Shown here: positions 1-64,000 of the stretch, piece after piece
How the letters are laid out: the number at the start of each line of letters is the position of its first letter
How positions within the stretch are numbered: the first letter of the stretch is position 1
Assembly: GCF_004421185.1 (NCBI RefSeq)
Contig: NZ_LXQB01000023.1
Span: 1 to 64,000 of the forward strand
Length of the DNA: 64,000 bases
Reading direction: 5' to 3'
From: Methylacidiphilum sp. Yel
GTDB taxonomy: Bacteria; Verrucomicrobiota; Verrucomicrobiia; Methylacidiphilales; Methylacidiphilaceae
The notes under the pieces: model-generated
Database searches by the model: none
Seen by the model: only the letters and a program-made list of their open reading frames with translations
Told to the model about the DNA's origin: nothing
Position numbers and translations under genes: made by a program

Positions 1-17
1 CGACGCTCTTCCGATCT
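1..17. other. Residual Illumina sequencing adapter at contig end
   Basis: The first 17 bases (CGACGCTCTTCCGATCT) are identical to the 3' end of the standard Illumina TruSeq-type adapter. They are therefore probably a library artefact rather than genome, and the window begins at an untrimmed contig edge. Genomic sequence probably starts near base 18. Confidence 0.9.
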
Positions 18-21
18 ATAT

Positions 22-42
22 CCCCATGCCTGAAGGCAGGGG
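22..42. repeat. GC-rich hairpin, possible IS200/IS605 end
   Basis: CCCC-A-TGCCT and AGGCA-GGGG form a short stem with a two-base centre, right beside the contig edge. It resembles the hairpins at 28421-28440 and 51667-51686, which sit at ends of IS200/IS605-type remnants. A repeated element here would explain why the assembly broke at this point. The resemblance is structural only, so the call is tentative. Confidence 0.35.
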
Positions 43-92
43 CATTACGGCGATGGATGGTAAGTATTTTTGAGAAGTAATAAAAAATGCTT

Positions 93-716
93 TTAAAAAG
101 TCGCAGCAGCATTCTTTGCCTCAATCATTGCCTTTTCCAAAAGCACTTCGCTCTTTTCAAAAAGAGTGCCTTCAATAATTATTTGATGAATATCTGTAAT
201 TCCAATAAATCCCAGGATTAATTTCATATAAGGAAGCTGAAAATCGTATTTTTGAAATTCTGTTCCTTCTGGATACTTCCCACCTCTAGAACATATCAAG
301 CAGGCCTTTTTCCCAACTACCAACCCTTTGTAGCCCTCTTGCGGAGAATAAGAAAAAGTATAAGTGGGCTGCACAAGAATATCTATATAATGCTTAAGTT
401 GGTAGGGAATAGCAAAATTCCACATAGGAAAAGAAAACACATATTTGTCGAAGGCAATAAAGTGAGCAATAATTTCTTCGACTTCACTCCATGCTTTTTT
501 TTGTTCAGGAGTATGTTCCAAGCCATGAAAAATGGCATACTTGCTTTGAAGAATATAACCATCAAAAGAAGGAAGGGAGGTGGTCCAAAGATCCAACCTT
601 TCTATGGAGTCTGTTGGGTGATTTGCCTTGTAATCCTCAAGAAATACTTTTGCTGTCGCTATAGAAAGAGATCTATCTTTTCGAGGCGAAGCCTCAATAT
701 AAAGAATCTTAGCCAT
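93..716 (-). CDS. azoR: FMN-dependent NADH-azoreductase
   Basis: A 207-residue flavodoxin-fold quinone/azo reductase of the AzoR (AcpD) family, expected to be a cytosolic FMN homodimer that reduces quinones and azo compounds with NADH in two-electron steps. The N-terminus has the beta strand and phosphate loop of the family (ILYIEASPRKDRSLS), and residues about 97-101 (FPMWNF) are the usual FMN-contact segment. The length is normal for the family. It stands alone, downstream of a short secreted protein on the same strand. The likely physiological role is quinone detoxification, inferred from the family. Confidence 0.9.
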   Translation of the reverse strand: MAKILYIEASPRKDRSLSIATAKVFLEDYKANHPTDSIERLDLWTTSLPSFDGYILQSKYAIFHGLEHTPEQKKAWSEVEEIIAHFIAFDKYVFSFPMWNFAIPYQLKHYIDILVQPTYTFSYSPQEGYKGLVVGKKACLICSRGGKYPEGTEFQKYDFQLPYMKLILGFIGITDIHQIIIEGTLFEKSEVLLEKAMIEAKNAAATF

Positions 717-741
717 TTTGTTTCTTTCCTTCCTACTTTTG

Positions 742-1062
742 TTATCGGGTGGTATTAGGTATTGTGTTATTTCTATGTGGAAAAGGCCGAGAAAGGTGTT
801 TTGAAGATCGTTTTAGGTTCCTTACTGGAGGGTTTTTTTCAGGTGTGGGCAAAAATACGCGAACATAAGGCTTTTGGGCAGTGTAATATAGATTGGTTGC
901 CACCACACAATAGGAATACCCATAGGGATCAGATGGACCATAAGGAAAAGTGGGATATTTCGCATCGAAATGCTTACCCATCAAAGGCAAAGCAATAAGT
1001 TTTTCGACTACACATAGTCGAAGGCATAGTCCAGCAACTAAGAGAAGAAAGAATTTTTTCAT
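742..1062 (-). CDS. Small secreted protein of unknown function
   Basis: A 106-residue protein not recognised as a known family. It starts with MKK and a hydrophobic stretch (about residues 4-25), a plausible signal peptide although it contains charged residues. The remainder is rich in Pro, Tyr and Arg. It begins 6 bases after the stop of the outer-membrane protein gene at 1069-2058, so the two are probably co-transcribed. It may be a cell-envelope partner of that barrel, but function cannot be assigned. A chance ORF is possible, though the spacing and leader argue for a gene. Confidence 0.5.
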   Translation of the reverse strand: MKKFFLLLVAGLCLRLCVVEKLIALPLMGKHFDAKYPTFPYGPSDPYGYSYCVVATNLYYTAQKPYVRVFLPTPEKNPPVRNLKRSSKHLSRPFPHRNNTIPNTTR

Positions 1063-1068
1063 AAAAAC

Positions 1069-2058
1069 TTAAAATTTATATCTTAAGCCTCCAAGCACCA
1101 AATTGGCTTCGAATTGATCAAAATGCGTATTGATTGTAGTACCAGAACCAAACACGGTAGAATTTCCAGCGTAGGAAAAGTTTGAACCTCCTATCCAAAC
1201 GAACCGATATTCAACAATAAAACTTAACCGATCCGTAATCCATCTTTCAACCCCAGCAATACCCTGGATTGCTGCAGCTCCTGATGAAGTATCTATGCCT
1301 CTTCCAAAAAGATTTTTCCCTGCAAAATTCCCTCTGGATCCTATCCCTGAAATAGAGGACTCCCACATATAAGCTCCCCCAATGCCTACTCCAAAATTGA
1401 TGATGAGAATAGGCGTATAGACTTTGAGAATACCATCGACAAAAAATAGTCCAGAGTTAAAATTGTCTTTAAAGGCAATGTTGCCAGCCACTGGATTCAA
1501 CTGGGTAGCCGCAGCGGTCACACCCATATAATAGCCGTCAAACTGAACGGATGGGCTCCAATAGAAGCTACCGCTCGTTCCCATAGCTTCCTTGGGAAAT
1601 TCATAACCGAATTCAATCCCTCCAACCCCATTGACTATTCCTCCTCGTGGATTAAAGGTAGCCAGACCAACAGGAGAGGGATACAAGGAATATCCATAAT
1701 TTCCTGGTGCAGAAAAAGCGCCACCGCCAAAAACTCCAGCATATAAGCCAGTCTTCAAAGAAAAAGGGGCTTGTTGTTGAAGAGCCTTTTCATCTTTCAG
1801 ATTCTTTGCCAAATTATTTTTCTCTTTAGGGAAACCATTTTCGCTGATCGGATCATTTGCAGTAATGGAACTATCCCCCTCGATAGATTGATTTTTAGGA
1901 TAGTTTGTCGGGCCAGCATTCCAATCTGGTTTTTCTTCAGTATATTCATCTCCGCTTTCCGCTTTCAAAGGCGAAGCCCAAATTACTAACCCCACCAGCA
2001 GAATCCATAAGTTAATTTGAAGGCATAAAGCCTTCCCTCGTAAGAGTGTCATTGGCAT
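1069..2058 (-). CDS. Outer-membrane beta-barrel family protein
   Basis: A 329-residue protein with a signal peptide (about residues 10-33, ending near PLKAES). A polar, disordered segment follows to about residue 95. The rest consists of alternating Gly- and aromatic-rich strands typical of an eight-strand-type outer-membrane barrel. The last residues (GGLRYKF) end in phenylalanine, the usual BAM-recognition C-terminus. No specific porin family is recognised. It is the first gene of a probable two-gene unit with the small secreted protein downstream. Confidence 0.7.
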   Translation of the reverse strand: MPMTLLRGKALCLQINLWILLVGLVIWASPLKAESGDEYTEEKPDWNAGPTNYPKNQSIEGDSSITANDPISENGFPKEKNNLAKNLKDEKALQQQAPFSLKTGLYAGVFGGGAFSAPGNYGYSLYPSPVGLATFNPRGGIVNGVGGIEFGYEFPKEAMGTSGSFYWSPSVQFDGYYMGVTAAATQLNPVAGNIAFKDNFNSGLFFVDGILKVYTPILIINFGVGIGGAYMWESSISGIGSRGNFAGKNLFGRGIDTSSGAAAIQGIAGVERWITDRLSFIVEYRFVWIGGSNFSYAGNSTVFGSGTTINTHFDQFEANLVLGGLRYKF

Positions 2059-2190
2059 CCAACGTTAAACAATTAATGGCTCTGAATCTTTTGCTAGCAT
2101 CATTGTATAGAAGCTGTCAATGGTTTTCTAAAATTATTTGTCTTTCTCCTGAACTAGTGAGTACTGAAAAAATCACCAAAGGAAATACAT

Positions 2191-2223
2191 AAAAAAACCA
2201 GCAGAAAGCTTTCTGCTGGTTTT
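2191..2223 (-). terminator. Intrinsic terminator of the hsp20 gene
   Basis: AAACCAGCAGAAAG and CTTTCTGCTGGTTT form a perfect 14-bp stem followed on the minus strand by a run of T (positions 2197 to 2191). It lies 22 bases after the hsp20 stop. This is a textbook rho-independent terminator; because it is palindromic it could also act weakly in the other direction. Confidence 0.85.
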
Positions 2224-2243
2224 TAGAATAGCAAACAAACTTT

Positions 2244-2732
2244 TTAACTCACCTTCACTTCAACAGTCTTTGGCTGTGCTTTCTCACCTTTGGGCATATG
2301 GAGATAAAGCACCCCATCTTTGAACTCAGCAGATATTTTGTCTTCTTCGACACCCTCAGGCAACTCGAAACTCCTACTAAAAGCTCCATAAGCCCTTTCT
2401 ACTCTAATGTATCTTTTCTTCTTATCCTTTTCTTCTTTCTCTATCTTTCTTTCTCCAGACACAGTTAAAATATTGTTTTGAATCGATACCTTAACTTCTT
2501 CTTTTTTGACTCCAGGAAGGTCCATTTTTACCAAAAACTCCTTATCATCTTCTGTAATATCTGTATAAGGACGCCATTCGCTCAGCTCAAACGGTTCGAT
2601 TTCTTCTGAAGATAACAATTCAAGAGGTCGTTCAAAAAGAGAAGCCATCTTCCGCCTCATTTCTTCTAATTCCTTAAACGGATCCCAAATAGAAGGTTGA
2701 AACAAACTTCTTTTGGTCAGTAGATCAGCCAT
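2244..2732 (-). CDS. Small heat-shock protein, Hsp20/alpha-crystallin family
   Basis: An ATP-independent holdase of 162 residues. The alpha-crystallin domain (about residues 50-150) carries the expected strands (VKMDLPGVKKEEVKVSI, LTVSGERK), the A-x-x-x-n-G-V-L motif appears as AEFKDGVLYLHMPK, and a short C-terminal tail follows. The start at 2732 is chosen because GGAGGT lies just upstream of ATG (MADLL); an in-frame start 18 codons earlier would place that Shine-Dalgarno inside the gene. It is monocistronic with a strong terminator. The long AT-rich upstream region probably holds its promoter, but no CIRCE or ROSE-type element is obvious. Confidence 0.93.
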   Translation of the reverse strand: MADLLTKRSLFQPSIWDPFKELEEMRRKMASLFERPLELLSSEEIEPFELSEWRPYTDITEDDKEFLVKMDLPGVKKEEVKVSIQNNILTVSGERKIEKEEKDKKKRYIRVERAYGAFSRSFELPEGVEEDKISAEFKDGVLYLHMPKGEKAQPKTVEVKVS

Positions 2733-2902
2733 AACACCTCCTTTTTTAAATTTTTTTTTAATTTGGAGAATGACCTTAATTAACAAGTATTGATTTTTAA
2801 TTTTTTGTCAAGCCATTCACAATGAAGAATTAATTAAAATATTTTATATATTATGCTTGAAAAAATTCTTAAGCGGAGGAAAACTTATTCCCATTCTTTT
2901 TA

Positions 2903-3598
2903 ATGACTGTTCTATTGGATTTTCTTTTCCATTGGGATCATTATTTACAAGTAATAGTCTTAACCCATAAAGAGTGGATCTATCCCTTGCTCTTTCTCAT
3001 TATTTTTTGTGAAACGGGCTTAGTGTTAACGCCCTTTTTACCAGGAGACTCCTTAGTTTTTACTCTTGGAATTTTTGCTGCCAAAGGCTGGCTCAATCTC
3101 TACAGTTTGTTTTTTTTGTTGACACTAGCAGCGATTGGAGGAGACAGTCTCAATTATCTTTTAGGTAACAAATTTGGAAAATTATTTTATGCTTACTCAG
3201 AATCCTTTTTCATAAAAAAGGAACATATTCTTAAAAAAACCGAAGACTTTTTTAGTAAATATGGAGCCAAAGCGATTTTTTTATCTCGTTTTGTCCCCAT
3301 CCTTCGAACTTTTACTCCATTTATTGCGGGTATAGGGTCTATGGCTTACAGCCGTTTTCTTTTCTTTAATGTTTTTGGTGGACTCTGCTGGATTGGACTC
3401 TTTCTTGGAACTGGTTATTTCCTAGGCAATCAACCTCTAATTAAAAATCACTTTAAAACCTTTATCTACTTCATTATCTTTTTTTCCCTTTTCCCCTTAA
3501 TCATCGAGAGGATAAAATCCAAGCTTACTACTAAAACTAATCTGGCAGTTGAAAATTTCAGTAAGAAAAGAAAAGCAGATAATATGAAAATGGAATGA
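2903..3598 (+). CDS. DedA family integral membrane protein
   Basis: A 231-residue inner-membrane protein of the DedA/SNARE-associated (VTT) family, whose members act in membrane-lipid flipping and pH or proton-motive-force homeostasis. The signature segments are present: FCETGLVLTPFLPGDSLVF near residue 36, a GDSLNYLLGNKFG segment, and FLSRFVPILRTFTPFIAG near residue 124. Four to five hydrophobic helices can be seen, and the C-terminal tail is Lys-rich and cytosolic. GCGGAGGA lies about 22 bases upstream, further than usual from the ATG, so initiation may be weak or the true start slightly different. Confidence 0.9.
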   Translation: MTVLLDFLFHWDHYLQVIVLTHKEWIYPLLFLIIFCETGLVLTPFLPGDSLVFTLGIFAAKGWLNLYSLFFLLTLAAIGGDSLNYLLGNKFGKLFYAYSESFFIKKEHILKKTEDFFSKYGAKAIFLSRFVPILRTFTPFIAGIGSMAYSRFLFFNVFGGLCWIGLFLGTGYFLGNQPLIKNHFKTFIYFIIFFSLFPLIIERIKSKLTTKTNLAVENFSKKRKADNMKME

Positions 3599-3661
3599 CG
3601 AAAATGGTATGAAAAAGAAAAGAGAAAGCAATCTTTTAACTTTATAACCAAAGAAAAACTT

Positions 3662-4726
3662 ATGAAAAAAGAATCCTTTGATTTTCTCTGTGCCCTTTTA
3701 AAAAGTCCCAGTCCATCCGGTTGGGAAAACCCAGCTCAACAAATATGGATTGACTATGTAAAGGGTTTTGCCCATCGATTGGATAAAGATTTCTATGGGA
3801 ATGCTGTGGCCTATTTAAATCCAGAAGGCAACCCCAAGATTCTAGTTAATGGGCACATTGATGAAATTGCCTTTCAAATCCAATATATCGATGACTCCGG
3901 GTTTCTCTACTTTGCTCCAGTAGGAGGGCCAGATCCAAAACTTGCCAAAGGAAGAAAAGTAAACATTTACCATGAGGGCAACCCTGTCCCTGGGGTAATC
4001 GGAACGCTTGCCATTCATCTGCAAGAAAAAGAAACACAAGAAAAACCTCCCAAATGGAGTGAACTTTTTGTTGATATTGGAGCATCCAGCAAAGAAGAAG
4101 CACTACAGCATGTACAGATAGGAGATTTGGCCCTTTACGATAGCAGTTTTTTCCCTATTCTCAACGATATTTGGATAGCAAGAGGATGTGACGACAAAGT
4201 CGGAGCTTTTGCTGCCGCAGAAGTCTTGAGGCTCTGTTACGAAGAGAAAGTCTCTGGTCCTTGTATTGTAGCAGCTTCGACAATACAAGAAGAAAATGGA
4301 CTCTACGGGGCAAGTATGATCGGTTATTCAATCCATCCCGATATTGCCATTGTCTTTGATGTTGGCCATGCCACTGATATTCCGATTGTCGACAAAAAGA
4401 AATTCGGCGATATTCGACTCGGAAAAGGACCCATATTAAGCCATGGAAGCATCAATCATCCAGGAGTAGTTAAGACTTTAGATAAACTGGCCCATCGATT
4501 GGGTATAACTCATCAGCATAGTATCGATCCTAGACGCTCAGGAACGGATGCGGACGCTTTATTTATTCAAAAAGGAGGCATTCCTAGCTGTGTTATCGGA
4601 ATTCCTAATAGATATATGCATAGCCCCATAGAAGCTTTTCATTTAAAGGATTTGGAAATGGCTGCTTTTTGGGTTTCTTGTTTCTGCAAAGAAATTAAAA
4701 GCAAGGATGATATCCTGTATATTTAA
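3662..4726 (+). CDS. M42 family metallopeptidase (aminopeptidase)
   Basis: A 354-residue M42 (FrvX/PepA-like) di-metal aminopeptidase, expected to be a cytosolic large oligomer trimming peptides. The metal-binding signatures are in order: GHIDEIAF (first His and catalytic Asp region, about residue 62), ARGCDDKVGAFAA (bridging Asp), TIQEENGLYGA (catalytic Glu pair), IVFDVGHATD, and a late His in PNRYMHSPIEAFH. The length is standard. It follows dedA by 63 bases on the same strand. Some M42 proteins were first called endoglucanases; peptidase activity is the better-supported prediction. Confidence 0.92.
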   Translation: MKKESFDFLCALLKSPSPSGWENPAQQIWIDYVKGFAHRLDKDFYGNAVAYLNPEGNPKILVNGHIDEIAFQIQYIDDSGFLYFAPVGGPDPKLAKGRKVNIYHEGNPVPGVIGTLAIHLQEKETQEKPPKWSELFVDIGASSKEEALQHVQIGDLALYDSSFFPILNDIWIARGCDDKVGAFAAAEVLRLCYEEKVSGPCIVAASTIQEENGLYGASMIGYSIHPDIAIVFDVGHATDIPIVDKKKFGDIRLGKGPILSHGSINHPGVVKTLDKLAHRLGITHQHSIDPRRSGTDADALFIQKGGIPSCVIGIPNRYMHSPIEAFHLKDLEMAAFWVSCFCKEIKSKDDILYI

Positions 4727-4769
4727 ATCTATACGAAAACTTCTTTTAACGGATCGTTTTAAAAAATTT

Positions 4770-4805
4770 AAGACAAAAATCTTTTTCCCAAAAATTTTTT
4801 GTCTT
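4770..4805 (+). terminator. Possible AT-rich terminator hairpin after the M42 gene
   Basis: AAGACAAAA and TTTTGTCTT form a 9-bp inverted repeat 44 bases after the M42 stop. The stem is AT-rich and not followed by a clear T run, so termination is only a possibility. The rest of 4727-4993 is AT-rich and shows no gene. Confidence 0.3.
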
Positions 4806-4993
4806 TATCTCTTAAAAAAATAGGGAATATTTATTAAAAAAGATTGTTTCATTATAAAATCCAGCTAGCAAAGGAAACAATCACAGCTGAATGTGGACTG
4901 ATTAGAGAGACTTTAAGTTGTCTCTTCAAACTATTGAGTGGGTGAATATTTAACTACAACAGCTAACATTGTAGTTCTTTGGCTCAGATAGTT

Positions 4994-5377
4994 ATGAAAG
5001 CATCCAAACTTCTCCATACTCGCTTGAGGGTAAACAATATCGAAGAGTCAATCAAGTTTTTTACTACAATACTGGGAATGGAAGTAGTCAGAAAGACGCA
5101 ATCTCCTAGGGGATCTACTTTAGTCTTTTTAAAACTTCCCGGAAGTGACGAAGAGATCGAACTGTGTTATTATCCTGGGAGTGGAAAAGTCTATGTTCCC
5201 CCAGATTTGATGCATCTAGCATTTGAGGTTAAAAATCTAGAACAATTTAGAGAACATTGTTCAAAATTAGGATACCAGTTTTCCGATGGTCCAACTGTTA
5301 CCTCCAATGGTACAAAATTTGCGTTTATTGACCATCCAGATGGTTATGAAATAGAGCTGATTGAACGAAATCAATAA
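4994..5377 (+). CDS. gloA: Glyoxalase I-like VOC protein (lactoylglutathione lyase)
   Basis: A 127-residue vicinal-oxygen-chelate protein closely resembling bacterial glyoxalase I, which isomerises the methylglyoxal-thiol hemithioacetal. The four expected metal ligands are visible: His in LLHTRLRV, Glu in EEIELCYY, His in LMHLAFEV and Glu in GYEIELIE, in paired beta-alpha-beta modules with DHPDGYEIELIE closing the second. ATG at 4994 is preferred; an in-frame TTG at 4979 would add five residues. It lies 21 bases before the epimerase gene, so the two are probably co-transcribed. Whether the thiol is glutathione or another compound cannot be told from sequence. Confidence 0.8.
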   Translation: MKASKLLHTRLRVNNIEESIKFFTTILGMEVVRKTQSPRGSTLVFLKLPGSDEEIELCYYPGSGKVYVPPDLMHLAFEVKNLEQFREHCSKLGYQFSDGPTVTSNGTKFAFIDHPDGYEIELIERNQ

Positions 5378-5398
5378 CAAAACTTAAGTAAAAAAAAT

Positions 5399-6076
5399 AT
5401 GCTGCAACCAATTCGTCTCTCAATCAATATCGGAATAAATCCTTTCCAACTACCCAAAGAAATACAAAAAGCCGAAATCATGAGATGTGATTCGATTCAT
5501 GTGGATGTCATGGATGGTCATTTTGTCCCTAATCTTTCCATAGGTCCAGATTTTATTGCCGCTTTGCGGTCAATGACAGATTTGCCAATAGAAGTTCATC
5601 TCCTTATTCAACAACCGGATCGTTTTGCAAGAGATTTTATTGAAGCTGGTGCTGATCTCCTCATTGTTCACCTGGAGTCTCACCATGATATACAAAAAAC
5701 GATTAATTTAATTCGAGGTCTTGGTTGCCGTTGTGGTCTAGCACTCAATCCACTGACTCTTTTTGAAAAGAGCATCAAGTATCTCCCTCAGCTCCAAACC
5801 ATTCTCTTTCTTATAAGTAATTTTCCTCCTAAAATTCACCCATTTCAGCCAGAGAAGCTTTCTAAAATAAGAAAAGCCAAGGAATATCGCGAAAAGAACA
5901 ATCTCAATTTTGAAATACAAGTAGAAGGTGGATTATCCGCTCAAACTATTCCTTCAACAGTGATTGCAGGAGCCAATACCCTTATCTTAGAAAGCTCTTT
6001 TTTTACCGAAGAGCTTTCAGTTCAAACCCTCTCTGAGATTCTCAAAGGCATTGACGAAGCCTCCGCCAGCGGATGA
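5399..6076 (+). CDS. Divergent ribulose-phosphate 3-epimerase-like protein
   Basis: A 225-residue TIM-barrel protein of the Rpe family, which interconverts ribulose-5-phosphate and xylulose-5-phosphate. The first half is canonical: HVDVMDGHFVPNLSIGP carries the catalytic Asp and metal-binding His, and VHLLI is intact. The second half has drifted. The usual MTVNPGFGGQ loop is replaced by LISNFPPKIHPFQ, and the second catalytic Asp motif VDGG reads VEGG. It may be a paralogue with another sugar-phosphate substrate, or reduced in activity. It follows the glyoxalase gene by 21 bases. I give no gene symbol because the housekeeping rpe is probably elsewhere. Confidence 0.75.
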   Translation: MLQPIRLSINIGINPFQLPKEIQKAEIMRCDSIHVDVMDGHFVPNLSIGPDFIAALRSMTDLPIEVHLLIQQPDRFARDFIEAGADLLIVHLESHHDIQKTINLIRGLGCRCGLALNPLTLFEKSIKYLPQLQTILFLISNFPPKIHPFQPEKLSKIRKAKEYREKNNLNFEIQVEGGLSAQTIPSTVIAGANTLILESSFFTEELSVQTLSEILKGIDEASASG

Positions 6077-6111
6077 TATTTTTTCTATTCCGCATGACGT
6101 AATTGGTAGAT

Positions 6112-7632
6112 TCAAATTTGGATACAAACTGATTTTGTCTCTAGATAATTTTCAAGCACTGCATGCCCCATCTCTCTACCCCATCCAGATTGTTTATAAC
6201 CACCAAATGGTAAAGCGGCATCAAACACATTATAACAGTTGATCCATACCGTACCCGCCTTCAGTTTGGAGGCAAGCCGATGGGCTTTTGAAATATCTTT
6301 TGTCCATATGCCAGCAGCCAAGCCATAGATTGTCTGATTAGCGACTGGAGCTATCTCCTCGATACCTTCAAAAGGCATAGCACAGACCACAGGCCCGAAT
6401 ATCTCTTCATTGACAACTTTCATATTAGAATGCACACCAGTAAAGATCGTCGGCTGAATAAAATATCCCCGCTGCCCGTATCGATTGCCTCCAGTGACCA
6501 CTCTGCCTCCTTCACTAATCCCGGACCGAATATAAAAGGAAACTCTATCGAATTGTTCTTGTGAGACAAGCGGCCCCATCTGAGTGTTCGGATCCAATCC
6601 GGGACCTAGGCGGATTTTCTTTGCCTCCTCGCTCACTCCTTCGACCACCTTATCAAACACTTTTTTCTCTACATACAGTCTGCTTCCTGCACAACAGCAC
6701 TGTCCATGATTGAAAAAGATAGCGGATGCCGCTCCAGGGATAGCAGTAGATAAATCCGCATCAGAAAAAACAATGTTAGGGGATTTCCCACCTAGCTCTA
6801 AGCTAACCTTTTTTAAATTGGAAGCTGCTGCCTTCACAATGATTTTACCCACTTCTGTAGAACCGGTAAAAGCAACTTTGTCGATGTCCATATGACTAGC
6901 TATAGCCGCTCCTGCCGTTTCCCCATAACCGGGCAAAATATTGACGACACCATCAGGGAAACCTGCCTGTTGAATTAGTTCTCCTAACCACAAAGCAGAT
7001 AAAGGAGTCTGTTCAGCTGGTTTCAGGACAATTGTACACCCAGTAGCAAGTGCTGGCCCCAATTTCCAGGCAGCCATTAATAAGGGAAAGTTCCATGGAA
7101 TAATCTGGCCAACTACCCCAATAGGCTCTCTTACTGTATAAGAAACAAATGTTTCTGGCTTAGCCAACGAAAAGGGGATGGTGTTACCTTCTATCTTTGT
7201 AGCCCATCCAGCCATATATCGGAATAGATCTATAGATAATGGGAGATCGGCAACTTTAGCAACAGCCATTGGTTTTCCGTTGTCGAGAGATTCAATTTGG
7301 GCTAATTCTTCAAGATTTTCTTCGATCAGATCTGCCAGCTTCCATATCAATTTCCCTCGGTCCGAAGGGGTCATCTTAGCCCACGGTCCCTTTTCAAAAG
7401 CCTCTCTAGCAGCCTTCACTGCCTTGTCCACATCTTCCTTATCAGCTTCGGCCACTTCTGCCAAGATTTCTCCGGTTGCCGGATCGTAGGTCGGGAAAGT
7501 TTTGCCCGAAACCGCATCCACCCATTTACCCCCAATAAAAAGCTTTTTGGACATCTTCAAAAAATTCTGAACCTTTGGTAAAAGAGTATATAAAGCCGAT
7601 GGTGATTTTTCAGAAAAAGTCTCAGTTAACAT
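6112..7632 (-). CDS. NAD(P)-dependent aldehyde dehydrogenase
   Basis: A 506-residue ALDH-superfamily enzyme that oxidises an aldehyde to the carboxylate in the cytosol. It resembles the ALDH1/2 and betaine-aldehyde dehydrogenase group: the NAD-binding segment contains PWNFPLLMAAWKLGPAL and FTGSTEVGK, the general base Glu is in LELGGKSPNIV, and the nucleophile lies in NHGQCCCAGSR. The start at 7632 is set by AAGGAGGT placed 5-6 bases before ATG; the longer reading frame upstream has no such site. The substrate cannot be deduced. It is monocistronic and convergent with the epimerase gene. Confidence 0.92.
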   Translation of the reverse strand: MLTETFSEKSPSALYTLLPKVQNFLKMSKKLFIGGKWVDAVSGKTFPTYDPATGEILAEVAEADKEDVDKAVKAAREAFEKGPWAKMTPSDRGKLIWKLADLIEENLEELAQIESLDNGKPMAVAKVADLPLSIDLFRYMAGWATKIEGNTIPFSLAKPETFVSYTVREPIGVVGQIIPWNFPLLMAAWKLGPALATGCTIVLKPAEQTPLSALWLGELIQQAGFPDGVVNILPGYGETAGAAIASHMDIDKVAFTGSTEVGKIIVKAAASNLKKVSLELGGKSPNIVFSDADLSTAIPGAASAIFFNHGQCCCAGSRLYVEKKVFDKVVEGVSEEAKKIRLGPGLDPNTQMGPLVSQEQFDRVSFYIRSGISEGGRVVTGGNRYGQRGYFIQPTIFTGVHSNMKVVNEEIFGPVVCAMPFEGIEEIAPVANQTIYGLAAGIWTKDISKAHRLASKLKAGTVWINCYNVFDAALPFGGYKQSGWGREMGHAVLENYLETKSVCIQI

Positions 7633-7770
7633 AAATACCTCCTTAAAGGAGATTTGAACATTTTTTTTTGCATCCGTAAAATAAAAAAATTTTATCGTTA
7701 AAATCCTTGAGCCAATCAAAAATTTCTGATAATTGCAACCAGTTTCATTTTATTAACAATAAGCCAAGAA

Positions 7771-8778
7771 TTGAAAAATTTTCTTTCACATCTTGTGGAT
7801 GGAATTTCCATTTTCTTTTTTAACTTACTTCAGAAGCCCTATAAACTTCCCCCTAATTTTCCATCTCAACTTTGCTCTTACATTGAGAGTTGGAGGAAAG
7901 CTTCTTTTAAAGAATACTATTATCCTGACGCTCGATACGAAAATAAAATCACTACTTATATCGCTAACGCTATTGATCGACAGAATCAACTGACTTTTCC
8001 AAGCTTCATCCGAAGCCCTCACTCTTTCTCCAATTATGCTACTTTCGAACTTTACCCTTCCAAAAGAGGGTGGCATCAGGCTCCTACAATGATCTTGCTT
8101 CATGGCCTCTTGTCCCTTTCTTTAAAGGGCTATATAAAATGGGTCCGCTGGCTTAACAACAAAGGATGGAATGCCGTCATTATGCATCTGCCCTATCATT
8201 TTCAGAGAAAACCTGACTCCTTCAGTTTGTTTAGTCCTTCCTGCGTTCAACCAAATATTGTTCATACCATGGAGACCTTAAGACAATCAGTTATAGATCT
8301 CTATATCTTTACAAAAGGCCTTCGTTTAATGGGATCTCCTCTGATTGGCGCCTGGGGAATCAGTTATGGAGGGTGGATAATTACCCAAGTTGCCTGTCTT
8401 GAAAAGACATTTCACAAACTGATATTGGTTGAACCCCTGCTTAATATTCAGCATGTCATATGGAGCTCGCCAATTGGAAAAGAGATCAGAAGAAAATTAA
8501 AACGTCTTGGCATTTCGCATTCAGAAACCGAACCACATCTCCGGCTTGCTTGTCCAAGTTTTTCTATGCCTAAAGTCAGAGGAGATAATATACTCATTGT
8601 AGGGGGTCAATTCGATCCAATCAGTCCCCCTTGGATACTCAAAAAGATTCAGGAAAAATGGGAGGCAAAACATCTTTATATTTTACCCGTAGGTCATCTC
8701 AATTATACCTTAACTCCAGAAAGTTTTAAGCTTGCATCAAAATGTTGGAAAGATGATTTTTCCATTGACGATCATTGA
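7771..8778 (+). CDS. Alpha/beta hydrolase
   Basis: A 335-residue alpha/beta-hydrolase-fold protein. An LLHGLLS segment near residue 110 supplies the oxyanion hole, the nucleophile elbow is GISYGG (Ser near residue 196), the acid is probably Asp in GGQFDPISPP, and the His is in PVGHLNYTL. The reading frame opens with TTG at 7771 with no clear Shine-Dalgarno, so the start is uncertain. The first 80 residues are not typical of well-known families. It could be an esterase or lipase-like enzyme; the substrate is unknown. It runs towards the FIST gene 42 bases downstream. Confidence 0.75.
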   Translation: MKNFLSHLVDGISIFFFNLLQKPYKLPPNFPSQLCSYIESWRKASFKEYYYPDARYENKITTYIANAIDRQNQLTFPSFIRSPHSFSNYATFELYPSKRGWHQAPTMILLHGLLSLSLKGYIKWVRWLNNKGWNAVIMHLPYHFQRKPDSFSLFSPSCVQPNIVHTMETLRQSVIDLYIFTKGLRLMGSPLIGAWGISYGGWIITQVACLEKTFHKLILVEPLLNIQHVIWSSPIGKEIRRKLKRLGISHSETEPHLRLACPSFSMPKVRGDNILIVGGQFDPISPPWILKKIQEKWEAKHLYILPVGHLNYTLTPESFKLASKCWKDDFSIDDH

Positions 8779-8820
8779 CAAGAGACTAGAAAAGCTAATG
8801 ATACATTAGAGAGAGTGCCA

Positions 8821-9999
8821 ATGCATGCAGTAAGTAGTACATACAATGGGCCCCTTGAAGAAAAGAGAATCATTCAACTGGTCTCTCATCTTCGATCAGA
8901 ATTAGCAGTAGAACCATCAATTGGGCTCTCTTTCGCCTGGGCGGGCTATACAAAATCCGATCTGAATTGCTTCGAAGAACTTTCAGATATATTGACTATT
9001 TATGGTCATCTAAAAGAACTTATTCTTATTGCCAGCTCTGGCATTGTGGGCCAAGGAATAGAAAACGAAGGGCAGGCTTCTTTTTCACTGATGCTTCTTC
9101 ATCACGCAGCTTTAAAAGTTCAAGGCATTCCAATCGATACCCATCTGATTGATTCTCTAGAGATTGTTGATAACTGGAAATCTATCGTTTCTTTTGACCC
9201 CTCTGAAATCAAAGGCTTTATCCTCTTCAGCGAACCAAACTTCCCAATCGAAAGATTTCTTAAATATTTAAATCAAGCTTACCCCAATATTCCAGCTTGG
9301 GGTGGAATTCCCAATGGAAAAGAAAATGAACCTTGTATCTACTATAACCGCAAGCCTATTGCTGGATGTCTCCTTGTTCCGCTTGCTGGGGATATTCAAC
9401 TTGATGTAATCGTTTCTCAAGCCTGTCGGCCTATTGGCGAGCCTTATATGATCACCAATGCCGAACAAAACATTCTCTACACCCTAGGTAGAAAAACTGC
9501 TTATCAGGCTTTGGCTAAGGCTTTCGATTCTTTATCAGAAAAGGAAAGACTTGCCGTTCAAGGGCATCTGTTTATCGGGCTGGCTGTTTCAGAGTACCTT
9601 GAGGAATTCAAGCAAGGGGATTTCATCATTCGTAACATTTTGGGCGCGGATCCTTCTACTGGTGCCATAGCTATTGGGGCACTAGCAAGAATTGGCCAGA
9701 CTGTTCAATACCAATTGAGGGACCCGGTCTCCGCTACTCTTTCCCTTCAAAAAGTGCTTGAAGAAGAAAAATTAAAAGCAGCTGCTAGGAAAGTTGCTCC
9801 TTATGCTGTTTTACAAGCGATTTGTACAGGAAGAGGTAAAAACCTCTTTGGGCCATCTGCCAATGTGGACGCGAAAAGCGTACAAGACTATTTTCCAGGT
9901 ATTCCTCAAGCAGGATTTTTTGCCAACGGTGAGATAGGGCCTTCCTGGGGAATGAATTTTCTTCATGGCTATTCAACTTCAATCGCTTTTCTAAGCTAA
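8821..9999 (+). CDS. FIST domain protein (small-ligand sensor)
   Basis: A protein of 392 residues with a FIST N domain (about residues 30-220) followed by FIST C (about 225-370). FIST is a predicted small-molecule, perhaps amino-acid, sensing domain often fused to signalling outputs; here it stands alone without kinase or receiver. The C-terminal CTGRGKNLFG and FFANGEIGP segments are typical of FIST C. ATG at 8821 is favoured because an AGAGAG stretch lies about 6 bases upstream; GTG at 8815 is the alternative. The function in this organism is unknown. Confidence 0.8.
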   Translation: MHAVSSTYNGPLEEKRIIQLVSHLRSELAVEPSIGLSFAWAGYTKSDLNCFEELSDILTIYGHLKELILIASSGIVGQGIENEGQASFSLMLLHHAALKVQGIPIDTHLIDSLEIVDNWKSIVSFDPSEIKGFILFSEPNFPIERFLKYLNQAYPNIPAWGGIPNGKENEPCIYYNRKPIAGCLLVPLAGDIQLDVIVSQACRPIGEPYMITNAEQNILYTLGRKTAYQALAKAFDSLSEKERLAVQGHLFIGLAVSEYLEEFKQGDFIIRNILGADPSTGAIAIGALARIGQTVQYQLRDPVSATLSLQKVLEEEKLKAAARKVAPYAVLQAICTGRGKNLFGPSANVDAKSVQDYFPGIPQAGFFANGEIGPSWGMNFLHGYSTSIAFLS

Positions 10000-10186
10000 G
10001 AGAGAGTCTCAAAAGGAAAGAAAGATATTTCTCTTGTATTCTAGAGTGTAAGTTATCAACCTTAAACAGGATATACTCCAGCAATCTTATTAAAAACTTC
10101 AGTTTCTCTCTCTCAGTAATCATTTTCTAATTATTCTACACTGATCATCTCCAATAATGATGCTGCTCAAAAAAAAAAAACAAATA

Positions 10187-11749
10187 TCAGTTATTGGATT
10201 GAGAGGAGGAATCGCTTTGAGTTGATTGGAGAAGATTAGATTTGTAAGAGGCCGCTATCCAATTATTCAAAGTTTCGTCTGGATGGAGAAGATCTTCCTT
10301 AGAAATAGTAAATACACTCAGTCCATTATTTTTTTTAACCAGTTTAAGGCCAAGGGCATAATTTTTAAATTTTTCTTTGCACAGATCTAAAACAGATATT
10401 CCTCTTTCCTGCGCTTCTTGTTTTAAAGCTTCGATAGCCTCATTTTGAAAAATAATACGGATCTCATTCGACTTATAAAATTCCTGTAAGAATTGTTCAA
10501 TTTCCTCCTTCTCCTTGTTCTTTTTAGCGTCATCCATTTCTTGTAAAATCTTTAAAACCTTCTCTTCAGGATTCTCAACCGTTGGAGAATCTATTACAAC
10601 CTCCTTGATTCCAGTTCCGGGAAGCTCAAATCGGAAAGGCCGCAAAATTTTTTCACAGATAGTCATCAGGCCTCTGGCTCCTGTCCCTTCTTCAATCGCT
10701 TTTTCAGCAATTAGCCGTAAGGCTTCTTCTGTAAATTTCAACTCTATACCATAAGCTGCAAACGAGCTCTTATACTGCTTTAGAATAGATCCTTCAGAAT
10801 CTCGCAGCACATGGAAGAGATCTTCAGCATCCAAAGATTGACAGAAGACTCGTACGGGCAGTCTCCCTATGAACTCCGGTTCAAGACCATATTCGACGAA
10901 ATCAGAAGTCGTGGCTTCGCTAATAAGATCGGCCACAACCTTTTCTGGTCCATGTGGCTGAAAACCTAGATGCGATCTTCGAATTCTTCTTTGAACTATT
11001 TCGGAGAGCTTTTCAAAAGCTCCACTTAAAATAAAAAGGATATAGCGGGTATTAATCGTCTTCCGAAAGGACCGAAGCCCTCTTTGAAAATCGAAAATGG
11101 ACTGCATTTGCCCCAAAACATCATAGGCAGCTTTTACTGGTACCTCCGTTTCTTCAAGCAACTTCAACAAGTTAGATTGCACTCCTCTACCGCTGACATC
11201 CCTGCCAATCATATTGGAAGAAGCCAGTTTGTCTACTTCATCAAGGTAAACGATCCCATATTGAGCAATCTCAGTATCACCTTCGGCTTGTTGAATAAGC
11301 TCTCTAATAAGATCTTCCACATCTGCTCCCACATAACCAGTCTCAGAAAACTTGGTCGCATCTGCCTTCACCATTGGAACACCAATACAATCTGCAAGGC
11401 AACGAACCAGATAGGTTTTACCAACTCCACTAGGGCCAACAAGAAGAATGTTTTGCTTAACATAATGGGCCGGCCCTCTCCCCATTAACGCTTCTTTTAC
11501 TTGATTATAATGATCGCATACTGCAACCGTTAAAACCTTTTTGGCCTCTTCCTGTTTAATGACAAAGCGATCAAGATAGGATTTGATCTCCTTGGGAGTA
11601 AACTTAAACTGCAATATCTTCTCTTTGAACTTTTCCCTTCGATCCTCTTTATCCGTTTCGGAAGGCATTGGATTAGGATTCCCAAAAGATTTAACGAAAT
11701 CTTGAAGCCGCTTTTGCATTTCTTGAGGATCTGGAAAAACGAATGACAT
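10187..11749 (-). CDS. ClpX-like AAA+ unfoldase without zinc-binding domain
   Basis: A 520-residue AAA+ ATPase of the ClpX family, expected to unfold proteins for the ClpP peptidase. Walker A is GPSGVGKT (about residue 107), Walker B IVYLDEVDK, the pore loop GYVG, and the arginine-rich stretch IVQRRIRRSHLGF retains an LGF version of the IGF loop that docks ClpP. Unlike standard ClpX it has no N-terminal zinc-binding domain; the N-terminus is a charged helix. About 100 residues of extra C-terminal sequence end in a Ser/Gln-rich tail. It may be a second ClpX paralogue with its own substrates or adaptors. Confidence 0.85.
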   Translation of the reverse strand: MSFVFPDPQEMQKRLQDFVKSFGNPNPMPSETDKEDRREKFKEKILQFKFTPKEIKSYLDRFVIKQEEAKKVLTVAVCDHYNQVKEALMGRGPAHYVKQNILLVGPSGVGKTYLVRCLADCIGVPMVKADATKFSETGYVGADVEDLIRELIQQAEGDTEIAQYGIVYLDEVDKLASSNMIGRDVSGRGVQSNLLKLLEETEVPVKAAYDVLGQMQSIFDFQRGLRSFRKTINTRYILFILSGAFEKLSEIVQRRIRRSHLGFQPHGPEKVVADLISEATTSDFVEYGLEPEFIGRLPVRVFCQSLDAEDLFHVLRDSEGSILKQYKSSFAAYGIELKFTEEALRLIAEKAIEEGTGARGLMTICEKILRPFRFELPGTGIKEVVIDSPTVENPEEKVLKILQEMDDAKKNKEKEEIEQFLQEFYKSNEIRIIFQNEAIEALKQEAQERGISVLDLCKEKFKNYALGLKLVKKNNGLSVFTISKEDLLHPDETLNNWIAASYKSNLLQSTQSDSSSQSNN

Positions 11750-11818
11750 AATACTTCAAATTGTAAAAGAACGGACCTAAAATCAAGAGAGATCCCTAAA
11801 AAATCATCAACAAGAGAT

Positions 11819-12748
11819 TCAAAAGAGCCACCCTGACTTAAAATATGCTTCTATTCCCCGTTCAAGAGAATATTCGGGAATATATCCGAGGTGGTATTGG
11901 GTCAATTCTAGATCTGCTTCCGTATGTACTTGATAGAAAGGATAAGGACATGGGAAATATTCAGCTTTGGCCTCCGTTTTCAATATTTGATTTAAGATTT
12001 GAATGACCTCATTAAATGATCTGGCACATCCACTCCCTACATTCAACACCGCTACAGGGCAATCTTTTATGGCAGTTAGAATAGTTGCTTTGACAACATC
12101 AGCCACATAAACAAAATCTCTTTTCTGCTCACCAAAGGAAAAAAGTCTTGGAGCTTTTCCTTCCTTAATCTGTTTTGCAATCTGTAATATCATACTCGAG
12201 GATTTTCCCTTGTGTGTCTCCCTTGGACCATACACGTTAAAATATCGAAGTCCAGTGATTCGGGCTTGAGGATTCTCCTTGGAATAAGCTGCCGCCAAAT
12301 GTTCCATCTGCAATTTTGAAAAACCATATGGATTCGCAGGATGGGGTTGATCATGAATGCTGTTTCTGCCTGAAGCTATTCCATAGACGGCTGCTGAAGA
12401 GGCATAAATGATTCGGGTGGAGGTCCCAGAAAAAAAGCGAAGAAGCTTGCGAAAGGCTTCCACATTATTTTGCATCTGCCTGCGTTCGTCTACAACTGTA
12501 GTGTCAGTAAGAGAGGCTAAATGAAATACAAGTGGAATTTCATTTTTAGAAAAATAATTTTCCCACTGAAAGCCATAAAGATCTTCAGCTATAACATCGC
12601 AATGGCTACTGAGCATGTTTTTGAAAGAACCGCTTGAAAAGTCGTCAATAACGATAAGATCGCTTTCTGGAAACATCCGTTGTATTTCATGAACAAGATT
12701 TGAGCCAATAAATCCCGCTCCTCCAGTGACGAGAATTTTCTTCCACAT
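11819..12748 (-). CDS. hldD: ADP-L-glycero-D-manno-heptose 6-epimerase
   Basis: A 309-residue extended short-chain dehydrogenase that makes the L-heptose precursor for lipopolysaccharide inner core. TGGAGFIGSN binds NAD(P), the catalytic motif is NPYGFSK (Y-x3-K), and GLRYFNVYGPRE, GEQKRDFVYVADV and FYQVHTEADL are typical of HldD rather than GalE. The length matches the family. It sits between rsmE and the clpX-like gene on the same strand with gaps of 51 and 69 bases. It implies a Gram-negative envelope with heptose-containing LPS. Confidence 0.88.
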   Translation of the reverse strand: MWKKILVTGGAGFIGSNLVHEIQRMFPESDLIVIDDFSSGSFKNMLSSHCDVIAEDLYGFQWENYFSKNEIPLVFHLASLTDTTVVDERRQMQNNVEAFRKLLRFFSGTSTRIIYASSAAVYGIASGRNSIHDQPHPANPYGFSKLQMEHLAAAYSKENPQARITGLRYFNVYGPRETHKGKSSSMILQIAKQIKEGKAPRLFSFGEQKRDFVYVADVVKATILTAIKDCPVAVLNVGSGCARSFNEVIQILNQILKTEAKAEYFPCPYPFYQVHTEADLELTQYHLGYIPEYSLERGIEAYFKSGWLF

Positions 12749-12799
12749 GATCCTATATTGTTAGAACGATTTTACAAACCAAAACAATCTTTTTCTCTC

Positions 12800-13528
12800 C
12801 TAGAATCTAAGCTCGTAATTTAGAATAGATAATAGAAAGAGGGCAGCTGTTTCAGAACGGAGAATCTGATTTCCAAGATTAATGGGAATAAAACCATGGC
12901 TTAAAGCAGATGCTTTTTCTGTTTCTGTAAAATCTCCTTCCGGTCCAACAAGAATGATCACAGAAGATAATTTTTCTTCTGCATGCCTATTGAGTATTTC
13001 TTTTAATGGTTTTGCCTCAGGACCGAGGTAAGCCATTAGCTTTAAGGAGAAAGCAAACTCCTTTTTCAAAGCCTCAGGAAAGGTAGTCATTTCAGTTAGT
13101 TTAGGTAACTTCTTCTGGTGGCTTTGTTTAACAGCTGCCAGGAGAATATCTTTCCATTTTCTTTCCTTGGCTTGCTTTCTTTCTTCTTTAGAAAACTGGG
13201 TTCGCTCCGATACAATCGGGATAATTTGATCAACCCCCACTTCCGTTACCTTCTGAAGGAGAAACTGCATAGCTTTATTTTTAAGAATCGATTGGATCAA
13301 AATCAATCGTGGTCCTTTGGGAACAAAAAGTGGGGAGCGTTCCCTTAAAAAAGTTAAAAAAACCCTCTTTTTTTCAATCTTTTTAATTTGTGCTTCCCAG
13401 CTGCCACCGTTGCCATCAAAGACTTCGATTACATCTCCAATTTTATGACGCTTTACATGAATACAATGATGCGATTCGGCTACATCCAGATATCCTTGGG
13501 CATAATCCTTACAGAAATAGAGATCCAT
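12800..13528 (-). CDS. rsmE: 16S rRNA (uracil(1498)-N(3))-methyltransferase
   Basis: A 242-residue SPOUT-class methyltransferase that methylates U1498 of 16S rRNA with S-adenosylmethionine. It has an N-terminal PUA-like domain (HHCIHVKRHKIGDVIEVFDG) and the C-terminal knot motifs VGPEGDFTETE and LGNQILRSETAALFLLSIL. The length is standard for RsmE. It is divergent from the hypothetical gene at 13645 and upstream of hldD. Confidence 0.92.
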   Translation of the reverse strand: MDLYFCKDYAQGYLDVAESHHCIHVKRHKIGDVIEVFDGNGGSWEAQIKKIEKKRVFLTFLRERSPLFVPKGPRLILIQSILKNKAMQFLLQKVTEVGVDQIIPIVSERTQFSKEERKQAKERKWKDILLAAVKQSHQKKLPKLTEMTTFPEALKKEFAFSLKLMAYLGPEAKPLKEILNRHAEEKLSSVIILVGPEGDFTETEKASALSHGFIPINLGNQILRSETAALFLLSILNYELRF

Positions 13529-13644
13529 TGTTCAAAACCCTCGGAAGACTTTTCAAAACAAAAATATTTTGATATTTTTCTTTATCTCCATAAGCCTAGA
13601 GGCATAGGCTGTTGGCTTTATAAATTAGCAAGGATAGGGGCAAG

Positions 13645-14685
13645 TTGAAAGTATTAGTAAGCGGAATGATTGCTGGCATGAATGATCGTGCCTTTATTCA
13701 AAAAGTCGTTAAGCTAGCCAAGCTTAATGGAAAAGAAATCCATGTTTATAACGCCATCCACGAATTTACCAAAGGGGGGAAAAAACCCCTTGAACGGCTC
13801 TTAGGTACTACCGATTATGTCTTCGAACTGACTCGAGAGAGAGAGTATGAAAAAATCGGATTCGACATTCAGAAAAATAACTATAAGGATGTCATTATCC
13901 GATTACCTGCAACTATTGAATGGAATAGGATCAATCGAAAATTCAAAGATCAAAGAATTTTAAGAGATTTTATTGGACCAGATGTCATTGTAACATTGAT
14001 CGAAGCTGAGTGGGTGATCAAAAAGGAGCTTGAATCCATTGACTCTCCAGATCCCTTTCTCAAAGCGCTAAAAGCAAGACAACACACTATTTATGAAATT
14101 TTATCTTGGATGAATGAAGAGGTTTCCCTTTCTGAAGACTGGGCAAGATACATGAATATTCCTCATTATGTGATCTCTGTCAATGAATCTCCAGATAGCC
14201 TTTATAAACTGGTCGTCTATCCTAAGCCCTGGGTAGTATACGCTAGCTATTCTATGACGCACGCCACTGAAGAAATGAGAAAAATTGTGAATGAAATCAT
14301 TCGTAAACTTCGGTCTTATGCTGTTGTCATTGATCCACAAACTGTGGAAATATCACAAGAATTTGATTCTCCCCTCGATAGGGAGGTAATTTATGCCTAT
14401 ACCGTGCACCGGGATCTGCATTGGTACGTCGGTAAAGTCGATGCGGTTATTGCCATTCATCCTTATCCGGAAAGGCCCCCGCTTTCTGCTGGAATGATGG
14501 ATGAACTAGGACATGCTAGAGATTATATGAAAACCCGTTATATGATTTTTCCCAAAGGCTTTTCCCCTTTTACTACTGATTCGTATATCGAAAAGGGCCA
14601 CCTATTTGAAACTCCAGAAGAATTTTTCGATTATTTAGAAAATGTGGAAAAGAGACAAAAATTCACAGACATTCTTGAACTCTAA
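13645..14685 (+). CDS. Conserved-looking cytosolic protein of unknown function
   Basis: A 346-residue soluble protein that I do not recognise. It opens with a Rossmann-like strand-loop (VLVSGMIAGMNDRAF) that loosely resembles a nucleotide-binding loop but is not a proper Walker A. It contains a long charged middle region and the segment HPYPERPPLSAGMMDELGHARDYM near residue 272. The start is TTG at 13645 with AGGATAGGGG just upstream. deoC follows within 10 bases, so the two are probably one transcript, which would hint at nucleotide or sugar-phosphate metabolism; that is only a context argument. Confidence 0.6.
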   Translation: MKVLVSGMIAGMNDRAFIQKVVKLAKLNGKEIHVYNAIHEFTKGGKKPLERLLGTTDYVFELTREREYEKIGFDIQKNNYKDVIIRLPATIEWNRINRKFKDQRILRDFIGPDVIVTLIEAEWVIKKELESIDSPDPFLKALKARQHTIYEILSWMNEEVSLSEDWARYMNIPHYVISVNESPDSLYKLVVYPKPWVVYASYSMTHATEEMRKIVNEIIRKLRSYAVVIDPQTVEISQEFDSPLDREVIYAYTVHRDLHWYVGKVDAVIAIHPYPERPPLSAGMMDELGHARDYMKTRYMIFPKGFSPFTTDSYIEKGHLFETPEEFFDYLENVEKRQKFTDILEL

Positions 14686-14694
14686 GCTTCTTTT

Positions 14695-15338
14695 ATGAAA
14701 GGGATTTCCAATTTTATCGATTCCACTCTCCTTCGACCTGACGCCTTAGATCATGAAATCATCAAGTTATGTACAGAGGCTAAAAAATATGGATTCCAAG
14801 CAGTTTGTGTTCAACCTTGCTGGGTCTCATTGGCAGCAGAACTGTTGCAAGAAAGTTCCATAAAGACTGCTACCGTTATAGGCTTTCCCTTTGGAGCAAA
14901 TAAACTAGCTGTTAAATGCATGGAAGCCTCTGAAGCTGTTAGGGATGGGGCCAATGAACTAGATCTCGTTATTCCTCTTTGGGCCGTCCATCTCAAACGT
15001 TGGGATATCATCGAAAATGAAGTAAAAGCCGTATGCGACATAGCTGGAGAAATACTCCTAAAAGCTATCTGGAAGTAGGCTGCTTTCATAGATCTGAAAT
15101 TGAGCAGGCTGCTCTTGCCGCTATTGAAGGAGGGGCCAAATTTATTAAAACTTCTACAGGCTATGGACCTAGGGGAGTAGACATTGAGGACGTTCGCTTT
15201 CTTAAGTCCTTTTTACCAAGTTCAATCGGAATAAAAGCTTCTGGAGGAATTCGTTCAAAACGCTTTGCCATCGAATTAATAGAAGCAGGAGCTACAAGGA
15301 TTGGTAGCTCGCATGCCATTTCTTTCTTTCAAGATTAA
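14695..15338 (+). pseudogene. deoC: Deoxyribose-phosphate aldolase with single-base frameshift
   Basis: Two overlapping frames together encode one DeoC class I aldolase, which cleaves 2-deoxyribose-5-phosphate to glyceraldehyde-3-phosphate and acetaldehyde. The first frame runs to 15078 and ends IAGEILLKAIWK. The second resumes as YLEVGCFHRSEI and contains the Schiff-base lysine motif FIKTSTGYG, GIKASGGIRS and RIGSSHA. Inserting one base near 15062 restores K-V-Y-L-E-V-G, the family's normal reading. All other motifs are intact, so this is either a very recent mutation or a sequencing error. It lies 10 bases after the preceding gene. Confidence 0.85.
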
Positions 15339-15572
15339 ATTATCTTGGTTTGTCAGAAACAGCATCCTGTATGCCTATAGTATAAATTTCTAGAACTCTC
15401 CAATGAATCGAAAGCTCAAATCAACTCTTAGCTAACACTTTTTTAAATACTGGTTCTTCTCTGTTATTCTAGCTTTCTATGCAAAGTTCAAAACCAAAAA
15501 ATTTCAGAAAGGCAATATAACGCTTTTTCCCCATGCCCTAAAAGGATGGTCCACCCACCTTCTAAAAATCAA

Positions 15573-16025
15573 CTATTTTATGCCAAATCGTTCTAATATT
15601 TCTGCTTTATCAATTTTAGTAAGATCAGCAGGAATCGTCTTAAGAAGATTTTTTTTGGCAGTTTGATCGATCCTTTCTAGGATTCTTGGAAGAATATCTG
15701 AACTTGCTGATAAAGCCCAAGCCCCTGGATTGTATTTTTTTATGAGTTGATTGATAATCTTTGCTATCTCACCAATCAATTTCCTCCGAATTTCCAGTTT
15801 TTCGTTATGCCGTTCTCCAACAGATCGCTCGCCAGTCAGTGGATAACTAACAACAGCAAATTCACCCTGTTTGTCGGTATCTATATCTTTCAGCCGTTTC
15901 CTGCCCATCTCTAAAATCTGATCATCAATCAACTGAGCATGGCAGTTGCCTGTTAATTCATCCCTAATAACTTTATAAGCCTTGATTAGACCAAGGTCTG
16001 CCGTAATTAACATATCCAGTCGCAT
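15573..16025 (-). CDS. Host-attachment-family protein
   Basis: A 150-residue protein resembling the family named for a protein required for attachment to host cells. Features supporting this are the N-terminal strand LITADLGLIKAYKV, a central helix IGEIAKIINQLIKKY, WALSASSDILPRILERI, and the closing IPADLTKIDKAEILERF, which matches the usual DLTKLP-like ending. In non-pathogens the role is unknown; the fold is ribonuclease-H or eRF1-like. It is monocistronic. The flanking gaps (15339-15572 and 16026-16211) show no gene. Confidence 0.7.
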   Translation of the reverse strand: MRLDMLITADLGLIKAYKVIRDELTGNCHAQLIDDQILEMGRKRLKDIDTDKQGEFAVVSYPLTGERSVGERHNEKLEIRRKLIGEIAKIINQLIKKYNPGAWALSASSDILPRILERIDQTAKKNLLKTIPADLTKIDKAEILERFGIK

Positions 16026-16211
16026 AATTGCCTTTTGTGATTTGTTCCTTCGTTTTTAGAATTTAAAAAAATTAATTTTTTGATAAAATCTTGTAAAGAG
16101 CAATATCAATTTGCTTCTTGATCTATTGTCTGACTGCTTCTCTAGTGAACTAATAATCCACATTCCCGTATAGGGATTTTACTGCCTGCCATGGAGATAA
16201 AAGAAAATTCC

Positions 16212-17462
16212 TTAAAGAGGAGGCAAAAAATTCAGAAGTGAGCTAAAATAAAACCGAGCAAGGGCTGGGAAAAGTTCTCCAGGTTTTACATCCACTCCAA
16301 TATCTGCAACAATTTGAGACACAGAGCGACTGCCATCAGATCTCCTTAAAAATTCGATCAAATAGGAAGAAAGTTTCAAAGGAAGCTGTCTATATAGGCC
16401 AGGAATATCAAAAGTTACTTCTAAGATTTGATTATAAGGGGGAGAAACGGCTTGAATTTTTGTCCTATCCCATAAATCCACTAAAGGGCGCCAATGTAAA
16501 AATTCATTTCTGTCGGCAGGGGCAAAAGGGGGCATTTTCCTTGGCTTCGAAGCAACAATCATATGGAAAAAAGATGGATTACAATGATCGATCAATGAAT
16601 GAAGGGTAGGCAGGTCAAGTTCAGTAAGGATATCGAAAAACCGGTTGTCCTGGAGCTGAAGAAAGCTCATGGATGTATACAAAGAATTGATATATTGAAG
16701 ACCGGAATTATGAATGATTTCAATCCATGTATGCAATGGGAAACAGTCATGATGCACTCCAAAGACATGTGTTTTTAAATAACTTTCGGGCTGTGCCCCT
16801 ATTCCCTTGTCCATAGGAATCCCCATCAAGTTATCGCAAGCAGAAAGGACCTCTCTTGTTCTTTTGAGTTGTTCGGGATTATTCAGATTAAGGGAAAAAA
16901 GAGAAATAGCCGGAGCTAGCCGAACAGTTGGATGAAAAGTGCCTTTGACGCCAATATAAATGCATCCATCGGAAGAAAGACAGCTAGCAAGATGATGAAG
17001 GGCAGCTTGGGGATCGTAAACAAATGAAAGGACCTCATGACAACTAATCCAATCGAAATCAGATCCAAGGGAATGGGCTAAATTGGGGTTCATTAAGTCT
17101 TCCTGAAAAAAATGGACATTTTGAATTCCCGAAGCCTTCTGCCATTTGATAGCCGTTTCGATAGCCCGCTGGCTAATATCAAAAGCCACCACTGTCAAGT
17201 TTGGGAATGCTCTAGCAATATTGAAAGCTTCGTTACCAGTTCCGCATCCAGCAACCAAAAATTTTCCTCTGTCATAAAAAGGCTTTCCTGGTCTACCAAC
17301 GGCATTGAGCCAGTTAGGAGGGATAATTTTCCATGACTGGTCGGAAAGCACTTTTTCGTCTTCAAAAGGGAAGGGAGTCGACTCAAACTGATTGAGAACA
17401 GCCCTTGAAAAGGAAGCAAAATCAAAATGACTTTCTGTATCCGAGTTGCTGATAGTATTCAT
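16212..17462 (-). CDS. SAM-dependent class I methyltransferase
   Basis: A 416-residue protein with a Rossmann methyltransferase domain at about residues 50-190. FLVAGCGTGNEAFNIA is the SAM-binding motif I, VVAFDISQRAI the acidic motif II, and DWISCHEVLSF motif IV. About 220 further residues have no recognised domain and may form a substrate-binding region. The substrate is unknown. The tRNA-Lys gene lies just upstream on the same strand. Confidence 0.75.
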   Translation of the reverse strand: MNTISNSDTESHFDFASFSRAVLNQFESTPFPFEDEKVLSDQSWKIIPPNWLNAVGRPGKPFYDRGKFLVAGCGTGNEAFNIARAFPNLTVVAFDISQRAIETAIKWQKASGIQNVHFFQEDLMNPNLAHSLGSDFDWISCHEVLSFVYDPQAALHHLASCLSSDGCIYIGVKGTFHPTVRLAPAISLFSLNLNNPEQLKRTREVLSACDNLMGIPMDKGIGAQPESYLKTHVFGVHHDCFPLHTWIEIIHNSGLQYINSLYTSMSFLQLQDNRFFDILTELDLPTLHSLIDHCNPSFFHMIVASKPRKMPPFAPADRNEFLHWRPLVDLWDRTKIQAVSPPYNQILEVTFDIPGLYRQLPLKLSSYLIEFLRRSDGSRSVSQIVADIGVDVKPGELFPALARFYFSSLLNFLPPL

Positions 17463-17544
17463 AAAGAAGGCTGTTTATTATCCCTTCTTTTTCATAGAAA
17501 AGAAAGAGAAAAACTCAAAATCTTCAGTTTTTATTTTTGGACAG

Positions 17545-17618
17545 TGCCCCGGGAGGGATTCGAACCCCCGACCCAGTGATTAAGAGTCACCTGCTCTGAC
17601 CAGCTGAGCTACCGAGGC
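17545..17618 (-). tRNA. tRNA-Lys (anticodon CTT)
   Basis: Read on the minus strand, the acceptor GCCTCGG pairs with CCGGGGC. T8 and A9 are in place, the D arm begins GCTC, the anticodon stem GTGA/TCAC encloses a CTCTTAA loop with anticodon CTT, and the T loop is TTCGAAT. Discriminator A73 is at 17545 and CCA is not encoded. At 74 bases it is a complete, normal cloverleaf that decodes AAG. Confidence 0.95.
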
Positions 17619-17687
17619 CTAGTTGCTATTACAAATGAACTATGAATAATCTTAAGAAATAATCAATGATTGAATTATTTTGAATTA

Positions 17688-18251
17688 TTAATAAACAGGC
17701 TCGCCAAGGTCCACCAAAGAAAGGGCTCTATGTTCTGGATTCAGCAGCTTTCCCCAATAGGAATCACAGGGATGCACCATGGTAACTCTTTTCTCGCCTT
17801 TATAAAGGGCTCTTCCTTCATTGGCCCATTTGAAAATAGAGCCTTCTAAATAACAAACCTGCCAGTACCCCGCTTGCTGGAGTCTTCGTGCAAAGGAAGC
17901 CGCTCTAAACCCAACAGAATCATAGACCACAATAGGCTGTTCTCTTTTCAGTCCCCTATAACCTAACCGAATTTTTTCATTGGGAGACACCCTCCAAGCA
18001 TGATAGAGATGACTCACTTCATATTCATCCACCGTTCGCACATCCAAAAGCACTGGTGCGTAGTCTCCCCCAACGGTAATCCATCGTTCTAGTTTTTCTG
18101 TTGAAACAGAGGCTACATCCGGAAACTTTTCTCTAATGGCATAGAGCACCTTTTCCCATGTTAACTCTGGAGGAAGAGAATTGGCGCATCCAGTAATGAG
18201 CAAAAGAGCAAAGACAGAGAGAGATCTCACTAGAAAAGGTTTTTCACTCAT
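17688..18251 (-). CDS. Rhodanese-fold lipoprotein lacking the catalytic cysteine
   Basis: A 187-residue predicted lipoprotein. The leader ends in a lipobox (LLITGC, Cys near residue 22), which is followed by a single rhodanese domain (about residues 50-155) with LLDVRTVDEYEVSHL and the strand IVVYDSVGFRAASFA. In active rhodaneses the position after VVY is the sulfur-carrying cysteine; here it is Asp, so sulfurtransferase activity is not expected. It probably acts as a binding or scaffold module at a membrane. It ends beside tRNA-Lys and starts 9 bases after the YjbQ gene stop, which suggests co-transcription. Confidence 0.75.
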   Translation of the reverse strand: MSEKPFLVRSLSVFALLLITGCANSLPPELTWEKVLYAIREKFPDVASVSTEKLERWITVGGDYAPVLLDVRTVDEYEVSHLYHAWRVSPNEKIRLGYRGLKREQPIVVYDSVGFRAASFARRLQQAGYWQVCYLEGSIFKWANEGRALYKGEKRVTMVHPCDSYWGKLLNPEHRALSLVDLGEPVY

Positions 18252-18260
18252 AGCCTACAA

Positions 18261-18677
18261 TCATTCTCCAATAATCTTTACTAAAACCCGTTTTCTTCTC
18301 TTCCCGTCAAACTCGCCATAGAAAACCTGCTCCCATGGACCCAGATCTAGTTTCCCTCCTGTGATGGCAATGACAACTTCTCTACCCATAATTGTCCTTT
18401 TTAGATGCGCATCGGCATTGTCTTCTCCAACGTTATGCTTGTATTGAGAATAGGGTTTTTCTGGAGCTAGTCTTTCCAGCCACCTCTCGAAATCTTCGTG
18501 CAGCCCTGCTTCATTATCGTTTATAAATACGCTGGCAGTAATGTGCATTGCATTACAAAGCAACAGGCCTTCTTGAATACCACTTTTTTTCACGCATTCT
18601 TCCAGTTTTGGAGTCAGCAGAACAAATGCTCGACGCGAGGGAATATTGAACCATATTTCTTCTCTAAAGCTTTTCAT
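18261..18677 (-). CDS. yjbQ: YjbQ/UPF0047 family protein
   Basis: A 138-residue member of the YjbQ (UPF0047) family, whose E. coli member shows weak thiamine-phosphate-synthase activity but whose native role is unsettled. The typical segments are present: [21 protein letters not shown] near residue 42, [15 protein letters not shown] and the ending [19 protein letters not shown]. It is followed closely by the rhodanese-fold lipoprotein on the same strand. Confidence 0.85.
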
Positions 18678-18776
18678 TATTGTTGAAAAAAAAGATCATC
18701 CAAACTCGTCGAAGATATTAAACAGATTTGAAGTTTAATGGAACACAAGTTATCACAATAAGTCAAAAAGAAAAGA

Positions 18777-19793
18777 TTAAAATAACTCGACTTGAGCCGA
18801 AGGCGGGGCTACTTTTAGCTTTTCGTATGCTCGAGTTGTCACAACTCTTCCCTGAGGAGTCCTTTTTATATAGCCTTCCATGATGAGATAAGGTTCATGG
18901 ACTTCTTCTAAGGTTCCAGGATCTTCACCAACAGCGACAGCTAAGGATTGTAGTCCTACAGGTCCACCTTCGAATTTATAAACAATGGTTTCCAATATCT
19001 TCTTGTCCATTTCATCCAATCCATCTTCATCGATTTCTATCATTGCTAAGGCATTATTAACGACATCCAGAGATATTTTTTGATGCCCTTTGGCATAAGC
19101 ATAATCACGAATCCACTTCAAAAGGTGATTGACCGTTCTTGGCGTTCCTCGACAGCGTTTGGCTACCTCCCTTGCAGCCAGTTCATTCATCTCCATTTCC
19201 AATATCCCTGAAGAACGTTGAACAATTTTAACAAGCTCTTCAAGCTTATAATATTCCAAACGATTGATCAAACCAAACCGACTTCTCAAAGGTTCGGTCA
19301 GAAGACCTACACGGGTGGTCGCACCAACTAAGGTAAATTTTGGAAGATTGAGCCTAATGCTTCTAGCATTAGGTCCTTGATCGATCAAAATATCCATTCG
19401 GAAATCTTCCATCGCTGGATAAAGATACTCTTCTACAGGGCGACTGAGTCGATGGATTTCATCGATAAAAAGAAAATCAAAAGATTCCAATGTGGTTAAT
19501 ATGCCTGCTAAATTGGCCGCCTTATCAAGAGCAGGACCAGAAGTTATTTTAAGAGAAGCATTCATTTCTTTAGAAAGAATATGTGCCAAGGTTGTCTTTC
19601 CCAGTCCCGGTGGACCACTGAAAAGAAGATGCGGGAGTGGTTCCTTTTTGATCTTTGCTGCCTGAACAAGAATATAAAGCCGTTCTTTGATTTTTTCTTG
19701 TCCTAAAAAATCGTCGAGCTTTTGGGGCCTCAAATTTTCTTCAAATAAACTATCGGTAGGCTGAGCCAAGACGTCCTTTATTTTTGGATTCAT
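18777..19793 (-). CDS. ruvB: Holliday junction branch migration ATPase RuvB
   Basis: A 338-residue AAA+ motor that drives branch migration with RuvA. It has [18 protein letters not shown] at the N-terminus, Walker [13 protein letters not shown], Walker [11 protein letters not shown], sensor 1 [20 protein letters not shown] with its arginine finger, and the winged-helix end [18 protein letters not shown]. The length is normal. It is the last gene of a ruvC-ruvA-ruvB unit. Confidence 0.97.
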
Positions 19794-19824
19794 TTTTCCT
19801 CATTCCTTAGATCAATGAGTTAGG

Positions 19825-20427
19825 TTATTTTTCCATACAGGTCAGCTTCAGACATTCCCGTACAACACCTTCAAGATCCTTCTCCGGCTCTTTTTCTCTT
19901 ACTTTTCGAACTAGCTTCACTGCTTCTGTCTCTTTGAATCCTAATGCAACCAAGGCTTTAAGAGAATCTTCAAAAATTTGATCTTTGGTCTCCTTTGAAA
20001 AGGGACCAACACCAGAACGCCCTACATCTAACTTATCTTTTAACTCCACCACTAGCCTGTGCGCGGTCTTCTCTCCAATCCCCTTGATTTTTGAAAGAGC
20101 CCTATAGTCTTCCCTATATATAGCTTCTTTAAATTCTTTTGGAGAAAGCACATTGAGAATAGTAATTGCTGTTTTTGGCCCTACTCCATGCACCTTTTCA
20201 ACAAGAATTCTAAAGATAAACTGTTCATCAAGATCATGAAATCCGAAAAGCTCGAAGCGGTTTTCTGAGACATTCAAATGGGTATAGAGAGAAACCTCCG
20301 AATGGAGAGGAGGAAGACTTCGATAAAGGGAAAGAGAAGAGAAGATTTCAAAGCCTATCCCATGGGATTCAACGATAATCGTAGGAAAAGAGCAATAAAT
20401 GAGAATTCCTTTAAGATATGAAATCAT
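19825..20427 (-). CDS. ruvA: Holliday junction DNA helicase subunit RuvA
   Basis: A 200-residue protein that binds the four-way junction as a tetramer and loads RuvB. It has an N-terminal OB fold, paired helix-hairpin-helix motifs (VHGVGPKTAITIL and IKGIGEKTAHRLVVELKDK), and domain III at the C-terminus (ALVALGFKETEAVKLVRKV). The start MISYLKG at 20427 is chosen because AAAAAGGTT immediately precedes it; the gene overlaps the 3' end of ruvC by 17 bases, suggesting translational coupling. Confidence 0.95.
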   Translation of the reverse strand: MISYLKGILIYCSFPTIIVESHGIGFEIFSSLSLYRSLPPLHSEVSLYTHLNVSENRFELFGFHDLDEQFIFRILVEKVHGVGPKTAITILNVLSPKEFKEAIYREDYRALSKIKGIGEKTAHRLVVELKDKLDVGRSGVGPFSKETKDQIFEDSLKALVALGFKETEAVKLVRKVREKEPEKDLEGVVRECLKLTCMEK

Positions 20428-20917
20428 AACCTTTTTGAACATTCCATAAATTGTGGAGATGCGCGAGAGCTACCGCTAGGGCATCAGCAGCATCCACTGG
20501 AGGAGGAGAATTCAGGGATAAAACTGCTCGGACCATAAAAGATACCTGCTCTTTTCGAGCCGAACCACGACCGGTTGCAGCAATTTTAACCGTTCTAGGA
20601 CTATATTCAAAAACCGGCAGATCCTTCAAAGAAAATAACAGTAAGGCAACTCCACGAGCCGCACCCATATCAATGGCTGTTTTCCTATTTTGTACGAAAA
20701 TGACTGATTCCATAGCCACCTGTTCGGGAGCGTATTTTTGCACAATTTCAAACAGCCCATCATAAAGTTGTCTAAGTCTTCGAGCTTGATCATTACCGTT
20801 TCCATCAATTACCCCACAGCTTATCAATTGGACACTGTCCCCATTGGATTCAACGATCCCATAGCCCATTTTCCGAATAGCTGGGTCAATCCCAAGAATT
20901 CTTATCGGTTTATTCAT
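20411..20917 (-). CDS. ruvC: Crossover junction endodeoxyribonuclease RuvC
   Basis: A 168-residue Holliday-junction resolvase with an RNase H-like fold. The acidic catalytic residues are visible in ILGIDPAIRKMGYG (first Asp), AMESVIFVQNRKTA (Glu) and PVDAADALAVALAH (C-terminal Asp pair). It is the first gene of ruvCAB on the minus strand and is divergent from the hypothetical gene at 21074. Confidence 0.96.
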   Translation of the reverse strand: MNKPIRILGIDPAIRKMGYGIVESNGDSVQLISCGVIDGNGNDQARRLRQLYDGLFEIVQKYAPEQVAMESVIFVQNRKTAIDMGAARGVALLLFSLKDLPVFEYSPRTVKIAATGRGSARKEQVSFMVRAVLSLNSPPPVDAADALAVALAHLHNLWNVQKGYDFIS

Positions 20918-21073
20918 TAAAGACTTTTAAAAAGAATTGCTTCCTTTGCATTGTCAAAATTTATTAAAAGATTGATTTTTAGCCATTGGCAAGACTAAAA
21001 TGCCCTTCTCTATTTAAGACAAGTTGTATTTTCAGTATGAATTGATTATACTTAGAAAAAGACATGTAAAGTT

Positions 21074-21706
21074 ATGAAAATTCTCTGTCCTGTGGATCAG
21101 ATCTCCTGTTTAAAAGAAGGCATCGATTGTAAAGAAGATCGGATCATGCTGGATATTGATCCCCAAGCCCTATCAGCTGAAGAACGACAATGGCTAGCTT
21201 CAGTCCTTCAAAAACAAGACTTGGAAGGCCATTCCATTCTCTATTTTCCTTATGCTTTAAACAATCCTTCCTTTGAGGGATTCAAAGAAAAGATCCGAGA
21301 AAAAATGGCTTCTAACAAAGAACAACCTTCCGAAGAAATGCTTCACTGGGAAAGTCCTTCTTCTAATCCCAAAGAAAGGTCTACTAATCAAAAACCAGAG
21401 CAACGTCCACAAAACACTACTGAGTTGAAAGATGCTGCCAAAGCGGCGGGATTTATGGGTTTAGGAGCCCTCGGATTAGCAGCTCTTGAAAATCTCTTTG
21501 GATTTGGTCGTCCCAGAGAAAATATAAACATTATCCTTCCTCCAAAGACCGAAGCCCCCAAAGAAGCACCCTCAACAGACCAGGTCGATGCACAAGAAAT
21601 AACTGATAACCAAGCCGACGATAGCGAAGATCTTTCTGTAGAGTCTACGATCCCAGAAGATGATTTTGACGACGGTGGTTTTTCAGATGACTCTTGGACG
21701 GTCTAA
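21074..21706 (+). CDS. Hypothetical protein with acidic tail
   Basis: A 210-residue protein that I do not recognise. The first 75 residues form a plausible small domain. A polar, Pro/Gln-rich linker follows, then a short hydrophobic Gly/Ala/Leu-rich stretch (AAGFMGLGALGLAALENLFG, about residues 119-138), and a highly acidic C-terminus rich in Asp and Glu. The hydrophobic stretch could be a membrane-interacting helix. No partner is suggested by context, and the divergent ruvC gene is unlikely to be related. Confidence 0.6.
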   Translation: MKILCPVDQISCLKEGIDCKEDRIMLDIDPQALSAEERQWLASVLQKQDLEGHSILYFPYALNNPSFEGFKEKIREKMASNKEQPSEEMLHWESPSSNPKERSTNQKPEQRPQNTTELKDAAKAAGFMGLGALGLAALENLFGFGRPRENINIILPPKTEAPKEAPSTDQVDAQEITDNQADDSEDLSVESTIPEDDFDDGGFSDDSWTV

Positions 21707-21741
21707 ACACCACTGCTACTTGCTATCTTAGGACCTTAATT

Positions 21742-22995
21742 TTATACAACCTCTTTCTGTTCTTTAATTTTCTTCTGGCTCCTTTCTAATAATGGAAGAG
21801 AAAGAATTTGTAAAATAAAAGAGCTAAGGGCTACAGAGGCTAGAGACTTATCGTAAAGAAAACCCATGGCACAGCTTCCTAAGAACCAAGACAAACCGAA
21901 GACAAGATAAAAAATACCAAAAGCTGTTCCTCTTATTTCTATAGGAACAAGGGAGGCAATAGCTGCTCTGACCGCAGATTCTTGCACCCCTAAGCCGATT
22001 CCCCAAAAAATTGTTCCAATGATGGCCACCGTTCGAATTGGAAAGAGGAATATTAAAGGGGAAGAGAGAGAACCAAGGATGATTGGCCAACTCATTGAGC
22101 CTATACCACTTTTATCAAACAATCTGCCTGCCACCAATGCCACGATCGCATCTACCCCCATTGCTAGCATGTAAAGCAAAGGAATCTCATATTCTTTAAA
22201 AATATTTTTTTGTCCAAAATGATAAGCAATCAAAGGGAAATCAACATATCCAGCAGCCAAAAACCCAAGGCCAGTGATATACCACCAGAAGCTTTCAGTT
22301 AATCCTTGTCGTTTACCGCTAGCTTTGTCATTTTGTTCTTTTGGCTGACAATCAATCAGAAAGCCACTGAGCTTTTGGTATCTTTTATGAGTCACAAAAA
22401 GAATCAACAAAGCCAGAAAAGCTGGCATGATTAACAAGCCCAAAGCAGTCCGGTAACTTTTCCAATGCATAATGGCTAAAGCAATCAAAAAAGGGCCAGT
22501 CATCGCTCCTAGTTGATCTAAGGCTTCATGAATGCCAAAACCCAACCCTCTACCGACCCCTTCTGTAGCATGGGATAATAATACATCGCGAGAAGGAGTT
22601 CGTATGCCTTTACCAAACCTTTCTAGAACGATCAGAAGGCCGACTTGAGGCCAATTTTTGGCGATAGCTAATAAAGGGACTGCAATTTGATTTATAAAAT
22701 ACCCTGCGAATACAAAAACCCAGTGACTTTTTGTTTTATCCCCCAAGCTTCCCGCTACAAGACGAACTACATAACCAGTCAGCTCTCCTATGCCAGCTAT
22801 GAAACCAATCGCACTACCCGTTGCTCCAACAACACCCAGAAAAGGGCCCAATATAGATCTTGCCCCTTCATAAGTGATATCAGCAGCCAGACTAACACAG
22901 CCAAAAAGAATTACCAGCTGTAAAGAAGCCGAATAGGACGCCGAATTTTTAAGTTTCGAAAAAAAACCTCCTTTATTCGAATGTTCGGGGTCCAA
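21742..22995 (-). CDS. Major facilitator superfamily transporter
   Basis: A 417-residue inner-membrane transporter with about 12 hydrophobic helices. The first-half loop motif SLGDKTKSHWVFVF resembles the MFS G-x-x-x-D-R/K signature, and a second-half ALVAGRLFDKSGIG repeats it. GKGIRTPSRDVLLS in the first half is typical of a subgroup of MFS permeases found widely in bacteria. The substrate is unknown. It lies 45 bases downstream of the IscA-type gene on the same strand. Confidence 0.85.
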   Translation of the reverse strand: MDPEHSNKGGFFSKLKNSASYSASLQLVILFGCVSLAADITYEGARSILGPFLGVVGATGSAIGFIAGIGELTGYVVRLVAGSLGDKTKSHWVFVFAGYFINQIAVPLLAIAKNWPQVGLLIVLERFGKGIRTPSRDVLLSHATEGVGRGLGFGIHEALDQLGAMTGPFLIALAIMHWKSYRTALGLLIMPAFLALLILFVTHKRYQKLSGFLIDCQPKEQNDKASGKRQGLTESFWWYITGLGFLAAGYVDFPLIAYHFGQKNIFKEYEIPLLYMLAMGVDAIVALVAGRLFDKSGIGSMSWPIILGSLSSPLIFLFPIRTVAIIGTIFWGIGLGVQESAVRAAIASLVPIEIRGTAFGIFYLVFGLSWFLGSCAMGFLYDKSLASVALSSFILQILSLPLLERSQKKIKEQKEVV

Positions 22996-23040
22996 GAATC
23001 CTCCTTATCATCGATCGTTTTAACTCTCCTTTGAGATAAT

Positions 23041-23403
23041 TCAGATAGCGAAACTTTTTCCACAAGAACAATGAGTAACCGCATTGGGATTCTTAACAAC
23101 GAAGCCTTGATTTAGCAAATCTTCCGAATAATCCAGAATAGAACCGCTTAAAAAAAGAGCACTTTTAGGATCCACAATGAGTTTGACTCCTTTGGAATCG
23201 ATCAAGATATCCTTTGTTTCTGGACCATCCACAATGTTCATCTCATACTGCAGCCCCGCACATCCTCCTCCAACAACAGAAATACGAAGCGCTCCTTCCT
23301 GCCTGCCACTCTGTTCAAGAATTTCCTTTAATCTTAAAGCCGCCTTCTCAGTAATCTGGCATAGTTTTTCAGAACCCCTGGTAAAAGAGACCTCTTTGTT
23401 CAT
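23041..23403 (-). CDS. A-type iron-sulfur carrier (HesB/IscA/ErpA family)
   Basis: A 120-residue carrier that passes iron-sulfur clusters to apoproteins. The three conserved cysteines are in place: one in VVGGGCAGLQYE and two in the C-terminal HCSCGKSF. The length and the LIVDPKSALFLSGSILDY segment are typical. It lies outside the nif blocks and probably serves general Fe-S maturation, in contrast to the three nif-associated members further right. Confidence 0.9.
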   Translation of the reverse strand: MNKEVSFTRGSEKLCQITEKAALRLKEILEQSGRQEGALRISVVGGGCAGLQYEMNIVDGPETKDILIDSKGVKLIVDPKSALFLSGSILDYSEDLLNQGFVVKNPNAVTHCSCGKSFAI

Positions 23404-23480
23404 ATAGTAAGATTATATTGTTTAAACTGTATCTGGAAAAAGAAAAAACTATCCCCTGCTCAACCAGTATACTCAGTTTT

Positions 23481-24371
23481 TTATCCAAATAATATGTCAG
23501 TATTTTCTGAAGATTTTTTTTCTGGATGTTCTTTTAGGGTTTCAGCTAACTTTTTAAATTCAAACCGTTTGAAAAGCCTCTCCTGTTCAGCATAGTTAGG
23601 CTTTATCCGAAGCTCTTCTATCGTTAGAGGCAAGGGAATATCATTTTTTAACTCAAGCATCTTATAATTGGTCCAAATTAGTTCTTTATTCTTTTCAATA
23701 AGTTGGGCAAACCGTTTGTCTGGAATATCACTGGCAGTAAGTAAAGCAGAGAGAGAACCGTATCGACTAATCCATTTTGCTGCCGTTTTTTTACCAATGC
23801 CAGGAACACCAGGGATATTGTCAACGCTGTCTCCAGTTAAGGCAAGTAGATCAGGTAGCTGCCATGGATGGACTAACCATTTTTCTTCAATGTCTTTTTC
23901 TGTGATAAGCCTAAACTTTTTCCTTTCTACAGTATATACACTTACATGCGGTCCGATCAAACTCAAAAGATCCTTATCATTGGTCGCCAAAACCACATCA
24001 ATATTTTTTTCAATTGCCTTTTTTGTGTAGGTGGCAATGACATCATCTGCCTCTTGTCCTTCAACCTCTATCGGAGTAAGGCCAAGGGCTTTTAAAAGTT
24101 CTTTAAGCCAGGGAATTTGGACTTTTAAGGCATTAGGGATTTCAGGCCTATTCGCCTTATAATCTGACCTTAAGGCTAACCTATCAGCAGGTAATCCACC
24201 ATCAAATACCACAGCTCCAAAGTCGGGTTGTAGATCCGCAAGCATCCTTCGAATAACAATAGTCAGTCCGTAGATCGCATTAGTCGGCTCTCCCGATCTA
24301 GTAGAAAGAGAAGGCATAGCATAAAAGGAGCGAAATGCATAGTAATAGCCATCGACCAAAAGAAAACGCAT
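23481..24371 (-). CDS. 5'-3' exonuclease (PolA N-terminal-like flap nuclease)
   Basis: A 296-residue stand-alone 5'-3' exonuclease homologous to the N-terminal domain of DNA polymerase I, removing RNA primers or flaps. Acidic metal ligands are visible in LLVDGYYYAFRSFYA, VEGQEADDVIATY, ATNDKDLLSL and LTGDSVDNIPG, and GVPGIGKKTAAKW is the helix-hairpin-helix. No polymerase domain follows, so either PolA is encoded separately or this is a paralogue. Confidence 0.9.
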   Translation of the reverse strand: MRFLLVDGYYYAFRSFYAMPSLSTRSGEPTNAIYGLTIVIRRMLADLQPDFGAVVFDGGLPADRLALRSDYKANRPEIPNALKVQIPWLKELLKALGLTPIEVEGQEADDVIATYTKKAIEKNIDVVLATNDKDLLSLIGPHVSVYTVERKKFRLITEKDIEEKWLVHPWQLPDLLALTGDSVDNIPGVPGIGKKTAAKWISRYGSLSALLTASDIPDKRFAQLIEKNKELIWTNYKMLELKNDIPLPLTIEELRIKPNYAEQERLFKRFEFKKLAETLKEHPEKKSSENTDILFG

Positions 24372-24565
24372 TTCTAAAAAATCACTAGAAAAGAGTCTTT
24401 TGTCTAGCTTCTTTTAACAAAAGACACAAGAAAAGAAGCATCCGCCTCTAAGGCAAACCTTGAGGAAGGATCCAATAGATTCACGAATTGAGGGATTAGA
24501 AATATGTCTTGTTTTTCTTTTCGTATTTTTCTTTAATTATTAATAATTGTAATGGAAAAATAAAA

Positions 24566-26674
24566 ATGAATGGAAATCCTCCGCGCGAGTTTCCATTGGT
24601 TGGCTTGCAGGAGAGAACAATCGGAGGAATGAGTTTAGAAAGGCCTCCTTTACTTCCCTCCCATGCAACTCTTGGCTCTATTAGCGAGGTTGTTTATTCG
24701 ATCCTATCCACTCCCATGGGAAATTGGTGGAGATGGACAATTAGCATCAGTGCTTCAGTAGCTATTCTTGCTTTTTTTTCGATTGTCTATGTCATCTCAA
24801 CAGGTATAGGAGTGTGGGGTAATCAATCCCCTGTCGTATGGGCTTGGCCTATTGTTGATTTCGTTTTCTGGATAGGCATTGGTCATGCCGGCACACTGAT
24901 TTCAGCCATTTTGCTTTTATCCCGTCAAAAATGGAGAAACTCGGTGAACAGAGCAGCAGAAGCTTCGGCTATTTTTGCCGTTGCTTGTGGTGCCATTTTC
25001 CCAGCCATTCACATTGGAAGGCAATGGATGGGATGGTATCTTTTTCCGGTACCTTGGTCTGCTGGCATCTGGCAAAACTTAAGAGCCGCACTCATGTGGG
25101 ATGTATTTGCTGTCCTTACCTATTTAACAGTCTCCCTGCTTTATTGGTATCTTGGAATGATTCCTGATTTTGCGACTCTACGAGAAAAAGAAACAAAACC
25201 TTTCAAAAAGAAACTATGGGCGATTCTTTCCTTAGGCTGGCTTGGGTCTGCTAGCCAATGGACCCATTATGAACTGGGATATCTCTGCCTGGCAGGTATT
25301 CTCACTCCTCTGGTCCTTTCGGTCCACTCGTTTGTTTCTTGTGATTTTGCTTCGACGATATTGCCTGGATGGCATGCAACTATATTCCCTCCCTATTTCG
25401 GTGTCGGCGCCATATTTGGAGGATTTGCCATGATTCTGGTTTTAATCATTCCCAGTCGGGCCCTTATTCCAAAACTCAAGGAATTAATTTTGCCTGAACA
25501 TATCAATCAGATGGGAAAATGGCTTTTGGCTACCGGTTCGATGGTTGGATACGTCTATCTTATAGAACTTTTCACCGCTTGGTATAGCGCCAATCCCTAC
25601 GAACGCTATGCTTTTTTAAATCGAATTAAAGGGCCATATTTTTGGGCATTTTGGTCTATGCTTTTTTGTAACAGTATTGCCCCTCAATTTTTGTGGATAA
25701 AAAAGATCCGTTTTAACCCCCTTTCTCTCTTTGTTATAGCGCTTTTAGCTAACGTTGGGATGTGGCTTGAACGTTTTGTGATCATCATTATCTCGCTCCA
25801 CAGGGATTTTTTACCTTCTTCTTGGAGGATTTTTGTTCCTACAGCCATCGACGTGCTCCTTTATATTGGCTCCATCGGGCTCTTTTTGACTTTGTTTCTT
25901 CTTTTTCTACGCTTTCTTCCTTCTGTTGCCATGTTCGAAGTCAAAACACTGGTGCATCCTTTTGTTCACAAAAAAGACAGCCACTTTTTTTCTTTGGAAG
26001 AAAGTTGCCAGTCTCCTTTCCAAGGAGAAGCTGAAAAACAAAAAGATCTTGTCCTTTCAGCTTCTAGTGGAGAGAAAGAAAAGGGGTTAAAAGAAAACAA
26101 AGAGCTGTATGCCTTAGGGGCAGAATTCCCTTCTCCAGAGCTTCTCTGTAAAGCAGCAAAAAAATTAAAACTTTTAGGCTTTAGCCATTTTGAACTTTAT
26201 AGTCCTTATCCTTTTCATGAACTAACCGAAGCAGGCCCCATTCAAAAATCCTGGGTCTCTAGAATCGTTTTAATGGGGGGCATCGTTGGCTTTCTTTTAG
26301 CCTTGCTCCTTGTCAGTACCATCTCATTACCTAAGCCCGACTTCCTGAAGCATCTGCCGAGCAGCTCCTTACTGAATCTTTTTTATCCTTTAGTCGTTCA
26401 AGGAAAACCATATTTTAGCCTACCCACTTTTGTTCCCATTTTCTTTGAACTAACAGCCCTCTTTGCTTCCTTTGGAGCCTTTTTTGGGATATTATTCTGT
26501 GGAGGACTCTTTAAGTTCTATCATCCTTTGTTCTCATGGAAAAGGTACAACGAAAGAGGCATGGATAATGGCTTTTTTCTTGTAATTAAAAAAACAGACC
26601 CTCTTTTTTCTTCAAATCTTTTCACTATTCTCTTTCGACTAGGTGCCATTGGAGTAGATGCAATTTTAGAATAA
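24566..26674 (+). CDS. ActC-ActD fusion protein of alternative complex III type
   Basis: A 702-residue membrane protein. Residues about 40-470 are an NrfD/ActC-type quinol-interacting module with about ten helices and hallmark stretches (HAGTLISAILLLSRQKWR, LPGWHATIFPPYFGVGAIF, MWLERFVIIIISLHRDFLPS). After a polar linker, residues about 520-700 form an ActD (DUF3341) module with LYALGAEFPSPELLCKAAK, a second pair of helices and FVPIFFELTALFA. In alternative complex III these are separate subunits encoded beside ActA, ActB, ActE and ActF; none of those genes is adjacent. ATG at 24566 is preferred over an upstream TTG. It probably takes part in quinol oxidation or works with another oxidoreductase. 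Confidence 0.85.
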   Translation: MNGNPPREFPLVGLQERTIGGMSLERPPLLPSHATLGSISEVVYSILSTPMGNWWRWTISISASVAILAFFSIVYVISTGIGVWGNQSPVVWAWPIVDFVFWIGIGHAGTLISAILLLSRQKWRNSVNRAAEASAIFAVACGAIFPAIHIGRQWMGWYLFPVPWSAGIWQNLRAALMWDVFAVLTYLTVSLLYWYLGMIPDFATLREKETKPFKKKLWAILSLGWLGSASQWTHYELGYLCLAGILTPLVLSVHSFVSCDFASTILPGWHATIFPPYFGVGAIFGGFAMILVLIIPSRALIPKLKELILPEHINQMGKWLLATGSMVGYVYLIELFTAWYSANPYERYAFLNRIKGPYFWAFWSMLFCNSIAPQFLWIKKIRFNPLSLFVIALLANVGMWLERFVIIIISLHRDFLPSSWRIFVPTAIDVLLYIGSIGLFLTLFLLFLRFLPSVAMFEVKTLVHPFVHKKDSHFFSLEESCQSPFQGEAEKQKDLVLSASSGEKEKGLKENKELYALGAEFPSPELLCKAAKKLKLLGFSHFELYSPYPFHELTEAGPIQKSWVSRIVLMGGIVGFLLALLLVSTISLPKPDFLKHLPSSSLLNLFYPLVVQGKPYFSLPTFVPIFFELTALFASFGAFFGILFCGGLFKFYHPLFSWKRYNERGMDNGFFLVIKKTDPLFSSNLFTILFRLGAIGVDAILE

Positions 26675-26736
26675 GTGATTTTTCTGGCCAAAAACTAAAA
26701 TAAACTAAAGAGTCTGCACCTTCTTTTTCTGATCCA

Positions 26737-27213
26737 CTATTGTAGAGGGGCAGGCGGAGGTTTTAGCACAGAATGAACCCCAAAGCTTGGGGGCAAGAGT
26801 AAGACAGGTAAAATCCTTTCTCCAATTTTTTCATTGTTAACAAGAATGACGACACTGTAGATGCCTTGCTGCGTAACCAAAAATGGAGTCACAGGCAGCG
26901 TTAGATCAAGAATAGTTGTTTCTTCAATAAAAGGACTATCAGCTGGAAATCCAATTTTTCCAGAGCAGCTAGCCAACACATGGCCTGAGTGCGGATCTTC
27001 AACTCTTGCAGTAATATCAAGAGAAACGATTTTACCTCGGAGATGCGTCAAGAAAATAGAAAGGAAAAAAGGAGGAGTTAAACATGGAAAATGAGGGAAA
27101 TAAAGTTTGTTAAAAGAATTAATGATTGAAAGCCTATCAGTTCCTTTTTCCCTAATAACATAGTCAGAAAACAATATAGCCTGACAAAGAGCGGGTTCTT
27201 GTTCCACAGACAA
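26737..27213 (-). CDS. Conserved hypothetical beta-rich protein
   Basis: A 158-residue soluble protein dominated by predicted beta strands, with the pattern AILFSDYVIREKGTDRLSIIN near the start and FLVTQQGIYSVVILVNNEKIGE near the end. It resembles uncharacterised domain-of-unknown-function proteins that begin with a similar strand pair, but I cannot name the family with confidence. It is convergent with the ActC-ActD gene, and the periplasmic-helical gene lies upstream on the same strand. The C-terminus is Pro-rich. No function can be proposed. Confidence 0.55.
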   Translation of the reverse strand: MSVEQEPALCQAILFSDYVIREKGTDRLSIINSFNKLYFPHFPCLTPPFFLSIFLTHLRGKIVSLDITARVEDPHSGHVLASCSGKIGFPADSPFIEETTILDLTLPVTPFLVTQQGIYSVVILVNNEKIGERILPVLLLPPSFGVHSVLKPPPAPLQ

Positions 27214-27277
27214 TTTTTAGATAAACTTCTTTGCGAAAGCAACAGAAGAGTTTATAAAAAAGACTGAATCCTCAAGA

Positions 27278-27796
27278 TCAATGACTTTTGTTATGCGCTT
27301 CCAGTTCCATTAGGGATTTTGTTGATAGGTTAGAAAATTCCTTCTGGAGGGCATCTTCCAACTCTTTAGCCAGCTCTTTTCTTCGATTTTCAGTTTCTTC
27401 GATAAACTTTTTTTCTATTTCCAATCTCTTGTGCCAATAACTTTTTTCGAATGCATTAAGCTGCTCTTCGTTGAGACTTAATCCAAGTTGCCTTGCCTTC
27501 GATCTGGCTAATTGTCTAACCTTTTGACGCATAATCGCAATACGTTGAAGAAACCATCCTTTTTCTTCCAGATCCATTTGATTGAACTTTGGCCATTTGA
27601 AAAGCTCTTTTATTAAGTCTTCATCCGGTAGATAAAGAACTTCGAAAATTTTTTCGCGAATCTCCACATCTTGAGATAATAATGGCACTAAAGGTTCTTT
27701 GCGGCTTAGTACTTGAGCTATTGCAGAACTCCTAGTGCCTTCTAGTATTCCGAAAGCGACTACCACTGTTAAAAGGAAAACATATCTTCTGTCCAT
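27278..27796 (-). CDS. Periplasmic helical protein, partner of an anti-sigma-like gene
   Basis: A 172-residue protein with an N-terminal signal segment (about residues 5-28). The remainder is highly charged and helical, including a long Lys/Glu helix at about 125-165 that could form a coiled coil. It resembles the DUF3106 or heavy-metal-sensor type of periplasmic helical proteins (FKWPKFNQMDLEEKGWFLQR). It overlaps the preceding membrane-protein gene by 28 bases, so the two are co-translated. A role as the periplasmic sensor of an envelope-stress module is inference. Confidence 0.6.
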   Translation of the reverse strand: MDRRYVFLLTVVVAFGILEGTRSSAIAQVLSRKEPLVPLLSQDVEIREKIFEVLYLPDEDLIKELFKWPKFNQMDLEEKGWFLQRIAIMRQKVRQLARSKARQLGLSLNEEQLNAFEKSYWHKRLEIEKKFIEETENRRKELAKELEDALQKEFSNLSTKSLMELEAHNKSH

Positions 27797-28131
27797 AGCT
27801 CTTCGGATGTATTACTAACTATCATATCTGGTTTTTCCAAGGAGAGCAGATTCAAATCTCCTACCATGGATTCAACCGTTATTTCCAAAGAATTGAAAAC
27901 TTGGTTTCTTATCCAGGATTGCATGCAAATTTTTCCGACCGCTAATAAGCTTGCAGAAAAAATAAGAACAAAGCAGAAACTGGCAAGAAAGGTAATCAAT
28001 TGCCTTCTTTTCTCGTTTTGTATTTTTTCAGAACGCAGCCTTGCTTTAAACCTTTCTAAAAAATAAGGATCTGGTTTGTCAAATGGACTCTCCTTCCTTA
28101 TCCTTTCCCAAATATCTTCTGAATTATCCAT
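27769..28131 (-). CDS. Single-pass membrane protein resembling an anti-sigma factor
   Basis: A 120-residue protein with a cytosolic N-terminal helical region (about 1-42), one transmembrane segment (about 45-68) and a short periplasmic tail. This topology, and a co-translated periplasmic helical partner, match anti-sigma modules. No ECF sigma-factor gene precedes it; the 534 bases upstream are empty apart from an insertion-sequence end. A GAAGGGG Shine-Dalgarno lies a few bases before ATG. The anti-sigma assignment rests on topology and context, not on a recognised domain. Confidence 0.55.
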   Translation of the reverse strand: MDNSEDIWERIRKESPFDKPDPYFLERFKARLRSEKIQNEKRRQLITFLASFCFVLIFSASLLAVGKICMQSWIRNQVFNSLEITVESMVGDLNLLSLEKPDMIVSNTSEELWTEDMFSF

Positions 28132-28665
28132 ACAGTTGCCCCTTCATAGATAAAGCAATTTGAAAAGAAAAGTATCGAATAACTTTCTAAAATCCATAAT
28201 TCATTCTTTTTTGTCTATTTCCTATCTATCATGCCTTAATTATTTGTAACACATATAACCTTATTTACAACCAATTATGCTTAAGAAAATAATTTAAAAA
28301 AATTATCTTCTTCTTTTATTCTATAGCGACAGATAAGCTGACCAAGTTTTGTGGAAGTCGATCAAGACAAGCTGTCGGTTCAGAGAGAAAGAGAATAGTT
28401 CAACAAATTTGCGCGGGAGTCCCCGCCTTTCAAGGCGGGGAGGGATAGCGCCGCCGCGTAGTGGCGATGTTTTACAAGTGAAACATAATAATCATGAACA
28501 TGAATGAATCGATCTTTCTGCTCTCTTAGCTACTCCAAGGTAGTTCAGCTGACTGACTTATAGCCTCTCTTTCCAAAACCTTTATTTAAGTCGTTCTAAT
28601 TAATGCTTTTGAACCTCCCCAGCGATTTTCCACTGATGCCTGTTTTCATTCTGGAATAGTTTAGT
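28132..28665 (+). other. Gene-free stretch with an insertion-sequence end
   Basis: This 534-base stretch contains no credible gene on either strand. The part up to about 28400 is AT-rich, and 28411-28470 is a GC-rich IS200/IS605-type end. The position, directly upstream of an anti-sigma-like gene, is where a sigma-factor gene would be expected, but I see no recognisable remnant of one. Confidence 0.6.
28411..28470 (+). mobile_element. Remnant end of an IS200/IS605-type element
   Basis: A perfect hairpin (CCCCGCCTT...AAGGCGGGG, 28421-28440) is followed at once by AGGGATAGCG and a second small hairpin (CGCC...GGCG, 28449-28466). This arrangement of a CCCC-stem-GGGG hairpin plus a short GA-rich tail is typical of ends of IS200/IS605 or TnpB-only elements. 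The 15 bases GGGGAGGGATAGCGC recur exactly at 51683-51697. No transposase or tnpB lies next to it. Confidence 0.65.
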
Positions 28666-29679
28666 TTAAAAAAGATAGCCTTCTTTCAAAAACCATTCAA
28701 CAAAACGACAAATGCCTTCCTCAAGAGAAGTTGTAGGAGCATATCCAATCTCTTTTTCAAGAGTGCTTGTATCTGCGTATGTCAACTCGACGTCTCCTGG
28801 AGGAATTGGCAAGTAGTGGATAGTCGCCTTCTTACCCATGTATTTCTCAATAAGCTTAACAAGATCTATAACTTCCGCTGGATGACGATTGCCAATATTA
28901 TGGATTCGAAACGGAGCGGTGCTTACTGAAGGATCCATTCCATCTATCTGGAATTCCCGTTGCCTTTGGGGCGCTCGATCCATCAATCGAATAATAGCCT
29001 CAACTACATCATCGACATAGGTATAATCCCTTTTAAGTTTGCCTTCTCCATACACATCGATCGATTTATTGAGAAAAATGGATTGAGCAAACTTATAATA
29101 AGCCATATCAGGCCTTCCCCATGGGCCATAAACAGTGAAAAAGCGCATACAACTAACGGGAATAGAAAAAAGATGGCTGTAGGCATGGGCAATCAGCTCA
29201 GCTGCCTTTTTCGTGGCTGCATAAATACTTACAGGATGATCGGCAGGATCACTTACTTTAAAGGGGATTTGCCGATTCATTCCATAAACGGAACTAGAGC
29301 TTGCTAAAAGAAAATGATAGACTCCATATTTCCGACAAGATTCTAGAATAGGAACCATTCCGGAGACATTCGATTCAACATAAGAATAAGGATTCCTCAG
29401 ACTATATCTTACGCCGGCTTGAGCAGCAAAATGAATGACACATTCTGGTTTGAACCAACCAAAGATTTCCTCAATTTTTTTTTTCTCCATTAAATCCACT
29501 CTTTCAAATTGGCAAGCACTATATTGCTTGAGGATAGCAAGTCGAGCTTCCTTAAGTTTGACCGAATAGTATGGATTGAGATTATCAATGGCAACAACCT
29601 GATGACCAGATTCAAGCAAACGCTTGGCTGTAGAAAAACCCAAAAAGCCTGCCGCCCCTGTGACAAATATTTTCTTCAT
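28666..29679 (-). CDS. NAD-dependent epimerase, UDP-glucuronate 4-epimerase type
   Basis: A 337-residue extended short-chain dehydrogenase. TGAAGFLGFS binds NAD, the catalytic Ser/Tyr/Lys triad is in LASSSSVYG and SIYAATKKAAE, and NPYYSVKLKEARL near residue 36 together with FFTVYGPWGRPDMA is characteristic of UDP-glucuronate 4-epimerases, which make UDP-galacturonate for surface polysaccharide. It overlaps the end of the UbiD-type gene by 4 bases (ATGA), so the two are translationally coupled although functionally unrelated as far as is known. Confidence 0.88.
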   Translation of the reverse strand: MKKIFVTGAAGFLGFSTAKRLLESGHQVVAIDNLNPYYSVKLKEARLAILKQYSACQFERVDLMEKKKIEEIFGWFKPECVIHFAAQAGVRYSLRNPYSYVESNVSGMVPILESCRKYGVYHFLLASSSSVYGMNRQIPFKVSDPADHPVSIYAATKKAAELIAHAYSHLFSIPVSCMRFFTVYGPWGRPDMAYYKFAQSIFLNKSIDVYGEGKLKRDYTYVDDVVEAIIRLMDRAPQRQREFQIDGMDPSVSTAPFRIHNIGNRHPAEVIDLVKLIEKYMGKKATIHYLPIPPGDVELTYADTSTLEKEIGYAPTTSLEEGICRFVEWFLKEGYLF

Positions 29680-31163
29680 GGGGAACTTCTTTCTAATTTT
29701 CTTGGAAATTTTTCCTCAACTTTTTTAATAAACTCTTGAGGCATTGTTATTTTTTCTGGCCAGACTCTTTTATAGCCTTCAGCGGGAAGCTTTTTTGTCG
29801 CATCTATTCCGACATGCGATCCAATATTGGCTACGGACTGAGCATGATCTAAACTGTCGCATGGGCCACGAGTAAACAAAAAGTCCCTTTCTGGATCAAC
29901 ATTTGCACAAAGATGAAAAAGTACTTCAGAAGTATTTTCAACGTCAACATCTTCATCCACAACGATAATGATTTTGGAAAACATCATCTGCCCCATGCCC
30001 CATAATCCATGCATCACTTTATAAGCCTGATAAGGATATTGTTTTTTGATCGATACAAACAACAAATTGTGAAACACTCCTTCCGGTGGCAGTGCAATAT
30101 TGACAATTTCAGGAAAATTCATCTTTAATAGTGGCAAAAACAACTTCAGACTAGCTGTCCCCAGATAATAATCTTCCATTGGCGGCTTTCCAACTATCGT
30201 TGCAGGAAAGACTGCTTTTTTCCGAAACGTTATGGCTCTGGCATGAAAAACAGGATATAAGTCTACAGGGGTATAAAACCCTGTATGATCTCCAAACGGT
30301 CCTTCAGGCCTTAAGTCCAGTGGATCAACTACTCCTTCAATAACGATATCCGATTCTGCGGGCACCTCCAGTTCGATTGTTTTACATTTGACCATAGGAA
30401 TGCCTTCCTTTCTTAAAAATCCTGCAAATATCACCTCATCCAAACCGTCGGGGAGAGGGGCTGTAGCGGCAAAAGTCATGAGCGGATCCCCTCCTAAACA
30501 AATGGCAACGGGCATTTGTATTCCTTCTTTGGCATATTCCTGGCCATGTCGTGCCCCAACTTTATGGATTTGCCAATGCATGGCGGCTGTCTTTTGATCA
30601 AATATTTGAATCCTATACATGCCTACATTTCTTTTCCCAGTATAGGGATCTACGGAAAAGACTTGTGGAAGGGTTATATAGGCCCCTCCATCTTTAGGCC
30701 AACATTTTAAACATGGGAGATCCAGTAGCCCCATGGGAGGATTCTCATCTTCTAGAAGTACCACTTCTTCTTGACACGGAGCCAATCCGACCTGTCGGGG
30801 CTGGGATTTAAAAAAATCGATCCCTTTACGGATCATTTTCCAGCCCTCAAAGATGCTTTTGGGTCCTTCGGGTTTCAGAAGACTCTCGATCTCCTCCACC
30901 ACCTCAGTGAGCTTTCGGCCTAGGACAATCTCCATTCTTTTCCAGGATCCAAAAGCATTGATTAAAAGTGGAAAACGGGAAATTTTACCTTTTGATAAAA
31001 TGGGTTTTTCAATAAGAAGCGCATATCCTCCCCCAGGACTTTTCATTTCTCGATCAGCAAGCACAGTTATTTCTAGTTCAGTGTGCACCGGCTCGCTGAT
31101 CCGAATAAGTTCTCCTGCTTCTTCAAGTTTTTGAACGAATTGATCAAAATTATGAATAGGCAT
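29676..31163 (-). CDS. UbiD family decarboxylase
   Basis: A 495-residue prenyl-FMN-dependent decarboxylase of the UbiD family, which decarboxylates polyprenyl-hydroxybenzoate in quinone synthesis or related aromatic acids. Typical segments include LPCLKCWPKDGGAYITLP, NVGMYRIQIFDQKT, MHWQIHKVGARH, PEGPFGDHTGFYTP and the late GSHVGIDATKK. The length matches the family. No ubiX lies in the window. It is the first gene of a two-gene unit with the sugar epimerase. Confidence 0.9.
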   Translation of the reverse strand: MPIHNFDQFVQKLEEAGELIRISEPVHTELEITVLADREMKSPGGGYALLIEKPILSKGKISRFPLLINAFGSWKRMEIVLGRKLTEVVEEIESLLKPEGPKSIFEGWKMIRKGIDFFKSQPRQVGLAPCQEEVVLLEDENPPMGLLDLPCLKCWPKDGGAYITLPQVFSVDPYTGKRNVGMYRIQIFDQKTAAMHWQIHKVGARHGQEYAKEGIQMPVAICLGGDPLMTFAATAPLPDGLDEVIFAGFLRKEGIPMVKCKTIELEVPAESDIVIEGVVDPLDLRPEGPFGDHTGFYTPVDLYPVFHARAITFRKKAVFPATIVGKPPMEDYYLGTASLKLFLPLLKMNFPEIVNIALPPEGVFHNLLFVSIKKQYPYQAYKVMHGLWGMGQMMFSKIIIVVDEDVDVENTSEVLFHLCANVDPERDFLFTRGPCDSLDHAQSVANIGSHVGIDATKKLPAEGYKRVWPEKITMPQEFIKKVEEKFPRKLERSSP

Positions 31164-31356
31164 AAGGAAGTTAAAACATTAGAATGGTTTGTTCAGTCTT
31201 ACTTTTTTATCAACAAGAAAAATATCCTTGAACGATAGGCTTTTTTAAAGTTTTTCCTTGATCTCAAAGACTTTGTTATTTAAAAAAAATTAAGTCAGTC
31301 TATTCATTATACTATTAAAAAAAAAATTAAAAAGGAATTATCGAGGAGGAATTTAT

Positions 31357-32052
31357 ATGAAACTTTTTTCAATAGGCAACAGAGGAGTTATCCCTGCGAG
31401 CCTGTTTTTGTTATTAAGCTTGTTTTTTTCGACAGCACCAGCTTGGGCATCCTGGGATTTTCAACGGACCATTGACCATTCTACCGCTGTCATTAAAGAA
31501 TTCAAAAGAGACCCCAAAAATGGGATTCCTCAATCTGTTTTCAACAATGCAAAGGGCATTGCAGTGCTAAGGGTTTCGGAAGCGGGTTTTATTTTTAGCG
31601 GAGAAAGTGGCCATGGGTTAGTTGTCGCTAGGAAAGGAAACAGTTGGACCGCTCCTTCGGCCATTTCAGCCTCTGGTATGGGCTTTGGACTGCAAGCTGG
31701 AGGTGAAACAACCCATTATGTTATTATTATGAATACCAAAAAGGCAGTCAACACCTTTGCCAAGGGTGGGAAATTTAAACTAAAAGGAGAAATGGAAGGA
31801 ATTGCTGGACCAACCACCGAATCTGAGCACAAGCCTAAATCTCATATATATGTTTATAAGAGGAGTAAAGGATTCTTTGGAGGACTTGCCTTAAGCGGTC
31901 TTGATATAGCAGAATCCAAAGACACTAACAAAAGATATTACCACAAAGATCTTAGTGCTTCAGAAATTCTGAGTGGAAAGGTTCCAGTGCCTCAAGGAGC
32001 CAAAAAACTTATCGAAGCTCTCAATGCCCCTTATTCTCATAAAAAAGGATAA
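31357..32052 (+). CDS. Secreted SYLF (Ysc84) domain lipid-binding protein
   Basis: A 231-residue protein with an N-terminal signal peptide (about residues 10-31, cleavage near AWAS). The mature part is one SYLF/Ysc84 domain, a phosphoinositide- or lipid-binding module in eukaryotes and of unknown function in bacteria. Characteristic segments are IPQSVFNNAKGIAVL, GESGHGLVVARKGNSW and the GGLALSGLDI turn. GAGGAGGAA lies 7 bases before ATG. It probably resides in the periplasm or at the outer membrane. Confidence 0.85.
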   Translation: MKLFSIGNRGVIPASLFLLLSLFFSTAPAWASWDFQRTIDHSTAVIKEFKRDPKNGIPQSVFNNAKGIAVLRVSEAGFIFSGESGHGLVVARKGNSWTAPSAISASGMGFGLQAGGETTHYVIIMNTKKAVNTFAKGGKFKLKGEMEGIAGPTTESEHKPKSHIYVYKRSKGFFGGLALSGLDIAESKDTNKRYYHKDLSASEILSGKVPVPQGAKKLIEALNAPYSHKKG

Positions 32053-32127
32053 GTTATTACCTTAAGGAGTTCTCCTATAATAAGGAAACTCTTAGCAGTA
32101 AAATTAAATAATTTGTTATTTTAATAC

Positions 32128-32312
32128 AATTTTAAGTAGGACGGTGACTTTGGGCGGGGATTCTACCAAATGGTAGAAGTGACCATCCTTGCCGTTTTTT
32201 TCGATCAGTGGTGCCTAGAAGTTGGTGCAACCTTGGCAAAGATTGCGCGCAACCGGCTGATAGCCCTGCCATCGAACACTCTAGGACGATATTTTGGCAC
32301 AAAGCCCAACAG
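32128..32312 (-). pseudogene. tnpA: Decayed IS200/IS605 Y1 transposase (tnpA) fragment
   Basis: On the minus strand one frame reads LLGFVPKYRPRVFDGRAISR and on through LRAIFAKV before a stop. A second frame then reads LIEKNGKDGHFYHLVESPPK followed by VTVLLK. Joined, they reproduce the N-terminal half of IS200/IS605 TnpA, where FVTKYRRRVF, a helix, and the HUH motif DHVHLLV plus YPPKV occur in the same order. The HUH histidines are disrupted (HFYH), the reading frame is broken and the tyrosine-bearing C-terminus is missing, so it is inactive. Confidence 0.65.
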
Positions 32313-32695
32313 GACATCTATCTTGAAAAGGCAGTATCCTCAACTGCCCAATAGCATTGTCATCACTCCTAGACCAAGAGGTATGATGGAGTCATCCAAT
32401 GCATTCCAGCCTTCCAATACGAATTGATGCCAATGGTCTACAAGGGCAGCAAATACGCTGCTTTGTAAGCTTGTGCCGATTCGCATTCAACTAGGCGCTT
32501 GCGTTGCAGAAAAGGGGAGGGATACGCTTGGTTTGTTTGTGGAATGATCTATGCAGGGAAGTCGCCAGCAGGAACCTCCCAATGCAACTTAGGCTACTTA
32601 CTCTGCTGCAGCATTGGCTTAGCTTTGTTCAGAACAGCATTGCTCATGTGTCAATTAGACCAGGTGCTAATAGTTTATTCAAATACTGGCAGGGC
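32313..32695 (-). other. Gene-free stretch beside the transposase remnant
   Basis: There is no convincing gene in these 383 bases before fixX. The base composition is richer in GC than the neighbourhood, consistent with imported, decayed sequence belonging with the tnpA fragment. An open frame on the plus strand across 32504-33001 is antisense to fixX and not credible. Confidence 0.5.
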
Positions 32696-32980
32696 TCATC
32701 CAAACTTATAGAGGATCCCAAAGCCACCTCTAGGATATTCCCATTGGATATTTTTATGCTCCATGCAGATGATCTGACAAGTGCCACACTCCAGACAGCC
32801 GTCAGTAATCAATGTCACCTCTTCCGTCTCATTCTTCCTATAGCAGCCGGCTGGACAAAGAACCGTACAACTTTTGTCATAACAGAGTGTGCAGGTTTCT
32901 CGATTCTTTATTTTAATATGAGGCCTGCCTTCATCCACTCGATAGCGATTCTGGTAGAGTTTTTCCTCAATCTGAATCAT
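32696..32980 (-). CDS. fixX: Ferredoxin-like protein FixX
   Basis: A 94-residue ferredoxin-like partner of FixABC, which bifurcates electrons from NADH to quinone and to a low-potential acceptor for nitrogenase. The cluster cysteines are in CTLCYDKSCTVLCPAGCY and GCLECGTCQIIC. The start at 32980 is chosen because GGAGGG lies 7 bases before that ATG and it gives a 4-base ATGA overlap with fixC. It is the last gene of the block that begins with nifT. Confidence 0.92.
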   Translation of the reverse strand: MIQIEEKLYQNRYRVDEGRPHIKIKNRETCTLCYDKSCTVLCPAGCYRKNETEEVTLITDGCLECGTCQIICMEHKNIQWEYPRGGFGILYKFG

Positions 32981-34275
32981 CTTGTAGCCCTCCATAGCTG
33001 AATTGCGTCTTGAAGAATACCTGAAACCGATCTTTTCTTTAGGATATTTTTGATCGTCTCTCTTTCCTTCGTTCTCTTATCTACTCCATCCACTTGAAGA
33101 AGAGAGAACAGAGAAACATTCATAATTTCTGGATAGGTGGTCAAAAAATGCCGATTTTTTCCAATCACAGCATGAAAATTCTTGTACTTCCTGAGGTCCT
33201 TCAGGACAAAACTCTTTTCGAGTTTTTCTTTATAAAGAACCAAATTCATCTTATTAAATCTGGCGTTTTTCTTTTTAATTTCAATGACCGTTTCGGCAGC
33301 CAACCTCCCTGATTCCATAGCTAGATTCGATCCTTCTCTATGAATAGAATTAACCAACATGGCTGCATCACCAACAATCATCCAGCCTTCCCCATAAATT
33401 TGTGGCATTGCATGATATCCTCCCTCTGGTATCAAATGAGCCGAATATTCTTTAACCTCTCCTCCAACGATCAATGGTTTGACTGCTGGATGGTTTTTCA
33501 AAGACTCTAGAAGTTCAAACGGTGGGATTTTCTCTTTCTTTAAATCGGCCAATAAACAACCAATCCCAATGGATATAGATTCTTTATTAGTATAAAGAAA
33601 AGCTGTACCGAGCATTCCTCGAGTGATGGCTCCTAGCATTTCAATAGCCACCCCTTGATTATCTACTAGGCCAAAACGGTTTTCTAAAATTTCTTGGGGA
33701 ATAAAAATGGTTTCCTTTACTCCAAGAGCAACTTCTTTGGCCACTATCTCTTTTCTGAATCCCGCTTTTCTGGCGAGCATCGAATTCACCCCATCCGCCA
33801 GTATAACCACTTCTCCATAGAGCTCTCCATCTTCTCTGTCTGTTCTTACTCCGACCACCCGCTCCTTTTCTTTAATCAGATCAAGCACCGTCGTCTCACA
33901 AATCAAAAGCACTCCTGCTTCTTGTGCTTTTTTCGAAAACCATCTGTCAAATGGCGCTCGCAAAATAGTATACCTATCGGCATTATCCCAATTCAATGCA
34001 GCTGTCCGGTGGGTGGTCCCAACATAGGCATCTTTGTCAATAATCCACACCCGTTGTTCGGCAAGAAAACGCTCAAGTGGGGCATCCATACGAAAATCTG
34101 GAATAATTTTCTCCAGAGAATTGGCATACAACACCGCTCCTTGCACATTCTTAGAACCGGGATACTCCCCCCGCTCCAACTGAATTACATTGAGTCCATT
34201 GCTAGCTAATGTATAGGCTGCAGCCGTGCCCCCTGGTCCAGCACCAACAATGATACAATCGTATTTTTCTTTCAT
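32977..34275 (-). CDS. fixC: Electron-transfer flavoprotein-quinone oxidoreductase FixC
   Basis: A 432-residue FAD protein that accepts electrons from the FixAB flavoprotein and delivers them to quinone and FixX. The FAD-binding GAGPGGTAAAYTLA is near the N-terminus, EVVILADGVNSMLA is the second FAD contact and MIVGDAAMLVNSIHREG the third. It overlaps fixB by 4 bases (ATGA) and fixX by 4 bases, so the genes are translationally coupled. Membrane association is by a short hydrophobic region typical of the family. Confidence 0.95.
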   Translation of the reverse strand: MKEKYDCIIVGAGPGGTAAAYTLASNGLNVIQLERGEYPGSKNVQGAVLYANSLEKIIPDFRMDAPLERFLAEQRVWIIDKDAYVGTTHRTAALNWDNADRYTILRAPFDRWFSKKAQEAGVLLICETTVLDLIKEKERVVGVRTDREDGELYGEVVILADGVNSMLARKAGFRKEIVAKEVALGVKETIFIPQEILENRFGLVDNQGVAIEMLGAITRGMLGTAFLYTNKESISIGIGCLLADLKKEKIPPFELLESLKNHPAVKPLIVGGEVKEYSAHLIPEGGYHAMPQIYGEGWMIVGDAAMLVNSIHREGSNLAMESGRLAAETVIEIKKKNARFNKMNLVLYKEKLEKSFVLKDLRKYKNFHAVIGKNRHFLTTYPEIMNVSLFSLLQVDGVDKRTKERETIKNILKKRSVSGILQDAIQLWRATR

Positions 34276-35396
34276 AGCTCTTCAGCCTTTCCAACCCCTT
34301 GTTTCTTTAGACAGTCATACGTTGAGGAAATTTTATTTTTCACAACCCGGATCATAGCAGGAATAATTTCAAGAAAATCGCCAACAATGCCAATATCTGC
34401 ATAGTCAAAAATTGGAGCGTTCGGATCATTATTAATAGCAACAATCATTCCTGCTTTTTCAATTCCTACCCGATGCTGAACAGCACCAGAAATTCCTACC
34501 GCTATATAGACCTTGGGCCTTATGGTCTTGCCCGTTTGCCCTATTTGTCTTTCGGCTTCCAACCAACCTGCTTGAACAACCGGTCTAGTGCCTCCCACTT
34601 CCCCACCTAATAGCATAGCAAGTTCTCTTAAAAGAGAAAAATGACTCGCTTGTTTTAATCCTCTTCCCCCCCCAATCACCACATCGGCCCGGGACAGCTT
34701 CTCAGAAGCTTTGTATGGATCAGGAATAAAGCCTAAGACTTTCGTAATAAAGTTTGCTTCATTCAACTGTAACTGTTCTCTTATAATCGTTCCCTTCCTG
34801 TCAGTATTAGGTAAAGGGATAGGGAAGACTCCAGGTCTTACCGTTGCCATTTGCGGCCTGTAATTAAGGGTTAAAATTGTACAAAGAAGGCTACCACCAA
34901 AAGTCGGTCTTGTGGCTTCTAAGCTACGATTTTCTAGGTCTATAGTCAGCTCGGTGCAGTCAGCAGTCAGTCCCGTTTCAAGAAACGTAGCCACACTGCT
35001 AGCTAAATCTCTGCTCAAAGAGGTAGCCCCAAGCAGAAGAATTTCCGGTTTATATTTTTTGACCAATTGCACCAAGCATTCTGTAAACGGATCGCTGCGA
35101 TAATCAGCAAGAGAGGGATCAACCACTTGATAGACAATATCCGCACCATAAGCAACAGCATCCTTACTGATTGTATCGACTACTGCCTGATTGCCACCAA
35201 AGACGACTGCACCTACATCGACTTCTAAAAATTTAGCTAAAATGCGAGCTTTCCCTAATAATTCCCAACCCACAGGATGTACCTTTGCCTCTTCCTGTTC
35301 GATAAAAACCCAGATACCTCTGTATTCAGAAAGTCTTGGATCTAGACTGAGCTTCTTTCTTTTCTGATTTTTTGGTTTCTCCTCCATCTCACTCAT
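34272..35396 (-). CDS. fixB: Electron transfer flavoprotein alpha subunit FixB
   Basis: A 374-residue ETF alpha subunit. The N-terminal half contains EILLLGATSLSRDLASSVA, and the C-terminal FAD domain contains VVIGGGRGLK, GGTRPVVQAGWL, QIGQTGKTIRPKVYIAVGISGAVQHR and INNDPNAPIFDYADIGIVGD, all standard. An additional 25-residue charged N-terminus precedes the domain. It lies 82 bases after fixA. With FixA it forms the bifurcating flavoprotein that probably feeds electrons to NifH through FixX or a ferredoxin. Confidence 0.95.
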   Translation of the reverse strand: MSEMEEKPKNQKRKKLSLDPRLSEYRGIWVFIEQEEAKVHPVGWELLGKARILAKFLEVDVGAVVFGGNQAVVDTISKDAVAYGADIVYQVVDPSLADYRSDPFTECLVQLVKKYKPEILLLGATSLSRDLASSVATFLETGLTADCTELTIDLENRSLEATRPTFGGSLLCTILTLNYRPQMATVRPGVFPIPLPNTDRKGTIIREQLQLNEANFITKVLGFIPDPYKASEKLSRADVVIGGGRGLKQASHFSLLRELAMLLGGEVGGTRPVVQAGWLEAERQIGQTGKTIRPKVYIAVGISGAVQHRVGIEKAGMIVAINNDPNAPIFDYADIGIVGDFLEIIPAMIRVVKNKISSTYDCLKKQGVGKAEEL

Positions 35397-35478
35397 AGCC
35401 TCATCTTTATTGCACTGTTTAGTTCTTTTAAAGCCGCAGTTGGCCTTCTTACCCTCTTCTTTCTTTCCTTTTCTTTGG

Positions 35479-36318
35479 CTACCGAACTTGTTGAAGGACT
35501 TCTTTTTCCACTTCTGGATATTTTTTGAAAAGCTTTTCTAATAGAATAGAGCACAGCACCTCTGGCTCCTCCCCTTCCATCATTTCCGCTGGACCTCTCG
35601 AACTTTGAGGAGCAAATACCTTGCCTACCACTGTTGGGGATCCCTTAAGACCAATCTTTGATATATCTTCAATCCCTGCATCCATCCTATTCCAAATTTT
35701 TACAGGGGCTTTAGCAGCACGAATCATATTGGGCAAGGAGGCATAACGGATAGCGCTGTGGCCATCAAGAATCGTCATCAAACAGGGTAATTGTGAGGAG
35801 ACAACCTGAATGCCCTTTTCACTTTTTCGGTGTACCAAAACTTTCTTTTTTTCATAATCGATATGCTTGATTTCTTGGACATAGGTCAACAGCTGCAATC
35901 CAAGTCGTCTAGCCACTCCTGGTCCAACCTGTCCTGTATCCCCATCAATTGTTTGCTTGCCAGCAAAAACGATGTCGATTTTCCGACAGGAATCGATTTT
36001 TTTTAACGCCGCTGCCAACGCATAAGAAGTGGCCAGCGTATCGGATCCTGCAAAGGCCCTATCCGACAAGAGGATCGCCTCATCGGCTCCATAAGAAAGG
36101 GCTTTTCTCAACGCTGCCTCTGCCTGTAAAGGCCCCATGGAAAGAACCGTCAAAAAGCTGCCATAGGCATCCTTCAATTCCAAAGCTTTCTCAAGAGCAA
36201 ATAGATCATATGGATTGAGGATTGCCGGTACACCTTGGCGCATAATCGTTCCTGTCTGAGGATGGACTCTAATCTGGCTTGAATCTGGAACTTGTTTTAC
36301 AAGAATGACTACATGCAT
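35479..36318 (-). CDS. fixA: Electron transfer flavoprotein beta subunit FixA
   Basis: A 279-residue ETF beta subunit. It begins MHVVILVKQVPDSS, followed by NPYDLFALEKALELKD, LSYGADEAILLSD and the NAD/FAD-proximal GKQTIDGDTGQVGPGVA, typical of the FixA group of bifurcating ETFs. It starts 12 bases after nifW and is followed by fixB. The association with nif genes in one transcript supports a role in electron supply to nitrogenase. Confidence 0.95.
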   Translation of the reverse strand: MHVVILVKQVPDSSQIRVHPQTGTIMRQGVPAILNPYDLFALEKALELKDAYGSFLTVLSMGPLQAEAALRKALSYGADEAILLSDRAFAGSDTLATSYALAAALKKIDSCRKIDIVFAGKQTIDGDTGQVGPGVARRLGLQLLTYVQEIKHIDYEKKKVLVHRKSEKGIQVVSSQLPCLMTILDGHSAIRYASLPNMIRAAKAPVKIWNRMDAGIEDISKIGLKGSPTVVGKVFAPQSSRGPAEMMEGEEPEVLCSILLEKLFKKYPEVEKEVLQQVR

Positions 36319-36330
36319 AAAAACATTTCT

Positions 36331-36696
36331 TTATTGTGTTTTCCTTTTGAGTTTCTCCTTCCCTACCAATGTATCAATGGATACAAATTGAATGGCTTTC
36401 TGTGGCAGATGATTCCCCTGCTCTTTAAATACTTTAAAAACCTTTTCATTCTGGGCAGTAGAATGGACAAAATCTTCGTAGGCCCTAGCAAGGAGCTCAG
36501 CATAAGATTGCTTGATCTCCTCATCCGTTTTCGAAGAGATATCTAAAGAGGCCTCAGCTATATAATCATGAAATCTTTGCAGGATATGGAGCCTATAGAC
36601 CCTAAGCACTCTTAGATCATAGGGAACCTCAAACAATTTAAAGAAATCTTCGGCTGCTTCGAGTTTTTCCATCTGTTTCAAAATAGCTTCAGCCAT
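36331..36696 (-). CDS. nifW: Nitrogenase stabilizing/protective protein NifW
   Basis: A 121-residue NifW, which associates with the MoFe protein and helps protect or mature it under oxygen. The family core LEAAEDFFKLFEVPYD and RLHILQRFHDYI is intact. The start at 36696 is preferred because AGGAAG stands just ahead of ATG; the frame opens 14 codons further upstream without such a site. It sits between the SIR2-like gene and fixA. Confidence 0.92.
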   Translation of the reverse strand: MAEAILKQMEKLEAAEDFFKLFEVPYDLRVLRVYRLHILQRFHDYIAEASLDISSKTDEEIKQSYAELLARAYEDFVHSTAQNEKVFKVFKEQGNHLPQKAIQFVSIDTLVGKEKLKRKTQ

Positions 36697-36854
36697 TGCA
36701 CTTCCTGTTCTTTCTGAGTTCCTTTTAGCAGTTATCATGCCAATAGTTGCTTGCAGGATGTCACTCTGGGAGAAAATTTAGCATGCGAACAAGACCTTTC
36801 ATTTCTGTTAATTTTCTTACATTTTAGCCCAGGCCTGGCTGGATATATACCCCA

Positions 36855-37727
36855 TTATGACAAAGGCAAAGCAAATGAGGGGGAAGCAAAAAGTTTATGC
36901 GCAAAAACATCCAGTGGCAGATCTAGCTGTTTTATGTTTTGTTCGATAAGAAACCGCGTTTCGTTTTTTGTTAGGGGACTAGTAAGAACTGCCCAGTGAG
37001 CAGCAGAAGATCTTTTAATGATCTGTCTGGCCCATGTCCTTTCGATTTGGCTTTGGAACCGGCAACCTAAAAAAAGAAAATGCTTGTCTTTTCTTAATTC
37101 CTTTATCAGATCTGGAATAGGAGTCTGGATGTCTATTTCTGTCAAGACTTCAACATAGTCTGAATCAGATATTATGAAATTTTTTTGAGGTTTTACTGAG
37201 CCTAGTGGCTTGTAAAGGACGGTTTGCCATACAAAGGCTGCGTCCATTCCAACCTCCCTGTCTTTCCAATCGTAAGCTTTTACCCAGTTCCCAGGGTATT
37301 CTGCCTGACTTACTCCTTGAATCTGTCCCCAAGATTGCCTTTCTTCTCTCAAAGCAACGCTAAAAGAAGCATCATACCAAACATCCACCACCAGGGGAAG
37401 TTGGGGGATTCGAGCCACCCATCGTTGCAGATCGTTTGGTTCCAACTCAGCATCAAATATCTGGCTTAAAAGAGTTTTTAATGTTTTTCTATGCCTATAA
37501 TTTTCAATGTACTGGCTGGCACTCCAAAGGTTTTTTCTTATTCTGGAAGGGACTGCAACCAATGCAGCTAGTCTTTCAGCAAGCATTTCAGGACTTTGAG
37601 GAACAGATTCTGCGTTCTTGCTAAATCCTAAAATACCCGGTCCTAGGAATGGAACGACTTTCCCCAATGCCATAAATGCTACAATCTCTTCTAGATCCCT
37701 TTCAATTTTGTTCGTTTCATTTTCCAT
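36855..37727 (-). CDS. SIR2-like domain protein in the nif operon
   Basis: A 290-residue protein with a SIR2-like (NAD-binding) fold. LGKVVPFLGPGILG (about residues 22-35) matches the glycine-rich NAD loop, and VVDVWYDASFSVAL corresponds to the T-T-N-x-D region of such domains, though the T-T-N is replaced. KHFLFLGCRFQSQIERTW near residue 226 matches the family's late strand and helix. Deacetylase activity is unlikely to be conventional. It overlaps the start of the small upstream gene's end by 11 bases and precedes nifW, so it belongs to the nif transcript; its role in nitrogen fixation is unknown. Confidence 0.7.
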   Translation of the reverse strand: MENETNKIERDLEEIVAFMALGKVVPFLGPGILGFSKNAESVPQSPEMLAERLAALVAVPSRIRKNLWSASQYIENYRHRKTLKTLLSQIFDAELEPNDLQRWVARIPQLPLVVDVWYDASFSVALREERQSWGQIQGVSQAEYPGNWVKAYDWKDREVGMDAAFVWQTVLYKPLGSVKPQKNFIISDSDYVEVLTEIDIQTPIPDLIKELRKDKHFLFLGCRFQSQIERTWARQIIKRSSAAHWAVLTSPLTKNETRFLIEQNIKQLDLPLDVFAHKLFASPSFALPLS

Positions 37728-37941
37728 CGGTTTCCTTTTCCTTTTTCAGCTTTTCTAAATATTCCCTCGAAAGCCTGAAAATACCTCTCCCACCAGACAA
37801 GGCTTGGAATTTATCCCCAGCTTTTCCCCAAAGAAAGTAAAACCAGTCTTGTGCCGATACATTGAAAGGTCTTTCAGAAATCTCCCTTACCCCACCATCC
37901 GGCCCAAATCGCACATGAACTATAAGAGGTCGTTCATTCAT
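37717..37941 (-). CDS. Small nif-operon protein of unknown function
   Basis: A 74-residue protein that I do not recognise. It contains a beta-type N-terminus (LIVHVRFGPDGGVREI), a Trp/Phe-rich middle (DWFYFLWGKAGDKF) and a Lys/Glu-rich C-terminal helix. It lies 13 bases after the DegT-like gene and overlaps the SIR2-like gene by 11 bases, which makes translation likely and ties it to the nif transcript. It is not NifT, which lies two genes upstream. Confidence 0.65.
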   Translation of the reverse strand: MNERPLIVHVRFGPDGGVREISERPFNVSAQDWFYFLWGKAGDKFQALSGGRGIFRLSREYLEKLKKEKETDGK

Positions 37942-37954
37942 CGTAGCTCTCTTT

Positions 37955-39103
37955 TCAGTAAATAGCGGCTCCAGCCCCTACATTCAAGGAAGCATCCTTA
38001 AGGGTTTTGACAATACAAGCAACTTGTTCAAAATCTAATAGCCCATGGAAAGGCAAGGCGATGGTTCTATCGGCTACTCGTTCGCTCATCGGCAACATCC
38101 CCTTATACACCCCACTTTCCATTGCCCAACTAGAGGTATGCAAAGGATAACAATAAGGAAAAGCTTCTATATTCTCCCGTTTTAGATCTTCAATAATAGC
38201 ATCTCTGCTAGATCGGGAAAACCTTGTACCCAAATGTACAACATAAGTAAACCAATGAACCTCCGTAGCTTCTGGTGAAACATAGGGATCTTTTATTCCC
38301 TCAAAACCACAGAGAAGCTGCGTATAAAATGCTTCTACATCCTTTCTTTTTTGTAAAATAGTATCGATTCTATTCAATTGAGCTAAACCAAGAGCAGCTT
38401 CTAGATTGCTCATCGAACAACCTAAAGAAGGTAGTCTTGATTTGACAACTGATTTTCTTTCCTCAGCCGTTCTCTCTCTCATCATTCTAAGGTGAAAGGC
38501 GAGTTCCTCTGAATCCGTCACCACCATGGCTCCCCTGCCTGTCAGAAGAGCTGAAGGTTGTGAAAAATCGAAAATCGATAGGATGCCAAAGGAACCGACA
38601 ATTTTGCCTTGATAAACCGATCCAATCGATTCGGTTGCATCCTCTATCAGATAAAGAGAATTTTCCTTTGCTATTTTTTCTAGTGCGGACCAATTGGCAG
38701 GATGACCATTTGGGTTCAATCCAACGAGCGCTTTGGTCTTTGGGCTCAGAGCTTTTACTATTTTTGCTGGATCAATTTCCATAGACCAATAATCGATGTC
38801 CACATACTTCGGGGTAAGCTCTGCCCAAAGCAAAACCTGACCAAGATCCCGCCAAGATGCGGCTGAAAGAATAACTTCACTCCCTTTCTTTAAGCCAAGA
38901 GCCTTTAAACAGAGGAAAAAAGCAACTTTAGAACTGCAAAAACTAACGCCAAATTTTCTGCTAACATACTGTGTAAAACTTCTTTCAAATAATTCTATTT
39001 CAGATCCTTCGCTAAGTTCATTTGAGCTAAGGATCCGATACAACACCTCTAGCTCTTGATTGGTCATATCAGGATCTGAAAACTTTATCGATTTTGCCTT
39101 CAT
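37955..39103 (-). CDS. DegT/DnrJ/EryC1-fold protein lacking the PLP lysine
   Basis: A 382-residue protein of the DegT/DnrJ/EryC1/StrS aminotransferase fold, encoded between nifT and the small nif gene. The N-terminal core and LYLIEDATESIGSVYQGK (family cofactor-binding Asp region) are normal. The segment that should carry the Schiff-base lysine reads FDFSQPSALLTGRGAMVV; aligned to the usual F-S-F-x-x-x-K-x-L-x-T-G, the lysine is Ser. It therefore is not expected to transaminate. ATG at 39103 is preferred over an upstream TTG. A regulatory or binding role in nitrogen fixation is possible. Confidence 0.8.
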   Translation of the reverse strand: MKAKSIKFSDPDMTNQELEVLYRILSSNELSEGSEIELFERSFTQYVSRKFGVSFCSSKVAFFLCLKALGLKKGSEVILSAASWRDLGQVLLWAELTPKYVDIDYWSMEIDPAKIVKALSPKTKALVGLNPNGHPANWSALEKIAKENSLYLIEDATESIGSVYQGKIVGSFGILSIFDFSQPSALLTGRGAMVVTDSEELAFHLRMMRERTAEERKSVVKSRLPSLGCSMSNLEAALGLAQLNRIDTILQKRKDVEAFYTQLLCGFEGIKDPYVSPEATEVHWFTYVVHLGTRFSRSSRDAIIEDLKRENIEAFPYCYPLHTSSWAMESGVYKGMLPMSERVADRTIALPFHGLLDFEQVACIVKTLKDASLNVGAGAAIY

Positions 39104-39135
39104 TATTTTTCTCAAGAAATACAAAGTCCAAGGAT

Positions 39136-39345
39136 TTAGCCTTCAATCTTTCGCGCTTCCAGGGTTATAGGCAATTTTGTATCTGGAGGCATTTCAGGCA
39201 GAAGAAATTTCATCCCATTGGCAAGTGTAACAACGCCTCCAAACAACTCTTTTTTGTCAGAGCTGATGATCGGTTCCTCCAAATCTTTTTTTGCGATATA
39301 AATCGTTATTTCACCAGCTTCCTTCTTTCTAAGCATGATTTTCAT
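39136..39345 (-). CDS. nifT: NifT/FixU family protein
   Basis: A 69-residue NifT, a small protein of unclear function found in most nif clusters. MKIMLRKKEAGEITIYIAKK and DLEEPI match the family's start almost exactly, and LANGMKFLLPEMP the middle. It is the first gene after a sigma-54 promoter (39372-39387). The leader predicted from that promoter is only about 16 bases and shows no strong Shine-Dalgarno. Confidence 0.92.
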   Translation of the reverse strand: MKIMLRKKEAGEITIYIAKKDLEEPIISSDKKELFGGVVTLANGMKFLLPEMPPDTKLPITLEARKIEG

Positions 39346-39371
39346 CGATAGAAGATTTCTTAGTTTTTGAT

Positions 39372-39387
39372 AGCAAGGAAGATGCCA
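39372..39387 (-). promoter_or_regulatory. Sigma-54 promoter of the nifT-fixABCX block
   Basis: On the minus strand TGGCATCTTCCTTGCT matches the -24/-12 consensus (TGGCAC-N5-TTGCW) with GG and GC at the exact spacing. Transcription would start near 39361, just ahead of nifT. A NifA-type site lies about 144 bases upstream of that start. Confidence 0.8.
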
Positions 39388-39497
39388 ACTTAAGCAAGAG
39401 GAAAAAACTTTTAAATCTCTCCATTAAGGAACAAACCCCTACATTCAACCACAACCTTAAGCTTGATACAGTCTCTTTTAGCTAATGAAGTTGCGAT

Positions 39498-39513
39498 TGT
39501 CGAAAAACAAACA
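39498..39513. promoter_or_regulatory. NifA upstream activator site for nifT
   Basis: TGTCGAAAAACAAACA fits TGT-N10-ACA, the NifA-binding pattern, at about -144 relative to the predicted nifT transcription start. The pattern is short and AT-rich, so the support comes mainly from its position. Confidence 0.6.
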
Positions 39514-39530
39514 ATTTTGTTTTTCTCAAC

Positions 39531-39860
39531 TCACTTAGCAACACTGAAACTTTCTCCACAACCACAACTTCCCGTCGCCTTCGGATTATTAAAAACGAAC
39601 CGTTCCTTAAAAGGATCCTTAATATAATCAAGCACAAGACCATCCAGCAGTTTGAAAGATTCCTTATCCACCACTAGTTTTCCCCCAGGAAAATCCCACA
39701 CAGTATCCTCCGATTCAATCTGCCGAACATAATCCAATCGATAAGAAAAACCAGCACAGCCTGAACGCACTACCGCCAGCCTTAAGGCAACAGAATCTTT
39801 TTTCCCCAACAACGCCTTCGCTAGCTTCTCCTGGGCGCTTTGGGTTATGGAAATAGCCAT
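39531..39860 (-). CDS. Nif-associated A-type iron-sulfur carrier (second of pair)
   Basis: A 109-residue HesB/IscA carrier. The three cysteines are in VRSGCAGFSY and GSCGCGESF. The start at 39860 is fixed by GGGAGG upstream of ATG; the longer open frame runs back into the preceding gene. It follows the other carrier by 28 bases on the same strand, downstream of a sigma-54 promoter. Closest in style to IscA proteins of nif clusters, it probably delivers clusters for nitrogenase maturation. Confidence 0.9.
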   Translation of the reverse strand: MAISITQSAQEKLAKALLGKKDSVALRLAVVRSGCAGFSYRLDYVRQIESEDTVWDFPGGKLVVDKESFKLLDGLVLDYIKDPFKERFVFNNPKATGSCGCGESFSVAK

Positions 39861-39888
39861 GGCAATCGCCTCCCTTTTTTGTTTGATT

Positions 39889-40290
39889 TTATGGAGTACA
39901 ATTTGCTGAAAACGAAGATCCGCAACTGCAGGTAGATCCCGCATTTGGATTATGGATGACAAAACGGGCACCCTCGAGATTTTCTTCATAATCGATCTGT
40001 GCACCTCTCAAGTACATATGACTCTGTGGATCGATCACAAGAGAAACTCCCCCCATTTCATAAAGGATATCCCCTTCTTCGATCTCTCGATCAAAGGCAA
40101 AATTATATTGGTAACCTGAGCAACCACCTCCAGTAATAAAAATTCTTAGCTTGAGTTCTTTGTCCCGCTCTTCCTCAATTAAGGATTTTATTTTTTGTAG
40201 GGCTGCTTCTGTTAGTTCAATACGCCGCCTTTGGTTTTCAGCTGCATTGTCCAAAAGGTCCTGGACACTTTTTTCCGAAGTTCTTTTCAT
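39889..40290 (-). CDS. Nif-associated A-type iron-sulfur carrier (first of pair)
   Basis: A 133-residue HesB/IscA/ErpA-type carrier with cysteines in [13 protein letters not shown] and STCSCGSSF and a 35-residue polar N-terminal extension. The start at 40290 is chosen because AGGAG lies 5 bases before that ATG. It is transcribed away from nifA, from a sigma-54 promoter whose predicted start leaves a leader of only about 13 bases that still contains the Shine-Dalgarno. A second carrier follows in the same transcript. Confidence 0.9.
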
Positions 40291-40313
40291 ATGTTCTCCT
40301 TTTTCTTTTTTTG

Positions 40314-40329
40314 AGCATGAATCATGCCA
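40314..40329 (-). promoter_or_regulatory. Sigma-54 promoter of the iscA pair
   Basis: On the minus strand TGGCATGATTCATGCT has GG and GC at the -24/-12 spacing; the T-T before GC is A-T here, so it is a slightly weaker match. The predicted start near 40303 lies just upstream of the carrier gene. No TGT-N10-ACA site was found near it. Confidence 0.65.
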
Positions 40330-40401
40330 AAAGTTCCTATGCGAATGGACTTGCGTTTCTAAAAATTGAGTACCTTGGTTGAGCAATTATGACAATTTAT
40401 A

Positions 40402-40417
40402 TGGCACAGCCTTTGCT
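40402..40417 (+). promoter_or_regulatory. Sigma-54 promoter of nifA
   Basis: TGGCACAGCCTTTGCT is an almost perfect -24/-12 element. The predicted start near 40428 gives a 28-base leader to nifA. No NifA or NtrC site was seen in the 100 bases upstream. The promoter makes nifA itself sigma-54 dependent, either autoactivated or under another enhancer-binding protein. Confidence 0.8.
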
Positions 40418-40455
40418 TTAAAAAAAAGAAAGCTCCCCAATCGAATTCAAGGATC

Positions 40456-42045
40456 ATGAAAAAAAATGGTGAATTGGTTACCATCTATGAAATCAGCAAA
40501 ATACTGGCTTCTTCGCATTCTCAATTAGAAAAGTTATTAAGAGAATCTTTAAAAATTTTAAGTTTAAATTTAAAATTGCTTAGAACGGTAATATTTATCA
40601 AAGAAGCTCAAAATCCTCAGATTTTAGCCTCTTATGGAATATTCGACCCCCTGGAGCATACTTCATTTTACCAATCCTTTATTGAACAGATCTTTAAAAA
40701 TGGGTTTCCTGTTGTCATTCCAGATCTCTATGCAGAGCTTTACTCCAATGAGGAAATCAAGCCCAATGAGTGCGCAGAAAACCCTCTTTCTCTTTTTTGC
40801 ATCCCAATCCGATCCGAAAGAGAATGTTTAGGCGTTTTGGTTTGTGACAGAAAAAGGGAATCAGCGCTTGATTCCCTTTCAGAAACTACTCAAATTCTTA
40901 GTTTAGCTGCTAATCTTTTTGGGCAAAAAATAAAACTCTGCATGGAGGGCTCCTTGTCCCAAGAGGCTCAAGAGAAGTTAGAAGCTAGTTCCTATCGTTT
41001 TAAACACGACGCATTTAAGACAAGAAATGCCAACGGAGTTATAGGCCAGAGCAAGCAGATGCAAGCCGTGCTAGATCTTGTCTATCATGTAGCTCCCTCT
41101 CGTTCTACTGTTTTACTTCGTGGAGAAAGCGGCACAGGAAAAGAGGTGATTGCCCGTACAATTCATTATCTCAGTCCTAGAAAAGAGGGGCCTTTTATTA
41201 AAGTAAACTGTTCTGCTCTGCCAGAAACCCTCCTTGAATCAGAACTTTTCGGTCATGAAAAAGGAGCTTTTACCGGCGCCCTTTTCGAAAGAAAAGGTCG
41301 GTTCGAACTGGCCCATGGCGGCACCTTATTCCTGGACGAAATAGGGGATATATCACCGGCTGTTCAAGTGAAGCTGCTACGGGTCCTCCAAGAAAGAGAA
41401 TTTGAAAGAGTGGGAGGGAACAAAACGATTCGAGTGGATGTTAGGGTCATCACGGCCACAAACAAAAATCTTGAAGATGCTGTGCTTAAAGGAGAATTTC
41501 GAGCCGATCTTTATTTTCGGATAAACGTGGTTTCTATCTTTCTGCCGCCTTTACGAGAGCGAAAAGAAGATATCCCTCTGTTGGCCGAGCATATTTTGAA
41601 CAAAATCGGGAAGGATTTGAATAGAAAATTAAAAATTACTCCTGAAGCCCTTAATCTTTTAATCAATTGTCATTGGCCAGGGAATGTAAGGGAATTAGAA
41701 AATTGTCTGGAAAGAGCCGCAACCAATTCAAAGAATAACTGGATTGAAGAACTGGACGTTGCCTGCCGTAGAAACCAATGTTCCTCTCCCATTTTATGGA
41801 AAAAAGATTTACATGTGGTCTCCACCCCCATCATCTCTTCTACCGAAGAGACTTTTCACAAAGAAGAACCCCATAGATCTTCTTTTTACAGTCCATTGGT
41901 ATCTGATGATCCTAAGGAAAAAATCATTCAAGCAATGGAAAAATGTGGTTGGGTACAAGCTAAAGCAGCACGTCTGCTAAACATTACCCCCAGACAGCTT
42001 GGTTATGCTCTGAAAAAATACGGAATAGCAATCAAAAAATTCTAA
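40456..42045 (+). CDS. nifA: Nif-specific sigma-54-dependent activator NifA
   Basis: A 529-residue enhancer-binding protein. The N-terminal GAF domain spans about 15-165; the AAA+ domain (about 195-425) has Walker [12 protein letters not shown], the sigma-54 contact loop GAFTGA and Walker B LFLDEIGD; the C-terminal Fis-type helix-turn-helix is [20 protein letters not shown]. From the end of the AAA+ domain into the linker runs C-X11-C-X19-C-X4-C, identical in spacing to the metal/oxygen-sensing motif of rhizobial NifA. AAGGA precedes ATG. It is expected to activate all the sigma-54 promoters in this window when oxygen is low. No nifL is present. Confidence 0.95.
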
Positions 42046-42218
42046 ATAAAGAAAGGTTCATTTGCCTAGAGATAAAAGAGCCTGCTATCATTACCATGAT
42101 AATTATGCTCCCAAAAGATGTCTTCTTTCCTCATCTACAAGCAAATCAGCGCTTTAGAGTAGTTCTAGCATCAAAACTAACTGTATAGAAAGGGGGAAAA
42201 AAAGAACTAACTCTTTAC

Positions 42219-43076
42219 TCAGCGCTCTATCGGAGCGCCCACCTTGTTCCCCCATTCCGTCCAGGAACCGTCATAATTTTTTACATTTTTATGACCCAAT
42301 AAGTACTTCAATACAAACCAGGTATGGCTAGAACGCTCGCCTATGCGACAATATACGACTGTTTCTTTTTCAGGATCTAATCCAGCTTGTTTTTCATAAA
42401 TGTCTCGCAGCTCAGCAATAGATTTAAATGTGCCGTCTTCTTTTACCGCCGTTTTCCAAGGAACACTTTTGGCCCCTGGAATGTGACCTCCACGTAACAC
42501 CCCTTCTTGTGGATATTCAGGCATGTGAAGAAGCTCTCCAGAATATTCCCCTGGACTACGTACATCAATCAGCGGACCCTTCGCCTTTAAAAAATCGAGC
42601 ACGCCATTATAAAAGATCCGAATGTCTTCATCCATTCTTTTGGAGGGGACTGGATAATGAGTCCTTTCAAAAGAAGGTTTTTCTTTCGTTAGAGGAAGAC
42701 CGAGTTTAATCCATTTGTCTCGGCCCCCATTAAGGATTTTCGATTTTTTATGATCAAACAATTCAAAGGCCCACAGCGCATAACAAGCCCACCAGTTAGA
42801 TTTATCCCCATAAAATATACAGGTCGTATGAGGAGTTATGCCATTACGGGAACAAAGTTCAGCAAACTTTTCCGCAGAAATATAATCACGAATGATTGGG
42901 TCTTGTAAATCCTTGCGCCAATCGATATGTACGGCTCCAGGAATATGTCCCGTATCATAAAGCAACACGTCTTCGTTGCTTTCAATAATCCGAATATCCG
43001 GAGCAAGAGAATTTAAATTTTGCGCAAGCCATTCTATTTCTACTATCTTCTCCTCAAACACATAACCAGTACTCAT
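42219..43076 (-). CDS. Two-domain thiosulfate sulfurtransferase (rhodanese)
   Basis: A 285-residue tandem rhodanese. The N-terminal domain (about 20-145) lacks the catalytic Cys; the C-terminal domain (about 165-280) carries it in [14 protein letters not shown], the SseA-type active-site loop. It transfers sulfane sulfur to cyanide or another thiophile. As the last gene of the nifB block, directly after nifQ, it matches the nifQ-rhdN arrangement of Azotobacter and may supply sulfur for cofactor or Fe-S assembly. On the minus strand the gene ends in a small GCGCT/AGCGC stem with a T run 17 bases further on, a weak terminator candidate. Confidence 0.9.
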
Positions 43077-43110
43077 AAGCTACCTCCATTCCATATTATT
43101 GGGTTGTTTC

Positions 43111-43680
43111 TCATTCTGGACCATAACAAAGCGGTCTATCCAAACAGTCTTTACAATTTGGAGCTTTACATACAAAGATTCCTTCTTCTTCGCATAATTT
43201 TCTATAAAAATATTTCTTCCAGCGCATATCTTCTCTATTGGAGCTGAAAAGAGGAAGAAAAAAAGCTTCTAAGATTCTCCCAAGCTCTTTTCTACTCTCT
43301 AAGCCAAGATCCTGCCAAAGATGATTGTCTCCCAGAGAGGCCGTTGCAAGGAGGTGGGCTATCCACAAGGATACCTCCCCAAAATAATTGCGGTAACGAA
43401 GAAACAATTGAACAAGCATTTTGTGTTCTTCGTACAGCTCTAGATAAGTCCCTAAATTGCCATCCCTGGAACAAATCAGATTCATTTCAAAAAAAACTGC
43501 CATTTTTGATAGTTCTTCTTTTGGCAAACCAAGACCAGGAATAAATGGATCACTATTTGCAGAACCAAATTTCCACAGGACATAATCAACGCTCTTCTTC
43601 AAGAGTCGCAGGAGATTGTAAGGAATATCACAGTCTTTCTTTTTTAAAGGTTGATTTTGTAGACATATATCCATCATCAT
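43111..43680 (-). CDS. nifQ: Molybdenum-processing protein NifQ
   Basis: A 189-residue NifQ, an iron-sulfur protein that donates molybdenum for FeMo-cofactor synthesis on NifEN. The diagnostic C-X4-C-X2-C-X5-C motif is intact near the C-terminus (CKAPNCKDCLDRPLC). The rest is helical with LFLRYRNYFGEVSLWIAHLLA. It lies 36 bases after nifS and 34 bases before the rhodanese gene. Confidence 0.92.
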   Translation of the reverse strand: MMMDICLQNQPLKKKDCDIPYNLLRLLKKSVDYVLWKFGSANSDPFIPGLGLPKEELSKMAVFFEMNLICSRDGNLGTYLELYEEHKMLVQLFLRYRNYFGEVSLWIAHLLATASLGDNHLWQDLGLESRKELGRILEAFFLPLFSSNREDMRWKKYFYRKLCEEEGIFVCKAPNCKDCLDRPLCYGPE

Positions 43681-43716
43681 AAGCTTCTTTCAAACATTGA
43701 GCATTTATTATGCCAT

Positions 43717-44913
43717 TTATAGGAGCATGGAAGGCTGTTCTTTTTTCACTTCACTGCCGTTACTGAAAGCTGCTACACTAAAAAAAGAGAAAAGGGCTTG
43801 AAGAAAAAATTCGATTTCTTCTTGAGTCGTTTCAATACCCAGAGAAATTCTTAAAGCCGAAGCGGCTTCTTTTCGATCAAATCCCATAGCTAAAAGCACA
43901 TGCGAAGGTTCTTGGCTGCCGCTCATACAAGCTGAGCCTGTAGAAACAGCAATCCCCTTCTGGTCAAGATAATTCAATAGCTCTTCAGAGTCGGTTCCTG
44001 AAAAAATGATGTTCGATGTATTCCAAATTCGACTATTGTTTTTTGCAACAATAACAATCCCAGGCAATTCCTGTTCAATTGTTTGTTCCATCCAGTCACG
44101 TAATTTTTGGATCCTACCACTCTGTCTCATTATCTTTGATTCTGCAAGTTCACAGGCTTTCGCCATTCCCACAATCCCAGCAACATTTTCCGTTCCTCCT
44201 CTTTTATTTCTTTCCTGATGTCCAGGAATCAAAGGAGCAAGAGGAAGTCCCTTTCTTACATAAAGCACTCCAATGCCCTTCGGCCCATAGCATTTATGGG
44301 CAGAAAATGAAAACAAATCTACTCCAAGCTCTGCTAGATGGATCTTTATTTTACCCACGACCTGAGCACCATCCACATGAAAAAGTATCCCTTTGGCTTT
44401 GGCTATTCGGCTGATCTGTTCAATTGGAAAAAGCACCCCTGTTTCATTATTAGCCCACAGAAGGCTAAGAATCCCAACAGAGCTATCCAGCGATTTTTCC
44501 AGTTGTTCAAGATTAAGCGAGCCATCTCTTTCAACAGGCAGGATAGTAAACTGGACATTTTCTTTCTCTAAGAGCTTCATAAGACTGAAAACGGCCGGAT
44601 GTTCCACAGCCGAAATTACAATTTTATTTTTTTGCGCCCCAGCCAACAAAGCACCTCTTAAAGCCAATCCAATGCTTTCTGTACAACCGCTTGTAAAAAT
44701 GATTTCTTCAGTCCTTGTTCCAAGAAACTGTGCAATTTTCTTTCGGCAATTAAACAGGGCCTCTTTAGCTTCCTGTCCTTCCCGATGACTGCTTGAAGGA
44801 TTACCGAATTTTTCTTTTAGCCAGGGAAGCATCGCCTCATATACTTCCTCTAAAAGCGGTGTCGTGGCATTGTAATCTAAATAGACCCTATCCCTCTTTA
44901 TTAGCGTCTTCAT
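43717..44913 (-). CDS. nifS: Cysteine desulfurase NifS
   Basis: A 398-residue PLP enzyme that provides sulfur for nitrogenase Fe-S clusters. VYLDYNATTPLLEEV starts the fold, the PLP lysine is in FSFSAHKCYGPKGIGV, and the persulfide cysteine is in VSTGSACMSGSQEPSHVL. The length is standard for NifS. It overlaps nifZ by 26 bases. With no nifU in the window, the receiving scaffold is probably an A-type carrier or a housekeeping scaffold encoded elsewhere. Confidence 0.94.
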   Translation of the reverse strand: MKTLIKRDRVYLDYNATTPLLEEVYEAMLPWLKEKFGNPSSSHREGQEAKEALFNCRKKIAQFLGTRTEEIIFTSGCTESIGLALRGALLAGAQKNKIVISAVEHPAVFSLMKLLEKENVQFTILPVERDGSLNLEQLEKSLDSSVGILSLLWANNETGVLFPIEQISRIAKAKGILFHVDGAQVVGKIKIHLAELGVDLFSFSAHKCYGPKGIGVLYVRKGLPLAPLIPGHQERNKRGGTENVAGIVGMAKACELAESKIMRQSGRIQKLRDWMEQTIEQELPGIVIVAKNNSRIWNTSNIIFSGTDSEELLNYLDQKGIAVSTGSACMSGSQEPSHVLLAMGFDRKEAASALRISLGIETTQEEIEFFLQALFSFFSVAAFSNGSEVKKEQPSMLL

Positions 44914-45169
44914 CGACTCTTTCTAATTCTTCGGCTTTCATTCCGACCAGATAACCTCTTTCGATAAAATCAACCCCATAAATATAGTATTTTTGTAGAA
45001 ATGTCCCGATACAGCTGACAAAACCAATTTCGCCCTTTTTAACCAAAATTTCTCCTATCTCTTTTCCAGGAAATGTTCCATCATTGCGAATATTTTTTCT
45101 ACTTCTAACCTTTTGGCCAAACTCAAATAGAGGCGGGCCATCAAGCTCATTGATGTCCTTCTCTTTCAT
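44888..45169 (-). CDS. nifZ: NifZ family protein
   Basis: A 93-residue NifZ, which assists P-cluster maturation in the MoFe protein. The family pattern FEFGQKVRSRKNIRNDGTFPG followed by GEIGFVSCIGTFLQ and YYIYGVDFIERG is present. It overlaps both neighbours (23 bases with the LRV protein gene, 26 with nifS), showing tight coupling in the operon. Confidence 0.92.
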   Translation of the reverse strand: MKEKDINELDGPPLFEFGQKVRSRKNIRNDGTFPGKEIGEILVKKGEIGFVSCIGTFLQKYYIYGVDFIERGYLVGMKAEELERVDEDANKEG

Positions 45170-45968
45170 CGTCTTTCTTTTTTTCCCATCCTTTTTTCAA
45201 CTGATTGTTTTGTGTTTGTCCATAGAGCTCTTCCATTCGAAGCTTCGCAAATTCTCTCACAAAGGAATCCTGGTCTTGACAAAAAATTTGTAAAGAACCA
45301 GGATGAATTCTCCGTACTACTTCAAATCTTACTTTCCAGCTAGGATCATTGATAAATCGGCTCAATTCATTCGAGTCTAGTCTAGAGACAACCGTCAGCC
45401 TGACATCTTCGTTCAAATCATTGGCAAGGATGTTCAATCCCTCTTCCCCTATTCTCTTGGCAACTTCAATCCGTACAGCAGCTTCAGGATCTGAAACCAT
45501 AAAAATCAACCATTCGAGCGGAATTTTTCTAGCAACTATTTGTCTAACATAATAATCGGGATCAATCAGCATCGGGACAAGATCCAACCCCTCCAATAAT
45601 CCAGCAGCCCTAATACGCACCTCCCGGCTCTTATCAAAACGCAATCGAAGAAGAAACTTTTTGGGAACATAGTAAGCAGCGCTCATTCTGACAGTATCGT
45701 CAGGATCCATCGACATCCGAATTTGATGATGACCATCGACATGCCTCAGAGCAATTGCCCGAATTTCAAAATAGGGATGCATCAAATAACTTCTAGCCAG
45801 GGTTGGATTTCTTTCGAAAAAGCGTTCAATTCTTTTCGCATACCTATCCTGAATACATGCTTCCCCCTTCTTACATTTGCCCCTAGATTTTAAATCCTTA
45901 TGAGGGCATTGGGTGCAGTCAACTGGTCTCCCTTCCCAATCTAAACATTCGTTCGAAAGATCTTTCAC
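45147..45968 (-). CDS. 4Fe-4S leucine-rich-variant (LRV) repeat protein
   Basis: A 273-residue protein with an N-terminal cysteine cluster (CTQCPH, CKKGEAC; about residues 19-38) that binds a 4Fe-4S centre, followed by about eight LRV-type helical repeats such as SYLMHPYFEIRAIALRHV and LNEDVRLTVVSRLD. It matches the LRV protein encoded in the Azotobacter nifB region, whose function is unknown. It starts with a 4-base ATGA overlap with the preceding gene. A role in cluster handling or redox sensing is inference. Confidence 0.88.
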   Translation of the reverse strand: MKDLSNECLDWEGRPVDCTQCPHKDLKSRGKCKKGEACIQDRYAKRIERFFERNPTLARSYLMHPYFEIRAIALRHVDGHHQIRMSMDPDDTVRMSAAYYVPKKFLLRLRFDKSREVRIRAAGLLEGLDLVPMLIDPDYYVRQIVARKIPLEWLIFMVSDPEAAVRIEVAKRIGEEGLNILANDLNEDVRLTVVSRLDSNELSRFINDPSWKVRFEVVRRIHPGSLQIFCQDQDSFVREFAKLRMEELYGQTQNNQLKKGWEKKKDDEREGHQ

Positions 45969-46480
45969 TGATTGTCCTCTCCTTTGAGGATAGTCGCTAG
46001 CCTCCTAGCACCTATTTGATTCGTTACATCAAGACTGGTTAATAGTTGGAGCATTTTTAAGGCTTCCTCTTTGTTGCCCACTCGTCCAAGCAGATAGGCC
46101 ACAGCATGAAAAGCTCTTAAGTAGAGATCGACCAGAGGATTCTCAGCGCTTTTCAACATTTCGATCTGATCTTCAGTTAATTCCATCCAGTTTTCATTTA
46201 TCCTCAATTTTTTTGCTGTTTCCTCCATACACAATCTTCCCCAATATATAGACTGCAACAGATCACTCTGATAAAAGTAAAACCGATAGAAGCCGATCAG
46301 AACAGTAATATGCTTGCCAGCCTTCTCAAATGCCTTATACAAATGAAAGAGTACTTGTTCTTTGTTGGGATATGCCCCTGCAGCCTCTTTAAGCTCCCTA
46401 GCAGCCTCCTCCACCAGCTCTCCCCAATAATCTTCTGGAATGCCATAAGCATCCATAGCATTTGAGCAGCGGCTTGGCAT
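45965..46480 (-). CDS. Nif-operon helical protein of unknown function
   Basis: A 171-residue, all-helical soluble protein without a recognised domain name. The pattern of paired helices (EQVLFHLYKAFEKAGKHITV, LYLRAFHAVAYLLGRVGNKE) looks TPR-like. It lies between an A-type carrier gene and the LRV Fe-S protein gene, overlapping the latter by 4 bases. That coupling suggests it acts with the LRV protein. It is not NifO or NifQ. The 76-base gap upstream is the largest in this block. Confidence 0.65.
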   Translation of the reverse strand: MPSRCSNAMDAYGIPEDYWGELVEEAARELKEAAGAYPNKEQVLFHLYKAFEKAGKHITVLIGFYRFYFYQSDLLQSIYWGRLCMEETAKKLRINENWMELTEDQIEMLKSAENPLVDLYLRAFHAVAYLLGRVGNKEEALKMLQLLTSLDVTNQIGARRLATILKGEDNQ

Positions 46481-46556
46481 ACGATTTCCTCGCTTTTGGC
46501 CTATGCCTCTTTCCTTTGATATTTCTCATTCAGATAAAACTCAATCATATGGGGTC

Positions 46557-46898
46557 TTATCCATTGGAATGATCTGGAGGTAAAGAGGAACAGCCACAGC
46601 TGTTATTATTTTTCCTTCCTGATAGCACAATTAGTCTTGTCTCGGTGGGAGTCTCAATAAAATGGACAATGGCTTCTTCAAAGAAAGGAAGGCATTCTTT
46701 TGGAATAAACAGTCTAACGCCATCCTCCCATGTGGTATCCGATTGCAGTGGCTCCTCGACAATGCTAAAGTCCGTAGCAAATCCTGAGCAGCCACCTTCT
46801 CCAACAATCAATCGCATGCCCGAGCTTTTTGTTCCTCCACACATCCGGATCATCCGACTAATAAATTGTTTTGCCTTGGGTGTAATCGATATTTTCAT
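46557..46898 (-). CDS. Nif-associated A-type iron-sulfur carrier
   Basis: A 113-residue HesB/IscA-family carrier with cysteines in GEGGCSGFATDF and NNSCGCSSL. It follows the ferredoxin gene with only 2 bases between, in the nifB operon, where such a carrier is often found. It is the third nif-linked A-type protein in the window and likely delivers clusters to NifB or the nitrogenase proteins. Confidence 0.88.
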   Translation of the reverse strand: MKISITPKAKQFISRMIRMCGGTKSSGMRLIVGEGGCSGFATDFSIVEEPLQSDTTWEDGVRLFIPKECLPFFEEAIVHFIETPTETRLIVLSGRKNNNSCGCSSLPPDHSNG

Positions 46899-46900
46899 GG

Positions 46901-47125
46901 CTATTTTTTGGCTTTGTATCGTGGACGGCTTTTATCAATCACACAGGTATTGTCTACTGGACAGACAGAGACGCATTGCGGTTCATCAAAAAAACCTATA
47001 CATTCTGTGCATTTTTCTGGATCTATGGCAAAAATGCCTTCTTTTTCATAGATGGCGCCATTTGGGCACTCCGGTTCACAAGCAGAACATCCTGTACATT
47101 GGGATGCAACGATCTTATATGCCAT
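46901..47125 (-). CDS. fdxN: 2[4Fe-4S] ferredoxin of the FdxN type
   Basis: A 74-residue ferredoxin. The first cluster motif is [12 protein letters not shown], and the second [18 protein letters not shown] has the expanded spacing typical of nif- and photosynthesis-linked ferredoxins. It lies 28 bases after nifB. Such a protein donates electrons for NifB radical SAM chemistry or to nitrogenase; with FixABCX present, the former is more likely. Confidence 0.9.
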
Positions 47126-47153
47126 ACTTTATTCTCCTTTTTGTTCATTAGTT

Positions 47154-48722
47154 TTAATTCAAAGGCACTAATGCCCCCTGTCGAATAAGAGCATCTTCTT
47201 TTTTGGTTGGATGAATCAATCCAGCATTGACCTTTCTAAGATATTCTTTGAAATAACTCACAGCGGCCTTTTCAATATATTCATAAGCAAACCTATCAAC
47301 GGTCTCTATGCCAGCTTTCTCCAAAGCTTCTTTCGGGCATGATCCTATTTTTGCCACAAACACAGCAACACAATCCCTTATAGCCCGAATAACAGTTTCA
47401 AGCGCCTCCTCTTCTCCATAACCGCCCTGGCAATAGAGATCGACTCTCCGATGACCGATGAATTTCGAGCCTTTCGTACTAAGCTCATAAATTTGGAATT
47501 CCTTAGCATGCCCAAAATGCTCGTTGATTTTGCCCCCACCTTTGGTGGCTACAGCAACCAAAATCTTAAGTTCACTATTTTCCTTAGCTATTTCTTTTAA
47601 TTCCTTTTCTCTTTCCGCCACTCTCTTTTGCCTCTCCTGCTCCACTTGCATTTTGTAGGCATTTCTCGTTTCTATATCGTAATTCAGCTCAATGGAGGCG
47701 ATCTTCTCTTTGGTAAATTCACTACTCCTATCTTCCCCAAGCAATCCAACCGCATCGGCGCGGCATTGCCTGCAATGCCTCATCATGTTCATCTGTCCTT
47801 CACATTTGTCCTGCAGCGCTTTCAATTCCTGTGCTGTCGGCCCTCTCTGTCCTGTCAACCCAAAGTATGTTCCATGCTCAGGTGCCGAAATAAGGGGCAT
47901 GATATTATGGAGAAAAGCTCCACGTGATTTCACAGCTTTATTAACCTCTATTAAGTGTTCGTCGTTAATCCCCGGGATCATTACCGAATTGATCTTGCAA
48001 AGGATCTTTTCAGCCGTAAGCATCTCTAATCCTTCTAATTGTCTTTCCGAAAGAATCTTCGCTGCCTCTTTCCCTTTATATCTTTTATGTTTATAAAACA
48101 CCCAGGGATAAATTTTCTCCCCCACCTTTGGATCTATCATATTGATCGTAATGGTTACATGATCCACATTGAAATCCTTGATTCGTTTCACATACTCGGG
48201 TAATGCTAGACCGTTGGTTGAGAGACAAAGCTTTATATCTGGAGCTTTCTTTGCTACAAGCTCAAAAGTTTTAAATGTCTTATCCGGATTAGCTAAAGGA
48301 TCTCCTGGACCCGCTATCCCAAGAACAGTCATCTGAGGAATGAGAGAGGCAACAGCTAAAACCTTCTTAGCTGCTTCTTCTGGGGTAAGCTTTTCGCTTA
48401 CTACCCCTGGTCGGCTTTCATTCGCACAGTCATACTTTCTGTTACAATAATTGCATTGAATATTACATGCCGGCGCCACAGCCACATGCATCCGCGCATA
48501 ATAATGGTGCGCTTCTTCGCTATAACAGGGATGATTTTTTACTTTTTCCCAAATTTCCTCGGGAAGATCTCCTGCTCCCGCTCCAGAGCCACAACTCGAT
48601 TTTCCGCTGCCTCCCTTCGAACCGCATCCTTGATGCTGAATAGTGGAAGTAACGGAAAGTCCCAAGGCTTTCAAACGCTGAAAATTCTTTGCTTTCGGAG
48701 TTTGGGTCAAAGCAGCAGTCAT
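47154..48722 (-). CDS. nifB: FeMo-cofactor biosynthesis radical SAM enzyme NifB
   Basis: A 522-residue NifB that fuses two [4Fe-4S] units with carbide insertion to make NifB-co. A Gly/Ser/Cys-rich N-terminus is followed by the radical SAM motif [14 protein letters not shown] (about residue 95). The C-terminal 120 residues (from [20 protein letters not shown]) are a NifX-like cofactor-binding domain, so this is the long, fused form. GGAGG stands 6-7 bases before ATG. It heads a nine-gene operon under a sigma-54 promoter and two NifA sites. Confidence 0.96.
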
Positions 48723-48756
48723 CGAGTACCTCCTTTATTGTTTTTTAAAGGATTCG

Positions 48757-48772
48757 AGCAAAAGCTGTGCCA
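48757..48772 (-). promoter_or_regulatory. Sigma-54 promoter of the nifB operon
   Basis: On the minus strand TGGCACAGCTTTTGCT is a near-perfect -24/-12 element. The predicted start is near 48746, 24 bases before nifB. Two TGT-N10-ACA sites lie about 154 and 187 bases upstream of it, in the 355-base space shared with the mercury-resistance promoter. Confidence 0.85.
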
Positions 48773-48891
48773 ATTCTTCTCCTTGATTGAGACAACCTCT
48801 CTGTTTGTCTTTTCCTTTATTGGTGTTGCGTGCCAACCTATTTCATCGATTCTAGAGATTCGTTGATCCAGCTCTCATAGAAGAAGCGTCG

Positions 48892-48907
48892 TGTAGGAAT
48901 TGGTACA
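48892..48907. promoter_or_regulatory. NifA upstream activator site, nifB proximal
   Basis: TGTAGGAATTGGTACA fits TGT-N10-ACA, centred at about -154 from the predicted nifB start. It has a mixed base composition, so it is less likely to be a chance match than AT-only sites. Confidence 0.7.
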
Positions 48908-48924
48908 AAAGCTGGTAGGAATGT

Positions 48925-48940
48925 TGTGATAAAACACACA
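48925..48940. promoter_or_regulatory. NifA upstream activator site, nifB distal
   Basis: TGTGATAAAACACACA fits TGT-N10-ACA, centred 33 bases (about three helical turns) from the proximal site, which suits cooperative NifA binding on one face of the DNA. Confidence 0.65.
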
Positions 48941-49006
48941 CTCCCTCAGCTAAATTGTAAGGTTTAGCATTATAAATTTATTTTTATTTGCTTATTACAA
49001 ATTCCG

Positions 49007-49038
49007 TTGACTCTGGACTATAGTCCAACCTTTAGATT
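49007..49038 (+). promoter_or_regulatory. MerR-type promoter/operator of merA
   Basis: TTGACT (-35, 49007-49012) and TAGATT (-10, 49033-49038) are separated by 20 bases, the over-long spacer typical of MerR-activated promoters. The spacer holds a perfect 14-base palindrome TGGACTATAGTCCA (49014-49027), where the activator would bind. It lies 39 bases before merA. Confidence 0.75.
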
Positions 49039-49077
49039 GCCTACAAAAGAGCAATATGCAGAAGGAGGCCTACTACA

Positions 49078-50730
49078 GTGAAATTCAATGTTTTTCTCCA
49101 GATTGAAGGGATGAAATGCGAAGATTGTGCAACGCATCTTCTAAGAGCTCTTCAAAAACTCCAAGGGATTGAAAAAGTTCAGATGACTGATTGGCGATCC
49201 AAAAGAGCCAACCTTGTTACTACCCAGCAATGGAACGAGCAGGAAGTTCTACAAACAATCGAAGCATTAGGTTACCAGGGCACTGTCATCGAACGGATGC
49301 CAATAGGAATGGACAGCGAAGAGAGGAGCAAAGCTTATGATCTTTTGATTGTAGGTGGAGGTTCTGCTGCCTTTGCTGCTGCAATAAAAGCAAGTGAACT
49401 AGGAGCGAAGGTTGGGATCGTTGAATCTGGGGTCATTGGAGGTACCTGTGTCAATGTGGGCTGCGTCCCGTCAAAATTCCTTATTCGAGCCGCTGAAGTT
49501 TACACAATGGCAAGGAACCCTCGGTTCGCAGGTTTAGGACCTTGTAATATGCCCTTAGACTGGGCACAATTGTCCGATCAAAAAGAAAAATTGGTCAGCA
49601 TGTTGCGGATGCAAAAATACCTCCATCTTTTGGATGTCTACCCAAATATTTCTCTTATCGAGGGAAAGGCAAGATTGATGGCTGGCAACCAACTGATCGT
49701 TAATAATAAAACCTATACTTCAAGAAAAATTCTGTTAGCCACTGGTTCCTCTCCGTCTATCCCTCCGATTCCTGGGTTAAAAGAGACAGGTTTTCTCGAT
49801 AGCACCACTGCCTTAAGTGTAAAAACTCTGCCCTCTTCTCTTGCCATAATTGGCGGAGGAACTATAGGACTAGAACTTGGACAGATGTTTGCCCGCTTTG
49901 GCGTTAAGGTACATATCATTGAGGCCCTCCCCTCAATTGCCATGAGCGAAGAACCTGAAATAAGAGAGCAACTTAGCCTATGTTTGAAAGAAGAAAGGAT
50001 TGAACTCTTGACAAACACTCAGGTGCGCTATGTGGAAAAAACGGGAGAAAATGGCTGTTTTATTTCTATCCAAAACGGGAAAAAAGGAATTGGATTGAGG
50101 GTGGAGAAAATTCTTGTCACAACAGGTCGTAGTCCCAACACAGCAGAGCTAGGACTCGAAGAAGTTGGAGTCAAAAAGGGAAGTCGTGGAGAAATTCTTG
50201 TTGATTCCTTTCTACGTACCACCAATCCAGACATTTATGCCGCCGGAGATTGTGCAGGCTTTCCGCAGTTTGTTTATGTATCCGCTTACACTGGAGGAAT
50301 CGCTGCAGAAAATGCTATTAAGGGAGCTAAACGATCAATTGATTTTTCAGCTCTACCCAGAGTGACTTTCACCGATCCACAGATCGCAAGTGTTGGCTTA
50401 ACCGAGGCTCAAGCAAAAAAAGAAGGATTGAATGTTGTTACTTCGATTTTTCCGTTCAAAGAGGTTCCAAAGGCTATCATTTCTTTGGATACTAGAGGAT
50501 TAATTAAGCTTGTAATCGAAAAAAACACAGAAAAACTTCTAGGGGCTCACTTGCTTGCTGCAGCAGCTGGAGATTTTATTCAGGAGGCCGTTGTTGCTCT
50601 CCGACATGGATTAACCATACAAGACATAGTGGATGGCTTCCATCCCTATCTAACAATGAGTGAAGCAATAAAACTGGCTGCACTCTCATTTAAAAAAGAT
50701 GTCGGACATCTTTCCTGTTGTGCCAGTTAG
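49078..50730 (+). CDS. merA: Mercuric reductase MerA with N-terminal HMA domain
   Basis: A 550-residue flavoprotein that reduces Hg(II) to Hg(0) with NADPH. Residues 1-70 form a heavy-metal-associated domain with GMKCEDCATHLLRAL. The FAD motif is VGGGSAAFAAAIKASELGAK, the redox pair CVNVGC, and the C-terminal Cys pair that passes Hg(II) to the active site is in LSCCAS. It starts with GTG, with GAAGGAGG 9 bases upstream. No merT, merP or merC transporter lies beside it, so Hg(II) uptake must occur another way. It stands alone between nif blocks. Confidence 0.95.
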   Translation: MKFNVFLQIEGMKCEDCATHLLRALQKLQGIEKVQMTDWRSKRANLVTTQQWNEQEVLQTIEALGYQGTVIERMPIGMDSEERSKAYDLLIVGGGSAAFAAAIKASELGAKVGIVESGVIGGTCVNVGCVPSKFLIRAAEVYTMARNPRFAGLGPCNMPLDWAQLSDQKEKLVSMLRMQKYLHLLDVYPNISLIEGKARLMAGNQLIVNNKTYTSRKILLATGSSPSIPPIPGLKETGFLDSTTALSVKTLPSSLAIIGGGTIGLELGQMFARFGVKVHIIEALPSIAMSEEPEIREQLSLCLKEERIELLTNTQVRYVEKTGENGCFISIQNGKKGIGLRVEKILVTTGRSPNTAELGLEEVGVKKGSRGEILVDSFLRTTNPDIYAAGDCAGFPQFVYVSAYTGGIAAENAIKGAKRSIDFSALPRVTFTDPQIASVGLTEAQAKKEGLNVVTSIFPFKEVPKAIISLDTRGLIKLVIEKNTEKLLGAHLLAAAAGDFIQEAVVALRHGLTIQDIVDGFHPYLTMSEAIKLAALSFKKDVGHLSCCAS

Positions 50731-50752
50731 CAAGGAGCTGATCCTTTGCTAG
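50728..50752 (+). terminator. Possible terminator hairpin after merA
   Basis: TAGCAAGGA and TCCTTTGCTA form an imperfect stem with one bulge, starting at the merA stop codon; GTTTTTGTT follows after a short gap. It may terminate merA transcription, though the T run is interrupted. Confidence 0.35.
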
Positions 50753-51100
50753 CCAATGTTTTTGTTGCTCCTTCATGAGGAATCATAAGCCAAAGTAGCC
50801 AATAATATTGGAAGACTCATAGTCTCTCCAACAGCTGCGATAGAAACTAACTTCATTAGGTCTCCAGTCTCAATTTTCTGACTCTTTCTTTTGAATCCCT
50901 ATCCTCTTTCTGGCCGTAGCTGAAGAGGCAGGCATAGGAGAATCCTCCAGCGCTTTGCAGTATTGGCGGATTAAACTACATTGGAGGCAATTTCATCAAA
51001 TCTTAGCCTCGCTGTCCGCTAGCAACTTTTCTTTCCAACGTTTAGTGGTTATCAAGAGAGAGGTTAACTTATCCTTAAAAAAAAACTCGCTTAGTGGAGT
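50753..51100 (+). other. Gene-free stretch between merA and merR
   Basis: No credible gene, RNA or repeat is seen in these 348 bases between the convergent merA and merR genes. Stop codons interrupt all frames within short distances. It might hold remnants of a former mer transport gene, but I cannot recognise one. Confidence 0.5.
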
Positions 51101-51520
51101 TTATGTTTCATGATCTTCCAAAGCCGAAAGAATTGGACAAGGCTTTTCGGTTCGGTTTTTTTGACAACTATTTGCTAAGTTCTCAAGGCTCTCTTTTATT
51201 CTTCGGAGATCTTTTATTCTTTTTTCAAGATCTTCTATTTTCCTCTTGACCTTCTGCAAAACTCTTTGACAGCTGCCTTCTTTAGGTAAAAAAAGAAGTT
51301 CTTTGACTTCATTTAAAGATAAACCTAGTTCCTTAGCTCGTTTAATAAAGCTTATGGTTTTTAAAGCATTTTGATCGTAAAGACGGTAACCCGAAAGAGA
51401 ACGTGCCGGCTTGGGTAGTAAACCTTTCCTTTCATAAAATCGAATGGTTTCCACTCCAACCCCAGCCATATTTGCCACCTTACCAATGGTCAAAGGCCTG
51501 TTGATTGTTTTCTGATTCAT
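51101..51520 (-). CDS. merR: Mercury-responsive MerR family regulator
   Basis: A 139-residue MerR. The helix-turn-helix is TIGKVANMAGVGVETIRFYE, followed by KGLLPKPARSLSGYRLYD and a long dimerisation helix. The three Hg(II)-ligand cysteines have exactly the spacing of true MerR: Cys in GSCQRV, then 35 residues on in NSCQ, then 9 further in KPCPIL. It therefore should sense Hg(II). It is convergent with merA, 370 bases away, rather than divergent as in classical mer operons, and has its own MerR-type promoter. Confidence 0.92.
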   Translation of the reverse strand: MNQKTINRPLTIGKVANMAGVGVETIRFYERKGLLPKPARSLSGYRLYDQNALKTISFIKRAKELGLSLNEVKELLFLPKEGSCQRVLQKVKRKIEDLEKRIKDLRRIKESLENLANSCQKNRTEKPCPILSALEDHET

Positions 51521-51525
51521 GCAAC

Positions 51526-51557
51526 AATATAAACCCTAAACTAAACTTTAGGGACAA
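51526..51557 (-). promoter_or_regulatory. MerR-type promoter/operator of merR
   Basis: On the minus strand TTGTCC (-35, 51552-51557) and TATATT (-10, 51526-51531) are 20 bases apart, and the spacer region contains the inverted repeat CCCTAAA-N6-TTTAGGG (51534-51553). This suggests merR autoregulation. The dyad differs from that at merA. Confidence 0.65.
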
Positions 51558-51659
51558 AAGAAAGCGTATGAAATAATCTTTTGAACAAACTTTTGGATCG
51601 GATCAGAAAAAAATTTTTACTAAAAATTCCTTAGCTAGTATTAATTTCATCCAGTTGCG

Positions 51660-52062
51660 AGGGAAACCCTGGCATTCATGCCGGGGAGGGATAGCGCGGC
51701 GGCGTAAGCCGCCCCAGTTCCCGCCATCTCCTTCCTCCAATGCTATCTTGGTTCAGGCGGGCACGTCCACGACCCATCAACCCTCCGCGCCCACTTTCCT
51801 AAGCCCTTAGGAGCCTTGTAATGCAGGCATCTCTGCCCCTCTCCCCTCAGGCATGTCTGCAACCGGCTCACCCCTCGCGGTGTCGGTAAGAACCTTCAGG
51901 CCTTTGCCCTTGCCCAGCATGATCCCCATCTTCCAGTGTCTGGGACTGAGGAAGCATCCCGGAGTGGGTCTTAACGACCTGTTGCAAACGTAGGGGACTG
52001 CCTACTGCTTTCCCTGTTCAAGATAGCTTGCTTTCACAAGCTCCGCCCTCTAGGGCGGGGTA
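51660..52062 (+). mobile_element. GC-rich non-coding IS200/IS605-like remnant
   Basis: About 400 bases, clearly richer in GC than the surroundings. The left end holds a hairpin (51667-51686), then GGGGAGGGATAGCGC, also found at 28436-28450, and a second hairpin GGCGGC-GTAA-GCCGCC. The right end has CCGCCCT-CTAGGGCGG and a GGGGTAGTTGAC end. The hairpin ends match the style of IS200/IS605 or TnpB elements, but no transposase or TnpB frame remains inside. It is a decayed or non-autonomous copy lying between merR and ppa. Confidence 0.65.
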
Positions 52063-52631
52063 GTTGACTCTTTCCAATTTCTATACCGTTCTAAAGACTC
52101 TTCAATAATTGGGAAAGCTTCCTTAGCTGGGAGAAAGTCTTCTACTACCACCTTTTTATGTTCCAATGCCTTGTAATCCTCAAAGAATCGTCGGATAACC
52201 CGCAACTTATGGATGGGAAGTTCATGAATATCGTTCAAATGACTGTATTCTGGATCGCTTGTGAGCACACAAACTATTTTATGATCTAGTTGTCCCTGGT
52301 CTTCCATTACCATTAGCCCTATTGTCCGCGCATGCACTAATGTCATAGGCAAGACAGGCTCATCCCCAAGAACCAAAACATCCAACGGGTCTTTATCTTC
52401 TGCCAGTGTTTGAGGAATAAATCCATAGTTGGCCGGATAATAAACGGCTGAATAAAGTACCCTGTCTAAGCGTAAAAGCCCAGTTTCTTTATCCAACTCA
52501 TATTTATTGGAACTACCTTTTGAGACTTCAATCACTGCATTGAATTGAGAAGGCAGCCCATTTATTCCAGGAGAAACGTCATGCCAGGGATGAGAAACAC
52601 CCTGTCTGTGATATGTAAAAGAAGGCGTCAT
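52050..52631 (-). CDS. ppa: Inorganic pyrophosphatase
   Basis: A 193-residue family I soluble pyrophosphatase that hydrolyses PPi to phosphate. The metal-binding signature appears as EDKDPLDVLVLGD, with NYGFIPQTL, FNAVIEVSKGSSNKYE and the late FFEDYKALEHKKVVVEDF. The last codons (T-T-P-P-stop) read into the hairpin end of the neighbouring insertion-sequence remnant, so its native stop has been replaced. The catalytic core is complete, so the enzyme is probably active. Confidence 0.93.
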   Translation of the reverse strand: MTPSFTYHRQGVSHPWHDVSPGINGLPSQFNAVIEVSKGSSNKYELDKETGLLRLDRVLYSAVYYPANYGFIPQTLAEDKDPLDVLVLGDEPVLPMTLVHARTIGLMVMEDQGQLDHKIVCVLTSDPEYSHLNDIHELPIHKLRVIRRFFEDYKALEHKKVVVEDFLPAKEAFPIIEESLERYRNWKESTTPP

Positions 52632-53093
52632 AAAAAAAAAGATTTAAACAGACTTTGACCACACATCTCAAGAATTCAAGCAAAAGGCTACAAGAATTTT
52701 GTTATCGTTACTCTTTTGTGAGCATAGGATGCTATAGTGTTCTTGTTCATCAAGGTATCCTTGATTTGAGATAAAAATTTTTTTTCAACTTTATCTATAG
52801 AGAGAATAGACGAAGCAATCAACGCCTGTTCTCTGCGCTAAAACGACTGATAGGCTTGCAATGCCTGCTACTTTTTTTTCCTCTTTAAGAAAGTTAAGCA
52901 GAGGAAAAACAAATTCTACGAAATAAACCTCTTGGCACTCCATCCGCGTTCCACTTCGGGTCGATTACTAGTTTTGCTGATGATCCAGTTAATGCATGAT
53001 TTGATGAGAGCAAAGAGCTGCTATCTTTCAACTTTTCCTCCTCCAGCCACCAAGAAAACACTCCAAAGCTTTATACTGGAAAAAAAAGCAATA
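52632..53093. other. Gene-free stretch between ppa and the nif block
   Basis: These 462 bases hold no credible gene. They are AT-rich up to about 52860. A TGGCACTCCATCCGCG stretch (52933-52948, plus strand) has sigma-54-like GG/GC spacing but a poor -12 and no gene downstream. The promoter of ppa must lie near 52640-52800. No strong terminator for the nif block was seen. Confidence 0.5.
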
Positions 53094-53564
53094 TTATCCT
53101 TCGAATCTGGCAGCCTCAGGAAAGCGTGAAATCATTTCAATACCAAGGGTGGCGTATTTTGCTCCTGCTTCCCCCAGTTTTTCTAAAGAGGGATAACCAA
53201 ATCGGTGTACATCACGCAATGTTTTATTAATAACAACCAGCTTTCCTCCAAAAAGAACCACCCTTCCAAAGCCTTCATGATGCATGCTCATCATCGGCAC
53301 CACAAGAACACCCGTCTTTTTTTCTATTGTTAAGGCAACGGCATTAAAAAATAGTTCTATCCGCCATAGAATATCAGGATCGGGATCCCCAATAATAGGA
53401 ATTTCCTTTCTTTTTTGAGCATCAATAATATAATCTTTCAGTAGTTCCTCATTTTTTTTCCCCTCCCAATTTCCATATGTATCCTGAGCACGTAATTGAT
53501 TGACAAGTTCAGTGATAAATTCTTCGATAAGCTCCGCGTCTATTTTTTCTTCCTTGAGTTTCAT
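53094..53564 (-). CDS. NifX-associated nitrogen fixation protein (DUF269)
   Basis: A 156-residue protein of the DUF269 family, found almost only next to nifX and thought to aid FeMo-cofactor handling. Typical segments are [40 protein letters not shown] and [25 protein letters not shown] at 53564 has GGAGGA 6 bases upstream; a GTG one codon earlier would abut the nifX stop. It is the last gene of the nifH block. Confidence 0.92.
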
Positions 53565-53566
53565 CA

Positions 53567-53965
53567 CTATTCCTCCTCGAAATTCAGAATTTTCTCTCTT
53601 CCCTTGTTCATAGCTTTTCTAAGCCAAGGGGGTGGTGTCCCATTAAGAATCTGCTGGAGTTTGACAAGAATATCTTTAATTGGTTCGCAGTTGTTAGACT
53701 TTATAGGATGGATACCTTTGGCTACTACCCTAGCAGCTCCTGATCCACCAATGGCTGCGACATAGAGGATGGAACAATCTTTTATAGCTTCCAACTTGGG
53801 TTCTAATTTGTCCTCATTCCCATCCTCTTTAAGTTCTCCATCAAAACTAACCGTTTGTAGGTGTTGATACCCATCCTGGGAGACTTCATAAATAACGATA
53901 TTTTTTGCCCACCCAAAATGAGCATCTACTCGATTCAAATCCTGTGTAGCAAATGCAATTTTCAT
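53567..53965 (-). CDS. nifX: FeMo-cofactor carrier protein NifX
   Basis: A 132-residue NifX that carries NifB-co or the VK cluster between NifB and Nif[24 protein letters not shown] and [24 protein letters not shown] are the family hallmarks, and the domain is homologous to the NifB C-terminus. It starts 3 bases after the nifN stop and runs into the DUF269 gene. Confidence 0.94.
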
Positions 53966-53968
53966 AAT

Positions 53969-55312
53969 TCATCCAGAAAGGGAGGTAAAAAAATGGGTTC
54001 GTTCTTTCTCTTCTTCTTTTTTTTCTTCCTGTTCGATAAGCAAGTTGGTTATTTCAAAAAGGATGTTGCGGCTTCCTCGGTATCCCACGCTCAAGCGGTG
54101 AGCTGCTCCTACTCTATCGAACATGGGAAGGCCTATTCGGTAGAGAGGAATTCCCAGTCTTCGGGAGGCACCCCGACCGTGGGAATGGGTAAGAATGAGC
54201 TCTGTACCTTTGGCCATGGTTTCTAAGTCTTCCAGATCGCCAATGGTGACTGTTTCACAGGGCATATTGGGAAGAAGGACAGATTCTGTGGTAGTAATCG
54301 CCGCGGTAATTTTTGCTCCCATTTCGACAAGGAAATTCCCAATTGCCCACAACAGATCAGGCTCAGCACCAAGGGCAATGGGAAGTCCCCCAAAATAAAA
54401 TTGGCAATCGAGCATGGCATCGACAAGCTGGGATCTCTGGCGACGGTATTTATTGGGAACAGGTTTTTGAGTAATGCTTGAAAGCCTTTCTATAAAAAGA
54501 TCGACCGAAGCTAATCCAGTGAGTCTTTCGAAAATAAAAAAAGGAACTCCTGTTTTGATTTCCAGAGCCATCGCAGCAGCGCGCATCTGTTCACCTATGG
54601 CAATGGTAACCTCCGATTTACCCATTTCTTTAAGCTTTTCTAATGGTGTCCCTCCAATCGTTGTAGGAGTAAAATCCTCGGGAAGATGCCCATCAAGCGA
54701 TCCTGAAATATCGGGTAAAATGATAGCTCTGAGCCCAAAGTCTTCTACCATTTCCTTAATTTCTTCGATATCTGCAGCTGACAGATGACTTCCGGCTAAT
54801 ATATTGATTTGGCCTTTAACAGTTTCAGAAGATTTTTCAACTAATACTTCGATCATTTTCGAAACGGCTTTTCCCCAACCATCTTGAAATGCTCCAACGA
54901 AGTCAGGAGTGGAGACATAAACTAGCTGACAGTCCTCAACCTCCGAATGCCTCTGGCGAACGACCTTAAGATAACTTTCCACATCATCCCCTTTGGTTTC
55001 AGTCAGTCCAGTCGAGCAGATTCCTATCAAAGCAGGTTTTGCTCGTTTATAAATGTTCACAATTGCTTGTTCTATATTCTCCAATCCGCCCATGATTGTC
55101 GTGACTTCATTCATTGCCGTTGTTTGCAAAGGAATCATCTCGCGAAAATGTCGAACAAAAAGCACGAGACCAAAGGCGGTACACCCTTGGGATCCATGGA
55201 GCACAGGCATCGATCTATTAATTCCCATAAAGGCAAGCGCTCCCCCAATAGGCTGACTCAGCTTCAATGGGCTCACCGAACAGGCCTTTTTGCTATGGAT
55301 AATCGTTGCCAT
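53969..55312 (-). CDS. nifN: FeMo-cofactor scaffold subunit NifN
   Basis: A 447-residue NifN, the beta-like subunit of the NifEN scaffold on which FeMo-cofactor is completed. ACSVSPLKLSQPIGGALAFM, VLHGSQGCTAFG and GICSTGLTETKGDDVE are diagnostic. The second cysteine of the P-cluster type set is changed, as expected for NifN. It follows nifE by 15 bases. The C-terminal 25 residues form a Glu/Lys-rich tail. Confidence 0.95.
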   Translation of the reverse strand: MATIIHSKKACSVSPLKLSQPIGGALAFMGINRSMPVLHGSQGCTAFGLVLFVRHFREMIPLQTTAMNEVTTIMGGLENIEQAIVNIYKRAKPALIGICSTGLTETKGDDVESYLKVVRQRHSEVEDCQLVYVSTPDFVGAFQDGWGKAVSKMIEVLVEKSSETVKGQINILAGSHLSAADIEEIKEMVEDFGLRAIILPDISGSLDGHLPEDFTPTTIGGTPLEKLKEMGKSEVTIAIGEQMRAAAMALEIKTGVPFFIFERLTGLASVDLFIERLSSITQKPVPNKYRRQRSQLVDAMLDCQFYFGGLPIALGAEPDLLWAIGNFLVEMGAKITAAITTTESVLLPNMPCETVTIGDLEDLETMAKGTELILTHSHGRGASRRLGIPLYRIGLPMFDRVGAAHRLSVGYRGSRNILFEITNLLIEQEEKKEEEKERTHFFTSLSG

Positions 55313-55327
55313 CTTAATTTTTATCGG

Positions 55328-56707
55328 TTAGTCCCACGGAGCAGGAGTTCTTAAGGCCTCCCACAGAGGATTATTTAAAGTCCTATCAATCTGATCTACC
55401 AAATTGACCATGCCTTCATATCCAGCATAGGCATGATGTCTTTCCTGATTAATATCTAGCCAAGGAACCTTCGCCTTTAATGCAACAAATTGAGAGCGGC
55501 CTCCGGAAAGCAAAATGTCCGCCTGGGCATCCTTAAGCATCTTATACATCTCCTTAGGCGTCATCTCTTCGATCAGGTGGGCTTCTTCTCCCATGATTTT
55601 TTTGATCCTTTGTTTATCTTCCTCCGTTGATTTTTTAACACTAGTCCCTACCACCACCATCCCCACTTCTTGCAAAGCCGAAACAACAGACCAAGATTTC
55701 ACTCCTCCAGTGATCAATAAAACCCTTTTGCCAGATAACCTTTTTTTGTATGTTTCCAACTTTCTCCATGCTTTCTGTTCCTCGTGTCTGATCAGAATTT
55801 CGGTCTTCGCCAGCAGTTCCTCCTCTGCCCCCCTTTGGACAAGAAGCGTAGCGATGTTTCTTAAAGCCTCACTCATATCGGAGATTCCATAAAAAGAGCC
55901 TTCAAAAAAAGGAATCCCATAGCGTTCTTCCATTTTTCTAGCGATATTGATCATCGCCTTGGAGCAGACAAGCATTGCTGCTCTAGCCCTATGACAACTG
56001 GCAATTTCTTTGTAACGACTATCCCCTGATATACAGGCAGCAATCCTTATACCAAGTTGATCGAACAGCGGTTTTACCTGCCACAATTCCCCCGCTAAAT
56101 TATATTCGCCAATGATATTGATATCATAGGGGGTAGTCACTTCTGGTTCTTCAGTGCCAATAACGTAGTCCAATAACGCTTCACCAGCTAACTTGTTACC
56201 AAGGTTTTTACTACCAGAAAAGCCAGGGGATTGAATCGGAACAACAGGGATCCCAAATTTCTCTTTGGCTGCCTTGCATACGGCTTCTAAATCATCGCCA
56301 ATCAAGGCAGGAATACAGGTATTATATACGAAAACGGCTGGGGGTCTGTACTTTTCCACCACTTCCTTTATGGCTTTGAAAAGCCTCTTTTCTCCGCCAT
56401 AAATAACATCCATTTCGTTTATATCTGTCGTAAAACCCAAACGATAAAGCTTGGAGCCGGAGGACTTGGAACCTCGGTTATCCCAGGAGTTCCCTTCACA
56501 GGCTATTGGACCATGGACAAGATGAACGACATCAGTTATAGGCTGCAAGGCGATTTTGGCTCCATCAAAGGCACAGCCTCCGGCTGCAGCCCCAGGCTGT
56601 AAGATCTTGGTGCAGCCTTTTTTTCGTTCTTTATCCGATTTCGAGCGGTTTTTTTGGCAGGCTGGCTCTTGAAACACCTCCTGGATTTTTGCCGATAGCG
56701 TCGTCAT
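55328..56707 (-). CDS. nifE: FeMo-cofactor scaffold subunit NifE
   Basis: A 459-residue NifE, the alpha-like subunit of NifEN. Conserved segments are [30 protein letters not shown] read in order from about residue 47, [37 protein letters not shown] and [19 protein letters not shown] near the end. GGAGG lies 8 bases before ATG. It follows nifK by 42 bases in the same transcript. Confidence 0.96.
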
Positions 56708-56749
56708 TGTACTAGCCTCCTTGGCAGCCTTTTGTTTTATTGGTGATCC

Positions 56750-58330
56750 TTATCGTATTATGTCATAGCTATAATCTGATTTTGCAGGAACGATTGTGTT
56801 TTTATCCATCTCATCAAAGATCTTATTCAAAATCCACACTAGAACATTCAATCCACCCTGATAGCCCCATATCGGATAGCGATGATGATGATGCCTATCA
56901 AAAATAGGAAATCCAATACGAATCAAGGGAGTGCCCGTATCCCTTTCGAGATATTTAGCATAGGTGTTACCGATTAAAAAATCTACAGGCTCTGTAAAGA
57001 GCAGCGAGCGCATATGCCACAGGTCTTTGCCAGCATAAACACTGCCATTTTTGCCAAAAGGAGAAGCCTCAAGAAGGGTTTTTGCTTTTTCTTCCCATTC
57101 TTTTCCACCATTGGTACATAAGACATGAATCGGTTCGGCTCCCAGTTCCAAAAGAAAACCAGTAAGACCAAGGGTCATATCCGGATCTCCAAACAGAGCA
57201 AAGCGCTTCCCATGAATATGGGCATTGGAATCCGCTATGGCATCAACAAGCCTTCCCCGTTCTTTTTCAAGTTCTTCAGGGATAGGCTTCCCAGTCAACT
57301 TACTGATTTCCATAAGGAATGCATCGGTCGCTCGCACTCCTATTGGGCAATGGAAGACAGCAGTTTGTTGGCCCTTCTCATTTATGTAAGAGATAGTTTT
57401 TTCTGTGCAAAATCCTTGGATGGAAACCGTAGCTTTTGAATGAATAGCATCAGAAATCTCAGTGAGTTTTGTTCCCCCATCATACATTCGGAATGTCCCA
57501 TCGGTTGGGGTATCCCAAACATCGCTATTATCAGAAAGAATCAAATAGTTAACCCCCATCAAACTAAGCATTCTTTTTAATTCCCTCATATTGCCTACAG
57601 TATAAGGGTCAAAGCCTCCAATAATATTGATTCGATCCACAGGCTTTCTTTCTAGTGGTGGCACAGTTCCCGCTTTACCATCCCAAAAATAGCTCAGTAT
57701 CCCTTTCATCATATTGTCGTAGCCTGTAATATGGCTTCCAACAAAGGATGGGGTATGGGCAAAAGGAACGTCAAAGTCTTGGGGAATGCTGCCTTTATCC
57801 CTTGCATTTTTTATAAAGGCATTGAGATCATCGCCAATCACCTCAGCCATACAAGTAGTGGAGACAGCGATCATTTTTGGTTTGTATAAAGAAAAAGAAT
57901 TAGCCAGCCCATCAATCATGTTGTTAAGCCCACCAAAGACAGCCGCATCCTCAGTCATAGAAGAGGAGACACAGCTGGAGGGTTCTTTAAAATGCCGACT
58001 AAAATGGCTCCGAAAATAAGCCACACAGCCCTGGGAGCCATGAACAAAGGGCAGGGTTCCTTCAAATCCCACTGCCGCAAAGATGGCTCCCAGGGGTTGG
58101 CAGGCTTTGGAAGGATTTATGGATATGGCTTCTCGTGCGAAATTTTTTTCTCTGTACTCCCAGCTTTTTGTCCATTCCCTAATTTTTTCAACCTCTTCAG
58201 CAGGTACTGGATTTTCAAACTCACATTTTTTCTTTTCGAACATCTCTAAGTACTGAGGTTGTCTAAACAGATTAAAATGATCGAGCACATTGTCAGCATT
58301 TTGGCTTTTTGCCTTTTCTGTCCTTTCCAT
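56750..58330 (-). CDS. nifK: Nitrogenase MoFe protein beta subunit NifK
   Basis: A 526-residue beta subunit of Mo nitrogenase. The P-cluster cysteines are in [40 protein letters not shown] and [14 protein letters not shown]. The C-terminus ([20 protein letters not shown]) is typical. AAAGGAGAGG precedes ATG. It follows nifD by 43 bases. The sequence belongs to the conventional Mo type rather than VnfK or AnfK, judged from length and from the accompanying nifEN and nifQ. Confidence 0.97.
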
Positions 58331-58373
58331 AATCCTCTCCTTTATTGTTAAGCTTTAGACTGAATCGGAAGCT

Positions 58374-59849
58374 TCATTGCTTTGTTTTCCAAGGCGCAGC
58401 AGTCATTTTCCACACCGGGCTATTGATCGCCATGTCCATGTCCCTAGCAAATATCGCAAAGCCATCATACCCATGATAAGGCCCAGAATAATCCCAGGAA
58501 TGCATCTGGCGAAAAGGAAAGCCCATCTTCTGGAAAACATATTTTTCTTTGATTCCCGAACCCACTAGATCGGGCTGAAGTGCTTCAACAAACTTTTCGA
58601 ATTCGAAGCCTGTCACATCATCATAAATAAGGGTGCCATCCTTTACATAATGGGTGGTCCGCTGGTAATCATCATTATGGCCAAACTCATAGCCAGTGCC
58701 AATGACTTCCATTCCCAAATCTTCATAAGCGCCAATGACATGCCTGGGTCTTAAGCCCCCCACAAAGAGCATTACTTTTTTGCCTTCTAACCTAGGCCTG
58801 TATTTGGCAATGACCTCATCGACCATTGGTTGATACTTAGCAATGACCTTTTCGGCACCTTCTTTAATTTTATCGTCAAAAAAGCTAGCGATCTTCCGCA
58901 GCGATTCGGCTATTTTTGTTGGCCCAAAGAAGTTGTATTCTACCCATGGAATCCCAAATTTCTCTTCCATGTACCGGCTGATGTAATTCATCGAACGATA
59001 ACAGTGTAAAATATTGAGTTTGACTTTAGGGGTTCTCTCAAGCTCTTTTAAGCTACCATCTCCTGACCATTGAGCCACAACGCGCAAACCCATTTCTTCA
59101 AGAAGGATGCGTGATGCCCAAGCATCCCCGCCAATGTTGTAATCACCAATAATAGCAACATCATAAGGAGTAGTAACAAACTCTTCTTTTTTGCCGGCCA
59201 TTTTTTCTAGCACCCAATCCCTGATGCTATCATTGGCTATATGGTGACCTAAAGACTGCGAAACCCCTCTAAAACCTTCACATCGTACGGGTACAATTGT
59301 CTTGCCTCCGAAATCTTTACTTTTAGCTTTGGCCACCGCCTCAATATCATCTCCAATCAAGCCTATAGGACACTCCGACTGAATCGTAATACCCTTGTTC
59401 AAAGGAAAGAGTTCCTGCAGTTCTTCCAGAGCTTTCGCCAACTTCTTATCTCCCCCAAAGACAATGTCCTTTTCTTGGAAATCTGTCGTAAACTGCATGG
59501 TCACAAAGGTATCTACGCCTGTTGTGCCGATATAATAATTCCGACGTGAAGCCCATGAATATTGCCCACACCCCACCGGTCCATGGCTAATATGGATCAT
59601 ATCTTTTATTGGTCCCCAGACCACCCCTTTGGATCCCGCATAAGCACATCCTCTGATGGTCATTACCCCAGGAAGCGATTTAATATTGGATTTTACGCCA
59701 CAATCGGTCTTTCCAGCTTCATAAAGATTTAAGTGCTTTTCTCTTTTTTTTGCTGCCTTCTCTGGGTAGACTTGAAGCACCTCTTTGATAAGCGCTTTGT
59801 TCTTTTCCTTTAGCGTTACTGGTTGTGCGTTTTCAATCGTCAAACTCAT
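58374..59849 (-). CDS. nifD: Nitrogenase MoFe protein alpha subunit NifD
   Basis: A 491-residue alpha subunit. P-cluster cysteines are in [25 protein letters not shown] and [13 protein letters not shown]. The FeMo-cofactor ligands are Cys in [15 protein letters not shown] and His in [18 protein letters not shown]. The substrate-channel Gln and His are in [25 protein letters not shown] precedes ATG. A strong stem-loop lies between nifH and this gene. All catalytic residues expected for a working Mo nitrogenase are present. Confidence 0.98.
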
Positions 59850-59911
59850 AGATTTACTCCTTTTGTTCTGTGATTAGCTCCTCTCCAATGAGCTGTTCTA
59901 TTTAGGGTCGA

Positions 59912-59945
59912 TCGAACCCCTCACTTCTATAGAGGAGGGGTTCGA
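59912..59945 (-). other. Stem-loop between nifH and nifD
   Basis: TCGAACCCCTC (59912-59922) and GAGGGGTTCGA (59935-59945) form a perfect 11-bp stem with a 12-base loop, 16 bases after the nifH stop. No T run follows, so it is not a standard terminator. Such structures between nifH and nifD can stabilise the nifH 3' end or attenuate read-through, giving more NifH than NifDK; that role here is inference. Confidence 0.7.
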
Positions 59946-59961
59946 CTTTCCATAGTCGCAA

Positions 59962-60929
<968 letters not shown>

Positions 60930-61079
60930 ACATGTAGAACCGTTATAAAAGCATCCTTTGCCCCATCTCTATGGTTCTGTAGTCTACAAGCAAAACTTTT
61001 AGGCTCTATTCTTCCCATTCTTGGGAGAAGACCAGGGAGGAGTCTCTCCTATCACTTGTTCGACACAGATTGGATTGGC

Positions 61080-61095
61080 TGTTAAAAAAAAGACA
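61080..61095. promoter_or_regulatory. Shared NifA site between nifH and nifV
   Basis: TGTTAAAAAAAAGACA fits TGT-N10-ACA. Its centre is about -102 from the predicted nifV start and about -185 from the nifH start, so one site could serve both divergent promoters. The A-run makes a chance match possible; position is the main support. Confidence 0.55.
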
Positions 61096-61163
61096 AAAGA
61101 AAAATATTTTGTCGAATTCTTTACATTATTGGATGTTTCAATGCTCAAACTGGAGAAATCTGA

Positions 61164-61179
61164 TGGCATACATTCTGCT
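61164..61179 (+). promoter_or_regulatory. Sigma-54 promoter of nifV
   Basis: TGGCATACATTCTGCT matches the -24/-12 pattern with exact GG/GC spacing and is nearly the same sequence as the nifH element. The predicted start falls near 61190, directly at the first possible start codon of nifV. Confidence 0.75.
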
Positions 61180-61190
61180 TCTACCTGTAC

Positions 61191-62351
61191 GTGGGGACAA
61201 GACAAAAGATTTTGTTAGCTGACACAACCTTACGAGACGGAGAGCAAACTCCAGGAGTTGCATTCAGTCCTAATCAAAAGGCGCTGATTGCTAAACGGTT
61301 AGCGCAATGTGGCCTCAGAGAAATTGAAGCAGGCACCCCATCGATCGGAAAAGTAGAAATGGAAGCCTTCGATAAAATTCTTTCCCTTGGACTTTCTGCT
61401 CGGGTCATGGCATGGGGAAGAATGACGGAGGAAGATCTAAAGGCAGTCAAGCTATCTGGAGCAACTACTGTCAACCTCTCCATACCCCTTTCTGACATTC
61501 AGATTTCAACAAAACTCCAGACGACCCGATCCTCTGTGCTAGAAAAAATAAAAAAATATGTATCGAAAGCCAAGGACATGGGCCTTGAAGTGGCTGTGGG
61601 AGGAGAAGATGCCTCCCGAGCAGATGAACATTTTTTAATGGATGCCATTGAAGTTTCTCAACAAAGCGGTGCCTTCCGATTTCGCTATGCTGATACTGTT
61701 GGTATTCTCGATCCTATTCAAACCTACAAAATCATTTCCAAGTTAAAAAAAATCACTCCCCTGCTTTTGGAATTCCATGGACATGATGATTTTGGCATGG
61801 CAACAGCCAATTCAATAGCTGCCTGGCATGCTGGTGTTGATTCTCTCAGTCTTACCGCTTGTGGTCTTGGAGAAAGAGCAGGGAATGGATCGCTTGAAGA
61901 AGTTGCCTTTTTCCTTTCTCTTCGTGAAAATGTAGATAGCGGCATAGATCTGAAGGCACTTTTTTCCTTGTGTTTCTTAGTTGCTCGGTTCAGTGGAAGG
62001 AAAATTCCTCGTTGGAAAAGTATCCTAGGGAAAGATATTTTTCTGCACGAATCAGGCATTCATGTTGATGGAATTCTTAAAAACCCAAGAAATTATGAAC
62101 CTTTCAATCCGACTATTATAGGCCGCAAGCATCGGTTTATTCTTGGGAAACATTCAGGAAGAAAATCCGTTCTTTGGACCTACGAAAAACTGGGAATCCT
62201 ATTATCAGAAGAACAGGCCAAAAGAATATTGGATCAGATTAGGGATTTTGCAATAAACAACAAAAGAACTCCTTCAAAAGAGCAATTAATAGGCTTTGTC
62301 GATACTCCTAAGGCCTTTCCTTCAGCTAGCCCAATCGAAAAAAGCTGTTAA
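61191..62351 (+). CDS. nifV: Homocitrate synthase NifV
   Basis: A 386-residue enzyme condensing acetyl-CoA and 2-oxoglutarate to homocitrate, the organic ligand of FeMo-cofactor. LLADTTLRDGEQTPGVAF is the metal- and acetyl-CoA-binding start, LEFHGHDDFGMATANS holds the His ligands, and LTACGLGERAGNGSLEEV the Gly-rich site. The first possible start is GTG at 61191, at the predicted transcription start, so the message would be leaderless; TTG at 61212 is an alternative with a GGGGA about 14 bases upstream. It is convergent with cysH, 16 bases away. Confidence 0.93.
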   Translation: MGTRQKILLADTTLRDGEQTPGVAFSPNQKALIAKRLAQCGLREIEAGTPSIGKVEMEAFDKILSLGLSARVMAWGRMTEEDLKAVKLSGATTVNLSIPLSDIQISTKLQTTRSSVLEKIKKYVSKAKDMGLEVAVGGEDASRADEHFLMDAIEVSQQSGAFRFRYADTVGILDPIQTYKIISKLKKITPLLLEFHGHDDFGMATANSIAAWHAGVDSLSLTACGLGERAGNGSLEEVAFFLSLRENVDSGIDLKALFSLCFLVARFSGRKIPRWKSILGKDIFLHESGIHVDGILKNPRNYEPFNPTIIGRKHRFILGKHSGRKSVLWTYEKLGILLSEEQAKRILDQIRDFAINNKRTPSKEQLIGFVDTPKAFPSASPIEKSC

Positions 62352-62367
62352 CCTCCTCACCCATTAT

Positions 62368-63096
62368 CTAGCGCCCTTGGAAAGTTTCCTTTGCTTCATG
62401 CAGACCGCATTCTCTTTTTATGCCAAAGAATCGGGTTTGCTCTGGAAGCATCCCTGCTTCAAGTTTGCTTGTCGTATGAATATCTCCTATGGAAACATAT
62501 CCCTCGAAAGCCAGTGGATGCATCGGCAGTTTGTTCTTATAGATAAACTCGTTGATTCTCTCCGTTGTCCAATCGGCTATGGGATGCAGCTTTGCCCGAT
62601 CCCAATGCCAGGTTAAAATAAGGATGTTTCTTCTAGTCGAAGCTTGTTCCCTGCGCAACCCAGAAATCCAACAACGGGCCTCAAGTTCTTCCAAAGAACG
62701 GATCATGGGCTCAACTTTCATAATCTGATTATACTTTTCTATGCCCTCTTTGCCTTGCTCCCAGAGTTTTCCGTAGCGTGCTTCAAACCAAGCAGGAGAA
62801 AGAGCTGGCCTATATACTTTTAGATTAATTTTCAATTCTTCTACTAGTCTATCTATATAGCGGTAAGTTTCTGGGAAAAGATAGCCCGTATCGATCACTA
62901 CAACAGGAATTTCTGGCCAGACAGAAAGAACAAGCTTGAGTGTGACAACCGATTGAGCTCCAAAACTCGAGCTTAATATTACTTTTCTTTCGAAAAAATC
63001 GAGCGCCCAACTAATACGCTCCAAGGCATCTTTTTTTTCCAAAAGCCGGTTATATTCCTGGAGTGAATCGAACAATTCTTTTTTCATTGCTTTCAT
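62368..63096 (-). CDS. cysH: Phosphoadenylyl-sulfate (PAPS) reductase CysH
   Basis: A 242-residue thioredoxin-dependent sulfonucleotide reductase of assimilatory sulfate reduction. ILSSSFGAQSVVTLKLV holds the phosphate-binding loop, WISGLRREQASTR the nucleotide site, SIGDIHTT follows, and the catalytic Cys is in KRECGLH. The paired cysteines of [4Fe-4S] APS reductases (C-C and C-x2-C) are missing, so PAPS is the expected substrate, implying a CysC kinase or CysNC elsewhere. It is divergent from cysD with a 69-base spacer. Confidence 0.9.
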   Translation of the reverse strand: MKAMKKELFDSLQEYNRLLEKKDALERISWALDFFERKVILSSSFGAQSVVTLKLVLSVWPEIPVVVIDTGYLFPETYRYIDRLVEELKINLKVYRPALSPAWFEARYGKLWEQGKEGIEKYNQIMKVEPMIRSLEELEARCWISGLRREQASTRRNILILTWHWDRAKLHPIADWTTERINEFIYKNKLPMHPLAFEGYVSIGDIHTTSKLEAGMLPEQTRFFGIKRECGLHEAKETFQGR

Positions 63097-63165
63097 TTTG
63101 GTTGTTGAAAAAAAATAGTTGTAAAAATAAAAGATTCAAATAAAACTATATTCACTCTATAGAAT

Positions 63166-63969
63166 ATGCAGAATTTAGACAACTTAGAATCACAAAGTAT
63201 TTTTATTTTTCGAGAAGCTCGCTATGCTTTTAAAAATCTAGCAATGCTCTGGTCAATGGGGAAGGATTCAAACGTGCTCCTTTGGCTTGCCAAGAAAGCC
63301 TTTTGTGGACATATTCCTTTCCCTATCATCCATATTGATACGACTTATGAATTTCCTCAAATGCTCGAATTTCGTTCTTGGGCAAAAGAATATTACGGCT
63401 TTGAATTGATTGTTAAAATTAACCAAGAAGCCATTGAGCGCGGCATTAGCTATAAGACGCATGATCCTGTCACAGTGACCCACGAGCTCAAAACGGTGGC
63501 CCTCAAGCAGGCGTTGGAAGAATACAAATGGGATGGTCTTATTACGGGCATACGAAGAGACGAAGACGGCGTTCGGGCTAAAGAAAGATACTTTTCCCCT
63601 AGAAACCAGTCTATGGAATGGGAATACAAAAACCAACCACCAGAATTTTGGAATCTGTTTTTGGCTACTCTTCCTAATAATGGCCATGTGAGAATACAGC
63701 CCCTTCTTGATTGGACCGAACTCGATATCTGGCTTTATATTAAACGGGAAAACATCCCTATTCCTTCCCTCTATTTTTCAAAAGATGGAAAACGGTATCG
63801 TTCCTTAGGCTGTTGGCCCATCACGCATCCAGTAGCAAGCCATGCCTCAACCATTGATGAAATTATAGAAGAACTTTATCATACAAAGACTTCGGAAAGA
63901 GCGGGCAGAGCCCAAGATCATGCGGAGCCTAATGCGATGCAAAAACTCCGAGCCAAAGGTTTTCTTTAA
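63166..63969 (+). CDS. cysD: Sulfate adenylyltransferase subunit 2 CysD
   Basis: A 267-residue ATP-sulfurylase small subunit that makes adenylyl sulfate together with CysN. The PP-loop is SMGKDSNVLLWLAKKA, followed by HIDTTYEFPQMLEFR, ITGIRRDEDGVRAKERYFS, LLDWTELDIWLYI and the ending TKTSERAGRAQDHAE. The frame is complete and stops at 63969. cysN is expected immediately beyond the window. Together with cysH this is a sulfate-assimilation locus next to the sulfur-demanding nif genes. Confidence 0.95.
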   Translation: MQNLDNLESQSIFIFREARYAFKNLAMLWSMGKDSNVLLWLAKKAFCGHIPFPIIHIDTTYEFPQMLEFRSWAKEYYGFELIVKINQEAIERGISYKTHDPVTVTHELKTVALKQALEEYKWDGLITGIRRDEDGVRAKERYFSPRNQSMEWEYKNQPPEFWNLFLATLPNNGHVRIQPLLDWTELDIWLYIKRENIPIPSLYFSKDGKRYRSLGCWPITHPVASHASTIDEIIEELYHTKTSERAGRAQDHAEPNAMQKLRAKGFL

Positions 63970-64000
63970 TTCTTAAAAAGTGATTCGATTCTCAATCGAG

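Follow-up and report, generated by a model that had tools for sequence, protein, structure and literature searches.

Here we asked why genes for a DegT-like protein, a small protein and a SIR2-like protein should lie inside the nitrogen-fixation operon of Methylacidiphilum, a hot-spring methanotroph of the Verrucomicrobiota, and whether the two larger products can still be the enzymes that their family names imply. The stretch analysed, called here the window, comprises 64,000 nucleotides of Methylacidiphilum sp. Yel (NZ_LXQB01000023.1, positions 1 to 64,000).

A tight run of three genes between nifT and nifW

Open reading frames and family profiles gave the order nifT, DegT-like gene, 74-residue gene, SIR2-like gene, nifW, fixA, fixB and fixC, all on the minus strand. 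Behind nifT (fixU; 39136-39345; PF06988, 1.3e-27, and TIGR02934) comes the gene for a DegT-like putative pseudo-aminotransferase of 382 amino acids (37955-39103; PF01041, 1e-73), then that for an alpha/beta protein of 74 amino acids and no known family (37717-37941, recognised as a reading frame and by its conservation), and then that for a SIR2-like protein of 290 amino acids with the fold of an NADase, probably a pseudoenzyme (36855-37727; PF13289, 1.1e-21). These are followed by nifW (36331-36738; PF03206, 2.3e-32) and by fixA, the first gene of fixABC (35479-36318, called from its reading frame, with FixA also a neighbour in relatives). The nifT and DegT-like genes are separated by 32 nt and the DegT-like and small genes by 13 nt, the small and SIR2-like genes overlap by 11 nt, and no terminator was found when we looked for one in the gap between the SIR2-like gene and nifW. 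An earlier note on this DNA had described the three genes as a tight, partly overlapping run between nif genes, and the layout bears this out. The dN/dS values indicate purifying selection on all three, and this selection together with their conservation rules out that they came to lie together by chance. Directly upstream of the nifT promoter stand two adjacent IscA/HesB-like iron-sulfur assembly genes (39531-40386, minus strand), and a reading frame near nifA (42219-43076, minus strand) resembles, from its translation judged by eye, a two-domain rhodanese sulfurtransferase.

The small reading frame is a real gene: it is kept beside the DegT-like and SIR2-like genes, its relatives occur in two phyla, and dN/dS ranged from 0.06 to 0.35 across every pair measured (<0.4 throughout), which rules out a spurious frame. 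The earlier note had called its product novel, and we likewise obtained no family match. Its model has a confident alpha/beta fold (pLDDT 86.8), for which a Foldseek search of the PDB returned no match below E 0.3; a weak sequence match to succinyl-CoA ligase (E 0.39) was dismissed.

Promoter and expression

Upstream of nifT, 27 nt from its start, lies a sigma-54 -24/-12 element, TGGCATCTTCCTTGCT (39372-39387, minus strand). A further 110 nt upstream there is a NifA upstream activator-like site, TGT-N10-ACA (39498-39513). All five Methylacidiphilum species available keep both, with the NifA site between -168 and -187 relative to the nifT ATG. The earlier note had placed the three genes behind a sigma-54 promoter, and the element is indeed real and conserved, but it precedes nifT and not the DegT-like gene itself. 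NifA and sigma-54 would switch on the three genes together with nifT, nifW and fixABC. A separate sigma-54 promoter for nifW was rejected, as its sole match (36727-36742) has two mismatches and overlaps the nifW start codon, and was judged to be due to chance. The window also holds two perfect TGGCAC-N5-TTGCW elements, at 40402-40417 (plus strand) and 48757-48772 (minus strand); the former stands some 39 nt ahead of the start of the divergent nifA (40456), so that transcription of nifA may also depend on sigma-54.

In Methylacidiphilum fumariolicum SolV, the genes that correspond to the two flanks are reported to rise under N2 fixation, fixU (Mfum_690015) from 164 to 2265 RPKM (14-fold) and nifW (Mfum_690011) from 62 to 2260 RPKM (36-fold) (PMC3404531). 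Between them are three locus-tag slots, Mfum_690012-690014, matching the number of the three genes, and these tags are absent from the main text of that paper.

Distribution of the three genes

Scanning GTDB genomes with the SIR2-like protein gave 501 confirmed relatives, whose best 80 loci, picked by similarity and not by context, were examined; neighbours were counted in the 72 loci that had 3 kb or more of sequence upstream. Among these best matches, the SIR2 homologue lay just downstream of nifT, within 4 kb and on the same strand, in 72/72 loci, with a DegT gene beside it in 63 and the small gene in 41, and over the full 80 the 74-residue gene accompanied the SIR2 locus in 47. A separate comparison of Methylacidiphilaceae loci showed it beside DegT and SIR2 in every one examined. 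The three-gene set is nif-linked across phyla, in Verrucomicrobiota and many Pseudomonadota. The linkage that the earlier note had proposed was thus recovered, and the opposite pattern, of genes lying apart and away from nif, was not found in these loci.

The usual run reads nifB-fdxN-LRR-nifZ-nifZ-nifT-(Cys-containing small protein)-DegT-(2Fe-2S ferredoxin)-small-SIR2, and nifB, fdxN and nifZ belong to the same run in most SIR2 loci. Proteobacterial loci have the module after nifB-nifZ-nifT, whereas fixA was found directly after it only in the Methylacidiphilaceae loci. The proteobacterial version carries two more genes, one for a small protein with conserved cysteines in the gap between nifT and DegT and one for a 2Fe-2S ferredoxin in the gap between DegT and the small gene (for example, L013:5930-6193 and L013:7365-7697), and no counterpart of either was detected in the Methylacidiphilaceae loci. 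Rhizobial plasmids show nifZ-nifT-SIR2 with no DegT gene listed.

Counts over whole genomes point in the same direction. Among 274 gammaproteobacterial genomes, SIR2 relatives occur in 21, nifT in 25 and both in 19, and in the two that have the SIR2 relative and no nifT, nifH or nifHDK adjoins the SIR2 gene. The genes are nested: nifT-type SIR2 is found in 9 of the 21, DegT in 8 of these 9 and the small gene in 6 of these 8, all in genomes with nifT. DegT scores are 479-711 bits in the eight against 332 in the next of the 274 genomes, of which no further one reaches E 1e-4 for the small protein. Five of 210 alphaproteobacteria have SIR2 and seven have nifT, and 5/5 with SIR2 also have nifT; conversely, SIR2 is missing from 6/25 gammaproteobacteria and 2/7 alphaproteobacteria that carry nifT. 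Within Methylacidiphilaceae the genomes with SIR2 and those with nifT are the same 12, the single member without nifT having no SIR2. Where copy number was counted, 9/9 genomes had a single SIR2 copy. Across 338 Verrucomicrobiota genomes the SIR2 family is confined to Methylacidiphilaceae (5 members); the sixth match is a weak one to a distant SIR2_2 protein, which retains the catalytic Asn and His. Judged from this distribution, the Methylacidiphilaceae block may have been gained laterally; the SIR2 tree resolved no donor, as its very long outgroup branch leaves the positions close to the root uncertain.

The remaining gammaproteobacterial SIR2 matches have much lower scores, and those aligned form a separate group. 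This second, divergent subfamily (L119:13664-14557, L117:13055-13903, L123:7432-8286) is transcribed divergently beside nifH, or lies near nifB and nifHDK, where the contig allows; in L125 and L126 the stretch read contains no nif gene. The nifH-linked proteins keep the catalytic Asn (INRD) but carry Met where the catalytic His would be. PST_1325 of Pseudomonas stutzeri A1501, a SIR2 family gene listed as adjoining nifH (PMC11332353), fits this subfamily when judged by position alone.

Catalytic residues and folds

Residues of the SIR2-like protein were compared with ThsA over 68 rows, numbered on a 289-residue alignment that omits the initial Met. The catalytic Asn (TTNYD in ThsA) is Trp116 in 68/68, the catalytic His (KMHGD in ThsA) is Leu174 here and Leu, Ile, Phe and others in relatives, with His in none of the 68, and the GAGxS motif is replaced by GPG(V)L. 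The model, computed from input rows without the two plasmid records, reached pLDDT 92.8 and pTM 0.91, residues 193-197 being the exception to this confidence; these fall within SDYVEVLTEIDIQTPIP, the stretch with the highest conservation in the family. Its best matches by VIA-align are ThsA and DSR2 (Z ~20 over ~250 residues), human SIRT3 scoring Z ~14, so that as modelled the protein is closer to phage-defence SIR2 folds than to deacetylases. It differs from these defence NADases in its replaced Asn and His, in having no second domain, in an identity of 16-18% and in being linked to nif instead of defence genes. The earlier note had expected an NAD-binding fold: the fold stands, by PF13289 and by the model, but NAD binding is doubtful given that the catalytic Asn, the catalytic His and GAGxS are all replaced.

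The DegT-like protein, aligned with perosamine synthetase 3bn1 and 54 relatives, matches the aminotransferase family over its full length (PF01041 match, residues 12-368), and resembles perosamine synthetases 3bn1 and 3dr4 in the same full-length manner by sequence (1e-41). It departs from them in lacking the Schiff-base (PLP) Lys, which is Ser184 here and Ser in 29, Gly in 23, Ala in 1 and Phe in 1 of the 54, and in a conserved C-terminal tail, ...NVGAGAAIY, that extends past the Pfam domain end at 368. ColD-type dehydratases have His in place of the Schiff-base Lys; neither Lys nor His occurs at this position in any of the 54. The earlier note's pseudo-aminotransferase is supported by this complete absence. 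The pyridine-binding Asp155 is retained in 54/54, and His134 and several pocket residues are kept too; in the window protein the common SGT loop reads SSK. Its best score against the aminotransferase equivalogs (PseC, ArnB and others) is 179 bits, below the cut-off of 423.

Comparison with known nif-linked SIR2 genes

Like the window, several diazotrophs have been described with a SIR2-like gene in a nif cluster: Rhodobacter capsulatus (Rcc03262), Mesorhizobium loti (msi351), Zymomonas (ZMO1821) and Rhizobium etli (plasmid p42d). The R. etli gene directly follows nifT by sequence, those of R. capsulatus and M. loti are annotated as neighbours of nifT or fixU, and the likeness of ZMO1821 is taken from the description in the paper and not from a sequence comparison. 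Rcc03262, listed beside NifT, is reported as undetected at the protein level in a nifA mutant (PMC6925177). The 'sirtuin-like' msi351 is described as closing the run nifB-fdxN-nifZ-fixU-msi351, which a NifA-type promoter precedes, and its insertion mutant as fully effective in nodules (Fix+) (PMC3538637), so that the SIR2 protein is dispensable there. ZMO1821 is reported to be induced under N2 fixation and was taken as a deacetylase, Nif proteins being acetylated (PMC8600466). The passages considered from these papers take the protein to be a sirtuin or a deacetylase and say nothing of its lost catalytic residues. For R. etli, neither a DegT nor a small gene is listed next to nifT, whereas the window has the full DegT-small-SIR2 set. 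A close counterpart of this set is in Methylococcus capsulatus (NZ_CP070492), where in the run nifB-fdxN-LRR-nifZ-nifT-DegT-2Fe2S-hypothetical-SIR2 the three genes follow nifT in unchanged order, with identities of 49% (DegT), 54% (SIR2) and 47% (small); it differs in the two extra genes (the Cys-containing small protein and the 2Fe-2S ferredoxin) and in belonging to a nifB operon, while the Methylacidiphilum set lies between nifT and nifW-fixABC.

Our literature search for DegT with nifB and nifH returned no relevant paper; we came across no publication on the DegT gene or on the small gene, no mutant of either, and no interaction or binding report for any of the three proteins. The earlier note's description of the system as undescribed applies, then, to these two genes, but not to the SIR2 gene, for which the sources above report NifA dependence or N2 induction in Rhodobacter, Mesorhizobium and Zymomonas and a Fix+ mutant in M. 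loti.

Proposed role of the module in nitrogen fixation

Taking the residue, fold and distribution analyses together, we favour a nitrogenase-dedicated pseudoenzyme module that aids nitrogenase maturation conditionally, with a probability of about one half, the assembly role being drawn from the gene neighbourhood. As judged from sequence, the SIR2-like and DegT-like proteins are probably catalytically dead: they would be pseudoenzymes whose folds are kept under purifying selection while their catalytic residues are lost. Canonical SIR2 or aminotransferase catalysis is unlikely, although residue loss by itself may leave room for a different chemistry. Because the enzyme residues are lost, the two proteins are probably helpers in building or tuning nitrogenase, and their place with nifB, nifZ and nifT points to maturation. 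They might act there as non-catalytic scaffolds or ligand-binding chaperones alongside the products of nifB-nifZ-nifT. In the predicted complex, contacts would probably be made by the DegT C-terminal tail and by the conserved flexible SIR2 loop (~186-204), and the small protein would be a putative adaptor. Since the M. loti SIR2 protein is non-essential in nodules, any role should be conditional or redundant, and the module would better nitrogenase assembly or stability under some conditions without being essential under all.

An alternative, in line with the metabolic sensing or protection module for nitrogenase that the earlier note had suggested, is that the set senses redox or nucleotide state. 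The SIR2-like protein would still bind, but not hydrolyse, a nucleotide such as NAD(H) or ADP-ribose, the DegT-like protein would bind a PLP-like or sugar-nucleotide ligand, and together they would inform nitrogenase or its electron supply of the metabolic state. The confidently modelled Rossmann-type SIR2 fold, the retention of Asp155 and His134 and the continuation of the operon into the fixABC electron transfer genes agree with this, yet the substitutions in GAGxS, Asn and His and in the SGT loop affect both proteins, and fixA was seen directly after the module only in the Methylacidiphilaceae loci, so that we consider sensing less likely than a part in maturation.

An active NAD-dependent deacetylase of Nif proteins, as proposed for ZMO1821, would account for the family annotation and for the reported induction and acetylation (PMC8600466), but a protein in which His is absent and Asn is Trp throughout 68 rows, and whose nearest folds are NADases, makes it very improbable. 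It is equally hard to sustain that the DegT-like protein is a working PLP/PMP enzyme which, assisted by its neighbours, makes or modifies a small molecule destined for nitrogenase or for the cell surface: the full-length fold and the retained pocket residues would permit it, but the Lys is replaced in every relative, the ColD-type His is not used either, and no sugar pathway genes were seen beside DegT in the annotated or scanned loci. A phage-defence NADase riding by chance in the nif operon, to which the top structural matches and a weak PADLOC match to ThsA (3.4e-4) might point, is scarcely credible and largely ruled out by the lost residues, the single copy per genome, the NifA-type promoter and the co-occurrence with nifT of nearly all SIR2 genes in the three groups, the other two having nifH adjoining SIR2.

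Returning to the maturation module, we put forward tentatively that two former enzymes, a SIR2 NADase and a DegT aminotransferase that are now both dead, are linked by a new small protein into a widespread complex for nitrogenase maturation or tuning. The annotation of its parts as deacetylase and aminotransferase would then be the reason why it has been missed. The residue losses argue against the published assumption that nif-linked SIR2 proteins are deacetylases, and the three-gene set becomes a named candidate module for nitrogenase assembly. If it serves efficient assembly across diazotrophs, it would matter for moving nitrogenase to other hosts.
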